Shown here piece by piece: positions 1-64,000 of a stretch of 64,000 bases of DNA. The DNA comes from Pseudomonas alkylphenolica (GTDB lineage Bacteria > Pseudomonadota > Gammaproteobacteria > Pseudomonadales > Pseudomonadaceae), in NCBI RefSeq assembly GCF_004025535.1, contig NZ_QJRG01000044.1:186001-250000 (forward strand). Direction: 5' to 3'. The notes beneath the pieces were generated by a model, which saw only the letters and a list, made by a program, of their open reading frames with translations, was not told the DNA's origin and did not search any database. A program made the position numbers and the translations under genes. Positions within the stretch are counted from its first letter, which is position 1, and the number at the start of each line of letters is the position of its first letter.

Positions 1-639
1 CTGGCCAACATCATCCTGAAGATTCTGCTGGTGGTCAGCGTTGCCTCGATGATCGGTATCGAGACCACCTCGTTCGTCGCCGCCATCGGTGCTGCGGGCC
101 TGGCCATCGGTCTGGCCTTGCAGGGCAGCCTGGCCAACTTCGCGGGCGGCGTGCTGATCCTGCTGTTCCGTCCGTTCCGTCTGGGCGACTGGATCGAAGC
201 ACAAGGCGTTTCCGGCACCGTGGACAGTATCCAGATCTTTCACACCGTATTGCGCACGGGTGACAACAAGACCGTGATCCTGCCCAACGGCAGCCTGTCC
301 AACGGCATCATCACCAACACCAACCGTCAGCCGACCCGCAAGGTTGTGTTTGATGTGGGGGTTGATTACGAAGCCGACCTGCAAAAGGCGCGGCAGGTGC
401 TGCTGGAGCTGGCCGATGACCCGCGTATCCACCAGAGCCCGGCGCCACAGGCTGTGGTTTCGCTGCTGGGCGACAGCTCGATCACCCTGTCGTTGCGGGT
501 GTGGGTGAACACCGCCGATTACTGGGACGTGATGTTCATGCTCAACGAACACGCCCGTGATCGTCTGAAGCAAGAGGGCATCGACATTCCGTTTCCACAG
601 CGGGTAATCCGTGTGGTGCAGGAGACGGCGGTGCAATAA
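1..639 (+). CDS. MscS-family mechanosensitive channel, 3' part
   Basis: The reading frame is open from the first base of the window, so the N-terminus lies upstream; 212 residues are visible. The Gly/Ala-rich pore helix of MscS is clear (AAIGAAGLAIGLALQGS, then the FAGG turn), followed by the beta domain (LLFRPFRLGDWIE, VILPNG) and the alpha/beta vestibule ending in PFPQRV. MscS channels sit in the inner membrane and release small solutes on hypo-osmotic shock. Downstream lie a REP-like inverted repeat and a drug pump on the same strand. Length suggests a small MscS rather than a large MscK type, but the missing N-terminus leaves that open. Confidence 0.9.
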   Translation: MANIILKILLVVSVASMIGIETTSFVAAIGAAGLAIGLALQGSLANFAGGVLILLFRPFRLGDWIEAQGVSGTVDSIQIFHTVLRTGDNKTVILPNGSLSNGIITNTNRQPTRKVVFDVGVDYEADLQKARQVLLELADDPRIHQSPAPQAVVSLLGDSSITLSLRVWVNTADYWDVMFMLNEHARDRLKQEGIDIPFPQRVIRVVQETAVQ

Positions 640-646
640 CCCTCGG

Positions 647-674
647 TGTAGGAGCGGATTCATCCGCTCCTACA
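647..674. repeat. REP-like inverted repeat
   Basis: The arms TGTAGGAGCGGAT and ATCCGCTCCTACA form a perfect 13-bp stem with a two-base loop. It starts 8 bp after the MscS stop codon. The GTAGGAGCGGAT arm resembles intergenic REP repeats of fluorescent pseudomonads. There is no T-tract, so it is a REP or a transcript-end stabiliser rather than a classical terminator. Confidence 0.7.
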
Positions 675-766
675 GACTGCATTACACTTGTTCACGTCTT
701 CGCGCTACCTGCGCCCTGGTGTTTCTGGCATATAGGCTGGCTTACCTTTGTTTGCCCGGCCTTACC

Positions 767-2017
767 ATGCTGACTCCGCTGATCAACATCACGCCCTTTC
801 GCGCGTTCTGCTTTGCCATGACCCTGGCGCTTTTCGAGTTGCTGACCTACCTCGCCAGCGATGTGGTCATGCCCGCCATGCCTGTGGTGGTCGGCGATCT
901 CAATGCCAGCCCCGAATTCATACCGCATGCCCTCAACCTGTACCTGCTCGGCGGTGTGCTGCTGCAGTGGCTGATCGGTCCGCTGGCCGACCGCTATGGG
1001 CGCCGGCCGTTACTGCTGGTGGGCTGTGCGTTCTTCTGCGCGGCCTGTCTGGCGACGTTCTGGGTCAAGGGCATTGAACTGTTCAACCTGCTGCGTCTGC
1101 TGCAGGGCATCGGCCTGGGCTTTGTGGTGACGGTCAGCTACCCGGCCTTGAACGAAGCCTTCAGTGAAGCGGATGCGGTGCGCATGATGGCCTTGCTGGC
1201 CAACATTGCGCTGCTGTCGCCGCTGCTCGGGCCGTTGGTGGGCACGCTGCTGCTTGAATGGGTGTCGTGGCGCTGGCTGTTCGTGATCTTCGGCGCCTGT
1301 GCCGTGCTGTCGTGGCTGGCCCTGTATCGCTTCATGCCGGAAACCCTTGGTGTTGAGCGCCGAGACGGCTCACGGCTGGCGTTTCAGCCCATTCACCTGC
1401 TGCCGCTGCTGGCTGGCTACGGCCAGTTGCTTGCCAATCGCCGCTTTGTGGCCGGCAGTGCCGCACTGGGCCTGGTGGGCTTGCCGTTGATCGGCTGGAT
1501 CGGCTTGTCGCCGGTGCTGCTGATTCACGATGAAGGCCTGAGCACTTTTGACTATGCGCTGTGGCAGTTGCCGGTGTTTGGCGGCCTGATCCTCGGCAAC
1601 CTGATCATCAACCGTATTGCCGACCGTTACCCGCTGACCAGCCTGGTACGTCGCGCGCTGTGGCCGTATCTGGCCGGGCTGCTGGGCATGATGCTGGCGA
1701 CCTGGCTGCACCCGACCGTACCTAGTCTGGTGGCCGGCCTGTCGGTCTACGCCCTGGGGCTGGGGATCGCCAACGCCGTGCTGTACCGCATGACCCTGTT
1801 CGCCAGTGAGCAGAGCAAAGGGCTGGTGTCGGCAATGCTGGGGATGATCACCATTGCCCTGCTGGGCCTGGGAGGTGCTTTGCTGGCCATGTTGGGCGCG
1901 GGTGCCAGCCTGCTGAGCTTTGCTCTGGCTGCCGGTGTCGCCGGCATCCTTGCGCTGTGGCCGCTGAGGGTCGTTCTGAGGGCTTCCAGCGTAGAGGTGC
2001 AGGCGCTACCGGAATAA
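767..2017 (+). CDS. MFS multidrug efflux transporter (MdfA/Bcr-like)
   Basis: A 416-residue major facilitator with about 12 hydrophobic segments. The cytoplasmic loop after helix 2 carries the family signature (GPLADRYGRRP), and the region after it (LLRLLQGIGLGF) matches drug:H+ antiporters. The acidic residue in helix 1 (ALFELLTYLASDV) resembles the membrane-embedded Glu of MdfA. The frame is open upstream to 611, but that extension is Arg/Cys-rich and crosses the REP, so I use the ATG at 767. No strong ribosome site is seen. Substrates cannot be told from sequence. Confidence 0.85.
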   Translation: MLTPLINITPFRAFCFAMTLALFELLTYLASDVVMPAMPVVVGDLNASPEFIPHALNLYLLGGVLLQWLIGPLADRYGRRPLLLVGCAFFCAACLATFWVKGIELFNLLRLLQGIGLGFVVTVSYPALNEAFSEADAVRMMALLANIALLSPLLGPLVGTLLLEWVSWRWLFVIFGACAVLSWLALYRFMPETLGVERRDGSRLAFQPIHLLPLLAGYGQLLANRRFVAGSAALGLVGLPLIGWIGLSPVLLIHDEGLSTFDYALWQLPVFGGLILGNLIINRIADRYPLTSLVRRALWPYLAGLLGMMLATWLHPTVPSLVAGLSVYALGLGIANAVLYRMTLFASEQSKGLVSAMLGMITIALLGLGGALLAMLGAGASLLSFALAAGVAGILALWPLRVVLRASSVEVQALPE

Positions 2018-2041
2018 AACCCGTAAGCGCCTCATTCGGGC

Positions 2042-3592
2042 TCAGGGGCGCTGCTCGGCAACCGGGTTGTCGGTGGGTAGCTGTTTGGCGCGATTCTGTT
2101 CCTGACGCCACTGCAGGGCGATCAGGATCAGGGTCGGCACACCCAGTAGAGCGGTGATCAGGAAGAAGTCGTGGTAACCGAACTTCTCCACCATGACACC
2201 GGAGTAGCCGCCGATCAGGCGCGGCAGCAGCAGCATGATCGAGCTCAGCAGCGCATATTGGGTCGCCGAGAACTTCAGGTTGGTCAGGCTCGACAGGTAA
2301 GCCACGAATGCCGAGGTCGCCAGGCCCGAGCTGAAGTTGTCGAGGGAAATGGTCACCACCAGCATTTGCAGGTTCGGGCCCATGTCGGCCAGCATCAGGA
2401 ACAGGATGTTGGTGGCGGCCGAAGCCGCACCGCCGATGAACAGGATCGGCAGGATGCCGAAGCGTACGATCAGCAAACCGCCCATGCCGGCGCCGACCAG
2501 GGTCATGATCAGGCCGAAAATCTTGCTGACACTGGCGATCTGGTCTTTGGTGAAGCCCTGGTCGATATAGAACACGTTGGCCATCACGCCCATCACCGTG
2601 TCGGACATCCGGTAGGTGGCAATCAGCCCGAGCAGCAACAGCGCCTGCCAGCGATAGCGCAGGATGAAGTCATTGACCGGGGTGAGCACTGGCGCCAGGC
2701 CGCGTCGACCCATGGACGACAGGCACAGGGCGGTCAGGGTGATGTAGAGGATGGCGCGCAGGAACGCACGGTCTTGCAGCAGCAGGTCAAGCAGGCTTAC
2801 GCCGTCGAACAGCACACTGGCGAAATCGGTGTTGTACAGCTGGGTGAAGGTGGCCGGTACCGAGACCAGCAGAACGATCAGGACGAACACGGAAACCAGC
2901 TGGTGCACCAGGCCGTAGCGGGCGGCCGACAACTGCGTACGCAGGGGGACCGGCGGCTCTCGCATCAGCAGGGTGGTGATGACCGCAGGCAGCATCAGCA
3001 CGCCAAACAGCACGTAGGTGCCGGTCCAGGCCTTGTGCAGGTAACTGAAGCCGGTAGAGCCGAAGCCTTCGGCGAAAAACAGTGCGCCTGCGGTGGCCAG
3101 CAGTGCAGCCACCCGGTAGCCCGCCATGTAGCTGGCAGCCAGCGCAGCCTGGCGCTGATCGTCGGCGATTTCCAGGCGGTAGGCATCAACGGCGATATCC
3201 TGGGTGGCGGAGGCGAAGGCCACCAGCACGGCCAGGGCAATCAGCCAGGACAGATGTTTTTGCGGGTCACAGAAGCCCATGCCGACCAGCCCGATCACCA
3301 CCAGCACCTGGGACAACACCAGCCAGGACCGGCGTCGACCGAGTTTACCAAGCAAGGGCAGGCGCCATTGGTCGAGCAGCGGCGACCAGACCCATTTGAA
3401 GGCGTAGGCCAGGCCGATCAGGCTCGCATAGCCGATGGTTTCGCGCGCTACACCGGCTTCGCGCAACCATACCGACAAGGTCGAAAACACCAGCATATAG
3501 GGCAGGCCGGCGGCAAAGCCGAGCAGCAGCAGCACCAGGGTCGACGGGCTGGCATAGGCAGCAAGCGCAGCGCGCCAGGTTTTACGGGGCAT
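2042..3592 (-). CDS. ampG: AmpG-type muropeptide permease
   Basis: A 516-residue inner-membrane MFS protein. The start (GFAAGLPYMLVFSTLSVWL), the loop SPLLDQWRLPLLGKLGRRRSW and the segment FASATQDIAVDAYRLE are typical of AmpG, which imports GlcNAc-anhydromuropeptides for peptidoglycan recycling and so feeds AmpR/AmpC beta-lactamase signalling. It is longer than plain 12-helix MFS proteins, consistent with extra helices in AmpG. It lies 43 bp downstream of the ATL gene on the same strand, so the two may be co-transcribed. Confidence 0.92.
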   Translation of the reverse strand: MPRKTWRAALAAYASPSTLVLLLLGFAAGLPYMLVFSTLSVWLREAGVARETIGYASLIGLAYAFKWVWSPLLDQWRLPLLGKLGRRRSWLVLSQVLVVIGLVGMGFCDPQKHLSWLIALAVLVAFASATQDIAVDAYRLEIADDQRQAALAASYMAGYRVAALLATAGALFFAEGFGSTGFSYLHKAWTGTYVLFGVLMLPAVITTLLMREPPVPLRTQLSAARYGLVHQLVSVFVLIVLLVSVPATFTQLYNTDFASVLFDGVSLLDLLLQDRAFLRAILYITLTALCLSSMGRRGLAPVLTPVNDFILRYRWQALLLLGLIATYRMSDTVMGVMANVFYIDQGFTKDQIASVSKIFGLIMTLVGAGMGGLLIVRFGILPILFIGGAASAATNILFLMLADMGPNLQMLVVTISLDNFSSGLATSAFVAYLSSLTNLKFSATQYALLSSIMLLLPRLIGGYSGVMVEKFGYHDFFLITALLGVPTLILIALQWRQEQNRAKQLPTDNPVAEQRP

Positions 3593-3635
3593 GGGCCAAC
3601 ATCTGCCTCAATATTACGAAAACAAAGCGCGCACT

Positions 3636-3989
3636 CTAACCGCTGTGCTCTATCGGGCGCCAGCCATGGCACAACATATCCACACGATTATTGTGCAGGG
3701 TGATGCCTTCCGCTCGTAATCGTGCACGCTGCTCGTCGCCTGATGGCGTACCCAGGGCCAGGCTCAGGCGCCCACCTGCCCCCAGCACCCGATGCCAGGG
3801 CAACTGGGTGTCGACGGGCAGCTGACTGAGGGTGCGGCCAACCCAGCGTGCTGCGCGGCCCAAACCGGCCAGTTCGGCCAGTTGTCCATAGCTGACGACC
3901 TTGCCGGGGGGCACTTGGCCGAGTACCAGGTAGAGCGCCATTCGTCGGGCTTCTGCATTTTCAGTTGGATCGCCAGGTGTCGGTTTCAT
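3636..3989 (-). CDS. Alkyltransferase-like (ATL) protein
   Basis: A 117-residue protein matching the DNA-binding domain of O6-alkylguanine-DNA alkyltransferase: helix-turn-helix with the arginine finger (GLGRAARWVGRTL) and the active-site loop. In that loop the catalytic PCHRV is replaced by PWHRV, so the acceptor Cys is Trp. This is the hallmark of ATL proteins, which cannot dealkylate DNA but bind O6-alkylguanine, flip the base and pass the lesion to nucleotide excision repair. It precedes ampG in the same direction. Confidence 0.92.
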   Translation of the reverse strand: MKPTPGDPTENAEARRMALYLVLGQVPPGKVVSYGQLAELAGLGRAARWVGRTLSQLPVDTQLPWHRVLGAGGRLSLALGTPSGDEQRARLRAEGITLHNNRVDMLCHGWRPIEHSG

Positions 3990-4141
3990 CGCGGCCTCGC
4001 GGGCGTGGGCGGGTAAAAGCAGGAGTCGTTTGCCGTAACAGGCATGGAACTCATCGGCATGGGGTGGGTCAGTCCTTGCTCTGCGGGCTGGTATCTGGAT
4101 AATGCCCGACTTTTTTTGTGAACCCGAGTCCGTACCTGCTT

Positions 4142-5149
4142 ATGTTTTCTAGAGTCTTGCTGTGCCTCACCCTCCTTGGCCTGTGTTCTGCGGCGATGGC
4201 AGATACCGTCTGGATGAAGAACGGTGACCGGCTCAGTGGCAAGATCACTGTCTTTGACGGTGGCAAGCTGCTGATCAAGACCGAGTACGGTGGCTCCATC
4301 GCCCTCGACTGGAAACAGGTCAAGACCCTGGAGAGCGACCAGGAGTTGCTGGTCAAACAGGATGCTTACACTGGCGAGAAAGCCAAGTCCCTGCACGCGG
4401 CAGATGATGGCAAAGTCACTCTGGCCAACGGCGATGCGCCCAAGACGGTTGAACTGGCCAGTATCCAGCAGATCATGAAACCCAAGCCGGTGATCGAAGA
4501 CCTTTCGTGGAAAGGTAACGTCGATGTGGCGATGGACTACAAGCGCGCGGACACTGACAGCGACGATTACGATGTCGACTTCAAGACCACCGCCCGCCAT
4601 GGCCGCTGGCGTCATCAGGCTGAGGGGGAGTACAACCGCGAATCCAAGGACGACGTCACCACCACCAACAACTGGAGCGCCGAGTATGCCCTGGACCGCT
4701 TCCTTACCGAGAAGTGGTTCTGGCAGGGGCGCCTTGAGTACAAGCGTGACCATATCGAAGACCTGGCCCGCCAGCGCACCGTGGGTACCGGCCCGGGTTA
4801 CCAGTTCTGGGATGATGAACTGGGCGCGTTCTCACTGGGCTCGCTCATCAACCGCACCGACTATGAATACGCCGACGGCGGCAAGGACAACTTCTACGCC
4901 CTGGCCATGAAGTGGGATTACAACCGCTACCTGATTGGCAAACGTGTCGAATTCTTCACCAACGGTGAGCTCGGCAAGCCGCTGGACGGTGTTGCCAACT
5001 ATGCGCTGGATGCCGAAGTCGGCCTGCGTTACAAGGTCACCGAATGGGCCTCGCTCAACCTCAAGGCCGAGAAGGACGTGATCAGCGGCACCCGTGACAG
5101 CGACCTGGACAAGACCCGTTACACCGCAGGCTTCGGCGTAACCTGGTAA
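4142..5149 (+). CDS. DUF481 outer-membrane protein
   Basis: About 335 residues with a signal peptide (LLCLTLLGLCSAAMA, then DTVWMKNGD). The region after it (GDRLSGKITVFDGGKLLIKTEYGG) is a small beta domain, and from residue 120 onward the protein has alternating aromatic/charged strands ending in GFGVTW, as expected for a DUF481 (YdiY-like) beta-barrel. Function unknown; the family is sometimes called salt-inducible outer-membrane protein. A GTG at 4118 is an alternative start, but the ATG at 4142 puts the signal peptide at the N-terminus. A TATCTGGATAAT element near 4090 may be its -10. Confidence 0.85.
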   Translation: MFSRVLLCLTLLGLCSAAMADTVWMKNGDRLSGKITVFDGGKLLIKTEYGGSIALDWKQVKTLESDQELLVKQDAYTGEKAKSLHAADDGKVTLANGDAPKTVELASIQQIMKPKPVIEDLSWKGNVDVAMDYKRADTDSDDYDVDFKTTARHGRWRHQAEGEYNRESKDDVTTTNNWSAEYALDRFLTEKWFWQGRLEYKRDHIEDLARQRTVGTGPGYQFWDDELGAFSLGSLINRTDYEYADGGKDNFYALAMKWDYNRYLIGKRVEFFTNGELGKPLDGVANYALDAEVGLRYKVTEWASLNLKAEKDVISGTRDSDLDKTRYTAGFGVTW

Positions 5150-5168
5150 GTCTTCTGGCAAGCGCCGG

Positions 5169-5183
5169 CGATAATGATTATTT
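5169..5183 (+). promoter_or_regulatory. Putative Fur box upstream of hugZ-like gene
   Basis: The core ATAATGATTAT is a perfect 5-1-5 palindrome and matches 12 of 15 positions of the 7-1-7 Fur consensus (TGATAATNATTATCA). It sits about 70 bp upstream of the GTG start of a haem-utilisation-type gene, a sensible place for iron repression. Confidence 0.65.
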
Positions 5184-5254
5184 TGACGGTTTAGCACGTG
5201 CCGGACTTCACGTCCGGCCGACCTTCGCAACATTATCGAGTCGGGAGTTACACC

Positions 5255-5986
5255 GTGAGCGCAAAAGTCGCACAACAGGCCCGTGAGCTGTTGCTCAAGG
5301 AGTACCGTGGAGTCTTGTCGACGCATTCCAAGTCGATGCCTGGCTTTCCGTTCGGTTCGGTGGTGCCGTATTGCCTGGATGCTGAGGGTAACCCGCTGAT
5401 CCTGATCAGTCGCATTGCCCAGCACACCCACAACCTGCAAAAAGACCCCAAATGCTCGTTGCTGGTCGGCGAGCGTGAAGCCGAAGATGTGCAGGCCGTC
5501 GGTCGGCTTACCGTGCTGGCCGAGGCGCACAAGCTCGATGATCCGGCTGCCATTGAAGCGGCTGCCGAGCGTTACTACCGGTACTTCCCCGAGTCGAGCA
5601 GCTACCACAAGGCGCATGACTTCGATTTCTGGGTGCTCAAGCCGGTTCGTCACCGTTACATCGGCGGTTTCGGCGCCATCCACTGGGTCGATCATCTGAG
5701 CCTGGCCAACCCCTTTGCCGGCAAGGCCGAATTGAGCATGATCGAGCACATGAACAGCGACCATGCCTCGGCCATCGAACACTACGTCCAGCTCAGCGGC
5801 CTGCCGCAAAGTGCGCCGGCGCAGATGGTCGGTATCGACAGTGAAGGCATGCACCTGCGTATCGGCCAGGGCGTACACTGGTTGCCGTTTGCAGTACCTT
5901 GCAATACGCCGATACAAGTGCGCGAAGCCCTGGTTTTTCTGGCTCGCGCCGATCAGTGGCCGGATCGTGAAAACGCCCAGGCTTGA
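5255..5986 (+). CDS. HugZ-like haem-utilisation / PNPOx-fold protein
   Basis: A 243-residue protein with an N-terminal split-barrel flavin-reductase-like domain (THSKSMPGFPFGSVVPY, LISRIAQHTHNLQKDP) and a C-terminal DUF2470 domain (MIEHMNSDHASAIEHYV). This architecture is that of HugZ/HutZ-type haem-degrading or haem-binding proteins, which release iron from haem in the cytoplasm. The GTG at 5255 is chosen because GGGAG lies 7 bp upstream; an ATG-like frame extension to 5198 would run back towards the Fur box. Putative iron control by the upstream Fur box fits the role. Confidence 0.85.
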   Translation: MSAKVAQQARELLLKEYRGVLSTHSKSMPGFPFGSVVPYCLDAEGNPLILISRIAQHTHNLQKDPKCSLLVGEREAEDVQAVGRLTVLAEAHKLDDPAAIEAAAERYYRYFPESSSYHKAHDFDFWVLKPVRHRYIGGFGAIHWVDHLSLANPFAGKAELSMIEHMNSDHASAIEHYVQLSGLPQSAPAQMVGIDSEGMHLRIGQGVHWLPFAVPCNTPIQVREALVFLARADQWPDRENAQA

Positions 5987-6050
5987 AATAGCGGTGGATC
6001 GCATCCATTAAAGGTCTACTGCAAGTCATTCTTGCGCAGAGGAACCCTTG

Positions 6051-6557
6051 ATGCGTGCTTTTCTATTGCTGTTTCTGATTTTCCCGGTGCTGGAGCTGTA
6101 TGTGTTTTTCAAGGTCAGCACCGCGATCGGCTTCTTTCCGGCGCTGCTGCTGATTATCGCCGGCTCCGCCCTCGGTGTGCTGGTGGTACGGATTGCCGGC
6201 CTGGCCACTGCACTGCGCGCCCGTGAGAGCCTGCAACGCGGCGAACTGCCTGCCGAAGACATGTTCCAGGGCTTGATGCTGGCGCTGGGTGGTGGCCTGT
6301 TGCTGCTTCCTGGCTTTATCAGCGACGTGATCGGCCTGATCTGCCTGTTGCCGTTCACCCGCCGCCTGCTGGGGCGCAAGATGCGCGAACGTGCCGAGGC
6401 CCAGGCCATGCGCCAGCGTGCCTTTGGCGATGACCCGTTCATGGCCCGCCCGGGTAACCCGGGTGGTCAGCCACGCCAGCCAAACGTCATCGAAGGCGAG
6501 TACGAACACCGCGACGGGCCGGACCCGCGCGTGCCGCGCAACCCCCACGACATCTGA
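6051..6557 (+). CDS. fxsA: FxsA family membrane protein
   Basis: A 168-residue cytoplasmic-membrane protein with three to four hydrophobic segments in the first 100 residues (MRAFLLLFLIFPVLELYVFF, LLIIAGSALGVLVVRIAG, GLMLALGGGLLLLPGFISD) and a charged Arg/Pro-rich tail. FxsA in E. coli relieves F-plasmid exclusion of phage T7; its normal role is unclear. AGAGGA precedes the ATG at 6051 (an in-frame TTG lies three bases upstream). As in many gammaproteobacteria it is the gene before groES, separated here by a terminator. Confidence 0.92.
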   Translation: MRAFLLLFLIFPVLELYVFFKVSTAIGFFPALLLIIAGSALGVLVVRIAGLATALRARESLQRGELPAEDMFQGLMLALGGGLLLLPGFISDVIGLICLLPFTRRLLGRKMRERAEAQAMRQRAFGDDPFMARPGNPGGQPRQPNVIEGEYEHRDGPDPRVPRNPHDI

Positions 6558-6573
6558 TCCAGCGCTTTTTGCC

Positions 6574-6599
6574 AACGGCCCCTGACGGGGCCGTTGTGT
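6574..6599 (+). terminator. Rho-independent terminator after fxsA
   Basis: AACGGCCCC and GGGGCCGTT form a perfect 9-bp stem with loop TGAC, followed by GTGTTTT. It separates fxsA from the groES promoter. Confidence 0.8.
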
Positions 6600-6637
6600 T
6601 TTGTATGAACCATCGCTAAAAAATTTAACCGGCAAGC

Positions 6638-6665
6638 CTTGTAATTGAACTTGGCGACCTCATGT
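6638..6665 (+). promoter_or_regulatory. Putative sigma32 heat-shock promoter of groESL
   Basis: CTTGTAA, 13 bp, then CCTCATGT: close to the heat-shock consensus (CTTGAAA / CCCCATNT) with normal spacing. It lies 145-170 bp upstream of the groES start and after the fxsA terminator. Confidence 0.65.
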
Positions 6666-6671
6666 AGGGGT

Positions 6672-6809
6672 TACCGCAAGGTTTCCAGGGGTTTGCCCTG
6701 GACATTACATGGGTAGTTCGCACAGCGAGCTACGAGCGGCTACGCCGCAAGCATCAACCCGCCGGTGTCGATACCGGCCGATGAAAACCACAATTAGGAG
6801 AGATCGACA
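6672..6809 (+). other. Long structured 5' leader of groES mRNA
   Basis: About 135 bases between the predicted heat-shock start point and the groES ATG. It has at least two evident stems (CCAGGGGTTTGCCCTGG at about 6687; CGGCTACGCCG at about 6736) and ends with AGGAGA 7 bp before the ATG. It codes for nothing recognisable. Whether it acts on translation or stability cannot be judged from sequence. Confidence 0.4.
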
Positions 6810-7103
6810 ATGAAGCTTCGTCCTCTGCATGACCGCGTCGTCATCCGTCGCAGCGAAGAAGAATCGAAAACCGCTGGCGGTATCGTTCTGCCAGGTTCGG
6901 CCGCTGAAAAACCTAACCGTGGCGAAGTCGTCGCTGTAGGTACCGGCCGCGTTCTGGACAACGGTGAAGTGCGTGCGCTGGCCGTGAAAGTGGGTGACAA
7001 GGTGGTTTTCGGCCCTTACTCGGGCAGCAACACTGTGAAAGTTGACGGCGAAGACCTGCTGGTAATGGCTGAGAACGAGATTCTCGCTGTTATCGAAGGC
7101 TGA
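6810..7103 (+). CDS. groES: Co-chaperonin GroES
   Basis: A 97-residue GroES beginning [18 protein letters not shown], with the mobile loop ([19 protein letters not shown]) and the roof loop around residues 45-55. It forms the heptameric lid of the GroEL folding chamber in the cytoplasm. AGGAGA provides the ribosome site. It is 47 bp upstream of groEL and clearly co-transcribed. Codon use is strongly biased, as for a highly expressed gene. Confidence 0.99.
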
Positions 7104-7144
7104 TTCTGCTGGTTTCCCGTTACTCCAAAGTATTCAAGGATTAA

Positions 7145-8803
<1,659 letters not shown>

Positions 8804-8822
8804 GCCAGCCTCACCGCTTGAG

Positions 8823-8853
8823 AAAAAGCCCCGCTGATGCGGGGCTTTTTTTT
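8823..8853 (+). terminator. Rho-independent terminator of groESL
   Basis: AAAAAGCCCCGC and GCGGGGCTTTTT make a 12-bp perfect stem with loop TGAT, followed by more T residues. The A-tract on the other side could also serve the convergent PAP2 gene. Confidence 0.93.
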
Positions 8854-8925
8854 GGCTTAACGTTTGGGTTTGGGGAGGGCATAGAGTCAATCACCCAACT
8901 CAAGAACCAGCGACCCAGGACCGGA

Positions 8926-9663
8926 TCACGAAACCTGCTGCAGCGTTTGCGCCGACTCGGCCGAAACCGGCACAGGCTTGCGATACAGCACCCAGTGGTA
9001 ACAACCCAGGCTGATCAACCAGCAGAACACCGCTGTCCACACGTTGTGCGAAAAGAAGTGCGCACCCTGCAACATGCGCCCAATAGAGAACACGGCCCCC
9101 AGGGTAAAGGCAAACAGCAACGCGGCCCGCGCCAGGCGAGGGCGCCGGTCACGCAACGCAAAGAACAGCGCAAACAGGGTAAACCCCGTGGCCGCGTGAC
9201 CGCCGGGCCAGCAACGGCCTGGTTTATCCGTATCAGGGCGAGCGCTCAGCAGTTCACTGTAGGTTTCCTTGCCACCGAACTCCTTCAGGCTCCACGGGCA
9301 CTGCACCGCAGTCACGGCCTTGACCGGCGTAACAAAGCTGGTCGACAACGCCATGGCCAGCACCAGGTAGCCCAGTTCGCGGCGCCAGCCTTTGAGCCGG
9401 TGCCAGAAGAAGCTGGAAATGAACGCTACAATCGCTCCCAGGCTGAGGACGATCACTGCCTGTTTGGCGCGATCGTGGAGGATGTCTTCGAGGAAATAGC
9501 TGTGCCGGCCAATAAACTCGCCGGCAGCGGGGTCGAAGGCCAGTTTGGCCAGGTCCATGTCCAGGGAGGTGAGCTCCAGCAGGATCAGGGTCAGGGCAGT
9601 CGCCAGAGGAATTCCCAGGGTAATCCAGGGATTGAGCGGGCGCGAAAACTCAGGTCTGGGCAT
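8926..9663 (-). CDS. PAP2-family membrane phosphatase
   Basis: A 245-residue inner-membrane protein with about six helices and the PAP2 phosphatase motifs: KAVTAVQCPW (KX6RP-like, degenerate), the catalytic PGGHAATGF around two-thirds along, and GRMLQGAHFFSHNVW, whose His completes the site. Such enzymes dephosphorylate lipid phosphates or transfer phosphate to lipid A. The frame extends upstream to 9858, but the added segment is Pro/Arg-rich and non-membrane, so the ATG at 9663 is preferred (9759 is possible). A ColR-type box lies upstream on the same strand, and the gene diverges from colR. Confidence 0.85.
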   Translation of the reverse strand: MPRPEFSRPLNPWITLGIPLATALTLILLELTSLDMDLAKLAFDPAAGEFIGRHSYFLEDILHDRAKQAVIVLSLGAIVAFISSFFWHRLKGWRRELGYLVLAMALSTSFVTPVKAVTAVQCPWSLKEFGGKETYSELLSARPDTDKPGRCWPGGHAATGFTLFALFFALRDRRPRLARAALLFAFTLGAVFSIGRMLQGAHFFSHNVWTAVFCWLISLGCYHWVLYRKPVPVSAESAQTLQQVS

Positions 9664-9779
9664 GGCATATCCAGGTGGGTCGAAAGGACGGACCCGACCG
9701 GCAAGCCGTACCGGGTAGCGGCGAGAGGCAACGACCGGCGATTCTGCGTCAGCCGCCATTGCTTGTCCGTGAAGGCTCG

Positions 9780-9795
9780 GTGAAAAAAACGTTAA
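9780..9795 (-). promoter_or_regulatory. Putative ColR box upstream of PAP2 gene
   Basis: Read on the minus strand, TTAACGTTTTTTTCAC matches the published P. putida ColR consensus, as I remember it (YYNASNNYTTTTTCAC), at all 16 positions. It is about 120 bp upstream of the PAP2 start and within the colR-PAP2 intergenic region. Confidence 0.65.
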
Positions 9796-9887
9796 CAGGC
9801 AATAAAGTTTGTGCGGCCTAGCCTCGCACTGCCGATGGTCGTAAGCTGCGCCTGCCAAGCAGGCAAAAGCCCTGGACGGGAGACTCC

Positions 9888-10571
9888 ATGCGAATTCTAC
9901 TGGTTGAAGACAACCGCGATATCCTTGCCAACCTGGCCGACTACCTGGGCCTTAAAGGTTACACCGTCGACTGCGCCCAGGATGGACTGTCGGGTCTGCA
10001 CCTGGCAGCCACTGAACACTATGACCTGATTGTGCTCGATATCATGCTGCCGGGTATCGATGGCTACACACTGTGCAAACGTCTTCGCGAAGATGCGCGC
10101 AGGGATACCCCGGTGATCATGCTGACGGCCCGCGACCAGCTTGATGACCGCCTTCAGGGGTTTCGTTCGGGCGCCGACGACTACCTGCTCAAGCCATTTG
10201 CCCTCTCGGAACTGGCAGCCCGCATCGAGGCGGTATTGCGCCGGGCCCAAGGCGGTGGACGACGCACCTTGCAGGTCAGCGACCTGACCTATGACCTCGA
10301 CACTCTTGAGGTCACGCGTAGCGGCAAACTGCTCAAGCTCAACCCGGTGGGCCTGAAGCTGTTGGCGGTGCTGATGCAGAAAAGCCCTCATGTATTGCGC
10401 CGCGAAGTGCTTGAAGAAGCGCTCTGGGGCGATGACTGCCCGGACAGCGACAGCTTGCGCAGCCATGTCCACCAGCTGCGGCAGGTGATCGACAAGCCGT
10501 TTGAAAAGCCCTTGCTGCATACCGTCCACGGCGTCGGCTATCGCCTGGCCGAGGGCCGTGATGGAGTTTAA
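9888..10571 (+). CDS. colR: Response regulator ColR
   Basis: A 227-residue OmpR-type regulator: receiver domain (acidic EDN near residue 8, phospho-acceptor Asp in IVLDIMLPG near 51, KPF near 101) and a winged-helix DNA-binding domain from about 125. Together with ColS it controls envelope genes; in P. putida and P. fluorescens ColRS protects the membrane against metals and phenol and supports root colonisation. The identification rests on the following colS and on the methyltransferase/inaA operon typical of this locus. Confidence 0.9.
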   Translation: MRILLVEDNRDILANLADYLGLKGYTVDCAQDGLSGLHLAATEHYDLIVLDIMLPGIDGYTLCKRLREDARRDTPVIMLTARDQLDDRLQGFRSGADDYLLKPFALSELAARIEAVLRRAQGGGRRTLQVSDLTYDLDTLEVTRSGKLLKLNPVGLKLLAVLMQKSPHVLRREVLEEALWGDDCPDSDSLRSHVHQLRQVIDKPFEKPLLHTVHGVGYRLAEGRDGV

Positions 10572-11859
10572 GCAGAGCCTTGCCCAGCGCATCATTATTG
10601 CCTTTGCCCTGATGAGTGCACTGGTGGCCGGTGCGTTCGCATTCGGTATCGTTGCCACCGTGCACCTGGTGGAAGAACGTCTGATCTCCGCTGTGTTGGG
10701 TGGCGACCTGCAGCGCCTGCTGCGCATGGACAGTGTCAACGACTGGAGCCACAGGCCCCGTCCTGATCAGCTGTTCTATTACAGTGGCGGGCGTGACGAG
10801 TTCGAGTTGCCCAAGGACTTGCGTCATTTGTCACCGGGTTTTCATGAAGTTTTCCGCGAGCAGTTGTCCTATCACGCCATGGTCGAGGTGGTCGACGGGC
10901 GGCGCTATGTGTTGCTGCAAGACCAAAGCGATTTCGAGGAACGTGAACGGGTGCTGTTCGCCATTGTCGTGGTGGGCTTCGTGCTCAGCCTGGCACTGGC
11001 GGTGTTTCTCGGCTGGGTGTTGGCGCGCAGGGTGATGGCACCGGTGATCCGCCTGGCGCGTCAGGTGCGCCATCGTGACCAGTTGCTGGGCCTGGCGCCG
11101 CCACTGGCCCCGGATTATGCCGCCGACGAGGTTGGTCAGCTGGCGGTGGCCTTTGACGACACGTTGGGACGTTTGCGTGATGCCTTGAGTCGCGAGCGGC
11201 TGTTCACCAGCGATGTGAGCCATGAATTGCGTACGCCGCTGATGGTGCTCGCCAGTTCCTGTGAGTTGTTGCTGGTCAATCCGAACATCGAGCCGCGTGT
11301 GCGCTCGCAGATTGAACGTATCGCCAGGGCTACCGAAGAGATGCAGGAATTGGTCAAGACCTTCCTGATGCTCGCCCGGGCCCAGCGTGATGAAGGCGCG
11401 GTGGCGTCCCGGGCGACGATCAAAGAGGTGGCTGACGACCTGGTCGGCGTATGGCGTGACGCAATCGAGCAGAAAGGCCTGGTGCTGGAATACGATGCCT
11501 CGATTACTTCGCCGACGCTGTATAACGCCACCTTCCTGCAGGCGGTAATGGGCAATCTGCTGCGTAACGCGGCGCACTACACTGATTATGGGTTCATCCG
11601 CCTGACCCTCGAGCCTTTGGGTTTTCGCGTAGAAGACAGTGGCGTGGGCATCCCGGAAGAACAGCAGGAAGCCATGTTCAGGCCATTCGTTCGTGGTGAT
11701 GAGCGTCGTGGTGAAGGCCTTGGCCTGGGATTGTCGCTGGTGCAGCGTATCTGTGACGATCAGGGGTGGGCGGTCAGCCTGTCGTCGATGACACCCAATG
11801 GTTGCCGTTTTCATGTGGACTTGCGCTATGGCGCGAAAAGCCTGTTGGAAACGGAGTGA
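10561..11859 (+). CDS. colS: Sensor histidine kinase ColS
   Basis: A 432-residue membrane kinase whose ATG overlaps the end of colR by 11 bases. Two transmembrane helices (about 12-35 and 131-152) flank a periplasmic loop of roughly 95 residues. HAMP, H-box (SDVSHELRTP) and ATPase boxes (NLLRNAAHY, GVGIPEEQ, GLGLGLSLVQRI) follow. The loop holds His35, Glu38, Glu96, His105 and an ExxE motif at 126-129, the kind of residues reported for Fe(III)/Zn sensing by P. putida ColS. Signal: probably excess metal in the periplasm. Confidence 0.93.
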   Translation: MEFKQSLAQRIIIAFALMSALVAGAFAFGIVATVHLVEERLISAVLGGDLQRLLRMDSVNDWSHRPRPDQLFYYSGGRDEFELPKDLRHLSPGFHEVFREQLSYHAMVEVVDGRRYVLLQDQSDFEERERVLFAIVVVGFVLSLALAVFLGWVLARRVMAPVIRLARQVRHRDQLLGLAPPLAPDYAADEVGQLAVAFDDTLGRLRDALSRERLFTSDVSHELRTPLMVLASSCELLLVNPNIEPRVRSQIERIARATEEMQELVKTFLMLARAQRDEGAVASRATIKEVADDLVGVWRDAIEQKGLVLEYDASITSPTLYNATFLQAVMGNLLRNAAHYTDYGFIRLTLEPLGFRVEDSGVGIPEEQQEAMFRPFVRGDERRGEGLGLGLSLVQRICDDQGWAVSLSSMTPNGCRFHVDLRYGAKSLLETE

Positions 11860-11908
11860 CCACGGGTACCGCTTTTCTGGTTACTTCCTGTAACTTATCT
11901 CCCGTTTC

Positions 11909-11924
11909 CTAACGAATTTTTCAC
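11909..11924 (+). promoter_or_regulatory. Putative ColR box upstream of methyltransferase operon
   Basis: CTAACGAATTTTTCAC matches 15 of 16 positions of the ColR consensus as I remember it. It is about 70 bp upstream of the methyltransferase ATG and 50 bp after the colS stop, so the operon probably has its own ColR-dependent promoter. Confidence 0.65.
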
Positions 11925-11990
11925 ATTCGCATGACCTGACGACAACGCTTGCCCCCCTAAATTGGGCGAATTGGAGTCAGGAGATGCACC

Positions 11991-12671
11991 ATGCGTAGCC
12001 CCATCAAACTCGAGTTTTCCGAAAAGTACGACCAGCAGCACGCTCAGGAATACTTTCTCAAGCATCAGGATGGCCTGGCTCGGCGCCTGTCGCATCAGCG
12101 TGACGAACAATTGGCCCGGCGTGCCCTGGCGCTGGTTGGCGAGCCGGGGCTTGTACTCGACCTGCCGTGCGGTGCCGGTCGTTTCTGGCCACTATTGGCA
12201 GAAAAGCCCAATCGCGTGATCATTGGTGCGGATAATTCCGAAGCCATGCTGGAAACTGCCAGCAAATCCCAACCGGCGCATATCGTCGAGCGGGTACGGA
12301 CTTTGCAGACCTCAGCGTTCGCGATCGATTTGCCAGACAATTCGGTCGACAGCATTTTCTGCATGCGGCTGATGCACCACATCGGTGAGGCAGCGCATCG
12401 GAAGACAATTCTCTCGGAGTTTCAGCGAGTTAGCCGTGACAGTGTAATTTTGTCGCTGTGGGTCGACGGCAATTTCAAAGCCTGGCGTCGGAAGAAACTC
12501 GAAGAACGTCGCTTTGCCAAAACCGGTGAAGTCAGTTATCAGAACCGTTTTGTGTTACCGGTTGCCACGGTTGAGAAGGAATTTCAGGAAGCCGGTTTCC
12601 GGATTCAGGAACGTTTGGACTTTTTGCCGTTCTATGCCATGTGGCGAGTGTACGTATTGCGTAAGGGGTAG
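11991..12671 (+). CDS. Class I SAM-dependent methyltransferase (ColR-operon type)
   Basis: A 226-residue cytoplasmic enzyme. The SAM-binding glycine motif is LVLDLPCGAGRFWPLL (about residues 48-63), with GADNSEAML as the acidic motif II and FCMRLMHHIG as the post-motif. In P. fluorescens the homologue (orf222) and the next gene form a ColRS-regulated operon affecting the outer membrane. AGGAG lies before the ATG. The true substrate is unknown; LPS or a phospholipid is an inference from the context. Confidence 0.85.
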   Translation: MRSPIKLEFSEKYDQQHAQEYFLKHQDGLARRLSHQRDEQLARRALALVGEPGLVLDLPCGAGRFWPLLAEKPNRVIIGADNSEAMLETASKSQPAHIVERVRTLQTSAFAIDLPDNSVDSIFCMRLMHHIGEAAHRKTILSEFQRVSRDSVILSLWVDGNFKAWRRKKLEERRFAKTGEVSYQNRFVLPVATVEKEFQEAGFRIQERLDFLPFYAMWRVYVLRKG

Positions 12672-12677
12672 TAGTGG

Positions 12678-13388
12678 ATGGCGGTAGAGCGCTTGGCAAC
12701 AACGACGGGAAACAGCCGTTTTGACCATTTCTGGCAACAGCAAGGGGAGTGGGTGGAAGAGCCCAACCAGCGTCGGGGTGGGGAAAGTGGCGTTCAGCGT
12801 CTGAACGATGAAAACGGTCAGGTGCTGTATTCCAAGCGTCAGATTGGCCATATCTACCGCAGTTTTTTGCACCCCTTCGGCCGTCCGACGGTGTTGCGCG
12901 AGTATGAGGCAATCAACAGCTTTGAAGCGCTCGGCGTGCGCGTCCCGCACATCGTCTATTGCGGGGTCGAGCGCGATGCCGACCGCCAATGGCGGGCGCT
13001 GCTGGTCAGTGAGGCGCTCGACGGTTTCGTAGACGCCGACAACTGGTACGCCAATGGCGCGCGTGAACGTTACAGCGAAGCCCTGCATGAGCGCATGCTG
13101 CAGGACCTGGCCCAGAACCTGGCGCGTATGCACCGTGGTCACTGGCAGCATGGCTGCCTGTACGGCAAGCACATCTTCATCAAGGTGATTGGTGAGGGCG
13201 AGGAAGCCCGCGCCGAAGTGGCGCTGCTGGACCTGGAAAAGTGCCGTCGGCGCATCAGCCGGCAACGTGCAGCCGCGCGCGACCTGAAGCAACTGAAGCG
13301 CCATTCGTCATTCAACGACGCGGAATGGCGCAAGCTGCTCTACTTTTACCAGATGGCGTTTGGCAGCGCTGTCAAAGGTTTAGGGTAA
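12678..13388 (+). CDS. inaA: InaA/WapQ-like LPS kinase-family protein
   Basis: A 236-residue protein of the lipopolysaccharide-kinase/InaA fold. It has a kinase-like N-lobe (VLYSKRQIGH, FGRPTVLREYEAI) and a catalytic-loop-like MHRGHWQHGCLYGKHIFI, then LLDLEKCRRR in place of the DFG region. WapQ-type proteins phosphorylate heptose in the LPS core. It starts 6 bp after the methyltransferase stop. The true activity is not proven; the catalytic Asp of the loop appears to be replaced by Gln/His, which may mean altered activity. Confidence 0.82.
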   Translation: MAVERLATTTGNSRFDHFWQQQGEWVEEPNQRRGGESGVQRLNDENGQVLYSKRQIGHIYRSFLHPFGRPTVLREYEAINSFEALGVRVPHIVYCGVERDADRQWRALLVSEALDGFVDADNWYANGARERYSEALHERMLQDLAQNLARMHRGHWQHGCLYGKHIFIKVIGEGEEARAEVALLDLEKCRRRISRQRAAARDLKQLKRHSSFNDAEWRKLLYFYQMAFGSAVKGLG

Positions 13389-13615
13389 TGAAACTAGAAA
13401 TAGCTCGAGGTTTGTTTCTGGTGACGGCGTTAGCGGTGGCTACCGTTGCCGTCGCCGCGTGGGAAGAACCAGGACCGGTGGTGTTCAGCCACGCCGACCA
13501 GGCATTGCAATGCCCGTTGCCCAGGCTGGTGAAACCCCAGGTCGATGCCAAGCCTGACCATGACCTGTTGTTGCTGCTGTTTGGCCTCAGCCAGGGTACA
13601 CGCGGGCAGAGTTGA
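13388..13615 (+). CDS. Small secreted hypothetical protein
   Basis: A 75-residue protein with a signal peptide (LFLVTALAVATVAVAA, then WEEPGPVVF). The mature part is about 50 residues with one Cys and no known domain. Its ATG overlaps the inaA stop codon (TAATG), so it is translationally coupled to the ColR-type operon and probably acts in the periplasm on the same envelope task. I do not recognise a family. Confidence 0.75.
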   Translation: MKLEIARGLFLVTALAVATVAVAAWEEPGPVVFSHADQALQCPLPRLVKPQVDAKPDHDLLLLLFGLSQGTRGQS

Positions 13616-13635
13616 CGCGACATGATGTCCCAGCC

Positions 13636-13663
13636 AAGGCCTCGTCAGTGACGAGGCCTTTTT
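13636..13663 (+). terminator. Rho-independent terminator of the methyltransferase-inaA operon
   Basis: AAGGCCTCGT and ACGAGGCCTT form a perfect 10-bp stem with loop CAGTG, followed by TTT. It can serve in both directions between this operon and the convergent RND genes. Confidence 0.85.
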
Positions 13664-13675
13664 GCGTGTGCCGGC

Positions 13676-16600
13676 TCAGCTCGGTTGTGTCTGCGCCTGC
13701 GGCACATGAGATTGTGCCAGCAAGGTATACACGCAGGGCAGGACGAACAGGGTGAACAGGGTGCCGACCGACATGCCGGTGGCGATTACCGTTCCGATGT
13801 CGAACCGGCTGACCGCGCCGGCGCCGGTCGCCAGAATCAGCGGCACCATGCCGAAGACCATGGCCGCGGTGGTCATCAGCACCGGACGCAGGCGAATCGA
13901 CGCGGCTTCTTCCACGGCCTCACGGGCACTCAAACCTTTGTGCTCGCGCAGCTGGTTGGCGAACTCGACGATGAGGATGCCATGTTTACTGATCAGCCCG
14001 ATCAGCGTCACCAGGCCCACCTGGGTGTAGATGTTCATGCTGGAAATACCCAGGAACAACGGAATCAGTGCGCCGCAAATCGACAGCGGCACGGTCACCA
14101 GGATCACCAGCGGGTCGCGGAAGCTTTCGAACTGAGCGGCCAGCACCAGAAAGATGATCGCCAGGGCCAGGCCAAAGGTCACCCATAACGAACTGCCCTC
14201 CTGAACGTACTGGCGTGCAGCACCGGCATAGTCGAAGGCATAGCCTTGCGGTGCTTCTTCACGGGCAATGGCGCGGATGGTATCCAGTGCCTCGCCCATG
14301 CTGACCATTGGCACCCCCTGAATCAGGGCCGAGTTCAACTGCTGGAACTGATTGAGCTGACGCGGCCTGGCCCGGTCGCTGACGGTGATCAGGGTCGACA
14401 GCGGCAGCATCTCGCCCTGCTGGTTTTTCACGTAGTAGTTGCTCAGCCAGGCCGGGTTGTCCCGGTAGGGGCGTTCAACCTGGGCGATGACTTTGTAACT
14501 GCGGCCATCAATGGTGAACCGGTTGATTTCCGCCTCACCGAGCAAGGTCGCCAAGGTGCCCCCCAAAGCATCCATGGAGACGCCCATCTGCGCTGCTTTG
14601 GCCCGGTCGATGTCGACCACCACTTCTGGTTTGTCGAAGGCCAGGTCGATGTCGAGAAAGGCGAACTTGCCCGACGCCAGGGCGCGTTCCTTGACCCGCT
14701 CGGCGATCCCCAGCAACAGTTCGTAGTCATTGGGTGTGTTGATCACGAACTGGAAAGGCAGACCTTCACCCGTACCGGGTAACGACGGCAGGTTGAAGCC
14801 GAATATCTGCAGGCCGCTGATGCCTTCGAGTTTGCTTTGTACCAGCGGCAGCAGTTCCATTTGCGTCCGGTCGCGCTCGTTCCACGGCTTGAGCAGAAAG
14901 CCGCCGATACCGGATTGCACGCCGTTGAAGCCGTTGATCTGGAACGAGGAGTAGTACTCTGGGAAGGCCTTGAAGATGCTGATGAATTCGTCGGTGTAGG
15001 TGTTCAGGTAATCGAGGTTGGTAGGCTGCGGGGCGGTGGCCATCATGAAAATGATGCCCTGGTCTTCATCGGGTGCCAGTTCATTCTTGCTGAACATCAT
15101 GAACACCGGGATCAGGCACAGGACGATGACGGCAAACACCAGGACCACCGGCCGGGTATTGAGGGTCGCATGCAGGAGCTTCTGGTAGCGCACCTTGAGG
15201 CCTTCGAACAGCACGTCGAGGCGATGCGCCAGGCCGCTGGGGTTCTGGTCGTGGCGCAGCAGTACCGAACACATCATCGGCGACAGGGTCAGGGCCACGA
15301 TGCCGGAAATGACCACTGCACCGGCCAACGTCAGGGCGAACTCCTTGAACAGGGCGCCGGTAAGCCCCTGCAGAAAGCCGATGGGGGCGTAGACGGCTGC
15401 CAGGGTGATGGTCATCGAGACCACCGGCATGGCGATCTCCCTGGCGCCTTCAAGGGCCGCCTCGTACGGTGTTTTACCTTCTTCGATGTGGCGGTGGATG
15501 TTTTCCACGACGACGATGGCATCGTCGACGACCAGGCCGATGGCCAGCACCATGGCCAGCAGGGTCAGCAAGTTGAGCGAATAGCCCATCAGTTGCATGA
15601 AAAACAGAACCCCGATCATCGACAGCGGAATGGTGATCACCGGGATCAGCACCGAGCGCAGGGCGCCGAGGAACAGAAACACCACGACAATGACGATCAG
15701 CACCGCTTCGAACAGGGTCTTGATCACTTCGTCGATGGAGGCCTGGATGAACAGGGTGGCGTCATAGGCGATGGACGCCTTGAGGTTGGGCGGCAACTGG
15801 CTTTCCAGTTCCGGAACCAGCTTGCGCACCTCCTTGATCACCTCCAGCGGGTTGGCGCTGGGGGCCGCCTTGATGCCGATGTACACCGATGGCGTGCCAT
15901 CGAAGGAGCTGACGGTGTCGTAGTTTTCCGCCCCCATCTCGACCCGTGCGACATCACCGAGCAGCACTCGGCTGTCACCACTGACTTTGAGCGGGATCCT
16001 GGCGAAGGCTTCGGCGGATTTCAGGTCGGTGGTGGCGTTGATGCTGGTGACGATGTACTCGCCTTTCACTTCGCCGGCGGCAGAGAGAAAGTTGTAGCGC
16101 CTGACGGCATCGGTGACTTCGTTTGCGCTCAAGCCATAACCGGCCAGTTTCACCGGATCGATCCAGATACGCATGGCGAACAGCTGGTTGCCGAGAATCT
16201 CCGCTTCGGCCATGCCTGGCAGGGTGGCCAGCTTGGGCTGGATCACCCGCGACAGATAGTCGGTGATCTGCGGGTTGCTCAGTTCGCTGCTGTAGAAACT
16301 GATGTACATCAGCGCCGAGGCATCGGCCGCTTCCTTGTTCAGCACCGGGTCTTCAGCATCTTGCGGCAGCTTGTTCTTGACCTCGTTGGCTTTGGCCAGC
16401 AATTCGGTGAAAAGGCGGTCGGTATCGGCGCCGATCCGCGCATAAATCGAAATCACCGAGAAGTTCTGCCGGCTCACCGAGGTCATGTAATCAATGCCTT
16501 CGGCACTCGCGAGGCTTTGCTGCATGGGCTGGGTAATGTAACCCTGGATGGTTTCAGCGTTGGCCCCGGGGTAAGCGGTGGTGACGGTGATCAGGGCGTT

Positions 16601-16723
16601 TTCCATCTGCGGATACTGACGGATCGACATCGTGCCCCAGGCGTGAAACCCCAGCAGCACGATCAGCAGGCTGACCACACAGGCCAGCACCGGACGACGA
16701 ATGAACGGATCGGTAAAAGCCAT
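13676..16723 (-). CDS. RND efflux pump, inner-membrane transporter (MexW-like)
   Basis: A 1015-residue HAE1-family pump starting MAFTDPFIRRPVLACVVSLL. Hallmarks are the large loops after TM1 and TM7, the TM4 proton-relay Asp pair (GLVVDDAIVVVENI) and GxS/TxSTI-type ends. The N-terminus and context match MexW of P. aeruginosa, which works with MexV and an outer-membrane channel (OprM) to export drugs. No outer-membrane gene follows, so it would borrow one. No local repressor gene is seen. Confidence 0.93.
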   Translation of the reverse strand: MAFTDPFIRRPVLACVVSLLIVLLGFHAWGTMSIRQYPQMENALITVTTAYPGANAETIQGYITQPMQQSLASAEGIDYMTSVSRQNFSVISIYARIGADTDRLFTELLAKANEVKNKLPQDAEDPVLNKEAADASALMYISFYSSELSNPQITDYLSRVIQPKLATLPGMAEAEILGNQLFAMRIWIDPVKLAGYGLSANEVTDAVRRYNFLSAAGEVKGEYIVTSINATTDLKSAEAFARIPLKVSGDSRVLLGDVARVEMGAENYDTVSSFDGTPSVYIGIKAAPSANPLEVIKEVRKLVPELESQLPPNLKASIAYDATLFIQASIDEVIKTLFEAVLIVIVVVFLFLGALRSVLIPVITIPLSMIGVLFFMQLMGYSLNLLTLLAMVLAIGLVVDDAIVVVENIHRHIEEGKTPYEAALEGAREIAMPVVSMTITLAAVYAPIGFLQGLTGALFKEFALTLAGAVVISGIVALTLSPMMCSVLLRHDQNPSGLAHRLDVLFEGLKVRYQKLLHATLNTRPVVLVFAVIVLCLIPVFMMFSKNELAPDEDQGIIFMMATAPQPTNLDYLNTYTDEFISIFKAFPEYYSSFQINGFNGVQSGIGGFLLKPWNERDRTQMELLPLVQSKLEGISGLQIFGFNLPSLPGTGEGLPFQFVINTPNDYELLLGIAERVKERALASGKFAFLDIDLAFDKPEVVVDIDRAKAAQMGVSMDALGGTLATLLGEAEINRFTIDGRSYKVIAQVERPYRDNPAWLSNYYVKNQQGEMLPLSTLITVSDRARPRQLNQFQQLNSALIQGVPMVSMGEALDTIRAIAREEAPQGYAFDYAGAARQYVQEGSSLWVTFGLALAIIFLVLAAQFESFRDPLVILVTVPLSICGALIPLFLGISSMNIYTQVGLVTLIGLISKHGILIVEFANQLREHKGLSAREAVEEAASIRLRPVLMTTAAMVFGMVPLILATGAGAVSRFDIGTVIATGMSVGTLFTLFVLPCVYTLLAQSHVPQAQTQPS

Positions 16724-16736
16724 GACGCATCCTCGA

Positions 16737-17879
16737 TCAGTCGGCGGGTTTGGGCTGAGCTTGCAGGGTTTTGTCCGGGGTGATGCGGATGGCCGCGCCC
16801 TGGGTCAGTTTCAGCTGGCCTGCCGTCACCACCTGTTCGCCGGCCTGCAACCCTTTGCTGATGACCACCAGGCCGTCGCGGCGCTCGCCGGTATCGACAA
16901 AACGCCGCTCGGCAATCAGTTGCGGTTGGCCGTCGGCGTCTTTCTCTACCTGGCCGTCATCGGCTTTTTTCGCCACCGCCACGTACACCGAGTTGCCGTA
17001 CAGGGTGTAGGTCACTGCGCTTTCCGGAACGACTACTGCGGGCTTGGGATCCGGCAGCAACACCTGCAGGCTGCTGAACATGCCGGGCAGGAGCTTGCCG
17101 TCCGGGTTGGCCAGGGTGGCGCGTACCTGCACGTTGCGAGTGCTGTCTTCGACTTTCGGGTTGATGGCGCTGATGCTGCCGGGGAAGGTCTGCTGCGGGT
17201 AGGCTGCGACACTCACCAGCACCTGCTGGCCGATGCTCAACTGGGGAATGGCCTGTTCGGCCACGAAGAAGTCGACATACAGGCTGCTCAAATCCTGCAG
17301 GGTGGCGATGACTGTACCGCTGGCGAGGTATTCGCCGACATCGACCTGGCGGATACCGATGGTGCCGCTGAAGGGCGCGTTGATGCTTTTTTTCGCCAGG
17401 GAGGCCTTGAGCTGATCGACGACGGCCTTGTTGCGTTTGTACTGCGCGTTGAGGCGATCGTACTCGCCACGGGAAATGGCCTCGCTGCCCACCAGCTGGC
17501 TGCCGCGATTGAAGTCCACCTGGGCGAGCCCGAGGTCAGCCAGGGCGGTACCCAGCAAGGCGGTCTCAACATCGCTGTCCAGTTGCAGCAGGGGCTGGCC
17601 CTTGCGGACCTGCTGCCCGGACTCGAACTGCAACGCCTTCACCGTGCCGGCAATTTCCAGGCTCAGGTCGACCCCTTGCAGGGCGGTGAGGCTACCGACT
17701 GCGGGCAGGCGGTTTTGCCAGGCGCGCTCGCTGGACGCGGTGCCCGCCACGCTGATGGGCGGCTTGGGTGCCGAGAACATCTGGACCTGCTGATAGATGG
17801 AGAACGCCTTGTAGCCCCCCAGGATCAGCACGAGCAGCACAACAACACCTAACATGATCAGCATGCGGCGGCGGAGCAT
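16737..17879 (-). CDS. RND efflux periplasmic adaptor (MexV-like)
   Basis: A 380-residue membrane-fusion protein with an N-terminal membrane anchor (MLIMLGVVVLLVLILGGYKAF), a split lipoyl domain (GSLTALQGVDLSLEIAG ... INAPFSGTIGIRQVDVGEYL), a coiled-coil hairpin between the halves and beta-barrel/membrane-proximal domains. It links the RND pump to an outer-membrane channel. It is upstream of the pump gene on the minus strand with a 13-bp gap, forming a two-gene operon. Confidence 0.93.
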   Translation of the reverse strand: MLRRRMLIMLGVVVLLVLILGGYKAFSIYQQVQMFSAPKPPISVAGTASSERAWQNRLPAVGSLTALQGVDLSLEIAGTVKALQFESGQQVRKGQPLLQLDSDVETALLGTALADLGLAQVDFNRGSQLVGSEAISRGEYDRLNAQYKRNKAVVDQLKASLAKKSINAPFSGTIGIRQVDVGEYLASGTVIATLQDLSSLYVDFFVAEQAIPQLSIGQQVLVSVAAYPQQTFPGSISAINPKVEDSTRNVQVRATLANPDGKLLPGMFSSLQVLLPDPKPAVVVPESAVTYTLYGNSVYVAVAKKADDGQVEKDADGQPQLIAERRFVDTGERRDGLVVISKGLQAGEQVVTAGQLKLTQGAAIRITPDKTLQAQPKPAD

Positions 17880-18008
17880 AGTCCAGTTCCTTGGATACGA
17901 ATTATTGTTCGTTTGGCACGACTACGGGCGATCCTGCCCACGTGCGCTGTAGCCGAATATTACTCGTTTGACCGGGCCTGAGAAGCCTGTGTTCCCGGCT
18001 ATTTAAGC

Positions 18009-19106
18009 TCAGGTCAGGTGCAGGTGGTTGTCCCACAGCCCGGAGGGCAGTTGCAGGGGCTGGCCGATCAGTTCGCTTTTGCGACAGTCGTAGAGCCGGC
18101 AACGGCCCTGGCCCGAGGTTACGACGAAGCCGTCCGCTACCGCGCCGACGCCGGCGCAGTCGGGCATGGGCGCTTCGAGGCGAACCTGGGCGGTGTCCAG
18201 GTCCCAGATAAACAGACGGTTGGCCCGCGGCGCAGTGAGGGCGACCAGGCGCAGCTCACTGTGAATCGCCACGCTCGCGGTGTAGTGAGCCATTGCCTGC
18301 AGTTGCTGCTCGGCCACCGGGAAAGCCGCAAAGGGCAGCCCGGGACGCTTGATGGCAATCAGCTCGGCGGTGTCGTCGCTGGCGCCCATGTACTGCTGGC
18401 CGGCGACAATCGTGCCGTCAGCAGCAATTGCCAGGTGGCGCACGCTGTTCATTTGCTGTGGCAGCAGTTCCTTGCTCAGCAGGGTGCCGTCACGTTGCAT
18501 CAGCACCAGGCTCGGCTCCATGGCGTTGAGGTTCATCTCCACGCGGCTTTCGGCCTCGGTGCGGATACCGCCATTGGCCACCACCAGCGTCTCGCCATCG
18601 GGCATCCACGACACCTGGTGCGGGCCGATGCCGTGGGTAGAGATCTCGCCGCTGTGCTGCAGGCGCTCGCCATCGAAACGGTAGACACCGAGTACACCAC
18701 GGCCGGGGTCGGTGGTGTCGTTTTCGGTGGCATACAGCCATTCGCCGCTTTTATGGATCACTGCATGGCCATAGAAGTGTCGGTTCGGCTGGGAACGAAT
18801 GGTCTGCAGCAGACGGCCATCGCGCAGGTCCACCAGGTAGCTTTCGGTACCTGGACGGCGGGCGACGAACAGCGCAATCGGCTGTTCGGGGTGATTGATG
18901 ATGTCATGGCAACGCTGGGCCACCTCGGTGGCAAACACCTGGGTGCCGTCCAGGCGGTAGCCGACGGCGTAGTGCTTGCCGTCGATGTCGTCGCGCGCCG
19001 AGAGCAGCAGCGGGCTGCCGCTCTTGCCGCGGAACAGGGTCCAGCCGCCCAGTGTGAGGGCGCTGAGCAGAACGCTACCGAGTTTCAGAGCCTGGCGTCG
19101 CAGCAT
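18009..19106 (-). CDS. DUF1513 periplasmic beta-propeller-like protein
   Basis: A 365-residue protein with an N-terminal hydrophobic signal (MLRRQALKLGSVLLSALTLG) and repeated strand pairs such as SGEWLYATEND, DGETLVVANGGI and ADGTIVAGQQYMG, typical of DUF1513 and YVTN-like propellers. It is the last gene of the imelysin cluster, starting 2 bp after the preceding stop. The biochemical role is unknown; the neighbours point to periplasmic iron handling. The RRQ near the start might be a weak Tat signal, but no full motif is present. Confidence 0.8.
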   Translation of the reverse strand: MLRRQALKLGSVLLSALTLGGWTLFRGKSGSPLLLSARDDIDGKHYAVGYRLDGTQVFATEVAQRCHDIINHPEQPIALFVARRPGTESYLVDLRDGRLLQTIRSQPNRHFYGHAVIHKSGEWLYATENDTTDPGRGVLGVYRFDGERLQHSGEISTHGIGPHQVSWMPDGETLVVANGGIRTEAESRVEMNLNAMEPSLVLMQRDGTLLSKELLPQQMNSVRHLAIAADGTIVAGQQYMGASDDTAELIAIKRPGLPFAAFPVAEQQLQAMAHYTASVAIHSELRLVALTAPRANRLFIWDLDTAQVRLEAPMPDCAGVGAVADGFVVTSGQGRCRLYDCRKSELIGQPLQLPSGLWDNHLHLT

Positions 19107-19108
19107 GA

Positions 19109-20173
19109 TCAGTCACCGTCGTTGGCGTTGAAGCCCAGTTGAATGCCGAGCGCCTTGGCCAGCTCGCCTTCGTGCAGGCGGTGGACGGCGTTGAGGCTGT
19201 CGTAGATGGCATTGAGCTGCTGGCGGCCGGCGTCGTCGTCGAGCAGTTCGGTCAGCGACTTCTGATTGCTCGAGAGCAACTTCAGGGCGTCAGCGTAAGC
19301 CGCGTCGATCTTGTCGGCCAGGGCTTTCTGGTCTTTGCTCAGCAGCCCGCGCAGGCCCTGGTTGTCGACACCGACCCAGACGGTTTGCGCGGCGCTCAGG
19401 CTGGCTTCCAGGCTTTTCAGCGAGGCGTGGCTGCGCCAGGCTTCGGCTTGCAGCGGCTGAGGGATGCCCTTGCTCAGGCGACCCATGGGCGCGCCGAGTT
19501 TTTTCTTCAGGGTGTCCAGCGCGGTGACCTGGGCACGCAGCACATCAGCGATGGCCTCGTGGGAGTCGGCATAGCGCTGGTTGGGGAACTTGGTCATCTG
19601 CGACAGCATGCCGTCGGTGTTGTTCCAGTCTTTGAGGATTTCTTCGGCCAGTGCTTTCTGATGCTCGCCGATGGCCACCAGCAGCGGGCAGTAGCGGGCT
19701 TTCTGTTCGGCGTTGGCGGCGTCCGGCTTGCTGTCGAAGAGGATGTACTCGTAGGCGGAAAGGCCCCGTACCACCACACTGGACTTGCTCAGGCTGGCGG
19801 CATCGATCGGTTTGTCGCCATTGACCAGTTGTTCGACCTGACGGCCGACCAGGTTTTTCTTGTCGGGCCAGAACTGCACCTGCCAGGCGCGGTTGCCTTC
19901 GGCCAGCGGGCCGATCAACAGCGGCTGCAGTTCGGCCCAGGCTTTTTGTGCATGCAGGAAATCGGCGCGAGCGGTGGCCAGGTCGGCCTTGCCTTCGCAG
20001 AACGCCAGAGCGCTGACAGCCAATTGGCGGTCGGCTTCAACCCAGCGGCTGTAGGTCGGCAGGATCACCTGCTTGGCGATCGCCGCAGAGGTCACGGCCT
20101 GCGGGTCCTGAGGCGAACAGGCGCCGAGGGCGAGGGCGGCGAGGCTGGTGAACAACAGTTTGGGTCGGAACAT
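19109..20173 (-). CDS. Imelysin-family lipoprotein (second copy)
   Basis: A 354-residue lipoprotein: signal peptide with lipobox LGACS at residue about 18, then an all-helical imelysin/EfeO-like (M75) domain. The usual GxHxxE metal motif is here GLSAYE, so the His is missing and metal binding at that site may be lost. It lies between the dihaem protein and the DUF1513 protein in one operon. Imelysins are periplasmic iron-uptake proteins in several bacteria; protease activity was once claimed for the family but is doubtful. Confidence 0.85.
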   Translation of the reverse strand: MFRPKLLFTSLAALALGACSPQDPQAVTSAAIAKQVILPTYSRWVEADRQLAVSALAFCEGKADLATARADFLHAQKAWAELQPLLIGPLAEGNRAWQVQFWPDKKNLVGRQVEQLVNGDKPIDAASLSKSSVVVRGLSAYEYILFDSKPDAANAEQKARYCPLLVAIGEHQKALAEEILKDWNNTDGMLSQMTKFPNQRYADSHEAIADVLRAQVTALDTLKKKLGAPMGRLSKGIPQPLQAEAWRSHASLKSLEASLSAAQTVWVGVDNQGLRGLLSKDQKALADKIDAAYADALKLLSSNQKSLTELLDDDAGRQQLNAIYDSLNAVHRLHEGELAKALGIQLGFNANDGD

Positions 20174-20187
20174 GCCCGGCTCCTTGC

Positions 20188-21615
20188 TTAAAGTGAATTC
20201 AGGAACGCCAGCAACGCGGCGCGCTGCTCGGCATTGAAGGTCAATACGTGCTGCTTGGCCGCCTCCGCTTCACCGCCGTGCCACAGCACAGCTTCGAGCA
20301 GATTGCGGGCGCGGCCATCGTGAAGAAACTGGGTGTGGCCGCTGACCGTCTCGTTCAGGCCGATGCCCCACAGTGGCGGGGTGCGCCAGTCCTGGCCCGA
20401 GGCGGCGAATTCGCTGCGGTTGTCTGCCAGGCCCGGGCCCATGTCATGCAGCAACAGGTCGCTGTAGGGGCGAATGAGCTGGTTGGCGAGTTCCGGTTCG
20501 GCGGCATCGGCAGCGGTGGTAAAACTTGGGGTGTGGCAGCCTTGGCAGCCGGCTTGGTGGAACAGGTTTTTACCGGCCAGCACGTGGGGCGAGTCGACAT
20601 CCTGGCGGATCGGTACTGCCAGGTTGCGGGTGTAGAACAGCACCAGGCGCAGCAGGTTGTCGCTGACTTCCTGTTCGCCATTGGCGCCGTTGCCGTTGGG
20701 CGCGTTCAGGCAATCGACCTGTGACGGGGTGCAGTCGTCCATCGGCCGCAGGCTGGTCGTCAGGCCCATGTCGCCGGAGAAGGCGTGCACATTCTGCTGG
20801 TTGAGGTTCGGTTGCCCGGCTTTCCAGCCGAAACGGCCCATGACGGTCTTGCCCTGGGCGTCGTCCCAGACCTGGTTGGCACGGCCGCGAATGCCATCGC
20901 CGTTACGGTCGTCGGGGTCGGCATTGGCCAGCAGGGTGGCCTCGGGAATGGCTTCGAGCAGGCCCAGGCCGATCATCGGCGGGGCGATGCGGGCGGAAAA
21001 CCGCGTGTCGGCATGCATCGGGCCGTAACCCAGTTGAGTGATTTGCAGTTGTGGCTGGCGCAACTCGACCTGCGTGCCGTCCTTGAAGGTGACAGGCACC
21101 GGGGTGTAGTCGACGCGTACCTTGCCCTCAGGGGCAACACCGGGCACGGCCATGTCCTGCAACTGGCCGCCATACACCGGCTCGGGAACGATGCCCAGCT
21201 GTTCGATGACCTTGGCGTACTGCGGCTGGTCAGGGACAGACAGGCGCACCAGCATCGACACGGCGTTGCTGGCACTGGGGCCGGGTGGATGACCGCGGCC
21301 GTCCTTGATATGGCAGTTCTGGCAGGCGTTGGTGTTGAACAGCGGCCCCAGGCCGTCGCGTGCCGTGGTGGTCGAGGGAGCGATCACCCAGGGGTTGCGG
21401 AAAAAACTGTTGCCGACGCTGAAGTCCAGGCGCCGGCTCGGCGCGAGGTTGGCCGATGGCATGGAGTAGGCGTTCTGGTCGCGCTTGTTCACGGTTGCCT
21501 TGCCGCCGCCCAGGGCTTCGCCCGGTTCGGCCTGCGTGAAACGCGGGGCGTCATCACAGGCGACCAGGGTCGTGGCCAGAAGCAGGGGGCTGATACGGAG
21601 CAGCAACGAAGACAT
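20188..21615 (-). CDS. Dihaem oxidoreductase-like protein (DUF1111)
   Basis: A 475-residue exported protein with signal peptide (LLLRISPLLLATTLVACDD; the Cys makes it a likely lipoprotein) and two c-type haem sites, CQNCH (about residue 98) and CQGCH (about 357), as in DUF1111 'thiol oxidoreductase' proteins, which are distantly related to MauG-type dihaem enzymes. Lying between two imelysins, it may oxidise or reduce iron or haem in the periplasm; this is inference from context. It starts 160 bp after the first imelysin, across a terminator-like hairpin. Confidence 0.87.
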   Translation of the reverse strand: MSSLLLRISPLLLATTLVACDDAPRFTQAEPGEALGGGKATVNKRDQNAYSMPSANLAPSRRLDFSVGNSFFRNPWVIAPSTTTARDGLGPLFNTNACQNCHIKDGRGHPPGPSASNAVSMLVRLSVPDQPQYAKVIEQLGIVPEPVYGGQLQDMAVPGVAPEGKVRVDYTPVPVTFKDGTQVELRQPQLQITQLGYGPMHADTRFSARIAPPMIGLGLLEAIPEATLLANADPDDRNGDGIRGRANQVWDDAQGKTVMGRFGWKAGQPNLNQQNVHAFSGDMGLTTSLRPMDDCTPSQVDCLNAPNGNGANGEQEVSDNLLRLVLFYTRNLAVPIRQDVDSPHVLAGKNLFHQAGCQGCHTPSFTTAADAAEPELANQLIRPYSDLLLHDMGPGLADNRSEFAASGQDWRTPPLWGIGLNETVSGHTQFLHDGRARNLLEAVLWHGGEAEAAKQHVLTFNAEQRAALLAFLNSL

Positions 21616-21732
21616 CCAGGATCCTGAACTTGAGCAAAAAACCGGCGTGCAAGCTTAGCAGGCTCAGGAACCTCGAATAAGAGGGATTTGCGTTTGCCAG
21701 ATGAAATCGTTCATCAGCGGCGGCCATCGGGC

Positions 21733-21761
21733 AAAAAAAAGGCGACTCGAAGGCCGCCTTT
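21733..21761 (-). terminator. Terminator-like hairpin after first imelysin
   Basis: On the minus strand AAAGGCG pairs with CGCCTTT across a 10-base loop and is followed by five more T residues. It sits between the first imelysin and the dihaem gene, so the downstream genes may depend on read-through or their own promoter. Confidence 0.6.
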
Positions 21762-21775
21762 CTCTGCGCGATCGA

Positions 21776-23110
21776 TCAGAACTCGTGATCGGCGGTGTCC
21801 GGGTTCAGGTTGGCGATACCCAGCTTGCCTGCGGCTTGCTCGATAGCGCCGGTCTGCTTGACCAGCGCTGCGATGGCGTCACGCACGATCTGGTTGCCGG
21901 CAGCATTGTCGGCAGCGATCAGTTGGTCGTAGTGTTCGCCTTTGGCAGCGTGGTCAACCATGACCTGGATCTTCGCCTCGGTGGCTTCCAGGTCAGCCTT
22001 GAGCGTGGTGTCGGTCGCAGGATCTACCTTGGCAACCAGCGACGACAGGCTTGGGCCGGTCAGCTTGGTACCGTCGGCACGGGTGTACTCGCCCAGGTAG
22101 ACGTTGCGGATACCCTTGGCATCGTAGAAGTGCGAGTTGTGGGTGTTGTCGCTGAAGCAATCCTGCTCGTCTTCAGGAGAGTTGGCTTCCAGGGAAACCT
22201 TCATGCGCTCGCCCGCCAGTTCGCCCAGCGACAGGCTGCCCATGCCGAACAGCATTTTGCGCAGGCCGTCGGTGACAGGTTCGGCTTCCAGCGTGGCGCG
22301 GTAGTTGTCGGCCACGTTCGGCTTCCAGTTGCCGACCATTTCTTCCAGGTCGCTGACCAGCAGTTGGGTCACAGCCTTCAGGTAAGCGCGGCGACGCTCG
22401 TTGTGGCCGCCGGTGGCGCCTTTGCCTTCGAGGTAGTCGGAGGCTGGACGGGCTCCCGCACCTGGGCCGGTGCCGTTGAGGTCCTGGCCCCAGAGCAGGA
22501 ATTCAATCGCGTGGTAGCCAGTGGCGACGTTGGCTTCGGAGCCGCCCAGCTCGTTGAGGCTGGCCAGTTTTTCCGGCGTGATGTCTTTGACGTCGACCTT
22601 GTCTTCACCCACCTGGATCTCGGTGTTGGCGATGATGTTGGCTGCTGCACCCGGGTTACCCAGAGCGTGTTCGTAGCTGGCATCGACGTAGTCGATCAGG
22701 CCTTCGTCAAGCGGCCAGGCATTCACCTGACCTTCCCAGTCGTCGATGATGGTGTTGCCGAAGCGGAACACTTCACTCTGCAGGTACGGCACGCGTGCGG
22801 CGAACCAGGCGGCCTTGGCAGCCTTCAGGGTGTCGTCGTTCGGCGTCGCGAGGAAGGCGTCGATGGCGGTTTGCAGGGTTTTCGCGGTGCTCAGCGAGTC
22901 GCTGTAGACGGCGTGGACCATGTCGGCGTAATGCTTGACCACTGCCTTGGCGGCAGCTTCGTCGACCGCGCCTGCCGCAGCAGGGGCCGCCGCGGTGGCT
23001 GCCGGGGCCTGGGCTTGCGGTGCTGCGGCCTTGTCCTTGCTGTCGCCGCAACCGGCGAGGGAGATGGCAATGGCCAACAAACTGGCGGTGGCCAGAGGCA
23101 TACGATTCAT
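21776..23110 (-). CDS. Imelysin-family iron-regulated lipoprotein (IcmP/IrpA-like)
   Basis: A 444-residue lipoprotein: signal with lipobox (ISLAGCGDS), an Ala/Pro-rich linker, and the full imelysin domain with the GxHxxE motif intact (GYHAIEFLLWGQDLNG). The frame extends upstream to 23158, but the ATG at 23110 gives a standard lipoprotein signal. It resembles P. aeruginosa PA4370 (IcmP, insulin-cleaving protein) and IrpA-type proteins; a role in iron acquisition is the better-supported view of the family. A weak Fur-like site lies upstream. Confidence 0.88.
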   Translation of the reverse strand: MNRMPLATASLLAIAISLAGCGDSKDKAAAPQAQAPAATAAAPAAAGAVDEAAAKAVVKHYADMVHAVYSDSLSTAKTLQTAIDAFLATPNDDTLKAAKAAWFAARVPYLQSEVFRFGNTIIDDWEGQVNAWPLDEGLIDYVDASYEHALGNPGAAANIIANTEIQVGEDKVDVKDITPEKLASLNELGGSEANVATGYHAIEFLLWGQDLNGTGPGAGARPASDYLEGKGATGGHNERRRAYLKAVTQLLVSDLEEMVGNWKPNVADNYRATLEAEPVTDGLRKMLFGMGSLSLGELAGERMKVSLEANSPEDEQDCFSDNTHNSHFYDAKGIRNVYLGEYTRADGTKLTGPSLSSLVAKVDPATDTTLKADLEATEAKIQVMVDHAAKGEHYDQLIAADNAAGNQIVRDAIAALVKQTGAIEQAAGKLGIANLNPDTADHEF

Positions 23111-23166
23111 GGCGAATTCCTGCGTCGAGAGGTTGGACAGGCGTACGGGGGTACGCAAAACTGCAA

Positions 23167-23185
23167 CATAATGCGAAAGATTTGC
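23167..23185 (-). promoter_or_regulatory. Possible Fur box upstream of imelysin cluster
   Basis: The 19 bases match the classical Fur consensus at 12 of 19 positions and contain the inverted repeat AATGC...GCATT. The match is weak, but it lies 57 bp upstream of a gene family that is often iron-regulated. Confidence 0.35.
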
Positions 23186-23258
23186 ATTTTGTGTAAAGGG
23201 GGAAGCACGTAAATATTCAATTGCGTGTTTGCGCCCTGAAGTTCAATGCTGACGGGGG

Positions 23259-25310
23259 TTACAGAATCGAAACCTGGTTGCGTTGCGCCTGTTTCAGAAA
23301 CACCGTGAGCTCGCGGGCCGGCAGGGGCTTGCTGTAGTGATAACCCTGACCTTCATGGCAGCCCTGGGCAATGATGTAGGCTTCCTGGTCCGCGGTTTCC
23401 ACGCCTTCGGCGATCACTTGCATGCCCAGGCTCTTGCCCAGCTGGATAATGGCGCGAACGATGGTGGCATCGTCGTCATCATCGAGCAGGTCCTGAACGA
23501 AACTCTTGTCGATCTTGATCTTGTCCAGCGGCAGTGACTTGAGGTAACTGAGCGAAGAGTAGCCTGTACCGAAGTCGTCGATGGCGATCATCGCCCCGGA
23601 GCGGCGCAGGCTGAGCAAGTGCTGGGCTGCCGTGCTGATGTCTTCCATCAGGCCGGTTTCAGTGACCTCAAGCTCCAGGCTGCGCGGCGGCAGGCGGTAA
23701 ATCTGCAGCAGGTTGTTGACCACTCGCGGCAGTTCGTTGTGGTGCAATTGCACGGTGGACAGGTTGACCGCCATGCGCAATTCGCTGAAGCCCTGGTCGT
23801 GCCATTCGCGCAGTTGCCTGCAAGCCTGGTCGAGCACCCATTCACCGATGGTGATGATGTTGCCGTTCTGTTCGGCCAGGGGAATGAACTGGTCAGGCGG
23901 GACCATGCCCAGCTCCGGGTGCTGCCAGCGCAGCAGGGCCTCGACCCCGACCACGCGGTGATCGCGGTAGCTGATTTGCGGCTGGTAGACCAGAAACAGC
24001 TGATTGCGCGGCAGGGCTTCGCGCAGGTCTTTTTCCAGCTCGCGGCGGCGGCGCATTTCGCTGTCGACGCTGGCGATGTAGAACTGGTAGCGGTTGCGCG
24101 AGCGGGTCTTGGCCAGGGTCATGGTCTGCTCGGCTTTTTGCAGCAGCTTTTCCGTGCTGTCGCCATCTTCCGGGAACAGGGTGATGCCGATGGTGGCGCG
24201 CAGGCGAATTTCCTGGTGGTCGAGGGCGAAGGGCGCTTCCAGGTCATCCAGAATGCTTTGTGCCAGTTCGGCTGCCTCATAGGGCTGTTCGATATCGGCC
24301 TGGACCAGGGCGAACTGGTCGCCACCCAGGCGTGCCAGGGCACCGAGGCGGCCACTGTGGGCACGCAGGCGATCTGCTAGCGCCAGCAGCAGCTGGTCGC
24401 CGGTCTGGTAGCTGAACTGCTCGTTGATGCCTTTGAAGTCGTCGAGGCCTACACACAGCACGGCAACCCGACGCTGCAGGCGACCGGCGTCGACCAGGAT
24501 CTTGTCCAGTTGCTGTTGCAGTTGCTGGCGATTGGGCAGTCCGGTGAGGAAGTCGTACTGGGCCATGCGCAGCAGGCTGTTCTCGGCCTCGTGGCGCAAA
24601 TGAGTGTTGCGCTCGATAGAGGCGAGCAGCTGGTTGGCGGTGTTGACCCACACACCCAGTTCATTGCGCTCGTGGCCTTTGAGCAGCGGCAGCTGGTGCT
24701 GGCTGGGGCGGTCGGGATTGATCTGGGTGAGGTGTTCGATGATCTTCGACAGCGGCTTGGTCAGCATCCAGTGGTAGACCAGATACAACACCAGGCCCAT
24801 GGCCAGGGCGCGCAGTACACCGGAGATGAAAATGATCACCGAGCTGACCAGAAACCCCGCACCATAGGCCGCCGTGTCGAGGGTGATGTTCAGGTCGCCG
24901 TAGTATTCGCTGTAGGGGCCGCGGCCGACCAGTTGCGTGGAAAATGTGCGTTCCTGGCCAAGAATCAGGTCGGTAAGCCAGCGCGTTGGCGTCTCCTGCA
25001 ACGGCCGGGCTTTTTCTGCCAGCATGGTTTCGTTGGGGTGGCCGATCGAGGCCATGCGCACGGACTCGTCCTGGAACAGGCCTTCCATGACCTGCATGCC
25101 CATTTCCTTGTCCAGGCTGTAGACCGCCTGGGTAGAGGGGTCACGGAACATGTCGAGGATTCGCTGGGCGTCATTGGCCACTGCCTGACGGGTCTTGTAG
25201 GCATCGAAGACGATTTGCGCGCAACTGAGAACGACACCGACTGCCAGTGCCGAGAGCAGTACGACCCTGAGCAACTTGACCGATAAGCTGTTCTTGAGTT
25301 CCAGCTTCAA
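23259..25310 (-). CDS. bifA: c-di-GMP phosphodiesterase BifA (degenerate GGDEF + EAL)
   Basis: About 683 residues: two transmembrane helices flank a periplasmic segment, then a HAMP-like linker, a GGDEF domain with GGDQF at about 328 (cyclase site degenerate), and an EAL domain with an intact VEALLRWQ near 456 and the downstream DDFGTGYSSLSYL. It hydrolyses c-di-GMP and promotes motility and biofilm dispersal. I use a TTG start at 25310 because AAGGAA lies 6 bp upstream and the protein then begins MKLELKNSL; an ATG at 25343 gives 694 residues but has no ribosome site. The gene is alone on its transcript. Confidence 0.92.
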   Translation of the reverse strand: MKLELKNSLSVKLLRVVLLSALAVGVVLSCAQIVFDAYKTRQAVANDAQRILDMFRDPSTQAVYSLDKEMGMQVMEGLFQDESVRMASIGHPNETMLAEKARPLQETPTRWLTDLILGQERTFSTQLVGRGPYSEYYGDLNITLDTAAYGAGFLVSSVIIFISGVLRALAMGLVLYLVYHWMLTKPLSKIIEHLTQINPDRPSQHQLPLLKGHERNELGVWVNTANQLLASIERNTHLRHEAENSLLRMAQYDFLTGLPNRQQLQQQLDKILVDAGRLQRRVAVLCVGLDDFKGINEQFSYQTGDQLLLALADRLRAHSGRLGALARLGGDQFALVQADIEQPYEAAELAQSILDDLEAPFALDHQEIRLRATIGITLFPEDGDSTEKLLQKAEQTMTLAKTRSRNRYQFYIASVDSEMRRRRELEKDLREALPRNQLFLVYQPQISYRDHRVVGVEALLRWQHPELGMVPPDQFIPLAEQNGNIITIGEWVLDQACRQLREWHDQGFSELRMAVNLSTVQLHHNELPRVVNNLLQIYRLPPRSLELEVTETGLMEDISTAAQHLLSLRRSGAMIAIDDFGTGYSSLSYLKSLPLDKIKIDKSFVQDLLDDDDDATIVRAIIQLGKSLGMQVIAEGVETADQEAYIIAQGCHEGQGYHYSKPLPARELTVFLKQAQRNQVSIL

Positions 25311-25533
25311 TGGGGTTTCCTTAATCCATGCGCATGACATCATTTTGCCATCAAATTTGGCAATCCACTATCGGCCGTTGGCAGGACACCACCACCCATA
25401 GTTGTGCGTGCGCCTGCTGTCACTGTATCGGTTGCCCGGCCTTGCGACTTTAATTGCGAAAGCAATCTTCCCAACGTTTGATGTTAGCGTGGTATCAGCC
25501 CGGAGCAAGAGCCAGAGGCCAGTACGCAGATGA

Positions 25534-25562
25534 AAAAAAACCCGGACAAGCCGGGTTTTTTT
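25534..25562 (-). terminator. Rho-independent terminator of sodB
   Basis: AAAAAAACCCGG and CCGGGTTTTTTT pair perfectly around a 5-base loop. On the minus strand it follows the sodB stop by 14 bases. Confidence 0.9.
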
Positions 25563-25576
25563 CTCACAGCATTCGC

Positions 25577-26173
25577 TTAGGCAGTGAAGGTCTTGCCTTC
25601 GAACTGCTCGGCGACGAACTTCCAGTTAACCAGGTTCCAGAACGCCTCGACGTATTTTGGACGCAGGTTGCGGTAGTCGATGTAGTAAGCGTGTTCCCAG
25701 ACGTCGCAGGTCAGCAGCGGGGTGTCGCCGCTGGTCAGCGGGCAGCCGGCGCCGATGGTGCTGGCCAGGGCCAGGGAACCGTCAGCTTTCTTCACCAGCC
25801 AGCCCCAGCCGGAGCCGAAGGTGCCGACGGAAGTCTTGGTGAACTCTTCCTTGAACTTGTCGAACGAGCCGAACGCAGCGTTGATGGCATCAGCCAGGGC
25901 GCCGGTAGGCTGGCCGCCGGCGTTTGGTGCCAGGCAGTTCCAGTAGAAGGTGTGGTTCCAGACCTGAGCGGCGTTGTTGAAGATGCCACCGGAGGAGGAC
26001 TTGACGATCTCTTCCAGGGTCTTGCCTTCAAACTCGGTGCCTGGCACCAGGTTGTTCAGGTTCACGACATAGGTGTTGTGGTGCTTGTCGTGGTGGTATT
26101 CCAGGGTTTCCTTGGAAATGTGCGGCTGCAGGGCGTCGTGGGCGTAAGGCAGCGGCGGCAATTCAAAAGCCAT
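25577..26173 (-). CDS. sodB: Superoxide dismutase [Fe], SodB
   Basis: A 198-residue Fe-type superoxide dismutase beginning [15 protein letters not shown]. The metal ligands are visible: His in the [11 protein letters not shown] region, His in QVWNHTFYW, and [13 protein letters not shown] (Asp and His). Residues such as GGQPTG and the AQVWNHTF context point to iron rather than manganese. It removes superoxide in the cytoplasm. TAGGAGA precedes the ATG at 26173; the open frame to 26221 is discarded. Confidence 0.97.
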
Positions 26174-26361
26174 GGTGATTCTCCTAATCAGGTCTGTTGC
26201 GGTGAGCGCAAGGCCGATCACGGGCGGCCGAATGTGCGTCGGGGAGTTTGTACTCTTTGCGACGCAAGGGCTGGATCATAGCACCGGGCCCTGTGCTTAA
26301 CCACGCAACAACTGTACGGGAAAGAGGTTCCAGAGCCTTTGCAGGCCGCAGACCAGTGGAC

Positions 26362-26961
26362 TCAGGTGAAGATCAGCTGAGCAGCCACGGCGAACATCAT
26401 GACCGCCACCATCAAGTCCAGCAGGCGCCAAGTGCCCGGGCGTGCCAGCCAGGGTGCCAGCCAGGCGGCGCCCAGGGCGAGGGTGAAGAACCACAGCAGC
26501 GAGGCGCTGGCGGCGCCGGCCACGTAAGCGCCGGGCACTGTTTGCTGGGCACCGAGCGAGCCGATCAGCAACACGGTATCCAGGTACACATGGGGGTTGA
26601 GCAGGGTGACGGCCAGGGCGCTGAGCAGCACGGCCCGGCGTGAACGGATGCCCTGGCCTTCGCTTTGTTGCAGGCTTTGTTGTGAGCAGGCGCGCATCAG
26701 GGCTTTGCTGCCGTACCAGATCAGGAATACCGCACCGCCCCAACGGGCGACGGCGAGCAGGGTCGGGTTTTGTGCCAGCACCGTTGCCAGGCCGAACACC
26801 CCGGCGGCCACCAGCAGGGCATCACAGAACACGCACAGCGCCGCCACCGGCAGGTGATGTTCGCGGCGCAGGCTCTGGGCCAGGACGAATGCGTTCTGGG
26901 TGCCGATCGCCATGATCAGGCCGAAGGCGACCAGCAGGCCGTTCAGATAGCTTTGCCACAT
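26362..26961 (-). CDS. argO: LysE/ArgO-family amino-acid exporter
   Basis: A 199-residue inner-membrane protein with about six helices and the family start (LLVAFGLIMAIGTQNAFVL) and LLNPHVYLDTVLL in the middle, both typical of ArgO/LysE. It exports arginine or lysine. GGAG lies 8 bp before the ATG at 26961. A LysR regulator of the ArgP type is divergent next to it, the usual arrangement, which supports the call. The specificity is inferred. Confidence 0.87.
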   Translation of the reverse strand: MWQSYLNGLLVAFGLIMAIGTQNAFVLAQSLRREHHLPVAALCVFCDALLVAAGVFGLATVLAQNPTLLAVARWGGAVFLIWYGSKALMRACSQQSLQQSEGQGIRSRRAVLLSALAVTLLNPHVYLDTVLLIGSLGAQQTVPGAYVAGAASASLLWFFTLALGAAWLAPWLARPGTWRLLDLMVAVMMFAVAAQLIFT

Positions 26962-27084
26962 AGGGAACACTCCACAAACACCGGCAGGGTACCGGCGCAG
27001 AAAATCAAACAGGATGCTGGCTATTCTGGGGGCAAGCCTTGTATAAGAAAAACAAATAAAGCTGATCTGGCATTAGGGAAAATA

Positions 27085-27975
27085 ATGTTCGATTACAAAC
27101 TGCTTTCGGCACTGGCCGCTGTCATTGAACAGGCCGGTTTCGAGCGTGCGGCGCAGGTGCTGGGGTTGTCGCAGTCGGCGATCTCTCAGCGCATCAAATT
27201 GCTTGAGGCACGGGTCGGCCAGCCGGTGTTGATTCGGGCCAATCCACCGAGCCCTACCGATGTCGGGCGACGCCTGCTCAACCATGTGCAGCAGGTACGC
27301 TTGCTTGAGCGCGACCTGCAAAGCCAGGTGCCGGCGCTGGATGAAGAGGGGCTGCCCGAGCGTTTGCGCATCGCCCTCAATGCCGACAGCCTGGCCACCT
27401 GGTGGGCCGGTGCGGTGGGGGCATTCTGTGCCGACCAGCAAGTGCTGCTGGATCTGGTGGTCGAAGATCAGGAGGTAGGCCTCAAGCGCATGCGGGCCGG
27501 CGAGGTGGCAGCCTGCCTGTGCGGCAGCGAGCGCCCGGTGGCCGGTGCGCGCAGCCTGTTGCTGGGTGCCATGCGTTACCGTGCCCTGGCCAGTCCGGCC
27601 TTCATGGCGCGCTACTTTCCGGGCGGCTTTGATGCGGCGCGGTTACCACGTACCCCGGCACTGGTGTACGGCCCGGATGATTTCCTTCAGCACCGCTACC
27701 TCGCCACACTGGGCATACAGGACGGTTTCCTGCATCACCTGTGTCCTTCCTCCGAAGGTTTTTTGCGCATGACCGAAGCGGGGCTGGGCTGGGGCCTTGT
27801 GCCGGAACTGCAGGTGCGCGAACAGCTGGCGGACGGGCGTCTGGTAGAAATTTCGGTGGATAAACCCATCGATGTGCCGTTGTACTGGCATCATTGGCGC
27901 AATGGCGGGCAATTGCTCAGTCAATTGACCGAGCATTTACGACAGACGGCCCGGCATTGGCTGGTGCCCTTGTAA
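27085..27975 (+). CDS. argP: LysR-family regulator ArgP (IciA)
   Basis: A 296-residue LysR regulator. The N-terminal winged helix is FDYKLLSALAAVIEQAGFERAAQVLGLSQSAISQRIK, with the effector domain from about 90. It matches ArgP, which activates argO in response to arginine and is blocked by lysine. It diverges from the exporter with 123 bp between start codons, and both would share operator DNA there. The ORF is open upstream to 26770, but that reads through the exporter in antisense. Confidence 0.88.
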   Translation: MFDYKLLSALAAVIEQAGFERAAQVLGLSQSAISQRIKLLEARVGQPVLIRANPPSPTDVGRRLLNHVQQVRLLERDLQSQVPALDEEGLPERLRIALNADSLATWWAGAVGAFCADQQVLLDLVVEDQEVGLKRMRAGEVAACLCGSERPVAGARSLLLGAMRYRALASPAFMARYFPGGFDAARLPRTPALVYGPDDFLQHRYLATLGIQDGFLHHLCPSSEGFLRMTEAGLGWGLVPELQVREQLADGRLVEISVDKPIDVPLYWHHWRNGGQLLSQLTEHLRQTARHWLVPL

Positions 27976-28024
27976 GGCCCGGCAGCGTCAGCAGCTTCTG
28001 AATATTGGTTAGGCGGAGTGGTAC

Positions 28025-29020
28025 ATGCGAATTCTGGTCACCGGCGCAAGCGGCTTCATTGGCGGGCGCTTTGCGCGTTTTGCCCTTGAGCAGGGCCTGG
28101 ACGTCCGGGTCAACGGCCGGCGTGCCGAAGGCGTCGAGCATCTGGTGCGGCGCGGGGCGCAATTCATCCCCGGTGACTTGAGCGACCCGGAACTGGCGCG
28201 CCGCCTGTGCCAGGGGGTGGATGCCGTGGTGCATTGCGCCGGGGCGGTGGGTAACTGGGGACGCTACCAGGATTTCTACCAAGGTAACGTGGTGGTGACC
28301 GAGAACGTGGTCGAGGCGTGCCTCAAGGAACATGTGCGGCGTTTGGTGCACCTGTCTTCGCCGTCGATCTACTTCAATGGTCGCTCGCAGCTGAATATCC
28401 GCGAAGAACAGGTGCCCCGGCGCTTTCATGACCACTACGGGGCCACCAAGTACCTCGCCGAGCAGAAAGTCTTCGGTGCCCAGGAGTTTGGTCTCGAGGT
28501 ACTGGCGTTGCGTCCGCGGTTTGTCACCGGGGCTGGGGACGTCAGCATTTTCCCGCGGCTGTTGCAGATGCAGCGCAAGCGTCGCCTGGCCATTATCGGC
28601 AATGGCTTGAACAAGGTCGATTTCACCAGCGTGCAGAACCTCAACGAAGCGCTGCTCAGTGCCCTGTTCGCCGATGAGGATGCCTTGGGCCAGGCCTTCA
28701 ACATCAGCAACGGTCATCCACTGCCGTTGTGGGATGTGGTCAACTATGTGATGCGCCAGATGCACTTGCCGCAGGTGAACCGCTACCGCTCCTATGGCCT
28801 GGCCTACACGGCGGCGGCACTGAACGAAGGCGCCTGCATGCTCTGGCCGGGGCGCCCGCAGCCCACCCTGTCGCGTTTGGGCATGCAGGTGATGAGCAAA
28901 GATTTCACCCTGGACATCAGCCGCGCCCGGCAACTGTTGAACTACCGGCCCACCGTCAGCCTGTGGACGGCGCTGGACGAGTTCTGCGGCTGGTGGGGCG
29001 CCCAGCACCCGGCGAAGTGA
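28025..29020 (+). CDS. NAD-dependent epimerase / 3-beta-HSD-like oxidoreductase
   Basis: A 331-residue extended short-chain dehydrogenase. The Rossmann motif GASGFIGG is at residues 7-14 and the catalytic YGATK (YxxxK) at about 137-141. It is similar to 3-beta-hydroxysteroid dehydrogenase/isomerase-type enzymes, which act on sterols, sugars or lipids. GGAG lies before the ATG. The substrate cannot be read from sequence. It is monocistronic or leads into the coiled-coil gene 88 bp downstream. Confidence 0.82.
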   Translation: MRILVTGASGFIGGRFARFALEQGLDVRVNGRRAEGVEHLVRRGAQFIPGDLSDPELARRLCQGVDAVVHCAGAVGNWGRYQDFYQGNVVVTENVVEACLKEHVRRLVHLSSPSIYFNGRSQLNIREEQVPRRFHDHYGATKYLAEQKVFGAQEFGLEVLALRPRFVTGAGDVSIFPRLLQMQRKRRLAIIGNGLNKVDFTSVQNLNEALLSALFADEDALGQAFNISNGHPLPLWDVVNYVMRQMHLPQVNRYRSYGLAYTAAALNEGACMLWPGRPQPTLSRLGMQVMSKDFTLDISRARQLLNYRPTVSLWTALDEFCGWWGAQHPAK

Positions 29021-29108
29021 ACCCGGGGAATGCTTTGCGGTCGATGAGTGCGCCGTGTAAGCGGTTTATACTAGTGTCCATTTGCTATTACGGCGGTTGA
29101 AGGCTCCC

Positions 29109-29951
29109 ATGCGTAACGATGCTCAAGACGATTTCGACAATGTCCCGACCCTGCGGGCGGTTACCCGCGACGACGATGACTTTGATCCGTTGCCTGCCGG
29201 GCATGGCCCGGTAAAGGCTGGTGCGCGCAAGGCACCACGTGCCACCAGTACCGGGCCTTTGTGGGCACTGCTGGGCGCGTCCTTCATCGCGCTGGCGGGG
29301 CTGGGTTGGTGGAGTTTTCAGCAGGTGTCGCTGATGGAGCAGCAACTGGTCGCTACCCAGGAAAGCTTTGCCCGCATCAGTGAGGACGCGGCGGGGCGCC
29401 TGCAGGCCATCAGCGGTAAAGTCGATGCCAGCGAAAGCAACGTCAATACCGGCAGTGAAGCGCTCAAGTTGCAAATCAAACAGCTGCAGGCAAGTCTTGC
29501 CGAGCAGGGCAAGCAGCAGCAAGGGGTGGCCGGGCAGGCGGGTGATCTGGGTAAACGACTGGAGCAGGTGTTGGCCCAGGCCAACGAGCAACAGGCGACG
29601 ACGGCCAGACTGCAAACCGAGTTGCAGGCGCAACTCAAGGCTGTGAACGGTGAGTTGGCGGCGTTGAAAGCTGCCCAGGTGGACGGCGGCAAACTGGATG
29701 CACAGATCAGCAGCCTTACCGGCGATGTGGCTGCGCTGAAGAAGCAAGGCAACCCCAGTGCAGCCATTCAGCGTCTGGAGCAGGACCTGATTGTGCTCAA
29801 GAGCGAGCAGGAGAACCGTCCGGCGACGCCAGCAGCCTCAGGCGCCTCGGTTGCCGAGTTCGATGCCTTTCGCGCGCAGATGACGCGCAACATCAACACC
29901 CTGCAAAGCCAGGTGCAGAACCTGCAACAGCAGATCAACGCCCGGCCCTGA
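29109..29951 (+). CDS. Membrane-anchored coiled-coil protein
   Basis: A 280-residue protein: acidic/basic N-terminus of about 60 residues, one transmembrane helix (LWALLGASFIALAGLGWWSF), then a long periplasmic coiled coil rich in Gln/Ala/Lys (EALKLQIKQLQASLAEQ and so on) to the end. The C-terminal part (VAEFDAFRAQMTRNINTLQ) is also heptad-like. I do not recognise a function; it looks like a structural or scaffold protein of the envelope. A start at 29082 is possible but lacks a good ribosome site. Confidence 0.78.
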   Translation: MRNDAQDDFDNVPTLRAVTRDDDDFDPLPAGHGPVKAGARKAPRATSTGPLWALLGASFIALAGLGWWSFQQVSLMEQQLVATQESFARISEDAAGRLQAISGKVDASESNVNTGSEALKLQIKQLQASLAEQGKQQQGVAGQAGDLGKRLEQVLAQANEQQATTARLQTELQAQLKAVNGELAALKAAQVDGGKLDAQISSLTGDVAALKKQGNPSAAIQRLEQDLIVLKSEQENRPATPAASGASVAEFDAFRAQMTRNINTLQSQVQNLQQQINARP

Positions 29952-29960
29952 TTGATGTGC

Positions 29961-29994
29961 GTGGGGCTCTTCGCGGGTGAGCCCGCTCCCACAG
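29961..29994. repeat. REP element (P. putida type)
   Basis: The segment contains TTCGCGGGTGAGCCCGCTCC with GTGGGGC on one side and CACAGG beyond on the other. GCGGG and CCCGC form the imperfect palindrome of the roughly 35-bp REP known from P. putida. It lies between the convergent coiled-coil gene and xenB, where REPs usually sit. Confidence 0.85.
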
Positions 29995-30035
29995 GTCAGG
30001 TGCAACGGTTGAGATTTGCACCTGACCGGCCAAAT

Positions 30036-31085
30036 TTACATCCGTGGATAATCGATGTAACCAACCGGGCCCTTGGCGTAGAAGGTTTCCGGATGGGCCT
30101 GGTTCAGCGGTGCATCGGCTGCCAGCCGGGCCGGCAGGTCCGGGTTGGCAATGAACGGCACACCGAAGGCCACGGCATCGGCGCGACCGCTGGCCAGTGA
30201 GGCGTTGGCGGTGTCCTTGGTGAAGCGCTCGTTGACGATGTAGGGGCCGCCAAAGGCGTCCTTGATCAAGGTGCCGATGCTGTCGTCGCCTTCTTTCTCG
30301 CGCGAGCAGATGAAGGCAATCCCGCGCTTGCCCAGCTCACGAGCCACATAGGTGAAGGTTTCGGCGCGATTGGCATCGCCCATATCGTGCGAGTCGGCGC
30401 GTGGTGCCAGGTGCACGCCGACGCGTTGCGCGCCCCACACGTCGATGACCGCATCGGTCACTTCCAGCAGCAGGCGTGCACGGTTTTCCAGCGAGCCACC
30501 GTACTGATCGGAGCGCTGGTTGGTGCTGCTTTGCAGAAACTGGTCAAGCAGGTAGCCGTTCGCGGCATGCACTTCGACGCCGTCAAACCCGGCTGCCTTG
30601 GCGTTCTCGGCACCGGTACGGTAAGCCTCGACGATGTCGGCGATTTCTGCGGTCTCCAGCGCGCGTGGCGTCGGGTAGTCCGCCAGCGGACGCACCAGGC
30701 TGACGTGGCCTTTGGGCTGGATTGCGCTAGGCGCCACCGGGGTTTCGCCATTCAGGTAGATCGGGTGCGAAATCCGCCCGACATGCCACAGCTGGAGGAA
30801 AATCCGTCCGCCCGCGGCGTGCACGGATTTGGTCACGCTGGTCCAGCCGCGCACCTGGTCGTTGGACCAGATGCCTGGGGTGTCCGGGTAACCGACGCCC
30901 ATCGGCGTCACCGAGGTGGCCTCGCTGAGGATCAGCCCGGCGCTGGCGCGTTGTACGTAGTACTCGGCCATCAGCGCATTGGGAACCCGGCCTTCGTCGG
31001 CGCGGCAGCGGGTCAGCGGGGCCATGATGATGCGGTTCGGCAGTTGCAGATCGCCGAGGGTGATGGGATCGAAAATAGTCGTCAT
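30036..31085 (-). CDS. xenB: Xenobiotic reductase B, old yellow enzyme family
   Basis: A 349-residue FMN-dependent ene-reductase. The N-terminus (FDPITLGDLQLPNRIIMAPL), the catalytic region FDGVEVHAANGYLLDQFLQ and GRADAVAFGVPFIANPDL are typical of OYE/XenB proteins, which reduce electrophilic alkenes, nitrate esters and nitroaromatics with NAD(P)H. It is third in the arsR-MFS-xenB operon (16-bp gap after the MFS gene), so it is probably induced by electrophiles through the ArsR protein. Confidence 0.92.
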   Translation of the reverse strand: MTTIFDPITLGDLQLPNRIIMAPLTRCRADEGRVPNALMAEYYVQRASAGLILSEATSVTPMGVGYPDTPGIWSNDQVRGWTSVTKSVHAAGGRIFLQLWHVGRISHPIYLNGETPVAPSAIQPKGHVSLVRPLADYPTPRALETAEIADIVEAYRTGAENAKAAGFDGVEVHAANGYLLDQFLQSSTNQRSDQYGGSLENRARLLLEVTDAVIDVWGAQRVGVHLAPRADSHDMGDANRAETFTYVARELGKRGIAFICSREKEGDDSIGTLIKDAFGGPYIVNERFTKDTANASLASGRADAVAFGVPFIANPDLPARLAADAPLNQAHPETFYAKGPVGYIDYPRM

Positions 31086-31101
31086 AAATACCTCAGGCTT
31101 A

Positions 31102-32271
31102 TCAGTGAGTCGCAGGAGCCAGTTCGGCCTTGTCGCCGCGCTGGTTGAAGGTGATCAGGGTGACGATCAGGGCCAGCACCGCCAGGGCGGCGGCGGCCAG
31201 CGGCACGCGGGTCAGGCCCAGTCCTTGAGCGATTACCGTGCCACCGACCCAGGCGCCCAGGGCATTGCCCAGGTTGAATGCGCCAATGTTCAGGGTCGAA
31301 ACCAGGTTCGGGGCAGCCTTGCCGAAGGTCACCACGTTGACCTGCAAGGCCGGTACGGCGGCAAAGGCAGCCGTGGCCCAGAGGAACAGGGTGATTTCTG
31401 CCGGGATCAGGGCAACGCTGGTCCAGCTCAGCGCAGTGGAGACCACGGCCATGCTGATGAACACACCGATGAGGGTGGCGCTCAGGCGGCGATCTGCCAG
31501 CTTGCCGCCGACAATGTTGCCTAACGTCAGGCCCAGGCCGATCAGCAACAGGGTCCAGGTGACGCCGGTGGGTGAAACACCGGTGACATCGCCGAGCAAG
31601 GGCGCCACGTAAGTGAACAGTGCGAACATCGATGCCGAGAACAGCACGGTCATCGACAGCGACAGCCAGATGCCCGCGCCCTTGAGGGCAGCCAGTTCGG
31701 CGCGCATGTCGAGTTTTTCCTCGTCATGGCGAAACGGCAGGAAGCGGATCAGGCCGATCAAGGCAATCACGCCGATCACCGTGACTGCCCAGAAGGTCGA
31801 GCGCCAGCCATAAACCTGGCCCAGGGCCGTGCCCAGTGGCACGCCGAGTACGTTGGCCAGGGTCAGGCCGGTGAACATCAGGGCGACCGCCGAGGCGCGG
31901 CGGTTAGCCGGCACCAGGCTGGCAGCCACTACCGAGCCGATACCGAAGAAGGCGCCGTGACACAGGGCGGTCACCACGCGGGCGAACATCAGCAGGTTGT
32001 AATCGCTGGCCACTGCACACAACAGGTTGCCGACGATGAACACGCCCATCAGCGCGATCAGTGCCGCCTTGCGTGGCAGCCGTGAGGTGGCCAGGGCCAT
32101 GAACGGCGCACCGATGGCGACGCCCAGGGCGTAGCCGGTGACCAGCCAGCCGGCGCCGGGAATCGACACGCCGAGGTCTGCCGCTACATCAGGCAGCAGG
32201 CCCATGATCACGAACTCGGTCGTGCCGATGGCGAAGGCGCTGAGCGCCAGGATCAACAGGGAAAGGGGCAT
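31102..32271 (-). CDS. MFS transporter of the AraJ/arabinose-efflux type
   Basis: A 389-residue major facilitator, 12 helices, starting MPLSLLILALSAFAIGTTEFVIMGLLPDVA, the signature of the AraJ/YdeA efflux group. The loop after TM2 is LATSRLPRKAA. It probably exports a toxic compound or its product. It lies between arsR and xenB on one minus-strand transcript, with a 13-bp gap to arsR. Confidence 0.87.
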   Translation of the reverse strand: MPLSLLILALSAFAIGTTEFVIMGLLPDVAADLGVSIPGAGWLVTGYALGVAIGAPFMALATSRLPRKAALIALMGVFIVGNLLCAVASDYNLLMFARVVTALCHGAFFGIGSVVAASLVPANRRASAVALMFTGLTLANVLGVPLGTALGQVYGWRSTFWAVTVIGVIALIGLIRFLPFRHDEEKLDMRAELAALKGAGIWLSLSMTVLFSASMFALFTYVAPLLGDVTGVSPTGVTWTLLLIGLGLTLGNIVGGKLADRRLSATLIGVFISMAVVSTALSWTSVALIPAEITLFLWATAAFAAVPALQVNVVTFGKAAPNLVSTLNIGAFNLGNALGAWVGGTVIAQGLGLTRVPLAAAALAVLALIVTLITFNQRGDKAELAPATH

Positions 32272-32284
32272 TGCAAGGTCCTTG

Positions 32285-32599
32285 TCAGAGCTCGTGGCTC
32301 ATCTGCATGAGGAAGGCCTGGATGGTTTCCTCATTGCGTTTGAAAAAGTGCCATTGCCCGATCTTCTGGCTACTGATCAGACCCGCACGTTGCAAGGTGG
32401 CCAGGTGGGCCGAGACCGTAGACTGCGACAGGCCGCAGCGTTGATCGATCTGGCCGGCGCAGACACCGTGTTCGGTGCTGTGGTGCTGGTCAGGGAATTG
32501 CACGTCCGGGTCTTTCAGCCAGTTGAGGATTTCTCGCCGTACTGGGTGGGCCAGGGCTTTTATTATTTCGTCGAGATCGAGAGGCATGGTTGGGCTCAT
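32285..32599 (-). CDS. ArsR-family repressor
   Basis: A 104-residue winged helix-turn-helix protein. ALAHPVRREILNWL starts the fold and QRCGLSQSTVSAHLATLQRAGLI is the recognition helix region. Cys residues occur at CAGQIDQRCG just before it, so a thiol-based sensor of electrophiles is plausible. It heads the arsR-MFS-xenB operon and would repress it through the AT-rich repeats upstream. The ATG at 32587 is an alternative start. Confidence 0.88.
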   Translation of the reverse strand: MSPTMPLDLDEIIKALAHPVRREILNWLKDPDVQFPDQHHSTEHGVCAGQIDQRCGLSQSTVSAHLATLQRAGLISSQKIGQWHFFKRNEETIQAFLMQMSHEL

Positions 32600-32611
32600 G
32601 GTTGTGTAGCG

Positions 32612-32656
32612 TTATATCGCGATGAGGCGAAATATAAATCGGTATTTCGCGATATA
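32612..32656. promoter_or_regulatory. Putative ArsR operator 1
   Basis: TTATATCGCGA and TTTCGCGATATA are inverted relative to each other around a 22-bp AT-rich spacer. The repeat unit TATATCGCGA recurs near the next operator. It lies just upstream of arsR on its promoter side. Confidence 0.55.
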
Positions 32657-32691
32657 CAAATATGAAGAGGTTCTGAGCTCAGCGTAAATCG

Positions 32692-32715
32692 CTATATCGG
32701 GTTATAACGATATAG
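32692..32715. promoter_or_regulatory. Putative ArsR operator 2
   Basis: CTATATCG, an 8-bp gap, then CGATATAG: a perfect inverted repeat. It lies 26 bp before the acpH start and shares the (C/T)TATATCG unit with operator 1, so one regulator may control both divergent genes. Confidence 0.55.
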
Positions 32716-32740
32716 ACCGCGCTAGTGCTAGACTGGGCGC

Positions 32741-33322
32741 ATGAACTACCTCGCACACCTTCACCTGGGCGGCCAGCAACCCGAGCAATTGCTCGGCAGT
32801 CTCTATGGCGACTTCGTCAAAGGGCCGCTACAGGGCCGCTTTCCCTTGCCGTTGGAAGCCGCGATCCGCCTGCATCGGCAGATCGATGTGTTCACCGACA
32901 GCCATCCGCTGGTCCATGAGGCGCTGGGCCGGTTTCCCGCATCGCGTCGGCGTTATGCCGGGATCATCCTCGATGTGTTCTTCGATCACTGCCTGGCCGT
33001 GCACTGGCAGGACTACAACGAGCAACCCCTGGAGCAGTTCACCGGCAGGTTCTATCAGGTGCTGACCACGCAACCCGATCTGCCCGGGCGACTGGCGCAG
33101 ATCGCGCCGCACATGGCCGCCGATGACTGGCTGGGCTCTTACCGCGAGTTTGCGGTGTTGGGTCAGGTGTTTCGCGGCATCGCCCGACGCCTGTCGCGCC
33201 CCGAGGGCATGGAGGGCGCGCTGGAAGAAGTCGAGGCGTTGTACACGCCCTTGAGCGAAGATTTCCGCGCCTTCTATCCTGAGCTACAGGCCTTCGCCGG
33301 GAAGGCCTTGGCTCAGGGTTAA
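32741..33322 (+). CDS. acpH: Acyl carrier protein phosphodiesterase AcpH
   Basis: A 193-residue enzyme starting MNYLAHLHLG, with the HD-like residues (IRLHRQIDVFTDSHP, YAGIILDVFFDHCLAVHW) that mark AcpH. It removes the 4'-phosphopantetheine from holo-ACP. The ATG is poorly served by a ribosome site. Its TAA is shared with the stop of the convergent olsA gene (bases 33319-33322, TTAA). Confidence 0.9.
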   Translation: MNYLAHLHLGGQQPEQLLGSLYGDFVKGPLQGRFPLPLEAAIRLHRQIDVFTDSHPLVHEALGRFPASRRRYAGIILDVFFDHCLAVHWQDYNEQPLEQFTGRFYQVLTTQPDLPGRLAQIAPHMAADDWLGSYREFAVLGQVFRGIARRLSRPEGMEGALEEVEALYTPLSEDFRAFYPELQAFAGKALAQG

Positions 33323-34107
33323 GCGGCTCTGGCCCGGCGTTGCGGCGCGGTAGCCGATGCTTGAACACCGAACAACGCCACTTGCACCGCTTGTTGAGCC
33401 TTGTAGGCCAGGGCCGCGCGCTCTTCGCCGGCGCTCGCAATGGGCGTCAGCAGCTGGATTTCCACCTCGCCACAGTCATGGGCAAACAAGCGCATCAGGT
33501 GTGAGAGCAGGTCGTCATCGCCGATGAACGGCGCGATCAGATCGGCTTTGCCGTCGCGCAGGTAGCGAAGGGCGACCGGCTGCAGAGGCACCTGGCAGTC
33601 GATGGCACTGGCCAGCAGGCGCCCGTGAAAGGTGCGCAGGCTGCGACCATCGGTGGTGGTGCCTTCGGGGAAGATCAATAACGCGCAGGCCTGCTGCAGG
33701 TGCTGGCTGATCTGTTGACGCAGCAGCTGGCTGTCACTGCCACCGCGACGAATGAACAGGGTACCGGCCTTGAGGGCCAGCCAGCCCGCCACCGGCCAGC
33801 TCCGCACTTCAGCTTTGGACAGAAACGACAATGGCGCAAGCATGCCCAGCAGGGGGATGTCGGTCCAGGACACATGGTTGCTGACCCAGAGCATCGGCTG
33901 TTGCGGCAGCTGACCGATGACCCGGACCTTGAAGGGCAGGGCGCTGCTGAGTTTGCGCATGAACAGTTGCGACCAGCGTTGGCGGCGGTCGGCCGAGGCC
34001 GGAACCTGCAAGCGCTCATAGAGCGTGAATAGCGTCGCCATGGCCAACCCGAACAGAACCACCAGCAGCACCCGCAGGACGCGTGCCATGACGCGCAGGC
34101 GCAGCAT
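33319..34107 (-). CDS. olsA: Lyso-ornithine lipid O-acyltransferase OlsA
   Basis: A 262-residue PlsC-type acyltransferase. One or two N-terminal membrane helices (VLRVLLVVLFGLAMATLF) precede the NHVSWTDIPLL acyltransferase motif (HX4D) and FPEGTTTDG. Together with OlsB it makes ornithine lipid, a phosphate-free membrane lipid. The ATG at 34107 overlaps the olsB stop (TGATG), so the two are translationally coupled. The frame extends back to 34206 inside olsB but has no independent start signal. Confidence 0.9.
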   Translation of the reverse strand: MLRLRVMARVLRVLLVVLFGLAMATLFTLYERLQVPASADRRQRWSQLFMRKLSSALPFKVRVIGQLPQQPMLWVSNHVSWTDIPLLGMLAPLSFLSKAEVRSWPVAGWLALKAGTLFIRRGGSDSQLLRQQISQHLQQACALLIFPEGTTTDGRSLRTFHGRLLASAIDCQVPLQPVALRYLRDGKADLIAPFIGDDDLLSHLMRLFAHDCGEVEIQLLTPIASAGEERAALAYKAQQAVQVALFGVQASATAPQRRARAA

Positions 34108-34862
34108 CAGACGGCCGCCTTGAAGTGGCGGGCGTAGCGAGGGCAGAGCTCGTCGCGCTTGAGCAGGATGAAGACGTCCGCGACCTGGAAGTCTTCGTCC
34201 CAGCACGGCTCGCCGCAGATTTTCGCCCCCAGGCGCATGTAGGCCTTGAGCAGCGGCGGCATTTCAGCGATGACGTTGCCCGGCAGTGCCAGGTTCGGTA
34301 GTGGCTTTTTCGGTTCGGCGCGCAGGTGTTCGGTGCACAGGTAGCGTTCGCGCAGGCGCTGCATGATCGCATGGGCCTGCACACCGCCATCCTGCATGGG
34401 AATGCTCGCGCAGCCCATCAAGTAACTGTAACGGCCTTCGTTGAGCACCTCGGCCAGTTCGCCCCAGAGCACGGAAATGGTGCCGCCGTTGCGGTAGGCC
34501 GGGTCAACGCAGGTACGACCCAATTCCAGGATCGGTCCTTGCAGGTGACCGAGGCCGTGCAGGCTGAATTCTTCTTCGCTGTAGAAACGGCCCAGGCTGT
34601 TGGCGGCCTGGTGGTCGAGCAAGCGGGTGGTAGCGACCAGGCGGCCGCTGTTCAGATCACGTACGCCGATATGCCGGCAATGAATGTCGTAGTCGTCCAT
34701 ATCCAGGCCCAGCTCGGCGCCTTTGAGTTTGGCCTTGAACTCACCGCTGAATACGCTGAAGCGCAGGGCTTGCGCTTCCTGCAGGGCGGCGGGGCCGACC
34801 AGGCGTTCGGCTTGCAGACGGCGTTCAGTGCTGTTGTCGCCAGAGCGAGCGATCCGAGTCAT
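34107..34862 (-). CDS. olsB: Ornithine N-acyltransferase OlsB
   Basis: A 251-residue GNAT-like enzyme that N-acylates ornithine with a 3-hydroxyacyl-ACP, the first step to ornithine lipid. Motifs: [40 protein letters not shown] and [19 protein letters not shown]. The ATG at 34862 is preferred because GGAGA lies 6 bp upstream; longer starts to 34904 lack one. A putative Pho box lies about 100 bp upstream, fitting the known phosphate-starvation induction of ornithine lipid. Confidence 0.9.
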
Positions 34863-34948
34863 TGCGAGTCTCCGTAAGCCAGCCATGGGGTTGCGGCCGG
34901 TCAACTTTGTTGTGCAAGCTCAGCCTAGGTAGACGCGGTGTCACCCCT

Positions 34949-34977
34949 GTGAACCTTTGGTGATGCTTGGATGACAG
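34949..34977 (-). promoter_or_regulatory. Putative Pho box array upstream of olsB
   Basis: On the minus strand three 7-mers with 4-bp spacers (11-bp period): CTGTCAT, GCATCAC, GGTTCAC. The first is a perfect Pho half-site and the others keep TCA(T/C). This is the PhoB tandem layout. It is between the divergent olsB and acyl-CoA dehydrogenase-like genes, so it could act on either. Confidence 0.5.
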
Positions 34978-34995
34978 CCCCCAAGGAGTGATGAA

Positions 34996-35883
34996 ATGGT
35001 CTGGTTGCAACGACTCAACGATCCCGAGCGACACACGCTGTCGGCCGACCTTGCCGACACCTACAGCAGCCTGCTGACCCGCTTGGGCGCGGTCAGCGCA
35101 TTCGAGTTGGCGGTGCTTGGCGCCCGGGCGATGCCGACGCCCGGGCTGGCCTTTCTGATGGGTTACCAGGCGGCATTGCGGGTGCTGTGGCCCAGTGCCC
35201 CGGCCAGCCTTGGTGCGTTGTGCGCCAGTGAACGGCGCAGCGTGCGGCCGGCCGATATGCAGGTGCGCCTGAATGATCTGCGCCTGAGCGGCAGTAAAGA
35301 CTTCGTCACTGCGGGGCTGGATGCCGACTGGCTGCTGGTGGCGGCGCGCAGCGAGGCGCCGGGTGATTCGCCGCAAGTGAGCCTGGCAGTGGTCTATCCC
35401 GGCGAGCCCGGCGTGAGCCTTGAGCCATTGCCGGCCTTGCCGCTGATGCCGGAGGTTGGCCACGCCAGGCTCCACCTGGACCAGGCCCAGTGCGAGCGCC
35501 TGGCGGGGGACGGCTGGGATGCTTACGTCAAGCCGTTCCGCACGCTTGAAGACCTGTATGTGCTGAGCGCGCTGTGCGCGTGGTTGTATGGGGTCGGCCA
35601 AGACAACGGCTGGCCGCAAGGCATGCAATTGCGGTTGATCGGCCTGCTCGGAGGCTGCGCCGAAGGTACTCGGCTATGCGCCGATTCCATGGCTTGCCAC
35701 CTGCTGCTGGGCGGCCTTTTCGCGCAGTTCGCTGCGCTCAAGGAAGAGATCAGCCAGGCACTGCAAAACACTCCGGGCGAATGGGCGATGCTGTGGCAAC
35801 GCGACCAGGGTTTGCTGGAAATTGCCAGCGCAGCACGGGCCAAGCGCCTGGCCAAAGCCTGGGCCAGCGCAGGATTGTCATGA
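34996..35883 (+). CDS. Acyl-CoA dehydrogenase-like protein
   Basis: A 295-residue protein related to acyl-CoA dehydrogenases but short (the usual enzymes have about 380). The middle beta-domain motif is seen as LSGSKDFVTAGLDADWLLVAA and the C-terminal helical part is compressed, so the FAD/acyl-CoA pocket may be incomplete. AGGAG lies 8 bp before the ATG. A regulatory or degenerate relative is likely; no substrate can be named. Confidence 0.7.
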   Translation: MVWLQRLNDPERHTLSADLADTYSSLLTRLGAVSAFELAVLGARAMPTPGLAFLMGYQAALRVLWPSAPASLGALCASERRSVRPADMQVRLNDLRLSGSKDFVTAGLDADWLLVAARSEAPGDSPQVSLAVVYPGEPGVSLEPLPALPLMPEVGHARLHLDQAQCERLAGDGWDAYVKPFRTLEDLYVLSALCAWLYGVGQDNGWPQGMQLRLIGLLGGCAEGTRLCADSMACHLLLGGLFAQFAALKEEISQALQNTPGEWAMLWQRDQGLLEIASAARAKRLAKAWASAGLS

Positions 35884-35926
35884 AGCACCGCTAGGCTGGT
35901 CTCACGTCGGTCTTGGGTGCTGCGGC

Positions 35927-37027
35927 ATGGTCAAAACGTTGTCGGGGCTGGTGCTCAGCCTAGTGCTCAGCAGTGCCTGCGCCCTTGGCCAGGAGACCTG
36001 GCCAGTGCCGGAGTGGTCAGTAGCGCCAGCGGCCAACAGCGCTGACTGGCGCGATGTTCAGGCCTATGCCTTCGCCAGGCGCGATGAACATCAGCGTGAC
36101 GGAGTGCGGACCGATGCGCTGCTGGTTATCAAGGACGGGCGGATTGTCTATGAACACTACGCCGCACCTACCACCCGGCATACTCCCCACCTGACCTGGT
36201 CGATCAGCAAGAGTGTGCTGGCTACATTGCTGGGGGTGGCGTGCAGAGAAGGCCGCTTTGCGCTGGATGATCCGGTCGCGCGTTTTTACCCGCCCATGCA
36301 GGCCCATCCCGAAGTGCGTATCGAGGATTTGCTGCATTGGGCCAGCGGTCTAGAGTGGCAGGAGGATTACGAATACGCACCGCTGCATTCCTCGGTGGTC
36401 GCCATGCTCTACACCCGGGGACACGCGGATATGGCCGCTTATACCGCTGCGCGGCCTGCAGCGGTCGCACCGGGGCAGCGTTTTCTCTATTCCAGTGGCG
36501 ACAGCAATCTGCTGGCGGCGGCCTTGCGCAGCATGGTGGGAGCCGAGCGCTATGGGCAGTACCCCTGGGATGCGTTATTCACCCCACTTGGCATTACCTC
36601 GGCGGTGTGGGAGCGCGATGCCAGCGGCACGTTAGTTGGCTCCTCCTACCTGTACATGAGTGCCCGCGATCTGGCGCGAATCGGCTTGTTGATGCTGCGC
36701 GAGGGGCGCTGGCAATCGCAGCAGGTGCTGGCAAAAGATTGGGTTGCGTTCAACCGCACCCTCTTTGCCAAGGCGGTTGCGCAACCGGGGGAAGCTAATC
36801 CCGGCGGTCAGTGGTGGCTCAATCAGCCATTGCCTGGGGCAGGGCGGCCCTGGCCAAGCGCGCCGGCCGAAACCTTTGCTGCCTTGGGCCATTGGGGCCA
36901 GGCACTCTATGTACTGCCCAGTGAGAATGTGGTGATCGTGCGCTTTGCCGACGATCGCGATAGGCGCTTTGAGCATGACGAACTGCTCAGGCGCGTGCTG
37001 GCCGCACAGGCCGGGAGGCAGCCATGA
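35927..37027 (+). CDS. Secreted serine hydrolase, beta-lactamase/PBP-fold
   Basis: A 366-residue protein with a signal peptide (LSGLVLSLVLSSACALG). The catalytic SxxK is SISK at residues 92-95, the second motif YSSGDSN follows at about 185, and the GHWGQ near 320 replaces KTG. Class C-type family proteins of this sort act on peptides, esters or peptidoglycan rather than beta-lactams. It overlaps the next gene by 4 bases (ATGA). I use the ATG at 35927; the frame extends upstream through the end of the dehydrogenase gene. Confidence 0.85.
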   Translation: MVKTLSGLVLSLVLSSACALGQETWPVPEWSVAPAANSADWRDVQAYAFARRDEHQRDGVRTDALLVIKDGRIVYEHYAAPTTRHTPHLTWSISKSVLATLLGVACREGRFALDDPVARFYPPMQAHPEVRIEDLLHWASGLEWQEDYEYAPLHSSVVAMLYTRGHADMAAYTAARPAAVAPGQRFLYSSGDSNLLAAALRSMVGAERYGQYPWDALFTPLGITSAVWERDASGTLVGSSYLYMSARDLARIGLLMLREGRWQSQQVLAKDWVAFNRTLFAKAVAQPGEANPGGQWWLNQPLPGAGRPWPSAPAETFAALGHWGQALYVLPSENVVIVRFADDRDRRFEHDELLRRVLAAQAGRQP

Positions 37028-37320
37028 AGCGTGTGTTACTGCTGCTGTTGCTACTGGCGGGGGGCTGGGTGTGGTACGAGCGTCAGGCGCTGGCGGACTT
37101 TACCGCTATCCTCAGTGCTTACTCGGCCAAGGAATACTGTTCCTGCCGTTTCGTGATGGGCTTCGATGCCGCTTACTGCCAGGCCTATGTGCGTCAATAC
37201 CTGCCGCTGAGTGGACTTGAAGAACACACGCAAACCCGAGAGGTCACGGCTAGGGGATTGGGTGTCGAGCGCCACGCCCGCTGGCACAGCGAGCATGCGG
37301 GCTGCGGCTTGCTGCCGTGA
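37024..37320 (+). CDS. Small secreted Cys-containing hypothetical protein
   Basis: A 98-residue protein with an N-terminal hydrophobic helix (VLLLLLLLAGGWVWY) and a mature part with four Cys (YCSCRF, AYCQAY, AGCGLL), likely disulphide-bonded outside the cytoplasm. Its ATG overlaps the hydrolase stop (ATGA), so the two are coupled and may work together, perhaps as an accessory or inhibitor. No family recognised. Confidence 0.75.
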   Translation: MKRVLLLLLLLAGGWVWYERQALADFTAILSAYSAKEYCSCRFVMGFDAAYCQAYVRQYLPLSGLEEHTQTREVTARGLGVERHARWHSEHAGCGLLP

Positions 37321-37365
37321 AGGCAGCCGGGTAAGGTTGACGGCCTCTGTGTTTCAGGATTTCTC

Positions 37366-37947
37366 ATGTTCTCTGTGTCCCGTCTTTTACTGGCCCTGCT
37401 CGCCCTGCTGAGCTTCTCGGCCCACGCCAACTGGCACCTCGATGGCGAATCGTCGCGCCTGTCGTTTGTCACCAGCAAAAATGGCGATACCGCCGAAGTC
37501 CATCGTTTCCTCGTGCTGCACGGCAAGGTCGACCGCAAAGGCGCGGCCCAGCTGCAGATCGAGATGGACTCCAACAGCAGCGGCGTACCACTGCGTGATG
37601 AACGCATGCGCCAGTCGTTGTTCGAGTTTGCCCGCTTCCCGGAGGCTAAAGTCAGTGCCCAGATAGACCTGCGGCCGATCAACGACCTGGCCAACGGTGC
37701 CCAGGTCGAGCTGCGCTTGCCGCTGACCGTTGAACTGCATGGCAAGGAGCACAGCTACAACGCCCTGCTGCTGGCCACGCGCCTGGATGAGCGGCGCTTT
37801 CAAGTCGTGACCCTGGAGCCGTTGATGCTGCGCGCTGAAGACTTTGACCTGGCTCCGGGCCTGGAGACGTTGCGCAAACTGGCCGGGCTTAAATCCATCA
37901 GTCCGTCGGTGCCAGTGGCCGCGGTACTGATCTTCACAGCGCGCTGA
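37366..37947 (+). CDS. YceI family periplasmic protein
   Basis: A 193-residue exported protein: signal peptide (LLLALLALLSFSAHA, then NWHLD) and a lipocalin-like YceI domain (ESSRLSFVTSKNGDTAEVHRF ... MRQSLFEFARFPEAKVSA). YceI proteins bind isoprenoid-type lipids such as polyprenyl phosphate or ubiquinone. It begins 45 bp after the previous gene and ends one base before the cardiolipin synthase-like gene, suggesting one transcript. Confidence 0.88.
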   Translation: MFSVSRLLLALLALLSFSAHANWHLDGESSRLSFVTSKNGDTAEVHRFLVLHGKVDRKGAAQLQIEMDSNSSGVPLRDERMRQSLFEFARFPEAKVSAQIDLRPINDLANGAQVELRLPLTVELHGKEHSYNALLLATRLDERRFQVVTLEPLMLRAEDFDLAPGLETLRKLAGLKSISPSVPVAAVLIFTAR

Positions 37948-37948
37948 T

Positions 37949-39106
37949 ATGGCCGGACCGGTTTTCCCCTGGCGAGAGAACAACCGGTTCGAGTTATTGA
38001 TCGACGGTCCTGTTTTTTTCCCGCGCATGCTCGCCGCTATCGAAGGGGCGCAGCAGCAGGTGGATCTGGAACTGTACCTGGTGGAGGCTGGCGCCTGCGC
38101 CGAAGCCATGGTGCAGGCGCTGGTACTGGCTGCCGAACGCGGCCTGCAGGTGCGTTGCCTGTTCGATGACTATGGCGCCCTGGCGTTCACCTTGAGCCTG
38201 CGTCAACGTTTGCTGTCGGCGGGTGTCGAGCTGCGCTGGTATAACCGCCTGCGCTGGCGCCGGGGCTTTCGTAACCTGTACCGCGATCACCGCAAATTGC
38301 TCGTGGTTGATCAAAGCTGGGCGGTAGTAGGTGGCACGGGCGTGACGGACCAGTTCTGGATGCCAGGTGAAGCCGTCAGTGAGTGGCACGAGGTGATGGT
38401 GCAGATGCAGGGGCCTTTGGTGGCCGACTGGCAGATGCTCTTCGACCGCCAATGGCGCGCCAACCTGCGGCGTACCGCCTGGCGGCCGCCTACACACTTT
38501 GGTTTGACGCACCTGCCACATGTGCCGGACAGCGGCCGGGGCATGGGCCGGGTGGCCTATGCCGATGCCCGCCAGCACCGGGACATCCTGCAATCGCTGG
38601 TGCGTGCCTTGAACAGCGGCCAGCGCCGCATCTGGCTGGCCACACCCTATTTTTTGCCGACCTGGAAAGTTCGCCGCTCGCTACGGCGCGCCGCTGCGCA
38701 CGGTATCGACGTGCGTCTGCTGTTGACTGGCCCGCGAACCGATCACCCGTCAGTGCGCTATGCCGGGCATCGCTACTACCCGCGCTTGCTGCGCGCTGGG
38801 GTGAAAATATTTGAATACCAGCCGTGCTTCCTGCACCTGAAAATGGTGCTGGTGGACGACTGGGTGAGCATTGGTTCGTGCAACTTCGACCATTGGAACC
38901 TGCGCTTCAATCTCGAGGCCAATGTCGAAGCCTTCGACCCGCCACTGACCGCTGCCGTGGCCGCCAGCTTCGAGCGCGATTTTGCCCAGAGCCTGTGCAT
39001 CGACCTTGCCCACTGGCATGCGCGGCCACTGTGGAAGCGTGTGCAGCAACGCGTATGGGGCTGGCTCGACCGGCTGGTGGTCAACCTGCTTGACCGTCGC
39101 GGCTAG
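37949..39106 (+). CDS. clsB: Cardiolipin synthase-like (phospholipase D family)
   Basis: A 385-residue enzyme with two HKD motifs: DHRKLLVVD near residue 112 and HLKMVLVDD near 294, each followed by the Gly/Ser pocket ([14 protein letters not shown]). It has no N-terminal transmembrane segment, as in ClsB/YbhO, which makes cardiolipin from phosphatidylglycerol and phosphatidylethanolamine. It starts 1 bp after the YceI gene. A symbol of clsB is my best guess among the Cls types. Confidence 0.85.
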
Positions 39107-39170
39107 CCCTGGCGACAGGACGGTCTATGGTGTCTTGTACCTTTCTGACGCACATGAGGGAGTTGCTGAG

Positions 39171-39752
39171 ATGGCTGCGAAGAAGATTCTGATGGTGGTG
39201 GGCGACTACGTTGAAGACTACGAGGTAATGGTGCCGTTCCAGGCCCTGCAGATGGTTGGCCATCAGGTACACGCCGTGTGCCCGGGCAAAGGCGCCGGGC
39301 AATCGGTGCGCACGGCGATCCATGACTTCGAGGGTGACCAGACCTATAGCGAAAAGCCCGGGCACAACTTTGCCCTGAACTTCGACTTTGCCCAGGTCAA
39401 GGCTGACGACTATGACGCGCTGGTGATACCAGGTGGGCGGTCGCCGGAGTACTTGCGTCTGAACGAGCAGGTGCTGGCATTGGTCAAGGCTATGGATCAG
39501 GCCGGTAAACCCATTGCCGCAGTGTGCCATGGTGCCCAGTTGCTGGCGGCCGCCGGCGTGCTGGAAGGCCGTGAATGCAGTGCGTATCCGGCGTGTGCGC
39601 CAGAAGTACGCCTGGCGGGCGGGCAGTTCGTCGATATCGCCGTGGACAAGGCCCATGTACAGGGCAACCTGGCCACCGCTCCGGCCTGGCCAGCGCACCC
39701 GGCGTGGTTGGCGGGGTTCCTGCAGTTGCTGGGCACGCGCATTACCCTGTGA
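39171..39752 (+). CDS. DJ-1/PfpI family protein
   Basis: A 193-residue class I glutamine-amidotransferase-like protein. It starts [19 protein letters not shown], with the conserved Glu, and the nucleophile elbow [18 protein letters not shown] contains Cys and His. Members are peptidases or deglycases or stress proteins acting in the cytoplasm; the exact role is unknown. It is followed by a terminator shared with fumarase. Confidence 0.88.
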
Positions 39753-39765
39753 CGCTGTAGCAGGC

Positions 39766-39806
39766 AAAAAAAAGCGGCAGGGGAATGATCCCTTGCCGCT
39801 TTTTTA
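39766..39806. terminator. Bidirectional terminator between pfpI-like gene and fumarase
   Basis: AAAAAAGCGGCAGGGGA and TCCCTTGCCGCTTTTTT form a 17-bp stem with one G-T wobble and a 4-base loop, with T-tracts on both strands. It can end both convergent genes. Confidence 0.92.
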
Positions 39807-39823
39807 TCAGCAAACCCTGAGGT

Positions 39824-41347
39824 TTACTTCACTTCGACCGCCAGGCTTTCAGCGATCTTGCTCTGCCACAGGGCGGGACCGGTGATGTGCACCGACTCAC
39901 CGTTGCTGTCGACGGCGACAGTGACCGGCATGTCCTTGACCTCGAACTCGTAGATCGCTTCCATGCCCAGTTCGGCAAAGGCCAGGACCTTGGACTTCTT
40001 GATCGCCTGGGCCACCAGGTAGGCAGCGCCACCCACAGCCATCAGGTACACGGCCTTGTTGTCCTTGATCGCTTCGATCGCGGTCGGGCCACGCTCGGAC
40101 TTGCCGATCATGCCCAACAGGCCGGTTTGCTCAAGGATCTGACGGGTGAACTTGTCCATCCGCGTTGCGGTGGTCGGGCCGGCCGGGCCAACCACTTCTT
40201 CGCGCACCGGATCAACCGGGCCGACGTAGTAGATGAAGCGGCCCTTGAGGTCGACCGGCAGCTCTTCGCCACGGTTGAGCATTTCGACCATGCGCTTGTG
40301 CGCAGCGTCGCGACCGGTGAGCATCTTGCCGTTGAGCAGGATGGTTTCGCCCGGCTTCCAGCTTTGCACGTCTTCCGGGGTCAGGGTGTCGAGGTCGACA
40401 CGGCGGGCCGATGGACCGGCTTCCCAGACGATTTCCGGGTAGGCGTCCAGCGACGGCGCTTCGAGGTCGGCAGGGCCGGAACCGTCGAGCACGAAGTGGG
40501 CGTGACGGGTAGCGGCGCAGTTGGGGATCATGCAGACCGGCAGGGACGCTGCGTGGGTCGGGTAGTCCATGATCTTGACGTCGAGCACGGTGGTCAGACC
40601 GCCCAGGCCCTGGGCACCGATGCCCAGCTGGTTGACCTTCTCGAACAGCTCCAGGCGGATCTCTTCGATACGGTTCTGCGGTCCGCGGGCCTTGAGCTCG
40701 TGAATGTCGATCGATTCCATCAACACTTCTTTGGCCATGACCGCGGCTTTTTCAGCGGTGCCGCCGATACCGATGCCGAGCATGCCAGGCGGGCACCAGC
40801 CAGCGCCCATGGTCGGAACGGTTTTCAGCACCCAGTCAACGATCGAGTCGGACGGGTTGAGCATGGCCATTTTCGACTTGTTCTCGGAACCGCCGCCTTT
40901 GGCCGCCACATCCACTTCCACGGTGTTACCCGGAACGATGGAGTAGTGGATGACCGCCGGGGTGTTGTCCTTGGTGTTTTTGCGAGCACCAGCCGGGTCG
41001 GCCAGGATCGAGGCACGCAGGACGTTTTCCGGCAGGTTGTAGGCGCGACGCACGCCTTCGTTGATCATGTCGTCCAGGCTCATGGTGGCGCCATCCCAGC
41101 GCACATCCATACCGACGCGCACGAACACGGTGACGATACCGGTGTCCTGGCAGATCGGGCGATGGCCGGTGGCGCACATGCGCGAGTTGATCAGGATCTG
41201 GGCGATGGAGTCCCGTGCAGCGGGCGACTCTTCACGCAGATAGGCCTCATGCATGGCCTGGATGAAGTCAACGGGGTGGTAGTACGAAATGAACTGCAGG
41301 GCGTCGGCAACGCTCTGAATCAGGTCGTCTTGCTTGATCACGGTCAT
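39824..41347 (-). CDS. fumA: Class I (4Fe-4S) fumarate hydratase
   Basis: A 507-residue class I fumarase that converts fumarate to malate in the TCA cycle. The iron-sulphur Cys residues are in CQDTG, CPPGML and CMIPNC, and the C-terminal beta domain starts near residue 330. The ATG at 41347 has AGAGGAG 8 bp upstream; the frame to 41377 has none. A TATACT (-10) lies at 41476-41471 on the minus strand. The oxygen-labile cluster makes this the iron-replete isozyme in pseudomonads. Confidence 0.95.
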   Translation of the reverse strand: MTVIKQDDLIQSVADALQFISYYHPVDFIQAMHEAYLREESPAARDSIAQILINSRMCATGHRPICQDTGIVTVFVRVGMDVRWDGATMSLDDMINEGVRRAYNLPENVLRASILADPAGARKNTKDNTPAVIHYSIVPGNTVEVDVAAKGGGSENKSKMAMLNPSDSIVDWVLKTVPTMGAGWCPPGMLGIGIGGTAEKAAVMAKEVLMESIDIHELKARGPQNRIEEIRLELFEKVNQLGIGAQGLGGLTTVLDVKIMDYPTHAASLPVCMIPNCAATRHAHFVLDGSGPADLEAPSLDAYPEIVWEAGPSARRVDLDTLTPEDVQSWKPGETILLNGKMLTGRDAAHKRMVEMLNRGEELPVDLKGRFIYYVGPVDPVREEVVGPAGPTTATRMDKFTRQILEQTGLLGMIGKSERGPTAIEAIKDNKAVYLMAVGGAAYLVAQAIKKSKVLAFAELGMEAIYEFEVKDMPVTVAVDSNGESVHITGPALWQSKIAESLAVEVK

Positions 41348-41617
41348 GCAGCGCGCTCCTCTTAAAGACGGGAACATTCAATAAGGTATTCCGACGCGGA
41401 CAGGCCGAGGTGTCGAAACGACCTTTCACGGCGCACCGGCGGCTGGGCCTGCGGCGCAAAAAGGCGCGGCAGTATAGCGTGCATCGCACTTTGGTACACG
41501 TATCAGTGGTCTGACGAAGGTCTGCCCTGGTCAGGCATTGCTTTTGCGTGGCAAGGTGCTCGATACAGGCTGCAAAGTGGCAATTATTCTTCACACGCCA
41601 TAAAGTGGCGGTTTGCC

Positions 41618-42775
41618 ATGCCCTTTCTTCTCTGCACGGGCCCGCAGCACGGTGATTCCCCTGTGACTGAAACAGCGCTGCAGCAGCTACTCCTCAAACG
41701 TTTTCTTCTGGCCGCCGGTACCTACCTGCTGGTGCTGGGCCTGGGGTGGACGGCGTTTATCAGCGGACACTTCCAGGCTCCGGCCGGTGTGCTGCTCACG
41801 GGCGCTGGCCTGGCGCTGCTCTGCCAACTGCTGCTGGGCTGGGTGTTTGTCAGTGGGCGCAACCTGCGCTTCGCCGACCCCAGCCTGAGCGAGTTTCAGG
41901 TGTTGCTTGCCCTGGCCTGGCAGACCTGGTTGCTCAGTCACCTGGACCAGGCTCGGGGCACCTTTCTGGTGGTGTATCCCCTTATCCTCATGTTCGGCCT
42001 GTTCCACCTCAGCGGGCCGGTGTTCCTGCGCTGCGCGGTGCTGATCTTCGCCAGCTTTGTCGGGCTGTGCGTCTGGGAGGCGTACAAGGGCGAGTGGCTG
42101 GATGGGCCGTTGGTCGCCCTGCAAGCGACAACCTTGCTGGTCGTGCTCTGCTGGTTGTGCCTGTATGCCCGCTACGTGCAGGGCTCGCGCCAGCGCATGC
42201 GCAAACAGCGCTATGCCTTGCAGACCCACCAGGACACCTTGCGGGCGATGATGAGCCAACTGGAAGAACTGGTGGCAACCGATGAACTGACCGGACTGTT
42301 CAATCGACGCCACTTTCTCAACCTCGCGGGGCAGGCGGTAGATGTGATGCACAGCGGTTCCCGCCATGGCCTGGCGCTGATCGACCTGGACCATTTCAAG
42401 CGCATCAATGATGTCTACGGTCATGCCGCGGGCGACCAGGTGCTGCAGACATTCGCCCGTGTGGCCAGCAGTTGCCTGCGCAACACCGACGTACTGGCGC
42501 GTTATGGCGGGGAGGAGTTCGTCTTGCTCATGCCCGACTGCACCGAGGCGCAACTCGCAGCGTGTTGCGAGCGCGTGCGCCATGCCTTCTCACTGAGCCA
42601 GCCGCCAGCGGTGGGCCTGCGTGTGGACGCGTTGAGCCTGTCGGTCGGCATGACCCTGCTCGGCGCTGGCGACGACCTGGATGACGCCTTGCACCGCGCC
42701 GATCAGGCGCTGTATTGCGCCAAGCGCAGCGGTCGCAACCGTTGCCTGGGCGCCTGGGAGACCATCGATGCCTGA
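41618..42775 (+). CDS. Membrane GGDEF diguanylate cyclase (SadC-like)
   Basis: A 385-residue protein: about six transmembrane helices (residues 28-195), a short coiled linker and a GGDEF domain from about 215. The active site is GGEEF near 297 and the inhibitory RxxD is absent or degenerate, so it should make c-di-GMP. The position relative to fumA and the ferredoxin reductase gene matches sadC of P. aeruginosa. It overlaps the next gene by 8 bases. A GTG start at 41663 is possible. Confidence 0.87.
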   Translation: MPFLLCTGPQHGDSPVTETALQQLLLKRFLLAAGTYLLVLGLGWTAFISGHFQAPAGVLLTGAGLALLCQLLLGWVFVSGRNLRFADPSLSEFQVLLALAWQTWLLSHLDQARGTFLVVYPLILMFGLFHLSGPVFLRCAVLIFASFVGLCVWEAYKGEWLDGPLVALQATTLLVVLCWLCLYARYVQGSRQRMRKQRYALQTHQDTLRAMMSQLEELVATDELTGLFNRRHFLNLAGQAVDVMHSGSRHGLALIDLDHFKRINDVYGHAAGDQVLQTFARVASSCLRNTDVLARYGGEEFVLLMPDCTEAQLAACCERVRHAFSLSQPPAVGLRVDALSLSVGMTLLGAGDDLDDALHRADQALYCAKRSGRNRCLGAWETIDA

Positions 42776-43706
42776 TATCCGGGTGGGCGAGCGCTGCTGG
42801 TCGGTAGCGGCCGGCAGCAATTTGCTGGATGCCTTGAACGAGGCTGGCCTGACCGTACCTTACAGTTGCCGGGCGGGGAGTTGCCATGCCTGCATGGTCC
42901 GGTGCCTGGACGGCCAGTTGCAGGACGCCCGGCCAGAGGCGCTGGAATCTGCCAGACGCCAGCAGGGCTGGCGCTTGTCCTGCCAGTGTCGGGTTGAAAG
43001 CGATGTGCAGGTAGCGCTGTTCGACCCGATGCAGGATGGCGCGGGGGCAAGCGTGGTTGGTGTTGACTGGCTGAGCCAGACGGTGCTTCGCCTGCGTCTG
43101 GAGCCTGAGCGGTTGCTGCGGTACCAGGCGGGTCAGCATCTGGTGCTGTGGAGTGTGAACGGTGTAGCCCGGCCTTATTCGCTGGCGAGCGTCCCCGGTG
43201 AGGATCGCTGCCTGGAGTTTCACCTCGATTGCCGCCAGCCAGGGGCCTTTTGCGAGGCTGCGCGCCAGTTGCGAGTCGGTGACATGCTGCGTTTGGGTGA
43301 GCTGCGCGGGGGCGCCCTGCACTACGATGCCGACTGGCAGGAACGTCCGCTCTGGTTGCTGGCGGCAGGCACCGGGCTGGCGCCCTTGTGGGGCATTTTG
43401 CGTGAGGCGTTGCGCCAGGAGCACCACGGTCCGATTCGTCTGCTGCACCTGGCCCATGACGACACCGAGCACTACCTGGCGAAGGCGCTGATGACACTGG
43501 CTGAGGGCCACCCGCAATTGCAGGTTGAGCTGTTGACGCCGCAGACGCTGCCACAAAGCCTTGCTGCATTGCGCTTGCAGGCCCGCCAGACGATTACCCT
43601 GGCCTGTGGATCACCCGCCAGTGTCGAGCAGTTTTCCCGGCGCATGTTCCTCGCTGGTTTACCGCGCAATCAGCTGTTTGCCGATACTTTCGTCGGCCAC
43701 GCATAA
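42768..43706 (+). CDS. Ferredoxin-NAD(P) reductase with N-terminal 2Fe-2S domain
   Basis: A 312-residue protein: 2Fe-2S ferredoxin domain (SCRAGSCHACMV plus a later CQCR), then FAD-binding (RPYSLASVPGE) and NAD-binding (LLAAGTGLAPLWGIL) domains. It passes electrons from NAD(P)H to an unknown partner, probably an oxygenase or related enzyme not next to it. Its ATG is inside the end of the diguanylate cyclase gene, so the two are coupled. Confidence 0.88.
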   Translation: MPDIRVGERCWSVAAGSNLLDALNEAGLTVPYSCRAGSCHACMVRCLDGQLQDARPEALESARRQQGWRLSCQCRVESDVQVALFDPMQDGAGASVVGVDWLSQTVLRLRLEPERLLRYQAGQHLVLWSVNGVARPYSLASVPGEDRCLEFHLDCRQPGAFCEAARQLRVGDMLRLGELRGGALHYDADWQERPLWLLAAGTGLAPLWGILREALRQEHHGPIRLLHLAHDDTEHYLAKALMTLAEGHPQLQVELLTPQTLPQSLAALRLQARQTITLACGSPASVEQFSRRMFLAGLPRNQLFADTFVGHA

Positions 43707-43735
43707 AAAAACCGCAGCACAGGCTGCGGTTTTTT
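43706..43735. terminator. Bidirectional terminator between ferredoxin reductase and pykA
   Basis: AAAAAACCGCAG and CTGCGGTTTTTT pair perfectly around a 6-base loop. The stem begins one base after the reductase stop and serves the convergent pykA too. Confidence 0.92.
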
Positions 43736-43750
43736 CATTACGGGGTGTAA

Positions 43751-45202
43751 TCAGACCAGCGAATCACCGACATGCAGGATCTTCATGCCGTTGGTGCCAC
43801 CCACGTTGTGGTAGCTGTCGCCCTTGGTCAGGATCACCCAGTCACCGGGTTCGACCAGGCCGCGCTTGAGCAACTCGTCGACCGCCGCCTGGCTGACTTT
43901 TTCCGCCGGCAAGGCAGCCGGGTCAAAGGCAATCGGGTAGACGCCGCGGAACATCGAGGCGCGAGCCTGGGTGGCGCGGTGCGGAGACAGGGCGAAGATC
44001 GGTACCGAGGAACGCAGGCGCGACATGATCAGCGGGGTGTAGCCACTTTCGGTGAGGGCGATGATCGCCTTGACGCCCGGGAAGTGGTTGGCGGTGTACA
44101 TGGCCGCCAGGGCGATGCTTTCGTCGCAGCGCTCGAAGGTGGTGTGCAGGCGATGGCTGGACTTCTGGCTGGTCGGGTGCTTTTCAGCGCCCTGGCAGAT
44201 GCGCGCCATGGCCTGGACCGCTTCGATCGGGTAGGCACCCGCAGCGCTCTCGGCCGACAGCATGACCGCGTCGGTGTTGTCGAGCACGGCGTTGGCCACG
44301 TCGGACACTTCAGCGCGGGTCGGCATCGGATTCTGGATCATCGACTCCATCATCTGCGTGGCGACGATCACGGCCTTGTTGTTGCGACGGGCGTGCTGGA
44401 TGATCTTTTTCTGGATCGCGATCAGCTCGGCATCACCGATTTCCACGCCCAGGTCACCACGCGCAACCATCACCGCGTCACTGGCAGCGATCAGGCCATC
44501 GAGGGTTTCGTCGTCGGCAACAGCTTCGGCGCGCTCGATCTTGGCCACCAGCCAGGCGCTGCCGCCGGCTTCGTCGCGCAGGCGACGGGCGTATTCCATG
44601 TCGCTGGCGTCACGCGGGAAGGATACGGCCAGGTAGTCCAGGTCCATCTCGGCAGCCAGCTTGATGTCGGCCTTGTCTTTTTCGGTCAGGGCCGGAGCGG
44701 TCAGGCCGCCACCTTTGCGGTTGATGCCTTTGTGGTCGGACAGCGGGCCGCCGATCAGTACCGAGCAGTGCAGGGCATCGCTGGTGGCGGTTTCCACGCG
44801 CATGACCACACGGCCGTCGTCGAGCAGCAGCTCGTCACCGACGCCGCAGTCCTTGACCAGGTCCGGATAGTCGATGCCGACGATATCCTGGTTGCCATCG
44901 GTCAGCGGGTGAGCGGTGGAGAACGTGAAGCGATCACCGACTTTCAGTTCGATGCGCTTGTTGGTGAATTTGGCGATACGAATCTTCGGGCCTTGCAGGT
45001 CGCCGAGCAGGGCTACGTGGCGACCCAGGCGTGCAGCGATGTCGCGGATCAGGCGAGCGCGGGCCTTGTGCTCATCGGGCGTGCCGTGGGAGAAGTTCAG
45101 GCGAGCGACATCCAGGCCGGCAAGAATCAGTTGTTCGATAACTTCCGGCGAGTTGCTGGCTGGGCCAAGGGTGGCGACGATTTTGGTACGGCGGATGGTC
45201 AT
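43751..45202 (-). CDS. pykA: Pyruvate kinase PykA
   Basis: A 483-residue pyruvate kinase: MTIRRTKIVATLGPAS start, the metal/substrate motif LVAKIERAEAV, VMVARGDLGVEIG and TRAEVSDVANAV. It converts phosphoenolpyruvate and ADP to pyruvate and ATP, the key exit of Entner-Doudoroff and lower glycolysis in Pseudomonas. The C-terminal domain is complete. It has its own promoter side; no operon partner. Confidence 0.96.
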   Translation of the reverse strand: MTIRRTKIVATLGPASNSPEVIEQLILAGLDVARLNFSHGTPDEHKARARLIRDIAARLGRHVALLGDLQGPKIRIAKFTNKRIELKVGDRFTFSTAHPLTDGNQDIVGIDYPDLVKDCGVGDELLLDDGRVVMRVETATSDALHCSVLIGGPLSDHKGINRKGGGLTAPALTEKDKADIKLAAEMDLDYLAVSFPRDASDMEYARRLRDEAGGSAWLVAKIERAEAVADDETLDGLIAASDAVMVARGDLGVEIGDAELIAIQKKIIQHARRNNKAVIVATQMMESMIQNPMPTRAEVSDVANAVLDNTDAVMLSAESAAGAYPIEAVQAMARICQGAEKHPTSQKSSHRLHTTFERCDESIALAAMYTANHFPGVKAIIALTESGYTPLIMSRLRSSVPIFALSPHRATQARASMFRGVYPIAFDPAALPAEKVSQAAVDELLKRGLVEPGDWVILTKGDSYHNVGGTNGMKILHVGDSLV

Positions 45203-45374
45203 GCACAGACTCCTATAGTGAAGCGCAGCGAAAGGCTACTCTGGAAATTCGCTGTAGTCATTGTTCCTTTGCACTACCTTGCCCGTCGGGCGGGTGGCGT
45301 TTGAACGGGGCGAGGTGCCGTCTACAGATTTCCCGGGCAATGCCGATAAACTGCTCAATACAGGAGATACCCCC

Positions 45375-45758
45375 ATGCGAGCCTTGATCGTTCTAGCCCT
45401 GGCGACCAGTGTCGTCGGCTGCACCCGCTGGTCGATGGACCACCATTTGAACAATGCCTACCGCGCCTACGATCGCGGTGACTGCGAGAAGGTCATGCTC
45501 GAGCTGTCGCAGGTCGACCGCACCAGCCGTGCCCGGCCGTTTGTGCATCCTGAAGTGTCGATGCTGCGGGGGCAGTGCCTGGAGCGTCAGAAGCTCTACG
45601 TCGATGCCGCGCAGACCTACCAGTACCTCATCGCACAATACCCGCAGAACGAGTACGCCTACCGTGCCCGTGCCCGCCTGCAGACCCTCGAACAGCTCGG
45701 ACACCTGCGCGGCGAAGCGGCCCTGGCCCGGCCCAGCAGCACCACGCCTTGGCGTTAA
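45375..45758 (+). CDS. Small TPR-like lipoprotein
   Basis: A 127-residue lipoprotein: signal with lipobox (LATSVVGCTRW), then about two helical-repeat (TPR) units (NAYRAYDRGDCEKVMLEL; YVDAAQTYQYLIAQYPQN). It probably sits in the outer membrane as an adaptor. The open frame upstream to 45261 is not used; the ATG at 45375 gives the lipobox at the right place. No specific function recognised. Confidence 0.8.
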   Translation: MRALIVLALATSVVGCTRWSMDHHLNNAYRAYDRGDCEKVMLELSQVDRTSRARPFVHPEVSMLRGQCLERQKLYVDAAQTYQYLIAQYPQNEYAYRARARLQTLEQLGHLRGEAALARPSSTTPWR

Positions 45759-45883
45759 TACTAAAGTGTTCGCGTGCGATTGTGACGCCGGGGTCAGGTT
45801 GGGCTAATCTTATTGCTGTAACACAGGCGACAATGCAGCACTAGCGCGGCCCTGCTAAAGGGTCTCCGACAGCGATCCCGATC

Positions 45884-46243
45884 ATGCTTAACGAGCGTCA
45901 CATCGAGCGTCATCAGCTCCCTTACTTCCTCAAAGTCTTCAACCGCTATACCGATCAGCCCATTGGCTACCTGGGTAACGTTTCTGAAGACGGCCTGATG
46001 CTGATCAGCCAGTTGCCCATGCTGGTCGGCCCGGATTACGAGTTGCAACTGAAAGTGATCGGCCGTGGCGGCGGGGTGCACCTGATCAACCTGACCGCCA
46101 GTTGCCTGTGGTGCCACGAAGATGCGACGCCCGGTCACTATGACGCCGGGTTCATGCTGCTGCAGGCGCCGCGCGAATACAGTCAGCTGGTCAGGGCCCT
46201 GCGCAACTATTTCAGCTTCTACCCGCTGGGTGCTTCGGTCTGA
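45884..46243 (+). CDS. PilZ-domain protein, c-di-GMP binding
   Basis: A 119-residue single PilZ domain. Both c-di-GMP binding motifs are present: RHIER (RxxxR) at the N-terminus and NVSEDG (D/NxSxxG) at about residue 32. It should therefore bind c-di-GMP, unlike degenerate PilZ proteins. The partner is unknown. Together with bifA and the SadC-like cyclase, the window holds enzymes for making, breaking and sensing c-di-GMP. Confidence 0.87.
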   Translation: MLNERHIERHQLPYFLKVFNRYTDQPIGYLGNVSEDGLMLISQLPMLVGPDYELQLKVIGRGGGVHLINLTASCLWCHEDATPGHYDAGFMLLQAPREYSQLVRALRNYFSFYPLGASV

Positions 46244-46304
46244 AGCTGGCCGTGGCCGGCGAGTAGCCCTAGACTCTGGTCGATCTTACGTTCAGGACGA
46301 CCCC

Positions 46305-47735
46305 GTGAGCACCAGCATTTTCTGGCACGACTACGAAACCACCGGCATCAATCCGCGCAGCGACCGGCCTTTGCAGGTCGCCGGTGTGCGCACCGACCTC
46401 GACCTCAATGAGATCGAGGCGCCGATCAACCTGTACTGCCAGCCCAGCGACGACATCCTGCCGCACCCGGCCGCGTGTCTGGTCACCGGTATCACCCCGG
46501 ATCAATTGGTTCGCGACGGCCTGCGCGAAGCCGAGTTCATGACCCGCGTGCACGCAGAACTGGCCCGCCCGGGTACTTGCGGTGCCGGCTACAACAGCGT
46601 GCGGTTTGACGATGAAGTCACGCGCTACAGCCTCTACCGCAACTTCTTCGACCCCTATGCGCGCGAGTGGCAGGGCGGCAACAGCCGCTGGGACCTGATC
46701 GATGTGGTGCGCGCAGCCTATGCCTTGCGCCCGGAAGGTATGGTCTGGCCCGAGCAGGACGGGCGCGTCAGTTTGCGCCTGGAGTTGCTCACGGCGGCCA
46801 ATGGCATCAGCCACGGCCAGGCCCACGAGGCGCTCAGTGATGTGCGGGCGACGATTGCCCTGGCGCGACTGATTCGAGAGAAACAGCCGAAGCTTTATGA
46901 CTGGTTGTTTCAATTACGCAGCAAACAGAAAGTGCTGGATCAAATTCGCCTGTTAAAACCACTGGTGCATATTTCCGGGCGCTTCGCTGCGGCACGTAAT
47001 TATCTGGGGGTGGTCCTGCCGCTTGCCTGGCACCCGCGTAACCGTAACGCCCTGATTGTCTGTGACTTGGGCATGGACCCTGAACCTTTATTACACGAAG
47101 ACGGCGAGTCGTTACGCCAGCGTTTGTACACGCGACGTGAAGACATGCCTGAAGGGCAATTACCGGTGCCGTTGAAGTTGCTGCACATCAATCGCTGCCC
47201 GGTTGTTGCACCGCTGACTGTAGTGCGTGCGCAGGATCAGCAACGCTTGGGTCTGGATATGTCCTTATATCAAGCGCGGGCATCACGCCTTACACAAGAT
47301 CAGGCGCTTTGGCAGCCCAAGTTGGAAAATCTCTACGCAGAGGAAGAGTTTGCCCCTTGCGAGGATCCCGAGCAGCAGTTGTATGACGGATTTATCGGTG
47401 ATCGAGATCGACGTTTGTGCGAGCAAGTGCGCACTGTTGAACCTGAGCAATTAGGCCAGGGGCACTGGATGTTCGATGACGAGCGTTTACCTGAATTACT
47501 CTTTCGCTACCGCGCGCGAAATTTTATTGAAACCTTGAACGCGCAAGAGCTGCAGCGCTGGCGCCAGTTTTGCCAGCAGCGCCTGAGCAATCCGCAGATG
47601 GGCGCGCCTAACACCCTCGGGGATTTCGAGCAGGCCCTGCAGGGGTGCTGGGCGCAAGCCAGCGCGGCGCAGCGGGAGATACTCGGGCAGTGGCAAGTGC
47701 ATGCTCAGGCGTTGAAGTTGCAACTGGGCCTTTAA
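46305..47735 (+). CDS. sbcB: Exodeoxyribonuclease I (SbcB)
   Basis: A 476-residue 3'-5' single-strand DNA exonuclease. The DEDD exonuclease motifs are WHDYETTG at the start, YNSVRFDDEV and QAHEALSDVRATI; the SH3-like and C-terminal helical domains follow. It acts in recombination and mismatch repair. The start is the GTG at 46305 after CAGGA; the open frame goes further upstream into the PilZ gene. The part from 46914 to about 47500 has unusual TTA Leu codons (see findings). Confidence 0.95.
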   Translation: MSTSIFWHDYETTGINPRSDRPLQVAGVRTDLDLNEIEAPINLYCQPSDDILPHPAACLVTGITPDQLVRDGLREAEFMTRVHAELARPGTCGAGYNSVRFDDEVTRYSLYRNFFDPYAREWQGGNSRWDLIDVVRAAYALRPEGMVWPEQDGRVSLRLELLTAANGISHGQAHEALSDVRATIALARLIREKQPKLYDWLFQLRSKQKVLDQIRLLKPLVHISGRFAAARNYLGVVLPLAWHPRNRNALIVCDLGMDPEPLLHEDGESLRQRLYTRREDMPEGQLPVPLKLLHINRCPVVAPLTVVRAQDQQRLGLDMSLYQARASRLTQDQALWQPKLENLYAEEEFAPCEDPEQQLYDGFIGDRDRRLCEQVRTVEPEQLGQGHWMFDDERLPELLFRYRARNFIETLNAQELQRWRQFCQQRLSNPQMGAPNTLGDFEQALQGCWAQASAAQREILGQWQVHAQALKLQLGL

Positions 47736-47762
47736 GCACTATTTAAGCAAGCGCCGCAAACA

Positions 47763-47788
47763 AAAAACGCCAGCAAGCTGGCGTTTTT
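47763..47788. terminator. Bidirectional terminator between sbcB and mvaT
   Basis: AAAAACGCCAG and CTGGCGTTTTT form a perfect 11-bp stem with loop CAAG; A- and T-tracts suit both convergent genes. Confidence 0.92.
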
Positions 47789-47822
47789 CATCAGTGCAAC
47801 ATCGGGTTGCAATGGTCGGTGA

Positions 47823-48200
47823 TTAACCCAGCAGGGTTGCCCAACCTTCAACCACATCGCCACCCCACTTGGCTTTCCACTCTTTCAGGGTTTTGTGGTT
47901 GCCGCCTTTGGTTTCGATGACTTCACCGTTGTGCGGGTTTTTGTATTGCTTGACCTTGCGTGCGCGCTTGGTGCCGGTGGTTTTAACCGCGCCACGTGAC
48001 GCTTTGCCCGATTTCGATTCCGGATCCAGCAGGGCAATGATATCGCGCAGCGACTTCTGATATTCGCCCATCAGATTGCGCAATTTGCCTTCGAATTCCA
48101 GTTCTTTCTTCAGCTTGTCGTCGTTCGACAGGTTGGCCAGGCGGGCCTGCAGTTCTTTGATAGCTTCTTCGGTAGCGCGATATTCGTTGATCAGGGACAT
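47823..48200 (-). CDS. mvaT: MvaT-family H-NS-like silencer (TurA-like)
   Basis: A 125-residue nucleoid protein beginning MSLINEYRATEEAIKEL. The N-terminal half is a coiled coil for oligomerisation; the C-terminal domain contains KQYKNPHNGEVIETKGGN, the AT-pincer that inserts into the minor groove. MvaT/TurA proteins silence AT-rich and foreign DNA in pseudomonads. The ATG at 48200 is used; the frame upstream to 48269 is not likely coding. The 300-bp AT-rich DNA upstream suggests self-repression. Confidence 0.93.
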   Translation of the reverse strand: MSLINEYRATEEAIKELQARLANLSNDDKLKKELEFEGKLRNLMGEYQKSLRDIIALLDPESKSGKASRGAVKTTGTKRARKVKQYKNPHNGEVIETKGGNHKTLKEWKAKWGGDVVEGWATLLG

Positions 48201-48513
48201 TGAGTGATCCTTGGGAATGGGGGGAATCAGGGAGACAGTGGGGCAATAATAGTCAGAGCTTCCAGTCAAGTAAACATTAAACTGGGCAATTAACCGGTAA
48301 TGGCTTAAATCGCTTTGATCGATTTGATTAAGAAAAATTTACAAACTAAGACTTGCGCATAACTGTTAATTTTCCGCAATGCGTTATGTGCTGTGGCCTC
48401 GGACTGCATTCAGACAGCGGCGTTGCCAGCGATGAACGCGTGCATTCCCTACTGCAGTTTTCCCGGGCACTCGTTAGAATGAGCGCCTTTGCGAAGTATC
48501 TGGAGTCTCATTC
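48201..48513. other. Intergenic AT-rich region between mvaT and purU
   Basis: About 310 bp with no gene. From about 48245 to 48380 it is clearly AT-rich (runs such as TTAAACTGGGCAATTAACC and GATTAAGAAAAATTTACAA), unlike the rest of the window. This is a plausible autoregulatory target for the MvaT protein and holds the divergent promoters of mvaT and purU. Confidence 0.5.
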
Positions 48514-49365
48514 ATGCGCACCTACCGGCTGGTGATTGCTTGCCCCGACCGCGTTGGCATCGTCGCCAAAGTCAGTAATTTCCTGGCGTCCTATAACGGC
48601 TGGATCAACGAAGCGAACCATCATTCCGATGAGCAGAGCGGTTGGTTCTTCATGCGTCACGAAATTCGCGCGAACACGCTGCCATTTGGTATCGAGGCCT
48701 TCCGTGAAGCCTTCGCGCCGATTGCCGAAGAGTTCTCCATGGTCTGGCGCATCACCGACACCGACCAGAAAAAACGAGTGGTGCTGATGGCCAGCCGTGA
48801 GTCCCACTGCCTGGCTGACTTGCTGCACCGCTGGCACGCCAAGGAGCTCGATTGCGACATTCCTTGCGTGATCTCCAACCACAATGACCTGCGCAGCATG
48901 GTCGAGTGGCATGGCATTCCGTTCTTCCACGTCCCGGTCCACCCGCAGGACAAGCAGCCAGCGTTTGCCGAAGTGTCGCGCCTGGTCAAGGAACACGGTG
49001 CCGACGTCGTGGTGCTGGCGCGCTACATGCAGATCCTGCCACCGCAACTCTGTCAGGAGTACGCTCAGCAGGTGATCAACATTCACCACAGCTTCCTGCC
49101 ATCGTTTGTCGGCGCCAAGCCTTACCACCAGGCGTCGTTGCGCGGTGTGAAGCTGATTGGTGCAACCTGCCACTATGTCACCGAAGAGCTCGACGCCGGG
49201 CCGATCATCGAGCAGGACGTGGTGCGTGTCAGCCACAGCGACAGCATTGAAGACATGGTCCGTTTCGGCCGTGACGTCGAGAAGATGGTACTGGCGCGTG
49301 GCTTGCGCTATCACCTGGAAGACCGCGTGCTGGTTCATGGCAACAAGACGGTGGTCTTCAACTAA
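48514..49365 (+). CDS. purU: Formyltetrahydrofolate deformylase PurU
   Basis: A 283-residue enzyme: N-terminal ACT domain (about 1-80, RLVIACPDRVGIVAKVSNFL) and a formyltransferase-fold catalytic domain (SRESHCLADLL, INIHHSFLPSF, GATCHYVTEELDAGP). It splits 10-formyl-THF into formate and THF, balancing one-carbon units with glycine/methionine control. GGAG lies 9 bp before the ATG. The 54-aa ORF follows 21 bp after its stop. Confidence 0.95.
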   Translation: MRTYRLVIACPDRVGIVAKVSNFLASYNGWINEANHHSDEQSGWFFMRHEIRANTLPFGIEAFREAFAPIAEEFSMVWRITDTDQKKRVVLMASRESHCLADLLHRWHAKELDCDIPCVISNHNDLRSMVEWHGIPFFHVPVHPQDKQPAFAEVSRLVKEHGADVVVLARYMQILPPQLCQEYAQQVINIHHSFLPSFVGAKPYHQASLRGVKLIGATCHYVTEELDAGPIIEQDVVRVSHSDSIEDMVRFGRDVEKMVLARGLRYHLEDRVLVHGNKTVVFN

Positions 49366-49386
49366 CGCGCACAAGGAGGTTGAACC

Positions 49387-49551
49387 GTGGCCGATCCCCT
49401 CGACAAGGCAACCTCCAAAGCCCCGCCAACCCTTGGCGAAGGCTGCCTGAGCCGTTACGACCCAGAGGCGCTGGACAGCGAGGATGGCACCGAGTTTCCC
49501 GGTGCCGCCGAGCTCTGGGAGCAGTTGCACCCACCTGTTGAGCCTGATTGA
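49387..49551 (+). CDS. Small hypothetical protein (54 aa)
   Basis: A GTG-started ORF of 54 codons, preceded by a perfect AAGGAGG ribosome site at 6-bp spacing. It is acidic and Pro-rich (ADPLDKATSKAPPTL at the start, LWEQLHPPVEPD at the end) with no membrane segment. It follows purU by 21 bp, probably on the same transcript, and stops one base before the stop of the convergent DUF2334 gene. The strong ribosome site is the main support. Function unknown. Confidence 0.65.
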   Translation: MADPLDKATSKAPPTLGEGCLSRYDPEALDSEDGTEFPGAAELWEQLHPPVEPD

Positions 49552-49552
49552 C

Positions 49553-50339
<787 letters not shown>

Positions 50340-50347
<8 letters not shown>

Positions 50348-51449
50348 GCGCGCGCGCCGCCAGTTCATGGCCCAGCACGGCGCGGTAATGCGCCAGCAGA
50401 TCCTTGATCACGCCGTCCCAGGCATAGTGTTGCTCGACGTGTAACCGCGCCTGATGGCCAAGGCGTGCTGCGCCTTCTTCCAGTACTTCGTGCACGGCCC
50501 GGGCCATGGCATGACCGTCATTGGGCTGGCACAGGCGCCCGAAGCGCTCGTCGACGAGCTCGCAGAATGCGCCTGCGGCCACCGCTACCACGGGGGTGGC
50601 GCTGGCCATGGCCTCCAGCACTACCAAGCCGAAGGTTTCCTGATCACCCGCATGCAGCAGCATATCTGCACTGGCCAGCAGGCGCGCGACTTCGCTGACC
50701 GGGCAGAAGTGGTCGATGACCGTGACATTGGCCGGCACGTTGCTGGGCATGTGCGAGCCGACCAGTACCAGGTGGTAGTGCTTGCCCAGGCGCTGCATGC
50801 AGTCGAGCAGTACCGGCAGCTTTTTCTCGCGTGAGCCGCGGCCGGCAAACACCAGCAGATGTGTGCTGTCTGCCAGGTGCAGTTGCCTGCGCAGATCGCT
50901 GTCATAGTGCTGTGGGTGGAAGGCGGCAAGGTCCACGCCCAGGCGTTGTACATGCACATTGTCGATACCCAGCGCACGCAGCTTGTTGGCCATGACCAGG
51001 CTGGGGGCCAGCACCCGGTCAAAATTGCCATAAAGCTTGCTGACATAGGCTTCGACATTGGGAGTGAACCAGTTGCCCATGCGGTTGCTGACCAGCAACG
51101 GCAGGTCGGAATGGTAGAAACCGATCACCGGTACATCGAGCTGGCGGCTGGCATCCAGGGCTGCCCAGGCCGTCAGGTAAGGATCGGCGACTTCGATCAG
51201 GTCCGGTTGAAGGTCTTGCAGCACGGCGCACCAGGGCGCCAGGCGCAAGGGGAAGCGGTAGCCGTTGCCAAACGGCAGGGCAGGGGCTGGCACGTGGTAC
51301 AGGCCGTTGGCGTGATGGGCGCTGGCGCCCGGGATCAGCAGGCTGTGGCGGACATCGGGGAGGCGTCCAAGGCGACGATGTTTGGCATCAAGATAGGTGC
51401 GTACGCCACCGCTGGCGGGGGCGTAGAACATGGTGATGTCAGCAATGTG
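50340..51449 (-). CDS. Glycosyltransferase family 4
   Basis: A 369-residue GT-B glycosyltransferase. The N-terminal motif HIADITMFYAPASGGVRTYL binds the acceptor; the donor-binding signature is GDQETFGLVVLEAM (an EX7E motif). It adds a sugar to a lipid or polysaccharide. I choose the GTG at 51449 because GGAGGG lies 9 bp upstream; an ATG at 51458 touches that site and a start at 51491 has none. It is translationally coupled to the DUF2334 gene. Confidence 0.85.
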
Positions 51450-51602
51450 CACGATCAGCATCCCTCCGAGATCGTCTTCAGGGTGTCTCATCAGGCATTC
51501 AATAGAAGCGGATGAGGCGCCCTTGGGTTGACCTCTATAAAGGATAGTTTGTTCGATCGCGGTGCGAGGGAGGGCAGCGGCGGGCGCCGCTGCCCGAAGG
51601 GC

Positions 51603-53483
51603 TCAGATACGGAAGCTGCCGACCAGCTGTTTCAGGCGGCTGGCTTGCTGCTCGAGGTCTGCGCAGGCACGCAGGGTCGATTGCAGGTTCTCGACGCCTT
51701 CCTGGTTGAGCATATTGATTTCGTTGATGTCCATGTTGATCGAGTCGACCACGGCGGTCTGCTCTTCGGTGGCGGTGGCAACCGACTGGTTCATGCCGTC
51801 GATCTCGCCGATGCGCAGGGTCACGCTGCCCAGGCGTTCACCGGCCTGGTTGGCGATTTCCACGCTGTCCTGGCTGTGGCGCTGGCTCTGGCCCATGGTG
51901 TCGACCGACTCGCGGGCACCGACTTGCAGTTCTTCGATCATGTTCTGTACCTGCTGCGCCGACTCCTGGGTGCGGTGAGCCAGGTTGCGCACTTCATCGG
52001 CGACTACCGCAAAGCCACGACCGGCTTCGCCAGCACGGGCGGCTTCGATGGCGGCGTTCAGCGCCAGCAGGTTGGTTTGCTGGGAAATGCTGGTGATCAC
52101 TTCAAGGATCTGGCCGATGTTCACCGTCTTGCTGTTGAGCGTTTCGATGTGCGAGCTGGAGGTGCAGATCAGGTCAGACAGGCGGTTCATGGCGGCAATG
52201 CTGCGGTCGACCACTTGCTGGCCTTCTTCTGCCAGGTGGCGTGCCGAGCTGGCCTGTTGCGAAGCCTGGGCGGCGTTATGGGCGATTTCCTGGGCCGCTG
52301 CGCCAAGCTGGTTGATTGCAGCGGCAACACTGTTGGTGCGGTTGGACTGCTCGTCGGAGTTGACCATCGATGAGTTGGAGGCGCTGACCACTCGCAGGGC
52401 CACTTCGTTGACCTGCTCGGTGGCCGACGATACTTCGCGGATCGAGGTATGGATGCGTTCCACGAAACGGTTGAAGGCCTTGCCCAGGGTGCCGAACTCG
52501 TCCTGGCTATGGATGCTCAGGCGTTTGGTCAGATCGCCTTCACCTTCGGCAATGTCTTCCATGGCGCGGGTCATGGTGTGCAGCGGTTGCAGCAACACGC
52601 GGATCAACAGGCCAAGCAGGGCGATGATGATCACCACGGCTACCAGGGTTGCAATCACTGCCGAGGTACGGAACTTGCTGAGCATCGAGTAGGCTTTGTC
52701 CTTGTCGATGGACAGACCGATGTACCAGTTGGCCGAAGGCAGGCCTTTGACCGGGGCGAAGGTCAGCAGCCGGGTTACGCCGTTGAGTTCTATTTCGCTG
52801 AGTTGTTTGCTCAGGCGCGGGGTGTTCTGTGGGAACAGGTCCGAGAGCGACTTCATCACCAGGTTCTTGTCCGGGTGAACGAGGATTTTGCCCTGGTCAT
52901 TGACCAGGAACGCATAGCCCATGCCGCCGAAGTTCAGCGAGTTGATGATCTCGCTCAAACCGTCCAGAGCCAGGTCACCGCCCACCACACCGACGTTGCG
53001 TGCGGCAGTGGCCACTACCGAAATCACCATCTTGCCGGTGCTGACATCAATATAGGGTTCGGTCAGGATCGGGCCGTTGGCGGCCATGCCGTCTTTGTAC
53101 CAGGGGCGCACGCGCGGGTCATAGCCATCAGGCATCTTCATCTGCGGGCGAATGGTAAAGCCGCCGTTGACATCACCCAGGTAAACCGTCAGGAAACTTG
53201 ATACCAGTGCTTGTTGGCCAAGCAATGTGCCAGGGTTATCGGCACCCGGGAACGCGGCAATATTCTGCGCCACGTTTTGCACCAGTTGGATGCGGCCATC
53301 AAACAGGTTTTTGATATTGGTGGAGGTGCTATCGCCCATCTCGGCGAGATAACTTTCCAGATCTTCGCGAATGGCATTACGCTGCAGGAAGTCGTTGTAT
53401 AACGTAAAGAGTGTGAAGGCGATCATGACGATCAAGGAAGCGGCCAGAAGGATCTTGTGGCTGAATCGGAGGCTTTTGTTCAT
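51603..53483 (-). CDS. Methyl-accepting chemotaxis protein, dCache amino-acid type
   Basis: A 626-residue chemoreceptor: TM1 (about 12-32), periplasmic dCache domain to about 280, TM2, HAMP, and a signalling tip ([20 protein letters not shown]) with the hairpin. The dCache amino-acid motif is fully present: Y121, R126, W128, Y129, Y144, D170. It should bind an amino acid or GABA directly. The chromosomal order (mvaT, purU, this gene, pit, pcaR) suggests the McpG (GABA) receptor of P. putida, but paralogues (PctA/B/C, McpA) cannot be excluded. Confidence 0.93.
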
Positions 53484-53653
53484 AACGTGTCGGTCCGCTA
53501 AGGTTTTGTTATCCGGGTCGTTCGCACAAAGAACAGTTTGAAAGCAGTGCAGGTCCCCTTTCCTTGTCGGGCTTTTCCTGTCTTTCTGGTGGTCTATCGC
53601 TTATTCAGATATCGGCCGATTCGAGCCAAAGCTTAAACAGAGGGTGAAAAAAC

Positions 53654-55138
53654 ATGCCTGACACTTCGCAGTTTATTCTTGGCGCCGATCCAGCCGGACA
53701 ACCCGTGGCGCAGGCCATGCGCCTGGCCAACCGACATGGCCTGGTGGCCGGTGCTACCGGTACCGGCAAGACCGTCACGCTGCAGCATATGGCCGAGGCG
53801 TTCAGTGATGCTGGGGTGGCGGTATTTGCCGCCGATGTCAAAGGTGATCTGTGCGGGCTGGGGGCCGTCGGCACTCCACAGGGCAAGGTTGCCGAGCGGA
53901 TTGCCGGCATGCCCTGGCTCGGGCACCGGCCACAGGCGTACCCGGTGAGTTTGTGGGATATCCACGGACAGTCCGGTCACCCGTTGCGCACCACCCTCAG
54001 CGAAATGGGCCCGCTGTTGCTGGGTAATTTGCTGGAGCTGACGGATAGCCAGCAAGCGGCGTTGTATGCGGCGTTCAAGGTAGCTGACCGCGAAGGCTTG
54101 CTGCTGCTGGACATCAAAGACCTCAAGGCGCTGTTGGCGCACCTCAAGGACAACCCGCAATTGCTCGGCGACGACAGTGCCCTGATGACGACCGGCTCCA
54201 GCCAGGCGTTGTTGCGGCGTTTGGCAACGCTGGAGCAGCAGGGCGCCGAAGCCTTGTTCGGGGAGCCTGCCTTACAACTGGAGGACCTGTTGCGCCCGGA
54301 TGCTGATGGCCGTGGGCGTATTCATCTGCTCGACGCCAGCCGCCTGGTGCATGAAGCACCAAAGGTTTATGCCACCTTCCTGCTGTGGCTGCTTGCGGAG
54401 TTGTTTGAACAACTGCCTGAGCGCGGTGATGCCGACAAACCGCTGCTGGCCTTGTTCTTCGATGAGGCCCACCTGTTGTTCAACGGCACGCCAAAGGCGT
54501 TACAGGACCGTCTGGAGCAAGTGGTCCGGCTGATCCGTTCCAAAGGCGTCGGTGTGTACTTCGTGACCCAGTCACCCAGCGATCTGCCGGATGACGTGCT
54601 GGCGCAACTGGGGCTGCGAATCCAGCATGGGCTGCGTGCCTTCACCGCCAAGGAACAAAAGTCCTTGAAGGCGGTAGCTGACGGCTTTCGTCCGAACCCC
54701 GATTTTGACACTTTGAGCGTGCTGACGGAGCTGGGCATTGGTGAAGCGCTGGTCGGTATCCTGCAGGAAAAAGGCACGCCTGGCATGGTCCAGAGGGTGT
54801 TGATCGCGCCACCGCAGTCGCGTATCGGGCCTTTGACTGAAGCCGAACGGGCAGCCTTGATTGCCGCTTCGCCCCTGGCCGGTCGTTACGACAAGCCGGT
54901 GGACCGTGAGTCTGCCTACGAAATGCTCACCGCGCGCAAAGGTGGCGAGGCGGCGCCTGAGCAAGCGCCGAAGGCAGCACCCGCGCAAGAGAGCTTCGCC
55001 GACCAGGCGGGGGAGTTTCTGCAGAGCGCGGCCGGGCAGGCGATCAAATCGGCGGTGCGCCAGGCGGCCAACCAGTTCGGGCGTCAGTTGGTGCGCGGCT
55101 TGATGGGTTCGCTGCTTGGCGGCAGCAAGCGCCGGTAG
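53654..55138 (+). CDS. HerA-like ATPase (DUF853)
   Basis: A 494-residue cytoplasmic P-loop ATPase. Walker A is GATGTGKT (about residues 33-40), Walker B LLALFFDEAH (about 265-274), and VGVYFVTQSP and the Arg finger region follow. DUF853 proteins resemble HerA/FtsK DNA translocases but usually work without NurA. The C-terminus is a flexible Ala/Gln-rich tail ending GSKRR. No neighbours in the same pathway are visible. Confidence 0.85.
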   Translation: MPDTSQFILGADPAGQPVAQAMRLANRHGLVAGATGTGKTVTLQHMAEAFSDAGVAVFAADVKGDLCGLGAVGTPQGKVAERIAGMPWLGHRPQAYPVSLWDIHGQSGHPLRTTLSEMGPLLLGNLLELTDSQQAALYAAFKVADREGLLLLDIKDLKALLAHLKDNPQLLGDDSALMTTGSSQALLRRLATLEQQGAEALFGEPALQLEDLLRPDADGRGRIHLLDASRLVHEAPKVYATFLLWLLAELFEQLPERGDADKPLLALFFDEAHLLFNGTPKALQDRLEQVVRLIRSKGVGVYFVTQSPSDLPDDVLAQLGLRIQHGLRAFTAKEQKSLKAVADGFRPNPDFDTLSVLTELGIGEALVGILQEKGTPGMVQRVLIAPPQSRIGPLTEAERAALIAASPLAGRYDKPVDRESAYEMLTARKGGEAAPEQAPKAAPAQESFADQAGEFLQSAAGQAIKSAVRQAANQFGRQLVRGLMGSLLGGSKRR

Positions 55139-55156
55139 CAGTCAGCCCGCAGGCAC

Positions 55157-55184
55157 GAAAAAGGCGCCCGAAGGCGCCTTTTTC
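55157..55184. terminator. Bidirectional terminator between HerA-like gene and pit
   Basis: GAAAAAGGCGCC and GGCGCCTTTTTC form a perfect 12-bp stem with loop CGAA. It lies between two convergent genes. Confidence 0.92.
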
Positions 55185-55197
55185 AATGCAGTTCAGT

Positions 55198-56670
55198 TCA
55201 AACGATGAACTTGGTTGCAAACCAGAACAACGCCGCCGACAGGCCCACGGTTGCCGGCAGGGTCAGGACCCAGGCCAGCAGGATGGTCTTGACGGTGCCA
55301 CCTTGCAGGCCGCTTTTGTTCGCGACCATGGTACCGGCTACACCCGAAGACAAAACGTGGGTGGTCGATACCGGCAGGCTGAAGATGTTGGCCATGCCGA
55401 TTGCGCACGCTGCGGTGATCTGCGCCGACATGCCCTGGGCATAGGTCATGCCCTGCTTGCCGATTTTCTCACCGATGGTCAGTACGACACGTTTCCAGCC
55501 GACCATGGTACCCAGGCCCAGGGCCAGGGCAACTGCGAGGATGACCCAGAACGGTGCGTACTCGGTGGTGGCGGTCAGGTCTTTGCGCAGCTTGTCGAGG
55601 TCCGCTTTCTCACGGGCCTGCAGGCCTGGCAGCTTGCCGACTTTCTTCGCGGTATCGTCCAGGCAGAGCAGGTAACGACGTACTTCAACGCGTTTTTCCG
55701 GGCTCAGCGAACGGTACTCAGTCACGCCTTTGAGCGAGTTGAGCAGGGCATCGATGGTCGGTTCGGTTTGTTGCGGGTTGCAGCTGAACTGCTCTGGCAG
55801 GTCGCCAGTCTTGGCTTTGCCCAGCGCCAGGAATTCGCCCAGCGTGGCTTCGTTACGCTGATAGAACTGGCTCAGGTGCAAAGTGGCGTCACGGGTACGC
55901 TCGATCTGGTAGGTGGTGCTGTTCAGGTCGAGAACGAACTGCGCCGGAACGATACCGATCAATACCAGCATGATCAGGCCGATGCCTTTTTGACCATCGT
56001 TGGAGCCGTGCACGAAGCTCACGCCCATGGCCGAAATCACCAGTACCAGGCGGTTCCAGAACGGCGGGTGCTTCTTGTCGTCGAGCTTGCGGCGCTGTTC
56101 GGGGGTCTTGTGCATCTTCGACAACGGGCGCCACCATTTGAGGCCCAGCAATACCAGGGCTGCTACGGCGAAACCGGCCATTGGCGAAAGCAGCAGGGAA
56201 ACGCCGATGTCGATTGCCTTCTGCCAGTTGACTCCGTCACCCAATGGAATGTCGCTGATCAGGGCGTTGGCCAGGCCTACACCGAGGATCGAACCGATCA
56301 GGGTGTGGGAGCTGGACGCCGGGATACCGAAGTACCAGGTCCCCAGGTTCCAGGCGATGGCTGCGGCCAGCAAGGAGAAGACCATGGCCAATCCATGACC
56401 GGTGTTCACATTGATCAGCAGTTCTACTGGCAATAGATGCACGATGGCGTAGGCCACCCCGACACCGCCGAGCAGCACGCCGAGGAAGTTGAACACCCCG
56501 GAGAAGAACACCGCCAGGTGCGGAGGCATGGCTTTGGTATAAATGACTGTAGCTACCGCGTTTGCGGTGTCATGAAAGCCATTGATGAACTCGAAGGCGA
56601 GTACGAAGGTCAAAGCGAGCAGCAGGCTCACCAGTACCCAGGCATCAAGTCCGCTGAATAAATCGATCAT
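55198..56670 (-). CDS. pit: Low-affinity inorganic phosphate transporter Pit
   Basis: A 490-residue PiT-family membrane protein. The two signatures are GFHDTANAVAT near the N-terminus and GSNDGQKGIG in the second half; between them is a long hydrophilic loop. It takes up metal-phosphate complexes by proton symport. The internal-repeat architecture is complete. No Pho box was seen upstream, which fits a constitutive low-affinity system. Confidence 0.95.
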   Translation of the reverse strand: MIDLFSGLDAWVLVSLLLALTFVLAFEFINGFHDTANAVATVIYTKAMPPHLAVFFSGVFNFLGVLLGGVGVAYAIVHLLPVELLINVNTGHGLAMVFSLLAAAIAWNLGTWYFGIPASSSHTLIGSILGVGLANALISDIPLGDGVNWQKAIDIGVSLLLSPMAGFAVAALVLLGLKWWRPLSKMHKTPEQRRKLDDKKHPPFWNRLVLVISAMGVSFVHGSNDGQKGIGLIMLVLIGIVPAQFVLDLNSTTYQIERTRDATLHLSQFYQRNEATLGEFLALGKAKTGDLPEQFSCNPQQTEPTIDALLNSLKGVTEYRSLSPEKRVEVRRYLLCLDDTAKKVGKLPGLQAREKADLDKLRKDLTATTEYAPFWVILAVALALGLGTMVGWKRVVLTIGEKIGKQGMTYAQGMSAQITAACAIGMANIFSLPVSTTHVLSSGVAGTMVANKSGLQGGTVKTILLAWVLTLPATVGLSAALFWFATKFIV

Positions 56671-57002
56671 GAAGGTTTTCTGACCCGGTCATAAGGGGGC
56701 GCGATTATGCCAGAAATCCCTGCTAATCGATGCATCTGCCGCTGACTGGTTAGCGTCCGTTCGGCGCTTTTTGGCACAGCGGAGTGTCGGGAATGATTAG
56801 GGAAATGTCGGCTAAAATCTGGAAAAATCGAGAAAATACAAAGCTATACGACAGAAATGGTCGCAGATTAAAGATTCAAACGATCGTATGAAATTTGTGA
56901 GAATCCGTTACGATCTGCTGTAAGCACTGTAACGATCATCCGGCAGGACTTTTTTCAAGTACCAGCCATCCGCCTGCCAGAGGCAGGCGGTGCGGACGAC
57001 GG
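56671..57002. other. Intergenic region between pit and the 66-aa gene
   Basis: About 330 bp without a gene. It contains a perfect 9-bp hairpin at 56970-56990 (CCGCCTGCC / GGCAGGCGG) just after the 66-aa gene on its strand, without a T-tract, and three ACGATC words at 56880, 56910 and 56932. Two of these are within GT(T/A)ACGATC direct repeats 22 bp apart, a possible protein-binding site. AT content is raised at 56820-56900. Confidence 0.4.
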
Positions 57003-57203
57003 TCAGGACTCGTCGGCTTTGAGTTCTTTCTCGATCTTTTGCAGTTCCTGGGCGAACGCCTGGTCATGAATAGTGGCGCGCTTGCGCCAAGGCTTACGCT
57101 CCGGGTCCGGTTGGGCGGCGTAGGTGGTGACTTCCCCGCCGTAAACTTCCTTGTAACGTTGTTCCTGGCGCTCAAGTTCCGCGCGCAGTTCGTCTTTCGT
57201 CAC
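57003..57203 (-). CDS. Small charged hypothetical protein (66 aa)
   Basis: A 66-residue highly charged, helical protein starting [23 protein letters not shown] and ending in [16 protein letters not shown] at 57203 is preceded by AGGTAG. No membrane segment and no family recognised. The central [14 protein letters not shown] segment is basic. It is transcribed alone on the minus strand. Confidence 0.65.
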
Positions 57204-57621
57204 AGTGCTACCTGTTGGTTGTGAATAAACTCCGGCGTTAACACGTGAGGACGCTGTGCACCGGCACAAGTTACACGTGGCTACGCTGCCAGAGCGGCAT
57301 GACTGTCGCAGCAACAGTAGGTTCTTAATAGGCAAGTCATTACGAGTGACTGAGCACTCTATGTGACCAGACTTGCAGTGGGTCAGTTCCCGAAAACACT
57401 TCAGGCAAGTGCAGGTTGGATCCTACAACGGCCTGCAAGGCATTGGGTACTGAACTTTATTATAGCAAGCAAGTTTAATCACTGTGCCAATCAATATTGT
57501 TTGCTAAATGACAACAAAGGTTGGCTTTTGTTACACGACTGTTAATGCTGGTGAACAGGTGCGTGGCGCATGTGTCGGCCATGCAGCGTTGTCAGGCGCC
57601 AGGCAATAAAGCCGGAGGAGG

Positions 57622-57712
57622 AAAAAACGGCCTCGCTTCGGGGGCAAGGCCGTGCCTGGGACTTCTACGGTGGGTACCTGACCAGTCTCTCCAAGAAGCC
57701 ACATAGTGGCGG
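57622..57712 (-). ncRNA. Candidate small RNA divergent from pcaR
   Basis: A complete minus-strand unit of about 90 nt: a sigma70-like promoter at 57719-57746, start near 57712, and an intrinsic terminator whose stem CGGCCT / AGGCCG (57628-57633 with 57647-57652) is followed by six T. The RNA body has a 5' stem (CCGCCACTATGTGGC, near the start) and no ORF with a ribosome site. The sequence is not one I can name. The ends are predicted to within a few bases. Confidence 0.6.
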
Positions 57713-57718
57713 TGGAAA

Positions 57719-57746
57719 GGTATAAGCAATTGAGGGTAGCGGTCAA
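57719..57746 (-). promoter_or_regulatory. Promoter of candidate sRNA
   Basis: On the minus strand TTGACC, 16 bp, TATACC: -35 5/6 and -10 4/6 against consensus. The -35 abuts the first PcaR box (57747-57761), so PcaR binding could block or aid it. Confidence 0.55.
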
Positions 57747-57780
57747 TTGCGATTATCGGTCGTTGGTTCGATAATCGCCC
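57747..57780 (+). promoter_or_regulatory. Paired PcaR boxes and promoter of pcaR
   Basis: TTGCGATTATCGGTC (reverse orientation) and GTTCGATAATCGCCC (57766-57780), centres 19 bp apart. They resemble the PcaR site described for P. putida pcaIJ. A promoter fits exactly inside them: TTGCGA, 17 bp, GATAAT. PcaR would thus cover its own promoter, giving autorepression. Confidence 0.65.
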
Positions 57781-57805
57781 CAGAGACTGTGTGCCGAGGT
57801 AAGCC

Positions 57806-58681
57806 ATGACAGAAGATACAACGCCCAAAGGGCCCGGATTGAACGATCAGGTGCGCACGTCGTTTGCGTCGCTGGCGCCGCCCATCGTCGCATCACCGGC
57901 CAGGCGTATCCAGGCGTTTACCGGTGATCCCGATTTCATGACCTCGCTGGCCCGTGGCCTGGCAGTGGTCCAGGCCTTTCAGGAGCGCAAGCGGCATCTG
58001 ACCATTGCCCAGATCAGCCACCGCACGGAAATTCCCCGTGCGGCCGTTCGTCGTTGCCTGCATACCTTGATCAAGCTGGGGTATGCCACCACTGACGGGC
58101 GCACCTATTCGCTGCTGCCCAAGGTCCTGACCCTGGGCCATGCCTACCTGTCGTCGACCCCTCTGGCGGTGTCGGCCCAGCCCTACCTGGACCGTATGAG
58201 CGATCAGTTGCACGAAGCCTGCAACATGGCCACCCTCGAGGGCGACGACATCCTTTATATAGCCCGCTCGGCTACCGTCCAGCGCCTGATCTCCGTGGAC
58301 CTCTCGGTAGGCGGCCGGCTGCCGGCCTACTGCACGTCCATGGGCCGGATTCTGCTGGCCGCGCTGGACGATGCGACCTTGCACGAATACCTCGAGCATG
58401 CCGACCTGCAGGCCAAGACCAGCCGCACCATCCACGACCCGGTGGCGCTGCTCGAATGCCTGCAGCAAGTGCGTCAGCAAGGCTGGTGTGTGGTCGACCA
58501 GGAACTGGAGCAGGGCCTGCGTTCAATTGCCGTGCCGGTCTACGACGCGTCCGGGCAGGTGCTGGCTGCCTTGAACGTCAGTACCCATGCCGGCCGGGTC
58601 AGCCGCACCGAACTGGAACAACGCTTTTTGCCGATCATGCTCGCCGCCAGCCGCGACCTGAGTGCCCAGTTGTTTATCTGA
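57806..58681 (+). CDS. pcaR: IclR-family regulator PcaR
   Basis: A 291-residue IclR regulator. The winged helix begins near residue 48 (LARGLAVVQAFQERKRHLTIAQISHRTEIPRAAVRRCL has the HTH), and the effector domain follows (QLHEACNMATLEGDDILYIARS, RIPVYDASG-like end). In P. putida PcaR activates pca genes with beta-ketoadipate as inducer. Its position before pcaK, pcaIJ and pcaF, and the paired boxes at their promoters, make the assignment secure. Confidence 0.95.
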   Translation: MTEDTTPKGPGLNDQVRTSFASLAPPIVASPARRIQAFTGDPDFMTSLARGLAVVQAFQERKRHLTIAQISHRTEIPRAAVRRCLHTLIKLGYATTDGRTYSLLPKVLTLGHAYLSSTPLAVSAQPYLDRMSDQLHEACNMATLEGDDILYIARSATVQRLISVDLSVGGRLPAYCTSMGRILLAALDDATLHEYLEHADLQAKTSRTIHDPVALLECLQQVRQQGWCVVDQELEQGLRSIAVPVYDASGQVLAALNVSTHAGRVSRTELEQRFLPIMLAASRDLSAQLFI

Positions 58682-58695
58682 TATAGCGCATTCCT

Positions 58696-58729
58696 GTTCG
58701 ATAAACGCACAGAGTTGCGTTTATCGAAT
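58696..58729 (+). promoter_or_regulatory. Paired PcaR boxes upstream of pcaK
   Basis: GTTCGATAAACGCAC (58696-58710) and TTGCGTTTATCGAAT (58715-58729), inverted relative to each other, centres 19 bp apart, the same spacing as at pcaR and pcaI. They lie about 240 bp upstream of the pcaK ATG, 15 bp after pcaR. Confidence 0.65.
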
Positions 58730-58963
58730 TGCGCAGGTTTCAGCGTCTTATTAATGTCCCTCGCAACGGTCAACTGCCCCTGACCGAACATAATAATGAG
58801 CGAGAGGCGCATGCCCCATGACCCACTTCCCTTCAAAGCCCCGTACCTGCCTGTCGACGCTGAGACGACGCGCTAGCTGACGTTTCGATATCTCCTGACG
58901 CTTACCGTCTGTGCCGTTTTCGCGCGCACCCGCACACCCGCGCGCTTTATCTGGATAAAAACA

Positions 58964-60310
58964 ATGAACAGTCCCCAAGCTGCTGTTGGCAAATGCCTTG
59001 ATGTGCAGTCCTTCATTAATAACCAGCCGTTGTCACGTTATCAGTGGCGCGTGGTCATCCTGTGTTTCCTGATTGTTTTCCTTGATGGCCTGGACACTGC
59101 GGCGATGGGCTTTATCGCCCCGGCGTTGTCTCAGGACTGGGGGATCGACCGTGCCAGCCTGGGCCCGGTGATGAGCGCCGCACTGATCGGCATGGTGTTC
59201 GGTGCGCTGGGTTCGGGGCCGCTGGCTGACCGCTTCGGGCGTAAAGTAGTGCTGGTCGGGGCGGTGGTGCTGTTCGGTGCCTTCAGCCTGGCGTCCGCCT
59301 ACAGCACCAACGTTGACCAGTTGCTGGTACTGCGCTTTCTGACGGGCCTGGGCCTGGGTGCCGGCATGCCTAACGCCACGACCTTGCTGTCCGAGTACAC
59401 CCCCGAGCGGCACAAGTCGCTGTTGGTGACCAGCATGTTCTGCGGCTTCAACCTGGGCATGGCGGGTGGCGGTTTCATTTCGGCCAAGCTGATCCCGATG
59501 TTCGGCTGGCACAGCTTGCTGCTGATCGGCGGCGTGCTGCCGCTGCTGCTGGCGGTCGTGCTGCTGGTCTGGCTGCCGGAATCGGCGCGCTACCTGGTGG
59601 TGCGTAACCGCGGTGCCGACAAAGTGCGCAAGACCCTGGCGCCGATCGAGCCGTCCATCGTTGCCCAGGCAGCGAGCTTCAGTGTGCCGGAACAGAAGAC
59701 CGTCAAGGCCCGCAACGTCTTCGCGGTGATCTTTTCCGGTACCTACAGCGTCGGCACGCTGTTGCTGTGGCTGACTTACTTCATGGGCCTGGTGATCGTC
59801 TATCTGCTGACCAGCTGGTTGCCGACCCTGATGCGCGACAGTGGCGCAAGCATGGAGCAGGCCGCCTTTATTGGTGCCTTGTTCCAGTTCGGTGGGGTAT
59901 TGAGTGCGGTGGTCGTCGGTTGGGCTATGGACCGTTACAACCCACACAAAGTCATCGGCACGTTCTATCTGCTTGCCGGGGTATTTGCCTACGCCGTAGG
60001 GCAGAGCCTGGGCAACATCACCTTGCTGGCTACCCTGGTGCTGATTGCCGGTATGTGCGTCAACGGCGCGCAGTCGGCCATGCCGTCCCTGGCGGCACGC
60101 TTCTACCCGACCCAGGGTCGTGCCACCGGCGTTTCGTGGATGCTCGGTATCGGTCGCTTTGGCGCCATTCTCGGTGCCTGGATGGGGGCCACCTTGCTGG
60201 GTCTGGGCTGGAACTTCGAGCAGGTGCTGACGGCGCTGGTGATCCCGGCCGGATTGGCCACGGTGGCGGTGATCGTCAAAGGCGTGGTCAGCCATGCCGA
60301 TGCTACCTGA
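58964..60310 (+). CDS. pcaK: 4-hydroxybenzoate / aromatic acid permease PcaK
   Basis: A 448-residue MFS aromatic acid:H+ symporter. Helix 1 carries DGLDTAAMGFIAPAL, the loop after helix 2 GPLADRFGRK and RFLTGLGLGAGMPN, typical of PcaK/VanK/MhpT. It imports 4-hydroxybenzoate and protocatechuate and acts in chemotaxis to them in P. putida. No strong ribosome site at the ATG. It lies 282 bp after pcaR and 158 bp before pcaI, with PcaR boxes in both gaps. Confidence 0.95.
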   Translation: MNSPQAAVGKCLDVQSFINNQPLSRYQWRVVILCFLIVFLDGLDTAAMGFIAPALSQDWGIDRASLGPVMSAALIGMVFGALGSGPLADRFGRKVVLVGAVVLFGAFSLASAYSTNVDQLLVLRFLTGLGLGAGMPNATTLLSEYTPERHKSLLVTSMFCGFNLGMAGGGFISAKLIPMFGWHSLLLIGGVLPLLLAVVLLVWLPESARYLVVRNRGADKVRKTLAPIEPSIVAQAASFSVPEQKTVKARNVFAVIFSGTYSVGTLLLWLTYFMGLVIVYLLTSWLPTLMRDSGASMEQAAFIGALFQFGGVLSAVVVGWAMDRYNPHKVIGTFYLLAGVFAYAVGQSLGNITLLATLVLIAGMCVNGAQSAMPSLAARFYPTQGRATGVSWMLGIGRFGAILGAWMGATLLGLGWNFEQVLTALVIPAGLATVAVIVKGVVSHADAT

Positions 60311-60337
60311 AGGCCATGCTTAGCTAGGTAACAATAT

Positions 60338-60371
60338 GTTCGATAATCGAACAGATAGTCGATTATCGGAT
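60338..60371 (+). promoter_or_regulatory. Paired PcaR boxes upstream of pcaI
   Basis: GTTCGATAATCGAAC (60338-60352) is a perfect palindrome; AGTCGATTATCGGAT (60357-60371) is the inverted second copy, centres 19 bp apart. The first contains GATAAT as a -10 with a poor -35 (TTAGCT, 16 bp upstream), which fits activation by PcaR. Confidence 0.7.
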
Positions 60372-60468
60372 TGAATGGGGAAATGCCCCGTCTTAATCTG
60401 ACCCCATACCGGCGCCGTCCACGGCGCCATGCACACCGACCTCGACTCAGCATATCCAGGAGTCTGCA

Positions 60469-61329
60469 ATGGCTGAAATCCTCTCGCTCCACGACGCCGT
60501 GAAGCAGTTTGTCCACGACGGTGACAGCGTCGCCCTCGAAGGCTTCACGCACTTGATTCCGACCGCCGCCGGGCATGAAATCATTCGTCAGGGCAAGAAA
60601 GAGCTGACCCTGGTACGCATGACGCCTGACCTGATCTACGATCAGCTGATCGGCGCCGGTTGTGCCCGCAAACTGATTTTCTCCTGGGGTGGCAACCCTG
60701 GCGTGGGTTCTCTGCACCGTCTGCGCGATGCCGTTGAAAAACAATGGCCACAGCCGATGGAGATCGAAGAGCACAGCCACGCGGACCTGGCCAACGCCTA
60801 TGTTGCCGGGGCTTCGGGCCTGCCGTTCGCAGTACTGCGCGCCTACGCCGGCTCCGATCTGCCCAAGGTCAACCCGCTGATCAAGAGCGTTACCTGCCCG
60901 TTCACCGGTGAAGTACTGGCCGCCGTGCCATCGGTACGTCCGGATGTCACCGTAATCCACGCACAGAAAGCCGACCGCAAGGGCAACGTGTTGCTCTGGG
61001 GCATTCTTGGCGTCCAGAAAGAAGCCGCCCTGGCAGCCAAGCGTTGCATCGTCACCGTCGAAGAAATCGTTGATGACCTCAACGCCCCGATGAACGCCTG
61101 CGTGTTGCCTACCTGGGCACTGTCGGCGGTGTGCCTGGTGCCAGGCGGCGCGCACCCGTCTTACGCACATGGTTACTACGAGCGCGACAACCGTTTCTAC
61201 CAGGCTTGGGACCCGATTGCGCGCAATCGCGAAGCCTTCACAGCCTGGATTGACGAATACATTCGCGGCACCACTGACTTCAACGATTTCAAGGCAAAAC
61301 TGGCCCGCGCTTCGGAGGCTGCACAATGA
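60469..61329 (+). CDS. pcaI: 3-oxoadipate CoA-transferase alpha subunit PcaI
   Basis: A 286-residue CoA-transferase alpha subunit of the beta-ketoadipate pathway. It starts MAEILSLHDAVKQFVHDGD and has VALEGFTHLIPTAAGHE and the GGNPGVGSL loop. With PcaJ it transfers CoA from succinyl-CoA to 3-oxoadipate. CAGGAG lies before the ATG. The stop overlaps the pcaJ start by 4 bases (ATGA). Confidence 0.96.
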   Translation: MAEILSLHDAVKQFVHDGDSVALEGFTHLIPTAAGHEIIRQGKKELTLVRMTPDLIYDQLIGAGCARKLIFSWGGNPGVGSLHRLRDAVEKQWPQPMEIEEHSHADLANAYVAGASGLPFAVLRAYAGSDLPKVNPLIKSVTCPFTGEVLAAVPSVRPDVTVIHAQKADRKGNVLLWGILGVQKEAALAAKRCIVTVEEIVDDLNAPMNACVLPTWALSAVCLVPGGAHPSYAHGYYERDNRFYQAWDPIARNREAFTAWIDEYIRGTTDFNDFKAKLARASEAAQ

Positions 61330-62105
61330 GCTACTCCACCAATGAAATGATGACCGTCGCCGCAGCCCGTCGTCTGCGCAATGGTGCAGTCTGCTTCGTC
61401 GGCATCGGCCTGCCGTCCAAGGCCGCCAACCTGGCGCGCCTGACCTCGTCGCCTGACGTGGTGCTGATCTACGAATCCGGCCCGATCGGTGCCAAGCCAA
61501 GCGTGCTGCCGCTGTCCATCGGCGACGGCGAACTGGCCGAAACGGCCGACACCGTAGTGCCGACCGGCGAGATTTTCCGCTACTGGCTGCAGGGCGGCCG
61601 TATTGACGTGGGTTTCCTCGGTGCCGCCCAGGTTGACCGCTTCGGCAACATCAACACCACCGTGGTCGGTGATTACCATCAGCCGAAAGTGCGCCTGCCT
61701 GGCGCCGGTGGCGCGCCGGAGATTGCCGGTTCCGCCAAGCAGGTGCTGATCATCCTCAAACAGTCGAACCGCGCCTTTGTCGACAAGCTCGACTTCATTA
61801 CCTCGGTGGGGCATGGCGAAGGCGGCGATTCGCGTAAACGCCTGGGCCTGCCAGGTGAAGGGCCGGTGGGCATCATCACCGACCTGTGCATCATGGAGCC
61901 GGAAGCCGGCACCAACGAGTTTGTCGTGACGTCGATCCACCCGGGCGTGACCCGCGAGCAGATCATCGACGCTACCGGTTGGGCCATTCGTTTCGCCGAC
62001 AACGTCGCGACCACGGCTGAGCCCAATGAGGTCGAGCTGACCGCCCTGCGTGACCTCGAAGCGCGCACCGCTGCCGCTCACGGCCAAGCGCCAGGAGAAG
62101 CCTGA
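61326..62105 (+). CDS. pcaJ: 3-oxoadipate CoA-transferase beta subunit PcaJ
   Basis: A 259-residue CoA-transferase beta subunit. The catalytic Glu is in [14 protein letters not shown] near residue 50. It forms a heterotetramer with PcaI. It overlaps both pcaI (ATGA) and pcaF (TGATG at 62103-62107), so pcaI-pcaJ-pcaF is a tightly coupled operon. Confidence 0.96.
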
Positions 62106-63307
62106 TGCGTGACGTATTTATCTGCGATGCCATCCGTACGCCCATCGGCCGCTTTGGCGGCGCGCTGGCCGGGGTGCGTGCCGATGACCTGGCCGCCGTG
62201 CCGATCAAGGCGCTGATCGAGCGTAATCCGCAGGTGCACTGGGATCAGCTGGACGAAGTGTTCCTTGGCTGCGCCAACCAGGCCGGTGAAGACAACCGTA
62301 ACGTCGCCCGTATGGCACTGTTGCTGGCCGGTCTGCCAGACAGCGTTCCAGGCGTAACCCTGAACCGCCTCTGTGCCTCGGGCATGGACGCCGTGGGTAC
62401 CGCCTTTCGTGCCATTGCCAGCGGCGAGATGGAGCTGGCGATTGCCGGCGGCGTCGAGTCGATGTCGCGTGCGCCGTTTGTGATGGGCAAGGCCGACAGT
62501 GCCTACTCGCGCAACATGAAGCTGGAAGACACCACGATTGGCTGGCGCTTCATCAACCCGTTGATGAAAGCCCAGTACGGCGTCGATGCCATGCCGCAGA
62601 CGGCTGACAACGTCGCTGACGATTACCAGATCTCGCGTGCCGATCAGGACGCCTTTGCCCTGCGTAGCCAGCAACGTGCCGCCGCCGCGCAGGCTGCCGG
62701 TTTCTTCGCGGAAGAAATCGTGCCGGTGCGCATCGCTCACAAGAAAGGCGAGATCATCGTCGATCAGGACGAGCACCCGCGGGCCGACACCACGCTGGAA
62801 GCCCTGACACGACTGAAGCCGGTCAACGGTCCTGACAAAACCGTCACCGCTGGCAATGCCTCGGGCGTCAACGACGGCGCCGCGGCACTGATCCTGGCTT
62901 CGGCCGAGGCGGTGAAAAAACACGGCCTGACCCCACGTGCCCGCGTCCTGGGTATGGCCAGTGCCGGTGTTGCACCACGGGTCATGGGTATCGGCCCGGT
63001 GCCGGCAGTGCGCAAGCTGGCCGAGCGTCTGGGTGTGGCTGTCAGCGATTTCGATGTCATCGAGCTCAATGAAGCCTTCGCCAGCCAAGGCCTGGCAGTG
63101 CTGCGTGAACTGGGCCTGGCCGACGATGCCGCGCAGGTCAATCCCAACGGTGGCGCCATTGCCCTGGGGCACCCGCTGGGCATGAGTGGAGCACGCCTGA
63201 TCCTCACGGCGCTCCATCAGCTGGAGAAATCCGGCGGCCGCAAAGGCCTGGCGACCATGTGTGTCGGCGTCGGGCAGGGCCTGGCCCTGGCCATCGAGCG
63301 CGTGTAA
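62105..63307 (+). CDS. pcaF: Beta-ketoadipyl-CoA thiolase PcaF
   Basis: A 400-residue thiolase: the nucleophilic Cys is in [13 protein letters not shown] near residue 90; the second catalytic block [19 protein letters not shown] gives the His near 356, and the terminal Cys is in [10 protein letters not shown] near 386. It cleaves 3-oxoadipyl-CoA to succinyl-CoA and acetyl-CoA, the last pathway step. It is the third gene of the operon. Confidence 0.97.
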
Positions 63308-63318
63308 AACCAATGACC

Positions 63319-63356
63319 CCGGCTGTACGGCTCCCACGCAGGGTCGTACACCGGGG
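63319..63356 (+). terminator. Hairpin after pcaF
   Basis: ACCCCGGCTGTACG and CGTACACCGGGGT pair over 13 bp with one bulged C and an about 15-base loop; no clear T-run follows. It could attenuate transcription from pcaF into pcaT. Confidence 0.5.
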
Positions 63357-63427
63357 TGATTGTTGTGTGGAACGAGGGTGTTACTAGATGTGTCTAGACT
63401 TCAACTACCCTCCAAGAGTGAACTGTC

Positions 63428-64000
63428 ATGACATCAGCCTATTACACCGGTGAGGAGCGCAGTAAGCGCATTTTCGCCATCGTCGGCGCCTCCTCGGGCA
63501 ACCTGGTCGAATGGTTCGACTTTTACGTCTATGCCTTCTGCGCCATCTACTTTGCTCCGGCGTTTTTCCCCTCCGACGACCCCACGGTGCAATTGCTCAA
63601 CACTGCCGGGGTGTTCGCGGCTGGCTTTTTGATGCGTCCGATCGGTGGCTGGCTGTTTGGCCGGGTTGCCGACCGTCATGGCCGCAAGAATTCAATGATG
63701 ATCTCGGTGCTGATGATGTGCGCCGGATCGCTGGTGATCGCCTGCCTGCCCACCTACGCCACGATTGGCGCCTGGGCCCCGGCACTGCTGTTGCTGGCGC
63801 GCCTGTTCCAGGGCCTGTCGGTGGGTGGCGAATACGGCACCACCGCGACCTACATGAGTGAAGTGGCGCTGCGTGGTCAACGCGGCTTCTTCGCCTCTTT
63901 CCAGTACGTGACCCTGATCGGCGGCCAGTTGCTGGCCGTGCTGGTGGTGGTGATTCTGCAGCAGATCCTGACAGAAGATGAACTGCGCGCCTGGGGCTGG
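63428..64000 (+). CDS. pcaT: MHS-family dicarboxylate permease PcaT, 5' part
   Basis: Starts at ATG 63428 and runs off the window; 191 residues are visible. It begins [20 protein letters not shown] and has [16 protein letters not shown] and the loop [11 protein letters not shown], typical of MHS-family permeases such as PcaT and the alpha-ketoglutarate permease. PcaT is thought to import beta-ketoadipate. Its place after pcaF supports this. A pcaBDC set is expected beyond the window. Confidence 0.92.

Follow-up and report, generated by a model that had tools for sequence, protein, structure and literature searches.

A candidate small RNA gene divergent from pcaR in Pseudomonas has a conserved core complementary to the sdhC leader

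What is encoded back to back with the regulator gene pcaR in Pseudomonas alkylphenolica, and which mRNA might it act on? The first-pass annotation of the window (the whole stretch of DNA that was analysed, 64,000 nt of contig NZ_QJRG01000044.1) had proposed a small RNA (sRNA) at this position. The minus-strand promoter that it described, TTGACC-16-TATACC, can be read directly in the sequence, with the −35 hexamer TTGACC at 57746-57741, a 16 nt spacer at 57740-57725 and the −10 hexamer TATACC at 57724-57719. The same is true of its GC stem followed by TTTTTT, which forms an intrinsic terminator (57622-57653, minus strand) with a 10 bp stem (57653-57627) and a T6 run (57627-57622). With the start estimated from the −10 hexamer (approximately 57712) and the end from the T-tract, the gene occupies 57622-57712 on the minus strand and is approximately 91 nt long. 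Covariance model R1, described below, matches its own genome at the same place (G000, contig C26, 243623-243712, minus strand, which is 57623-57712 in the window). The expected body of about 90 nt was therefore found, but it is not free of open reading frames: an ATG at 57704-57702 starts a frame that, in the window, extends beyond the terminator, though this frame is not conserved. No conserved coding frame was found among 54 homologues. The 30 bases before the conserved core contain no ATG in 21 of them, the remaining ATGs are distributed over three frames, and closed frames of at least 10 codons (starting with ATG, GTG or TTG) occur in 30.

Statistics on the single sequence are unremarkable. 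One terminator-like site was found compared to 0.8 in shuffled sequences, the fold z-score of the sRNA is −2.65, and a simple promoter scan does not report the sRNA promoter, because TATACC breaks the rule of the scan. Judged at the level of sequence, the candidate is not beyond chance when taken alone but is beyond chance in the comparison across genomes. A DNA search of 57 genomes gave 26 matching genomes; in 13 of them (own genome included) the alignment starts at the PcaR box and includes the terminator, in 11 (L014-L024) it is confined to the surroundings of the operator, and two (L025, L026) are weak. The covariance model was built from the 13 sequences aligned from box through terminator. 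Of 159 genomes of the genus, 54 have a strong match (E 1.2e-13 or better), always as a single copy; among 274 genomes of the class the own genome was the only strong match, so that strong matches are restricted to Pseudomonas among the genomes searched. Weak matches in three genomes of the genus (G114, G127, G159) and two of the class (G191, G353) were left out of the counts; neither the 11-base core CTGGTCAGGTA nor the PcaR half-site is present in the stretches examined from G127, G191 and G353. A search with a 12-mer pattern was too unspecific, and the operator combined with GGTCAGGTA was found in 55/159 genomes, which comprise G027, G114 and G159 and all strong ones except G101 and G113 (52 of 54). 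The pattern scan of named genomes returned at least 119 stretches, of which 80 were read. Among the named matches listed, sRNA loci belong to Pseudomonas putida, entomophila, fulva, syringae, viridiflava, gingeri, graminis and others. Two further records, labelled Pantoea sp. (Cy-639 and Ap-967; L265, L267), bear the Pseudomonas locus with pcaR and are probably mislabelled.

The operator, TTGACC, a −10 hexamer and a T-run are retained in all 54 strong loci, which strongly supports the proposal of a small RNA gene at the PcaR operator, conserved here in 54/159 genomes of the genus. The conservation of promoter and T-tract that had been named as a check was found in 54/54, and a hairpin below −8 kcal/mol in 52/54. 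The latter count may be due to the rule for delimiting the T-run, which shortened two sequences (L155, L170) to 77 bases; both were left out of the alignment, which contains 48 of the 50 distinct sRNAs. RNAalifold analysis of these 48 aligned sRNAs shows changes on both sides of the terminator stem pairs. The −10 hexamer is TATACC in 51 of the 54 homologues and TATACT, TATACA or TATAAC in one each; the promoter spacer is 16 nt long in 10 and 15 nt long in 44.

The divergent gene (57806-58681, plus strand) is identified as pcaR by the model TIGR02431 pcaR_pcaU (351.3 bits, cut-off 284.75) and is followed by pcaK, whose score with the PcaK model exceeds the cut-off of that model. Among the matches listed, pcaR is divergent from the sRNA in all 80 named loci. 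A PcaR-type operator, the inverted repeat GCGATTATCG-N10-CGATAATCGC at 57778-57749, is common to both promoters, and its distal half-site (57766-57780, plus strand) agrees in 14 of 15 letters with the PcaR operator GTTCGATAATCGCAC given in an excerpt of a published reporter study (PMC12455658). The repeat has a gap of 10 in 54/54 strong loci, with AATTGACC directly behind it. Two details of the original description had to be changed. The box adjoins the −35 hexamer as described, but two bases (AA) intervene where the hexamer was said to end at the box; the pcaR promoter, placed beyond the boxes, in fact overlaps the same inverted repeat (TTGCGA-17-GATAAT, 57747-57775, plus strand). A further perfect PcaR-like inverted repeat, TTCGATAAACGCA-CAGAGT-TGCGTTTATCGAA, is located in the gap between pcaR and pcaK (58697-58728).

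The sRNA promoter has a PcaR-type operator, which is the sequence criterion for the PcaR regulon. Since this promoter is only 2 nt away from the operator, PcaR most likely controls the sRNA together with pcaR. The position of the box upstream of the −35 hexamer suggests activation once inducer is bound; inducer-bound PcaR would then activate the sRNA and repress pcaR, where the box overlaps both hexamers. It is less probable, though worth weighing, that the sRNA exists and pairs with sdhC as described below, while the promoter is constitutive and the operator serves pcaR autoregulation only. The 11 loci that align around the operator only have lost both CGCAATTGACC and the core (11/11) and still retain the operator upstream of pcaR (11/11, single changes allowed), which is therefore maintained for pcaR anyway, and the −35 hexamer sits 2 nt outside the repeat. 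Yet binding of a protein so close (2 nt) to a −35 hexamer would be expected to affect the promoter, and the distance between box and hexamer is constant (CGATAA(T/C)CGCAATTGACC at the −35 in 54/54 strong homologues) although spacer and body vary. According to the excerpted reporter study, PcaR acts as repressor or activator depending on the position of the box and activates from upstream boxes (PMC12455658).

The longest run that is invariant over the 54 strong sRNAs is the 16-mer CTGGTCAGGTACCCAC (57685-57670, minus strand). It lies in an 18 nt core, ACTGGTCAGGTACCCACC (57669-57686, minus strand), that is exactly antisense to the leader of sdhC. A predicted stem of the left arm GGCTTCT (57694-57700) and the right arm AGAAGTC (57660-57666), both on the minus strand, presents the core in its loop. 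Such an enclosing stem of at least five pairs is predicted in 54/54 sRNAs, with letters differing between species (GGCTTCT/AGAAGTC, GGCGTCTT/AAGATGCC and GGTTTTCCGG/CCGGAAAATC). Shuffled flanks also reach at least five enclosing pairs in 71.5% of cases; the count alone is therefore a weak control, and the stem rests on its energy (mean −8.0 versus −4.8 for shuffled flanks) and on the compensatory changes. The core stem was folded sequence by sequence, since RNAalifold, which resolved the terminator, misses it owing to a shift of the left arm in the MAFFT alignment. The RNA of approximately 91 nt would consist of a hairpin exposing the invariant 16 nt in its loop, followed by the intrinsic terminator.

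The own genome contains two exact copies of a 17-mer around the core, one in the sRNA and the other, reverse-complemented, in the sdhC leader; sdhC heads the order sdhC-sdhD-sdhA opposite gltA (names from translated frames). In each of six genomes examined, the exact 16-mer occurs at these two places and nowhere else. It is not unique in every genome, as G110 has a third exact copy, inside a 290-codon frame and in sense orientation. By chance, an exact match of a given 16-mer is expected approximately 0.003 times in 6.2 Mb at even base composition. Altogether, 23 inexact sites (1-2 mismatches) were found in the six genomes. Of the 16 that were examined none lies in an sdhC leader, and 15 fall within a frame of at least 100 codons on one of the two strands; at one of these (L361) the covering frame is on the opposite strand only and a sense frame is located 259 nt downstream, and at another site (L360) no frame of at least 100 codons was reported. 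Further targets beyond sdhC are possible.

Counted from the sdhC start codon, the target stretch lies approximately 60 to 43 nt upstream; in 52 leaders its end is 42-46 nt before the start. Pairs of sRNA and leader were read in 53 of the 54 strong genomes (the leader of G101 was left out). Contiguous Watson-Crick pairing extends over 18 nt in 38 of them, 17 nt in nine, 19 nt in four, and 16 nt and 20 nt in one each. The base just after the 16-mer varies. In antisense notation, a leader T at this position accompanies an sRNA T in six of 10 genomes and is absent from the 43 genomes whose sRNA has another base (Fisher p 9e-6, without correction for kinship). The four other genomes with T in the sRNA retain C in the leader, which gives a G-U pair, and a true mismatch at this position is present in 5 of the 53 pairs, in genomes with G in the sRNA. 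Cofolding points to a possible second pairing block, CCCAGG (57655-57660, minus strand; CCTGGG in the leader), which overlaps the right stem arm by one base (the first of the block, the last of the arm). In G003 and G165 both sides of the block differ: the leader reads CTGAAT (CCTGGG in most genomes) and the sRNA TTCAAGG (CCCAGG-like in most). Across 11 pairs, one involving a degenerate homologue, full-length cofolding was computed to gain −11.5 to −30.4 kcal/mol. One could argue that the likeness of the 16-mers is a coincidence at the DNA level or a shared protein-binding site without any function as RNA, as a single exact match is conceivable among many intergenic elements. We consider this very improbable: 53/53 genomes keep the reverse complement relative to transcription, with co-varying edges, and the 16-mer is found in a predicted stem loop before a terminator.

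From its sequence, the element has its own promoter, a Rho-independent terminator, no conserved frame and a conserved complementarity to a distant mRNA, all properties expected of a trans-encoded base-pairing sRNA. The preferred reading is that of a trans-acting sRNA, divergent from pcaR, co-controlled by PcaR and base-pairing with the sdhCDAB mRNA, which we regard as probable. The claim is narrow, with one 16 nt core and one leader.

Leaders were also compared between genomes with and without the sRNA. The leader core reads CCCAC in 53/53 genomes with the sRNA. In 92 of the 105 genomes without a strong match, it is CCCAC in 16, CCCAT in 15 and ACCAC, AGCAC or CTCAC in 61; among the 13 left out, G013 and G028 read CCCCT. 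On a tree of 36 sdh regions, three independent contrasts fall on starred branches, with 2.7 going the same way and 0 the opposite way (p at least 0.25). The pattern fits relaxed constraint on the leader after loss of the sRNA, short of proof. Some genomes without a strong match keep the motif too, so the leader must be under a degree of constraint that is independent of the sRNA. Degenerate homologues were observed at the PcaR operator of G027 (L025, below the model threshold), G114 (L183) and G159 (L185). Those of G027 and G114 retain 14 and 13 contiguous pairs with the sdhC leader, and that of G159 retains GGTCAGGTACTCAT, with a leader reading GGTCAGGTACCCAT. The three keep little beyond part of the stretch complementary to sdhC, which suggests that this part outlasts the rest of the RNA.

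Pairing of the loop with the sdhCDAB mRNA would alter translation or stability, either by blocking ribosome access or by recruiting RNases. Repression of sdh is modestly favoured over activation, because known sdh-directed sRNAs repress and because no consistent opening of the ribosome-binding site was predicted. Activation would follow an anti-antisense scheme: the leader stretch ACCUGACCAG would pair with the Shine-Dalgarno (SD) region (UUAGGGG), and the sRNA would free the SD and raise succinate dehydrogenase (SDH) during aromatic degradation. We see this as possible but doubtful. Flux through the beta-ketoadipate pathway needs SDH, in some leaders the SD is predicted to pair with the target stretch, with blocking of the target lowering this pairing from 1.00 to 0.85 in G018 and from 0.98 to 0.81 in G026 (33 of 36 leaders covered), and with the target bound the ribosome-binding site is predicted to become easier to reach in 12 of 52 leaders. 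Against this, the SD of the own genome is predicted to be hardly paired with the target stretch (0.02), and of the 52 leaders 35 are neutral and five become harder to reach. In most of the leaders read (L062-L097), the SD is part of a small hairpin that recurs in the form GCCCU-N6/7-AGGGGC. The hairpin suggests control of sdhC translation within the leader itself, also where the sRNA is absent.

A gene for a protein of 66 amino acids is located further downstream on the same strand (57003-57203, minus), and the element could in principle be an attenuator or riboswitch-like leader of this gene. By its motif, the protein was identified downstream in 64 of the 80 named loci among the matches listed, and 11 of the 80 have fewer than 900 bases of downstream sequence. 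Among these same matches, however, core and protein motif are 218 to 729 nt apart and a −10-like sequence intervenes in 58/80; moreover, the conserved part matches the sdhC leader and not the downstream gene. With a distance neither fixed nor short and a −10-like element in between, this reading was rejected as highly unlikely. In the window, TATAAT is present at 57459-57464 (minus strand), downstream of the sRNA terminator and ahead of the 66-aa gene. This points to a promoter of its own for the gene, with a leader of roughly 250 nt. The sequence CGCTATAATGCACCTCAGTG is present in loci without the sRNA (L014, L016, L019, L022).

The Rfam search that had been suggested as a check returned no known family at the locus at gathering and permissive thresholds, the best matches in 57400-58000 being far below threshold, and none in the homologous loci L028, L013, L025 and L008. 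The only Rfam match in the window is Pseudomon-groES (RF01721) at 6664-6778 (plus strand; 78 bits, gathering threshold 50). In the titles and abstract beginnings of the open literature among the matches listed (subscription papers and supplements lie outside this scope), neither an sRNA at pcaR nor an sdhC-directed sRNA of this kind was found for Pseudomonas. The gene beside pcaR is apparently previously undescribed. The sRNA of PMC7324555 belongs to another locus (PP_5401/PP_5402), and "pCAR" there denotes a plasmid. Excerpts report that knockouts of four sRNAs sped up the breakdown of 4-hydroxybenzoate and ferulate in Pseudomonas sp. CFA (PMC7652996), and that sRNAs of P. putida KT2440 and M2 were sequenced on glucose, p-coumarate and both (PMC10617552). 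Given such data sets, the RNA may already sit unnamed in a transcript list.

OxyS/oxyR, GcvB/gcvA and SgrS/sgrR are known cases of an sRNA encoded back to back with the gene of its controlling transcription factor. The pcaR-linked sRNA resembles them in being divergent from a regulator gene, with its own promoter and an intrinsic terminator; it differs in that the regulator is PcaR, of the IclR family and aromatic catabolism, and in having no Rfam family. It is likely, from sequence comparison, a regulator-divergent base-pairing sRNA with sdh mRNA as its main target. RyhB, Spot 42, RybB and PrrF are sdh-directed sRNAs; they respond to iron, glucose or envelope signals. The putative target, succinate dehydrogenase mRNA, is shared with these four and, as an excerpted source describes, with BrrF of Burkholderia cenocepacia. 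Unlike these five, the pcaR-linked sRNA is tied to a PcaR operator and has no Rfam match, and it is predicted to pair with the leader from about −60 to −43 through an unbroken run of 16-20 base pairs. CrcZ and CrcY, according to the excerpt, are likewise small RNAs tying carbon source to regulation in Pseudomonas putida, but they titrate Hfq/Crc via repeated AANAANAA motifs (PMC10617552), whereas the pcaR-linked sRNA has one antisense core.

The original annotation had spoken of a link between catabolism and post-transcriptional control, and the conserved core antisense to the sdhC leader gives this idea content. The beta-ketoadipate pathway ends in succinate, succinyl-CoA and acetyl-CoA, and the effect of the sRNA would couple this pathway to succinate dehydrogenase. 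If this is true, the pathway has a direct post-transcriptional line to a central enzyme of the TCA cycle, and the balance of aromatic breakdown versus the fate of the succinate it yields becomes testable in Pseudomonas. Succinate as well as beta-ketoadipate is reported, in the excerpted E. coli reporter study, to act on a PcaR, which bears the locus tag PP_3015 (PMC12455658). Should the local PcaR also sense succinate, the substrate of SDH would set the amount of SDH via the sRNA, a feedback loop that we put forward tentatively. The tag PP_3015 differs from the one that we take to belong to pcaR of this cluster, and the PcaR of the reporter study is possibly another protein. The sequence comparison suggests that, via the pcaR-linked sRNA, the central TCA cycle is adjusted when plant aromatics are degraded; this would be relevant for lignin-converting P. 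putida strains engineered in pca genes and carbon flux. If the feedback loop is true, a regulator of aromatic catabolism would double as a governor of the TCA cycle in Pseudomonas of the putida, syringae, fulva and gingeri types.
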